Position numbers and translations under genes: made by a program. 11,196 nt of DNA from Methylophaga sp. (lineage in GTDB: Bacteria > Pseudomonadota > Gammaproteobacteria > Nitrosococcales > Methylophagaceae). The notes beneath the pieces are model-generated. The model ran no database searches. It had not been told where the DNA came from and worked only from the letters and a program-made list of their open reading frames with translations. Below are positions 1-11,196 of this stretch, piece after piece; the stretch's first letter is position 1; each line of letters opens with the position of its first letter. The stretch covers positions 69,068 through 80,263 of the forward strand of contig NVVK01000012.1 of assembly GCA_002733335.1 (NCBI GenBank). Direction: 5' to 3'.

Positions 1-102
1 GTTAATTTAGATGAGATCACCTCTATGGAGCCAAAGTCTATTACTCCCAAAGAAGCTGCTGAAACCAAAGCACTAGAAAAGGATACTAATGACAACGGAT
101 AA
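1..102 (+). CDS. tatB: Sec-independent translocase TatB, C-terminal fragment
   Basis: Frame 1 is open from the window edge to a TAA at 100-102 and encodes about 33 residues, hydrophilic and rich in Lys, Glu and Ala. That fits the disordered tail of TatB, which follows its N-terminal membrane helix and amphipathic helix in full-length proteins; neither helix is inside this window. TatB partners TatC in the receptor complex that recognises twin-arginine signal peptides at the inner membrane. The identification rests mainly on position: the frame overlaps the start of tatC by 14 nt, the usual tatABC arrangement. The tail itself is too low in complexity to identify the family, so TatB is an inference from context and composition. 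The 5' end lies outside the window. Confidence 0.75.
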   Translation, partial: VNLDEITSMEPKSITPKEAAETKALEKDTNDNG

Positions 103-823
103 TCAACAACCGTTGATTTCGCACCTAATTGAGCTTCGAGATCGTTTATTACGAGGACTATTAGCCGTCGCAATCATTGCTGCATGCTTGCTGCCTTTTT
201 CAAATGACCTCTATCATTTTCTAGCAGAACCACTCTTACGCCATCTGCCCGAATCAAGCACCATGATCGCAACCGAAGTTGCTTCACCCTTTTTGATCCC
301 CTTTAAACTCACTTTGAGTATATCCATTTTATTGGCCATTCCGGTTTTGCTATTTCAGCTTTGGGCATTTATCGCGCCCGGCTTATATGACAATGAGCGC
401 AAACTGGTCTTTCCATTATTATTCGCCAGCACAATACTATTTTTTTTAGGGATCGCATTTGCTTATTACGTCGTATTCCCGCTAATTTTTGGCTTTTTCA
501 CGCAGGCTGCGCCTGAAGGCGTGGCTATTATGACGGATATAAGTAGTTATTTAGATTTTGTATTAAAACTCTTTTTTGCTTTCGGCCTTGCATTTGAAGT
601 GCCCATTGCAACCTTACTACTTATCTGGACACGAGTCTCAACGGTTGAAAGTTTAGCTGAAAAGCGCCCTTACATTATCGTAGGCGCCTTTGTACTCGGA
701 ATGTTGCTGACACCACCAGACATAATCTCACAAACCTTGCTAGCCTTGCCTGTTTGGATGCTATTTGAACTGGGCTTATTTAGTGCACGCTTTTTACCGA
801 AGCGAGAAATAGCGAATAATTAG
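89..823 (+). CDS. tatC: Sec-independent protein translocase TatC
   Basis: TatC is the polytopic inner-membrane core of the twin-arginine translocase. It binds the RR motif of folded precursor proteins and recruits TatA. The 244-residue product has six hydrophobic segments, the N-terminal motif HLIELRDRLL, and the first cytoplasmic loop FIAPGLYDNERK. Residues known as critical in E. coli TatC fall at the same numbers here: F94 and E103 in that loop, E170 in FAFGLAFEVP, and D211 in LLTPPD. Length is close to the E. coli protein (258 aa). The ATG at 89 lies inside the end of tatB and is preceded by AAGGAT at a good spacing, so translational coupling is likely. The gene ends in a TAG overlapping the stop of the convergent pentapeptide-repeat gene. 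A T8 run at 440-447 encodes an ordinary Leu-Phe-Phe-Leu stretch. The call is secure. Confidence 0.97.
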   Translation: MTTDNQQPLISHLIELRDRLLRGLLAVAIIAACLLPFSNDLYHFLAEPLLRHLPESSTMIATEVASPFLIPFKLTLSISILLAIPVLLFQLWAFIAPGLYDNERKLVFPLLFASTILFFLGIAFAYYVVFPLIFGFFTQAAPEGVAIMTDISSYLDFVLKLFFAFGLAFEVPIATLLLIWTRVSTVESLAEKRPYIIVGAFVLGMLLTPPDIISQTLLALPVWMLFELGLFSARFLPKREIANN

Positions 824-1164
824 GCGCCATATCGAAGACGCGTGCCATTATTTAATGACAATAATATTTCTTCTGCTCGCAGTTCAGAAGGAAAAAAAGT
901 ACCTGATATTTTTGCACCATGGATACTCGTCCCATTGAAGTTTGCACAAACTGTAAAATCAACACCACGCAAATCTGCTTGCCTAAAATAACTATTAGAA
1001 AAATCTAAGCCTTCAGCATTAATACCTTGCAAATTAATATGGCGAAAATCACACGATGTTAAATCTGCTTTCTCACCTGCAGAAACACGTTGATTAAATT
1101 CATCCACTTTACCTTCTCGCAACAAGCGATAAAGGGGGTCATCGGAAATAGTAGGTAATGCCAT
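820..1164 (-). CDS. small pentapeptide-repeat protein
   Basis: This 114-residue soluble protein has no signal peptide or membrane segment. Residues ~33-88 are tandem A(D/N)LXX-type pentapeptides: ADLTS, CDFRH, INLQG, INAEG, LDFSN, SYFRQ, ADLRG, VDFTV and then degenerate copies. Such repeats fold as a right-handed quadrilateral beta-helix. The tail, ending NNGTRLRYG, resembles the ending of short pentapeptide proteins I associate with many proteobacteria, whose function is unknown. It lacks the length of Qnr or McbG gyrase-mimic proteins, so no resistance role should be assumed. I place the start at the ATG at 1164 because AGAGG lies 7 nt upstream; a TTG one codon earlier is possible but unnecessary. 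It follows the 81-aa gene by about 14 nt, indicating co-transcription. Its TAA overlaps the tatC stop on the opposite strand. Confidence 0.85.
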   Translation of the reverse strand: MALPTISDDPLYRLLREGKVDEFNQRVSAGEKADLTSCDFRHINLQGINAEGLDFSNSYFRQADLRGVDFTVCANFNGTSIHGAKISGTFFPSELRAEEILLSLNNGTRLRYGA

Positions 1165-1178
1165 CAAAAAGCCTCTAG

Positions 1179-1424
1179 TTAAACGGTAATATCAATTGTG
1201 CTACCAAAATAATTGGCTTTAAAACCTGTCGGTGCACTGTCAGCAACTTGAGCGACTACTTCAGCCGTCTTCACCGTAGTAGATGGCTGCTCACTAGCGA
1301 CTTCTGTATTATGTGTTTCAATGCCCTGTGACGTTGTGACTCGTCCAGCCAACAAGTTTTCTTGGCTCAAAGGATTGGTCAACGTTGGCTGACCGCTTAA
1401 TGGTGCTATGCCTGGTATTTCCAT
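1179..1424 (-). CDS. hypothetical protein, 81 aa, paired with pentapeptide-repeat gene
   Basis: I do not recognise this protein. It is acidic to neutral and rich in Thr, Ser, Val and Ala, with no Cys or Trp and no signal peptide or membrane segment. The N-terminus (MEIPGIAPLSGQ) and middle look disordered. The C-terminus, FKANYFGSTIDITV, looks like a short beta-strand and could be a docking tail. It is supported as a real gene by a strong ribosome-binding site (GGGGAG, 6 nt before the ATG), by its position as first gene of a two-gene unit with the pentapeptide-repeat gene, and by good codon structure without competing frames. It starts about 38 nt after the terminator at 1462-1493, so its promoter must overlap that terminator or it depends on readthrough from the pilus operon. 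A conserved accessory of the pentapeptide protein is possible but unproven. Confidence 0.7.
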   Translation of the reverse strand: MEIPGIAPLSGQPTLTNPLSQENLLAGRVTTSQGIETHNTEVASEQPSTTVKTAEVVAQVADSAPTGFKANYFGSTIDITV

Positions 1425-1461
1425 TATTACTCCCCTTTTTTATTACTAGTAGTGCATAAAA

Positions 1462-1493
1462 GAGAAAGCTCAGGCAAAAGCCTAAGCTTTCTC
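1462..1493 (-). terminator. intrinsic terminator of the minor-pilin/pilY1 operon
   Basis: The arms GAGAAAGCT and AGCTTTCTC pair over 9 bp. After one C/A mismatch the stem continues with AGGC/GCCT and closes on an AAAA loop. Read on the minus strand, the hairpin is followed at once by TTTTAT, the U-tract of a Rho-independent terminator. It begins 9 nt past the pilY1 stop, so it should end that transcript and shield the small gene pair downstream. The plus-strand side is A-rich rather than T-rich, so it should act in one direction only. Confidence 0.88.
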
Positions 1494-1501
1494 AAAAATT
1501 A

Positions 1502-4500
1502 TTATTCAAGCTGAATCCAGCTTTGACGCCCAAGATTACTAGAGCCATTCAGTGGACAAGACCCACCTGCACATCGACCGCCAATTTCACAATACGCACC
1601 AGCACCGCCCGTCGTAGTACATGAAACCTCTCCATTTGAAGCTACAACCACTGCACACGTTCCACCACCGTAAATTACACACTTTGCGGATCCAAAAGTA
1701 TCTGCGCCAGTTATCGTTGGAAGTTCGCCAGAGCTACGATCAGAAAGCGCGACACTGCCCCCCCCTGGAAGGCTCAATATAATGGGAGTACTCGGGATAC
1801 CTGAATCAGATTTCACGCCGCTTACTGCCGTACTTTGAGCATCGCCACTACTATCTGTCCAATCAGAAAAATCGTTAACTGAGAATTTGCCATCACCATC
1901 TATATCAAAAGGTGTCTCACTAAAACGTGATCCTGTTGCTGCATTTAGACTTAACGTCCAACCACTACCACCACCATCACAGGGATCTGCAGCAGGAAGC
2001 AGTGTAGAAAGAATGAGCGCATCTCCCCTCACCACCATAGCTGAAACTACACGTTCACCCTTGTTATCAAGCGGAGACGCACTACTATCTATCAAGTCCA
2101 AGCGCCAACCTTTATTGTCAACGTGAGATTGCCAACCAGGAACACCAATACTATACCCTGCAACTAACCAATTAATAGGACCATTTGCCGAGGTAACCCG
2201 TACCGATGTGCCTGAAGTTGTATGTACAATATCAGCAAGAATTTCTTGAGAAAGCAAATCTGCTCGCGTAATGCCTGATGAACTTGAGCCATAATCCCAG
2301 AGGCCATACATTGTCTGCGTTACTTGACCTGTGTCAGTATTATCCGAAGTGCCTATATATCGACCAGTCCCAAAATTTAAAATATAGCCAGCTAATGGTC
2401 CACTTGGATGCTCGCTTACGACGATAGGCACGGTGATAGGTTGTAAGCCACTCGAACCATCTGTCGCGGTGAACATAGGTTTTGCAATCCCTGCTGAAAC
2501 ATAGCCATAACTAAAATCCCAGTTACTCGACGCTACATCACTAATATCTATATTCCAGACATTGCCTCGCAAATCTCCAGCATAAATTCTATCAGCAATC
2601 ATATCACCATTAGTATCAATTACTGTTGGTGTCGACATACCATTTAAGGTTCCACTGCCCACACCAGTATCAAACTTATGAACCGTTCCATAGCTACTAC
2701 TACTATTAAACTCAACAATATAAAGCACTGCTTTGCCGTTAACACTATTATAGCCATTACCAAAAATAGCGGCCCAACTACCATTATTCAGTCTTACAAT
2801 ACTGGGTTTACTGAAGCTGTACCCCATATCAACATCATCCGTTGAAGTAAACTCCCACATCCCTTTGTGTTCAGCAATAGTCGACTCGCTTTCCCCTGAT
2901 GGAACAGTTGTCACATCTAAAGCATATATGCCCTTGCCACCGCCTCGCAGTCCACCCACAAGCACAGAATGCCAAGCCCCTGAATAATGTACATCGCCGG
3001 TTGCCGGAGCATCATCCACATAATAACGATGATTAAAGCCCTGACCAGCGCTTGGTTTATGCGCCAAGGCATTCAAGTCAGGAAGTAAAACACGAGGAAT
3101 ATAGGCATATTTCTCAGCACCTGTTGCAGCATCAAATGCATGCAACATGCCGTCATTTGCACCTACATATAACATAGAATCACGTGCACTATGCGTTGCA
3201 CGAAAATCACTATAATTAGCCGTGTACCAACTATCAGGATAGAGCTGTCTGGGTGTGCCTACATAGGTTGGTTCACTATGGACAATATCACCTAATGTAT
3301 GTGTTCTTGCTCGAAACTGAACATCATCCTGGCCTCGAATATAATTAAGTTGTGCCTGCCCAAAAGCAACGTTTTCAACAATGTTTGGCGTAAAGCGAGT
3401 GCTTAATAATATTTTCTGACTATCACTTAAACCTGCCCACGTAAACGGTTTTCCTGCGCCACTCGCATCTAGCGTGAAAATATTTCTAGATCCTGGTGCA
3501 AGCACATCTAGTTGGCCTTGAGCGCTCCATTCTGCAGGCTCAATAAAGATACCTGATGACGTTAAAGTATAAGATTTAACATCTCCCGTCCACTCACCAC
3601 TGGTAAATATCGTTTGATATACCCGTGTAGAATTTGTAAGAATTGTTGAGTTAGCGCTAAGAGAGCTTGCCGATCCACTTGCAGCCAAAGCCGTTAAAAT
3701 TGCTTCTTTAAGTTGCAAAATTAATTGTTCAGGATTATCTGCCTTGTAATATTTTCCTCTACTATTATAAGCAGCATGCCATAAATCATCGATTTTATAT
3801 GCATTGGTAGAATTAGGATCCCCCCCCCAAGTTGATGACTCCGTCAAAACTGAGGCACCTGATGCATCAGGGTTTCCAGGCCAACCATCAGCAGCAATTA
3901 AATCGGTTAAATCAGGGTCATCAACTAATGAACCTGAGACACCGAAACCAATTCCTATCGTTGTCAAATGTTGTTTATTATTTAGATCAAATCCATCGGT
4001 AGGCACTTCATTTGCCAAAGAAGAAAGATCTTCATCATAATATTTTTTTGCCACATCGGCTAAGGTGTCAGTATAGGCATCTCCATCCACATTTGAAATG
4101 CCTGGACCACTCCCATTCCAATAGCCATCAGTTAACATAATGGCATAATTTTTCTGACAACTTTCTGTTATTGGGCTCGTTGAATGATTGTTTGTACCAG
4201 CGCCAAGATTGGGGCCCCGACCTGCAAAATATTCACCGGCGCGCTCTAACGCAAGCAGTAAGGGCGTACCTGTTGCCGACCATGCATAGCTATACATTGA
4301 ATTTCTTATGTTGTTATTATGAACCGTTCTATCTGTATCCCCATTGCCTGAACCAGCACCATCAAAAATATCTTTAAAAAGTACAGAAATATTGTTACCA
4401 CTCCGTTTTTTAGTTCCCATTAAACCGTAGTTAACATCCGGAATTTCAGCTATTAGATTGGCAATTGCACCTTTAGCAACAAATGAACGTTTACGACTAT

Positions 4501-6847
4501 ATTGATACCAATTGGCTGTATTTTCTTGTATTTGTGACAAAGGTCGACAAGAAGCCGCATTATCTTTATCTTTACCCAGTACCTTTATACAAAGGGCTGT
4601 ATCAGCATAGATCGCAGTAGTATCCCAACTATCTAATACCCTCGTATCAGACATGGCTACGCGCATCCCACTCAATTCTGTACCAGTAAAAACAGTGCTA
4701 CCATTACCCGCTGCACCCAGTTTATCATCTGCATCCCAATAATAATGGCTAGAACGATTATAAACCGTATCGGTATATAACGGTTCACCTTTCAAATGCG
4801 GTGTTCGGCGTACTTTTTGTACTATGATTTCCGAATCTTTTACCTCTACACGATAATGTGAGTCCCAAAGATCTACTACTCCATCACCAGCACTACCATC
4901 AGGGTTTAAATTTAAATAGCTAAAACAAACATGTTGACCTGCAGCATGAGCCGTCCCCGTTGCGGGATCAACTACGCCTGCAGCATTGTAACTAGCGGCA
5001 ACATCCGCTGCCGTAATCGTATATCCTCCTGATCCACCGCATTTGCTATCCCCCAGCCTCCACTCTGGCCTGGTTCTTGACGGTAAAGTTCCGGCATCAT
5101 CAAGCCAAACCTCATAAACAAAACCAGCCTGAACACTTTCAGGGCTAGCATCAACTGCACCATATTCTGTTCTAGGGCGCGCTAAATCAGTTGTAAGGCT
5201 ATAACCTGCAGTGCCTGATTGCGGGTTACTACGTGCACAATTAAATTTATTTGAACAGCCGCTGGGCAATACTTCCGTGATGTTAGGCCAAACACTATAT
5301 TGGCTGTTAGGGCTATAGTACAAAACATTGAAGTCTGCAGATCGTGCACGCCAATCAACTAGTAAAGGAAAGGGATCATGTTTACTCATGCCGTGTTTTG
5401 TATCAGCAGCCCAAGTAGGCATTGTTACATCAACATTAGGCGTACGAGGCGTACCAACCCAATCATCTGAGCGAATATAGCGTGGAACAACAGCGGGGTC
5501 AGCTAGCTGTATAAAATCCAGTTTCCCTGGATTCTCCTCACTCTTCGCTACTTTATTACTAGGGTTATCAATAGCGGTCTCCGTTGATGCAGGATAATTG
5601 CGTGGCATATAAGAATTAGGGACCATACATTTGTTGACAGCTGTATAATATTTCATCGGACTTTCTTGACCACGACAGGCTTTCTCATCAGATTTATAAT
5701 ATATATTATCCGTTAAATGCTGAATATAACGGTAATTAGCACTCCTGTATTCCGTCGTACTGTCTTTCTCATTATATGAGCCATCATTACCAATACCATC
5801 ACCATTAATATCAAAGCGCGCTCTTCCTGATGTCGTGGTTGTATAATTTTGCAGATACTCATTGTGATACTCACCCGTCCTGCTATTTAATGGCCCATTA
5901 GCCGTTATTGCTCCTGTAAGCGGATTAACCGTAACGGCCCCCGACCAACCATTAACCCATAATGGACGGTTTGCATGAGGTGCATGATGGAGGATCCTAA
6001 ACTTAGTCGAAGTATTTTTCTTCCAAGTATCGCCATCATCTTCGCACGTCTTTTTGAGCGCCTTATTATCAAAAGTTGTCCTCCAAGTATCAAGCTCTGG
6101 ACCAACATTACTCCATGTCTCCCTATAATACGCTCCGCCTCCTGTATCTTGTGCATTAGGGTGATTGCCGCCATTCCATTGCCACGGCGACGAACTCGGG
6201 CCAAAATCACCGGTATGAGCAAATATGTTTTTGCTTTGCGTTAAAAAAGTAAAAATACCCTCCATATTTGGAAGCCAATTTATAGCATTAGCGCCACTGG
6301 GGGGGGTGGGAGGCGTAGGGGGGGTGGGAGCCGCTTGACAATATCCAACAGGATACTCCCAAAAATAGAGATGCTGAAGTATTAACCGCCAATCATCATT
6401 TGCGGCTATAGGTGCGATAAAAGTTCTTTCAGAGTCATTTCTATCATTATCATCGTTCAGATATAACTCGTTAAAACAAACGCCATCAGCATTTTTATCA
6501 TAACAATATCCTGTATATGAAGACCAAGTAGCATCGACCACTTCACTTGTGGGTGTATCAGACCAGCCAACCCAACCTCCTCGCGCCCAATAACGCATAA
6601 CATCATGATCATAATTTTGAGCTTTCCAATGTGGAACAGCTAAAACTTCCCAATCCATCGAGCCTGAATCATCAAGAATAAACATGACATTAGGCGTGGC
6701 AGACTTATCAATAAACAAAGGGCTTTGAGCGATATCAATTGCCAAAACGGCATTTGAAAAAAAGAGTGATGTAAGCAATAAAACACTTATATTTAGCTTT
6801 TGTAATTGTATCTTTATATTTTTAATATTCATAATTAGATTACCCAT
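1502..6847 (-). CDS. pilY1: type IV pilus tip-associated protein PilY1 (PilC family)
   Basis: PilY1/PilC is an exported calcium-binding adhesin and mechanosensor that caps type IV pili with the minor pilins and supports pilus assembly. The 1781-residue product starts with a Sec signal peptide (hydrophobic core ~20-33, predicted cut after AVLA, ~36). VWA MIDAS motif DDSGSM is at 59-64; FNVLYYSPNSQYSVW, a PilY1 landmark, is at ~506-520. The second VWA half includes MLTDGYWNG at ~904. The C-terminal beta-propeller (Neisseria PilC domain) begins near GDIVHSEP, ~1186. A calcium loop DTNGDMIAD lies at ~1409, and an EF-hand-like DIDGDGKFS at ~1648. The tail is Cys-rich and ends GRQSWIQLE. P. aeruginosa PilY1 is about 1160 aa, so this one is unusually long. 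The start at 6847 has AAGAAG 7 nt upstream; an ATG at 6832 is the alternative. G/C homopolymers occur at residues ~174-184, ~1007 and ~1695. Last gene of the pilus operon. Confidence 0.95.
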   Translation of the reverse strand: MGNLIMNIKNIKIQLQKLNISVLLLTSLFFSNAVLAIDIAQSPLFIDKSATPNVMFILDDSGSMDWEVLAVPHWKAQNYDHDVMRYWARGGWVGWSDTPTSEVVDATWSSYTGYCYDKNADGVCFNELYLNDDNDRNDSERTFIAPIAANDDWRLILQHLYFWEYPVGYCQAAPTPPTPPTPPSGANAINWLPNMEGIFTFLTQSKNIFAHTGDFGPSSSPWQWNGGNHPNAQDTGGGAYYRETWSNVGPELDTWRTTFDNKALKKTCEDDGDTWKKNTSTKFRILHHAPHANRPLWVNGWSGAVTVNPLTGAITANGPLNSRTGEYHNEYLQNYTTTTSGRARFDINGDGIGNDGSYNEKDSTTEYRSANYRYIQHLTDNIYYKSDEKACRGQESPMKYYTAVNKCMVPNSYMPRNYPASTETAIDNPSNKVAKSEENPGKLDFIQLADPAVVPRYIRSDDWVGTPRTPNVDVTMPTWAADTKHGMSKHDPFPLLVDWRARSADFNVLYYSPNSQYSVWPNITEVLPSGCSNKFNCARSNPQSGTAGYSLTTDLARPRTEYGAVDASPESVQAGFVYEVWLDDAGTLPSRTRPEWRLGDSKCGGSGGYTITAADVAASYNAAGVVDPATGTAHAAGQHVCFSYLNLNPDGSAGDGVVDLWDSHYRVEVKDSEIIVQKVRRTPHLKGEPLYTDTVYNRSSHYYWDADDKLGAAGNGSTVFTGTELSGMRVAMSDTRVLDSWDTTAIYADTALCIKVLGKDKDNAASCRPLSQIQENTANWYQYSRKRSFVAKGAIANLIAEIPDVNYGLMGTKKRSGNNISVLFKDIFDGAGSGNGDTDRTVHNNNIRNSMYSYAWSATGTPLLLALERAGEYFAGRGPNLGAGTNNHSTSPITESCQKNYAIMLTDGYWNGSGPGISNVDGDAYTDTLADVAKKYYDEDLSSLANEVPTDGFDLNNKQHLTTIGIGFGVSGSLVDDPDLTDLIAADGWPGNPDASGASVLTESSTWGGDPNSTNAYKIDDLWHAAYNSRGKYYKADNPEQLILQLKEAILTALAASGSASSLSANSTILTNSTRVYQTIFTSGEWTGDVKSYTLTSSGIFIEPAEWSAQGQLDVLAPGSRNIFTLDASGAGKPFTWAGLSDSQKILLSTRFTPNIVENVAFGQAQLNYIRGQDDVQFRARTHTLGDIVHSEPTYVGTPRQLYPDSWYTANYSDFRATHSARDSMLYVGANDGMLHAFDAATGAEKYAYIPRVLLPDLNALAHKPSAGQGFNHRYYVDDAPATGDVHYSGAWHSVLVGGLRGGGKGIYALDVTTVPSGESESTIAEHKGMWEFTSTDDVDMGYSFSKPSIVRLNNGSWAAIFGNGYNSVNGKAVLYIVEFNSSSSYGTVHKFDTGVGSGTLNGMSTPTVIDTNGDMIADRIYAGDLRGNVWNIDISDVASSNWDFSYGYVSAGIAKPMFTATDGSSGLQPITVPIVVSEHPSGPLAGYILNFGTGRYIGTSDNTDTGQVTQTMYGLWDYGSSSSGITRADLLSQEILADIVHTTSGTSVRVTSANGPINWLVAGYSIGVPGWQSHVDNKGWRLDLIDSSASPLDNKGERVVSAMVVRGDALILSTLLPAADPCDGGGSGWTLSLNAATGSRFSETPFDIDGDGKFSVNDFSDWTDSSGDAQSTAVSGVKSDSGIPSTPIILSLPGGGSVALSDRSSGELPTITGADTFGSAKCVIYGGGTCAVVVASNGEVSCTTTGGAGAYCEIGGRCAGGSCPLNGSSNLGRQSWIQLE
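1758..1765. repeat. mononucleotide tract, C8 on + (G8 in pilY1 coding strand)
   Basis: Eight consecutive C on the + strand encode Gly-Gly-Gly in the motif LPGGGSVAL near the PilY1 C-terminus. Long G/C runs are rare by chance in DNA this AT-rich and are prone to slippage. A one-base change here would alter only the last ~85 residues, including the Cys-rich tail. Confidence 0.85.
3820..3828. repeat. mononucleotide tract, C9 on + (G9 in pilY1 coding strand)
   Basis: Nine consecutive C on the + strand read as TGG GGG GGG G in the gene and encode Trp-Gly-Gly followed by Asp (residues ~1007-1010), after the VWA half that contains MLTDGYWNG. Loss or gain of one base would shift the frame before the beta-propeller. 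It is the longest G/C run in the window. Confidence 0.9.
6299..6328 (+). repeat. G-quadruplex motif / paired G8 and G7 tracts in pilY1
   Basis: On the + strand (template for pilY1) there is G8, T, G3, the 7-nt loop AGGCGTA, G7, T, G3. This satisfies the G3+N1-7 consensus for an intramolecular quadruplex. In the gene it reads as C-tracts encoding the proline linker APTPPTPPTPP at residues ~173-183. Both the quadruplex potential and the 7-8 nt homopolymers make this a plausible instability site. Confidence 0.85.
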
Positions 6848-6879
6848 TCAAATTCTTCTTACACCTATTTAATATGCCT

Positions 6880-7443
6880 TTAATTGCATGCATCAAATCT
6901 ATATGTTGTTTGTAGTGTCACAGCACTGTTTGCATCCGGGCCATAGCCCCTAGCTGTTATTCGATAAAAACATTCCCGCGATGTTGCCGCGCCCATCATA
7001 ACAATCGACTCTGCATGCATAAACTCAATAAAATAATGTGGTGTTCGCGCTACATCGTCGTTGTTAACGTCCTTGTCTGCATCGCCGACATAATTACATG
7101 CAGCGGCATCCCATCTCGCTTGATCATCAAAGTCTTCTCCATTTAAGACAATTTCACATGATTTAGATGGATCGGCTAACACTGTTTGACTTTGCGCCGC
7201 AACTATTAATTGTGAATCTGCATCAGCCAAAAGAAGTCCTTCTGCTTGGCGTAATGCTGTTTCTGCTAATTGAAACGCTACATTATCATTGCGACTATTG
7301 CTTGCCATGCGTTCTTCCATTATGGTTGTACGCATCGCACTCACCGCAAGAAGTGTAATTAAAACCAGCATAATTAAGGCAATCGCAAGCACCACACCTT
7401 GCTGAGTATGGCGTGGGTTTATTGCATAATAATTATACTTCAC
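6880..7443 (-). CDS. pilX: type IV pilus minor pilin PilX
   Basis: PilX is the minor pilin that caps the priming complex and carries PilY1 to the pilus tip, comparable to GspK in type II secretion. The 187-residue product has a 16-residue basic leader ending TQQG, followed by the hydrophobic helix VVLAIALIMLVLITLLAVSA. Position 5 of the mature protein is Ile rather than Glu, as expected for PilX. The family signature MRTTIMEERMASNSRN, then QLAETALRQAE, follows the helix. The globular part contains four Cys. The start is a GTG at 7443; an in-frame TAG lies just upstream and no ATG is available before the membrane helix, so GTG is the only sensible choice. No clear Shine-Dalgarno sequence precedes it, which predicts low expression. 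It is separated from pilE by 128 nt and from pilY1 by 32 nt. Confidence 0.93.
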   Translation of the reverse strand: MKYNYYAINPRHTQQGVVLAIALIMLVLITLLAVSAMRTTIMEERMASNSRNDNVAFQLAETALRQAEGLLLADADSQLIVAAQSQTVLADPSKSCEIVLNGEDFDDQARWDAAACNYVGDADKDVNNDDVARTPHYFIEFMHAESIVMMGAATSRECFYRITARGYGPDANSAVTLQTTYRFDACN

Positions 7444-7478
7444 TGATTTTACACACTATTTTAGTCCCCAAAAAAACC

Positions 7479-7506
7479 ATCTTATATGTTTTTAGACTTT
7501 TTTCAA
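7479..7506 (-). promoter_or_regulatory. possible sigma-70 promoter upstream of pilX-pilY1
   Basis: On the minus strand TTGAAA (7501-7506) is followed after 16 nt by TAAGAT (7479-7484), 5/6 and 4/6 matches to the consensus hexamers. It sits in the 128-nt gap between pilE and pilX, the only sizeable gap in the operon. Such matches arise easily in AT-rich DNA. I see no convincing terminator in the gap, so readthrough from pilE is also expected. Confidence 0.3.
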
Positions 7507-7571
7507 TCATTACAACTATTCATCCCAATATTACAAGATGATTTATTCTTTTTCTGTGATTAAACTCACCT

Positions 7572-7973
7572 TTACCAACATCCTGATACCGCCGGATTTT
7601 TTGTATTTGTGCTGTCTAAGCTTAAAGTCCCACAGTAATCTGAAGCTTGTGGACCTGTGGGTGTAGCCGTTAACGTAAATGCCGTAGAAGAAGGAGTAGC
7701 AACAGATAAGTCATAAAACACTGTTGTCCCTTCTTGTGGTGACGTTCCAAACGGCAGGGCAGGGGGAGCTCCTGCAGTATCTGTATATTTTGAATTTGTG
7801 GTGTAATATCGCTCCATAAACCCTGCCAGCTCAACTAAATCTGCTTCCGCAACTCCACGACGGGCATCCCTTATTGCACCTTGATAACTTGGGTAAGCGA
7901 TTGCCGCTAAAATCGCAATTATAGCGACAACAATCATTAACTCTACCAGTGTAAAACCTTTATTTCTCTTCAT
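7572..7973 (-). CDS. pilE: type IV pilin, PilE-like minor pilin
   Basis: This 133-residue prepilin has the shortest leader in the cluster, MKRNKG, followed by FTLVELMIVVAIIAILAAIAYPSYQ. It carries the PilD cleavage Gly, the methylated Phe and Glu5. The stretch RRGVAEADLVELAGFMERYYTTNSKY is characteristic of PilE-type minor pilins. The C-terminal DYCGTLSLDS...SGCW gives the two Cys of the D-region disulfide loop. It should be processed by prepilin peptidase and built into the pilus or its priming tip complex. AGGTGTAGG precedes the ATG, 17 nt after the end of pilW. In the usual gammaproteobacterial order pilE follows pilY1; here it lies between pilW and pilX. A role as major pilin cannot be excluded from sequence, but the conserved middle region favours the minor pilin. 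Confidence 0.9.
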   Translation of the reverse strand: MKRNKGFTLVELMIVVAIIAILAAIAYPSYQGAIRDARRGVAEADLVELAGFMERYYTTNSKYTDTAGAPPALPFGTSPQEGTTVFYDLSVATPSSTAFTLTATPTGPQASDYCGTLSLDSTNTKNPAVSGCW

Positions 7974-7990
7974 TATTTAGTACCTACACC

Positions 7991-9019
7991 TTAATTAAGT
8001 CTATTGCGTATGGCGATTGTAGATGTATAGATTTTTCTTAAACGATTATCAGGTATCGCAGCCCCTGACACATCAACACCATTATAAAAATAGCCTTGTG
8101 GAGATGTAGCAACAAAATCATCTAGACTTCGCACCAACAAACTAATCCTAATACTAATTACTTTTTCCATATCTAAGTCAGCCGTATTTGCTGGAACAAA
8201 ATAAACATTATCACCACTGCCGCGTTGCCCGTAAAGAATTTGCATATTTTCAATACCTGGAACTAATTGTTGCCCTCCTATTGCTAAGCCTGGCGTGTTA
8301 ATGTCTGGCCCGATGGTATATGTTATCCCTGCTAACCCTGTGTTGCCAGCTGTCGCTGCTGCGAGAAGATAGACCTTTGCGTTAGTACCATAGGTAAAAC
8401 TTAAGTTGCCTGTTTTATTACCTGGTGCAGGAGGACTACCTGTTGTATGTTCTAGCGTTGTTCCACTTGAAGGGTTATTCGTAATCTGAACAATATCACT
8501 AAATTTACAGTCTGTTACTAAAACAATGTCACCTTCTGTGAAATTATTTGCACCACTGCTATCGACTGGTAACTCATCTGATACCAGTGCTAACGGAGCT
8601 GTAAGTGCCACGCCTGAGCCTAGAGATCCGAGTGCTCTGATTGAGATGCTATCTGAACCATTTAGCCCATCATTATCTGTACCACCAATAGCGCCAGACA
8701 ATGAACTAAAAATAGGTAAGGTTTTAAATTGATATTCAGCTGAAGAGGAATCAAGATCGTTGATGGCGTTATTAATCATTTTTCCGCGCCCGCATACCCC
8801 TCCATCAAACGCTACCTTTCTAATATCTTCTGTTAAAAAATACATTGCAAAACGTGCATTTTCTTGCATTCTCGATAAATTTTCCTGCATTCTATTGGTT
8901 TGCTTTGTCCCTAAAAATACCTGAACAACTCCTGCCATCAAAAATAAACCGAGAGTCAATGCAATCATTATCTCAATGAGGGTAAACCCTTTTTGAGATG
9001 TGTTTTTCAATGTATTCAT
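7991..9019 (-). CDS. pilW: type IV pilus minor pilin PilW
   Basis: PilW is a large minor pilin (342 residues, normal for the family) and is equivalent to GspJ in the type II secretion tip. The leader MNTLKNTSQKG is cleaved before FTLIEIMIALTLGLFLMAGVVQVFL. The next region, RMQENLSRMQENARFAMYFLTEDIR, is the PilW signature. The C-terminal half contains NMQILYGQRGSGDNVYFVPA and VISIRISLLVRS, also typical. Two Cys are seen in the globular region (GGVCGRG and VTDCKF), the pair expected for a disulfide. The start ATG overlaps the pilV stop as ATGA, with GAGG 8 nt upstream, so translation is probably coupled. It works with PilV, PilX, PilE and FimT to prime pilus assembly and to display PilY1. Confidence 0.94.
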   Translation of the reverse strand: MNTLKNTSQKGFTLIEIMIALTLGLFLMAGVVQVFLGTKQTNRMQENLSRMQENARFAMYFLTEDIRKVAFDGGVCGRGKMINNAINDLDSSSAEYQFKTLPIFSSLSGAIGGTDNDGLNGSDSISIRALGSLGSGVALTAPLALVSDELPVDSSGANNFTEGDIVLVTDCKFSDIVQITNNPSSGTTLEHTTGSPPAPGNKTGNLSFTYGTNAKVYLLAAATAGNTGLAGITYTIGPDINTPGLAIGGQQLVPGIENMQILYGQRGSGDNVYFVPANTADLDMEKVISIRISLLVRSLDDFVATSPQGYFYNGVDVSGAAIPDNRLRKIYTSTIAIRNRLN

Positions 9020-9477
9020 GGTTCAAACCTCGCTACAAAGGAGGCATCACTCGCATCAAGAATACCATTTCTATTATCATCCCATGCAACCGTAATACTA
9101 TACACACCCGCTGCAACACTAATATCACCATCTCCTAGAGGTAACGAATTAGCTATATCTCTTTTCCATTCAAATAAATCATGTCCTGCTTGCTCCGTAG
9201 CAGTACACCCTATAACCGGTACGGCTATACAGTTTGTCTTTTCCGCTGCTGAATTTTTATAATCTTCCAGTTGTATTAGATTATTTCTATCTGTATTTGA
9301 TCGCATTCGATCGGTCATATCATAAGCAAGTTGGGCCGCTTTGCCTCGATGCTCTGCACTAAGATTGTTACGCAAAGAACTTATTTGAAGCCCAGCAAGA
9401 CCTAATAAGCCCAAAGCTAAAATAACAACGGTAATTAAAACCTCTATTAAAGTGAACCCTTTATTTTTTATCATCAT
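9016..9477 (-). CDS. pilV: type IV pilus minor pilin PilV
   Basis: PilV corresponds to GspI and forms part of the minor-pilin core that links to PilY1. The mature part begins FTLIEVLITVVILALGLLGLAGLQISSLRNNLSAEHRGKAAQLAYDMTDRMRSN; the ALGLLGLAGLQ and AAQLAYDMTDRMR blocks are PilV hallmarks. A disulfide is likely from TNCIAVPVIGC. I chose the ATG at 9477 because it gives a 7-residue leader, MMIKNKG, and starts 10 nt after the fimT stop. A longer frame begins at an ATG at 9513, overlapping fimT by 26 nt and giving a 19-residue leader; family leaders are usually short, so it is less likely. Neither start has a strong Shine-Dalgarno sequence, which suggests coupling to fimT translation. Ends in TGA overlapping the pilW start. 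Confidence 0.92.
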   Translation of the reverse strand: MMIKNKGFTLIEVLITVVILALGLLGLAGLQISSLRNNLSAEHRGKAAQLAYDMTDRMRSNTDRNNLIQLEDYKNSAAEKTNCIAVPVIGCTATEQAGHDLFEWKRDIANSLPLGDGDISVAAGVYSITVAWDDNRNGILDASDASFVARFEP

Positions 9478-9487
9478 TTTTATCTTT

Positions 9488-10009
9488 TTAAGAACATGTT
9501 GTTGCAGGAGCATCTATTCTTGCTCTACCTAAACTGTTAATGACTATTTCTCGGGATGAAGCCACATCTCCATCTAAGCATAAATAAAATCGTCCATTAA
9601 ATGATGTACTCATTAACCCTGTCGGCTGGTAACTAATTTTTGTATTAAAACCAGAGTTCGCTGTTAATGTATATCTATTTGGTAGCGCATCATGTGTTTT
9701 TAAAAGTTCATCATTTGCAATATCAAAATCACCACTATCATCAGTATCAATATAGACATCCCAACCATCTTTCCAGTCAAGATCCACACTACTCTTACTT
9801 TGAATAATAACCTCTACATTTCGCATTGCAGCTTCACTACGCGCGTAACTTAATGCCGTAAAAAAATCATTTGCATTTGTCGTCATTCGACTATCCCGTA
9901 TTAACCCCATAAAACTAGGAATACCAATAGTCACCATAATTGCAGCAATAGCTAAGGTAATCATTAATTCTAATAATGTAAAACCTTGTATTTTATTGAT
10001 TTTTATCAT
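9488..10009 (-). CDS. fimT: GspH/FimT-family minor pilin (FimT/FimU)
   Basis: First gene of the pilus operon. The 173-residue prepilin has the leader MIKINKIQG and then FTLLELMITLAIAAIMVTIGIPSF. The following SRMTTNANDFFTALSYARSEAAMRN is the GspH/FimT signature. The globular domain has a beta-rich end with FYLCLDGD and a final ATTCS, giving two Cys for a disulfide. It is equivalent to FimU of P. aeruginosa and GspH of type II secretion and should be a subunit of the priming/tip complex. FimT paralogues in other bacteria bind DNA for natural uptake through a positively charged C-terminus. Here the tail is short and not notably basic, so the structural FimU role is more likely. The symbol is uncertain between fimT and fimU. 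No strong ribosome-binding site precedes the ATG. Confidence 0.9.
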   Translation of the reverse strand: MIKINKIQGFTLLELMITLAIAAIMVTIGIPSFMGLIRDSRMTTNANDFFTALSYARSEAAMRNVEVIIQSKSSVDLDWKDGWDVYIDTDDSGDFDIANDELLKTHDALPNRYTLTANSGFNTKISYQPTGLMSTSFNGRFYLCLDGDVASSREIVINSLGRARIDAPATTCS

Positions 10010-10221
10010 AATGAATATTTTTATACCATAAATATAACAAGGATACTACTGTACCAAAGGGTGGATAATGGCATTATTGATCAGTTTACGCTCTTTTTTC
10101 CGTGTTATTGCTCACACTTTCCATTTTTATCTAATACTTTTATAGTCTAAAAGTTTAAATTAATCCCTTTCTACTCTAAATTCCGTGTAGGATGATCTTA
10201 AATTCAATCAAGGTAAAAACC
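10010..10221. other. divergent intergenic region between fimT and the TIGR02647 gene
   Basis: This 212-nt AT-rich stretch holds no gene I can support and must carry the promoters of two divergent units. It contains a 13-nt palindrome ATAATG-G-CATTAT (10065-10077), one DnaA-box-like 9-mer with one mismatch (GGTGGATAA, 10060-10068) and a 7-bp inverted repeat (10136-10154). For fimT on the minus strand only a weak TTGGTA-17-TATTTA pair is visible. I see no clear sigma-54 (GG/GC) promoter. Confidence 0.6.
10118..10146 (+). promoter_or_regulatory. probable sigma-70 promoter of the TIGR02647-family gene
   Basis: TTTCCA (10118-10123) and TATAGT (10141-10146) are separated by exactly 17 nt, 4/6 and 5/6 matches to consensus. 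The -10 box lies inside an inverted repeat, ACTTTTA-tagtc-TAAAAGT (10136-10154), which could serve as an operator. The start codon at 10222 would leave a 5' untranslated region of about 70 nt. Confidence 0.4.
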
Positions 10222-10458
10222 ATGCCATTACAACAAGCATTAGTCGATGAAATTGAAGTATTACTTCGTTACAATTTAGATAGCACACAAGAAGGTATAA
10301 AAGTTCACCATACTGCACGTAAAGAGCTTATCTCAGCAACACAACGTTTACATGAGAAAGGTTTAGTTGATAGTGCTGATGGCGGATATTTAACTGATTT
10401 AGGTCATGAAGCCGCTGAACATACTCAGGCTGCTTTACGAATTTTAACCTCTGATTAA
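10222..10458 (+). CDS. TIGR02647 family protein (conserved, unknown function)
   Basis: The 78-residue product carries the pattern I recall for the TIGR02647 family of small gammaproteobacterial proteins: LRYNLDSTQEGIKVHHTA, then ATQRLHEKGLV, GGYLTDLG and EAAEHTQAALRIL. The predicted fold is all-helical with a wing-like hairpin (GLVDSADGGYLTDLG), reminiscent of the winged-helix LTxxG element, which suggests but does not prove a nucleic-acid-binding role. It is cytosolic with no signal peptide. I placed the start at the ATG at 10222 because AAGG lies 8 nt upstream; an in-frame ATG at 10192 has its only AGG touching the start codon and would add ten unconserved residues. It ends 5 nt from the folA stop on the opposite strand, with no hairpin between. 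The family match is from memory, not from a search. Confidence 0.82.
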   Translation: MPLQQALVDEIEVLLRYNLDSTQEGIKVHHTARKELISATQRLHEKGLVDSADGGYLTDLGHEAAEHTQAALRILTSD

Positions 10459-10463
10459 TAACG

Positions 10464-10952
10464 CTACATTTTTCTTTCATAGACAATAAAACTATAAGGG
10501 TGCTCATTTTTAGCATCCGCCAAATGATCTTCTCGACTTATTTGCCGCCACTCTATTGAATGCCATTTAGGAAACCAGGTATCACCTTCTAAAGAAACAT
10601 CAACTAAGGTTAGATATAATTTATCAGCCATTGGTAAAAACTGCTGATATAACGACGCGCCTCCCATCACCATAGCTTCCTCTGCATCCTTACATTCCGT
10701 TAAAGCCTCTTCCATTGAATGCACAATCGTACAGTCTTGTGCTGTATATTTTTTATCATTCGTCATAATAATATTCTTTCGGCCCGGCAACACTCTCCCT
10801 ATCGACTCATGGGTGTTTCGCCCCATAATAATCGGTTTTCCCATTGTTACCTTTCTAAAATAGCGTAAATCGGCAGATAACTGCCATGGCAAATCATTAT
10901 TTCGGCCAATTAAACCTTGCTGATCGGTTGCTACAATAAGTGCTAATTTCAT
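10464..10952 (-). CDS. folA: dihydrofolate reductase, type I
   Basis: FolA reduces 7,8-dihydrofolate to tetrahydrofolate with NADPH, supplying one-carbon carriers for thymidylate, purine and methionine synthesis in the cytosol. The 162-residue product is close to E. coli FolA (159 aa). Visible motifs are IGRNNDLPWQLSADLRYF, with substrate-binding Asp28 (E. coli Asp27) and Trp23; PIIMGRNTHESIGR and LPGRKN of the NADPH site; the VMGGASLYQQF glycine pair; and YLTLVDVSLEGDTWFP. All key residues of a trimethoprim-sensitive chromosomal type appear intact. The ATG at 10952 has AAGG 7 nt upstream. It is transcribed away from the DnaA-box cluster that starts about 70 nt upstream, so its promoter adjoins that cluster and DnaA could influence it. 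The call is secure. Confidence 0.97.
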   Translation of the reverse strand: MKLALIVATDQQGLIGRNNDLPWQLSADLRYFRKVTMGKPIIMGRNTHESIGRVLPGRKNIIMTNDKKYTAQDCTIVHSMEEALTECKDAEEAMVMGGASLYQQFLPMADKLYLTLVDVSLEGDTWFPKWHSIEWRQISREDHLADAKNEHPYSFIVYERKM

Positions 10953-11021
10953 ATTACTACCTTACCTATAAGTCCTCTATAATAACATCTGTATAAGCCA
11001 TGAATGAAGTATAGAATAAGT

Positions 11022-11097
11022 TGTGGATAACTTTAGCTGTGGATAAAACAGCTACTTATCCACATGATAAAAAGAATATTAAAACAAGTTATCAACA
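11022..11097. promoter_or_regulatory. cluster of four DnaA boxes
   Basis: Exact TTATCCACA boxes lie on the minus strand at 11022-11030 and 11038-11046 (16 nt apart) and on the plus strand at 11056-11064. A one-mismatch box, TTATCAACA, is on plus at 11089-11097. The first two face the last two. The 13-mer TAGCTGTGGATAA around the second box is repeated inverted with one mismatch around the fourth. AGCTGT and ACAGCT also bracket the second box as 6-bp arms (11035-11053). Confidence 0.85.
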
Positions 11098-11109
11098 GCT
11101 AAAAACACA

Positions 11110-11133
11110 TTAAACTTATGATTTTAAACTTAT
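11110..11133 (+). repeat. AT-rich direct repeat, candidate DNA-unwinding element
   Basis: The 10-mer TTAAACTTAT occurs at 11110-11119 and again at 11124-11133, 14 nt start to start, 13 nt after the last strong DnaA box. Tandem AT-rich repeats of this size beside DnaA boxes are typical of duplex-unwinding elements. A second very AT-rich stretch (11182-11196) runs off the window. Confidence 0.5.
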
Positions 11134-11196
11134 AATATTCACTACCCACATATCTACAGGCAATAAACATCATCAACATAAGCTTTTAAATATATA

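Follow-up and report, generated by a model that had tools for sequence, protein, structure and literature searches.

A priA-adjacent cluster of DnaA boxes as the very likely chromosome origin of a Methylophagaceae-type gammaproteobacterium

The stretch of DNA analysed here (the window; 11,196 nucleotides) forms the right end of contig C24 in the assembly of a Methylophaga sp., a 28-contig draft of 2.5 Mb that is 86% complete. The last gene within the window is folA, which is transcribed away from the putative origin described below and forms its left neighbour. The gene beyond folA encodes a TIGR02647 protein. Further to the left, and still near the putative origin, positions 1502-10009 are occupied by a PilY1 gene, assigned by Pfam, and a run of pilin-like genes recognized by eye, while tatC is located at 89-823.

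Contig C24 is taken to continue into contig C5, the two being joined by a 32-bp overlap of their ends and by the conserved gene order. In the joined sequence a divergent gene with PriA domains, priA, which encodes the replication-restart helicase, starts at position 11218 and closes the gap to the right of folA. It is followed on C5 by the gene for arginyl-tRNA synthetase (argS), after a gap of ~60 bp, and then by a gene for a SPOR-domain protein. An extension to the right had been proposed in the original prediction in order to look for dnaA, dnaN, rpmH or gidA. This extension could be made, but the first genes encountered were priA, argS and the SPOR-domain gene, and none of the four expected genes was among them. 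No ORF is present between folA and priA in the host. The features of the gap are compiled in Table 1.

Table 1. Coordinates of folA and of the sequence features between folA and priA, numbered from the first base of the window.
Feature	Position	Strand	Description
folA	10464..10952	-	Type 3 dihydrofolate reductase; Pfam DHFR_1 4.6e-62; NCBIfam NF008037 above cut-off
DnaA box 1	11022..11030	-	Perfect TTATCCACA; member of the family triad
DnaA box 2	11038..11046	-	Perfect TTATCCACA; 16 nt from box 1; conserved
DnaA box 3	11056..11064	+	Perfect TTATCCACA; opposite orientation; 18 nt from box 2; conserved
DnaA box 4	11089..11097	+	TTATCAACA, 1 mismatch; conserved position in the consensus from 37 aligned first modules
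Tandem weak DnaA boxes	11142..11158	+	CTACCCACA and ATATCTACA, 8 nt apart; on the unwinding side
Overlap of contig ends	11165..11196		Perfect 32-bp overlap of the end of C24 (window end) with the end of C5; leads into priA; gene order same in relatives
Three-base-phased element	11168..11179	+	Conserved CATCATCAACAT, from the alignment; position where DnaA-trios lie in other origins
AT-rich element, left part	11180..11196		Probable DNA unwinding element; ~21 bp more on C5 up to the priA start

Three perfect DnaA boxes and TTATCAACA within 76 nt, as described in the original prediction, were found again at 11022, 11038, 11056 and 11089. The three weak boxes that had been reported further to the right, each matching at 7 of 9 positions (two mismatches), are likewise present at 11142, 11150 and 11170, all on the plus strand. 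The surrounding stretch was correctly described as free of genes, since 10953-11196 contains no closed ORF of at least 60 aa. The interval originally delimited, 11018..11196, includes the boxes but stops at the contig end, and the AT-rich part runs ~21 bp further. The number of boxes in the whole window is unremarkable, with three matches to TTATNCACA, a count reached in 13 of 200 shuffles. Boxes with two mismatches occur across the window at chance level (43 found versus 45 expected). Because these window-wide counts alone are not significant, the significance of the site comes from the tight clustering of the boxes and from their conservation. For three boxes within 43 nt a Poisson estimate gives ~4e-6 per genome, which agrees with the initial view that such a cluster is improbable by chance. 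The 2.5-Mb host genome contains 35 perfect boxes, and the folA-priA cluster is the sole group of three among them. GATC is absent from 11022-11217 of the joined sequence.

The boxes are adjoined by DNA that is predicted to open easily. The A+T content is 89% in 11172-11217, and within 31.2 kb the lowest stability of any 60-bp segment was calculated for the one beginning at 11172 of the joined sequence, which reaches 14 bases into priA. As far as can be judged from the sequence, an intergenic cluster of DnaA boxes and an AT-rich, easily opened element are thus found side by side. An alignment of 37 first modules, the host included (some relatives possess a second module, see below), revealed conservation of the strong boxes, box 4, the tandem weak boxes, a CAT/CAA element and the AT-rich end. 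In many relatives the tandem weak boxes are nearer to TTATCCACA-TATCCACAG than in the host. DnaA-trios are defined by three or more 3'-NAN-5' trios no further than 16 nt from a DnaA box. No such arrangement is present in the host module, where CATCATCAACAT fails the rule of three 3'-NAN-5' trios, and canonical DnaA-trios were rejected for the host. The rule is matched somewhere in 25 of 45 modules. We also considered 13-mers of the E. coli type. The sequence GATCTCTTTTATT, which resembles the E. coli 13-mer, occurs in a few relatives, and this was too thin for a claim.

The three strong boxes with their fixed spacing (the triad) were detected in 50 of 57 genomes of the family, every listed match having at most two mismatches at a limit of three, and a reversed control pattern yielded no match in the same 57 genomes. 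We regard this preserved spacing as the strongest evidence for the box cluster. In a class-wide sample searched with up to two mismatches, 4 of 369 genomes matched. All four are members of the family, and none of the 365 genomes outside the family matched. Carriers with species names are Methylophaga sulfidovorans DSM 11578, M. thiooxydans DMS010 and M. aminisulfidivorans MP; the site and its neighbours are conserved across four of the family's genera. When named genomes were scanned for folA, 80 loci were kept, and at 14 of them the fetched flank includes priA; by their folA coordinates all 14 correspond to genomes of this family. The remaining 66, some with short flanks, have no priA and no pair of perfect boxes within 120 nt.

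Loci of 39 relatives were opened, and the order folA, boxes, priA was observed in 36. The three exceptions are G029, with neither boxes nor priA, G055, which lacks both on a short contig, and G031, where the triad is present and the contig ends before priA. The triad and priA are 189-215 bp apart in all 36 relatives (196 bp in the host), while folA is 71 to 1910 bp away. The original prediction of an oriC beside folA holds insofar as folA is the left neighbour. Judged from these distances, however, the constant neighbour of the boxes is priA, not folA, which can be up to 1.9 kb away. The gene order can be written as TIGR02647-folA-(0 or ~1.5 kb)-boxes-priA-argS. The additional ~1.5 kb between folA and the boxes is found in 12 of the 36 relatives (G001, G004, G007, G011, G014, G021, G024, G028, G037, G038, G040 and G043). 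The one extra stretch that was read, from G038 (L106:10775-12391), contains an ORF of 538 aa that by eye resembles a membrane transporter and is not gidA. In G047 alone, priA (L072) matches as two overlapping pieces, which may reflect a frameshift or an error in the sequence.

The triad was unmatched in seven family genomes (G049, G002, G016, G022, G053, G055 and G029). The contig of G049 starts inside the triad, with two perfect boxes at bases 11 and 27 followed by folA. G002, G016, G022, G053 and G055 are drafts with a completeness of 67-86%. Among the seven, a strong match to PriA was obtained for G053 only. G029 (1.1 Mb, rated 100% complete; L253) is without the triad and gave only weak helicase matches to PriA. 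In this genome argS and ftsN are located on the opposite side of folA.

In the host, dnaA is located on another contig, where the adjoining genes look by eye like rnpA, rpmH and dnaN. Its surroundings contain one perfect box in 3.5 kb, and the GC skew does not change sign there over four 5-kb bins. The 3.5-kb dnaA loci of the host and five further family members contain 0-1 boxes when up to one mismatch is allowed, so that no box cluster lies beside dnaA in any of these six genomes. In five relatives dnaA is 75-217 kb away from the triad.

For the host, the cumulative GC skew was followed over the joined 120 kb of the draft. Its minimum falls into the 5-kb bin ending at 60 kb, and the boxes are located at 59.8 kb. 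The skew amounts to -0.076 on the left and +0.090 on the right, with the expected sign in 25 of 29 and 26 of 29 2-kb bins, respectively. In G047, a single contig of 3.1 Mb, the skew is negative in each of the ten stretches that begin at 1380 kb or before and positive in each of the ten that begin at 1430 kb or later. The turn was narrowed to ~1420-1440 kb by extra stretches, and the local cumulative minimum at 1432 kb is 7 kb off the triad (1438.7 kb); dnaA, at 1655.6 kb, is well within the positive arm. The 5-kb bins at 1410-1415 and 1430-1435 kb, left of the triad, are positive, and the bin around the triad is negative. In G038 the skew is negative at 295-315 kb and positive at 315-335 kb. 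Here the triad is at 305.7 kb and the local minimum at 315 kb (9 kb off); the negative arm includes dnaA (160 kb). For G039, the local minimum (1987 kb) coincides with the triad (1988 kb); its left arm is mixed, and two sampled stretches consist mostly of N. In all three relatives the sign of the skew switches at the triad or no more than ~20 kb away from it, and 123-217 kb from dnaA.

In the 4-kb flanks of the triad the right-hand skew is the higher one in 35 of 36 relatives, and both flanks have the expected sign in 28 of 36; the divergent genes at the site add to this local skew. A dif-like pattern was found in four of six genomes searched, the host not being among the four. The dif-like site is 34 kb (G047) and 116 kb (G038) from the antipode of the triad, and 251 and 262 kb from the antipode of dnaA. 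In G080, which is from another family and served as a methodological control, the sign change falls between 1440 and 1600 kb, in the region around dnaA (1509 kb). The values are small and mixed (+0.020 and -0.006 on the two sides of dnaA, +0.011 left and -0.013 right of priA), with a return to negative skew at 1350 and 1440 kb and positive skew from 1600 kb onwards.

A skew analysis had been recommended together with the original prediction, and a skew minimum with a box cluster at dnaA had been named as the result that would speak against an origin at this site. We looked for this combination and did not find it: the minimum of the joined 120 kb lies at the boxes, and three relatives turn at or near the site, not at dnaA. 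The boxes, their conservation, the skew minimum of the host and the lack of a cluster at dnaA all favor the initial oriC reading. The local minima 7-9 kb off the triad in G047 and G038 weaken this reading very slightly. We consider it highly probable that chromosome replication in this Methylophagaceae-type gammaproteobacterium starts in the folA-priA gap, its DnaA-dependent oriC. The same placement beside priA is very probable in nearly all of the family members sampled.

The E. coli oriC is composed of strong boxes, weak boxes and an AT-rich unwinding region. In the folA-priA gap, the three strong boxes, two of which point left and one right, would be the loading site of DnaA, which would then extend over box 4 and the tandem weak boxes toward priA. 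The highly AT-rich DNA immediately before the start of priA would open, the two replicative helicases would be loaded there, and the forks would leave both ways.

The boxes might instead constitute a DnaA-controlled promoter of priA and/or folA, with expression tied to the DnaA level and the origin located elsewhere. Their position between divergent genes is compatible with this explanation, as is the distant G080, which has two perfect boxes upstream of priA though its skew turns around dnaA. However, a promoter would explain neither that the host skew reaches its minimum here and that of the relatives turns nearby, nor the 200-bp module with its extremely AT-rich end and the absence of any other triple cluster from the genome, and folA may be as distant as 1.9 kb. 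A simple sigma-70 scan of 10900-11196 detected no promoter-like site, which is weak evidence. Consequently, we regard a promoter with a remote origin as improbable, but a promoter might coexist with the origin at this site.

Sites of the datA and DARS type are likewise clusters of DnaA boxes, and the local skew minima of G047 and G038, 7-9 kb from the triad, would be in line with a DnaA titration or reactivation site near the origin that is not the origin itself. Such a site would be at odds with the skew minimum of the host, with the conserved AT-rich unwinding-type element attached to the boxes, and with the lack of any alternative cluster among all perfect host boxes or at dnaA; we consider it very improbable. 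A foreign or plasmid-type origin inserted here, for instance with an integrated element, is extremely improbable, and nothing was found in its favor: no match was obtained in 72,556 plasmid records, the conservation of the site and its neighbours extends over four genera, and the host has no ORF between folA and priA.

Returning to the folA-priA gap as the origin, its history can be approached through the neighbouring family f2. Five genomes of this family possess 5-9 boxes within ~160 nt at dnaA, and the cluster of G059 begins immediately at the stop codon of dnaA. A dnaA match was obtained for five f2 genomes, in which priA is ~15-27 kb from dnaA, and no boxes were found within 600 bp upstream of priA in six f2 genomes. 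Because f2 has the box cluster at dnaA and priA is only ~15-27 kb away, the most likely history is a shift of the origin inside the origin region, from dnaA to the gap before priA, in an ancestor of the family. In G058 (one contig, rated 98% complete) no DnaA match was obtained; records related to G058 start at dnaA, so the record ends may cut through the gene. At dnaA of G080, four boxes are distributed over 1.6 kb. In addition, two perfect boxes facing each other are located ~145-160 bp before the priA match of this genome (L308) and represent a possible DnaA-controlled priA promoter. An independent priA-linked origin in G080 was considered and dropped, because the skew turn is nearer to dnaA.

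A second triad beyond priA and before argS, in the same orientation, was found in six relatives (G006, G007, G001, G009, G020 and G028; L152-L157). G033 (L158) has two tandem modules ~320 bp apart, both before priA, at 149 and 472 bp to the right of the start of folA. Within each of the six genomes the first and second copies are 72-77% identical, whereas the second copies of G001 and G007 are 94% alike. Hence, a recent duplication was rejected, and the second module is evidently an old copy. Its right half was found by fuzzy search in five of the six genomes; the row of G020 aligns with an indel. According to a tree of PriA and ArgS calculated by a quick method (36 rows), three changes are needed for the second module, at least two of which are forced by starred branches. 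The host has a single module. In the six relatives the two modules around priA suggest a bipartite origin, as far as the sequence level is concerned.

Tentatively, and with considerable doubt, we propose that the origin of this family is bound to priA. In this scenario oriC would have left dnaA for the priA upstream region, possibly starting from a DnaA-controlled priA promoter. Origin opening and priA transcription would then share the same DNA, and some members would loop priA between two DnaA clusters.

Origins are usually located beside dnaA or, in enteric bacteria, gidA. The priA-linked family and the dnaA-linked neighbour family provide a comparable before-and-after case of an apparent origin relocation. 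In this family, an origin prediction that uses dnaA as indicator gene could miss by 75-217 kb. In the literature that was searched, we found no work on oriC of Methylophaga or Piscirickettsiaceae or on a folA-priA location. Methods papers (PMC10225481, PMC6323995) describe oriC as usually, not always, lying beside dnaA. For some gammaproteobacteria two candidate sites were predicted and the one at gidA was retained, according to PMC10225481 and PMC6323995. In Francisella, priA is mentioned in PMC5859110 among the marker genes near oriC, together with dnaA.

Like the dnaA-linked oriC of the five f2 genomes, the site described here is intergenic and contains boxes in both orientations and an AT-rich flank. 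It differs in that the cluster lies between folA and priA, at the distance from dnaA given above for five relatives. The gidA-mioC placement of the Enterobacterales oriC (PMC10225481) is likewise unlinked to dnaA in a gammaproteobacterium, and strong boxes, weak boxes and an AT-rich region are common to both. Here, however, the nearest genes in the host are folA and priA, the module lacks GATC and the arrangement of the boxes is another one. The basal unwinding system, as outlined in PMC8287927, consists of tandem boxes followed by DnaA-trios. The same order of boxes, three-base-phased element and AT-rich DNA is found here, but with CATCATCAACAT as the element, which in the host deviates from the trio rule.

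Bipartite origins have been reported in Gram-positives, mollicutes and epsilonproteobacteria, where the spacer is usually dnaA, as stated in PMC4285127 and PMC5043019. In B. subtilis and Helicobacter pylori, two box clusters flank dnaA (PMC5043019 and PMC4285127). The six relatives likewise have two box modules flanking a replication gene of ~2.2 kb. In contrast to the known bipartite origins, this spacer is priA rather than dnaA, both modules carry an AT-rich end, and the host has a single module.
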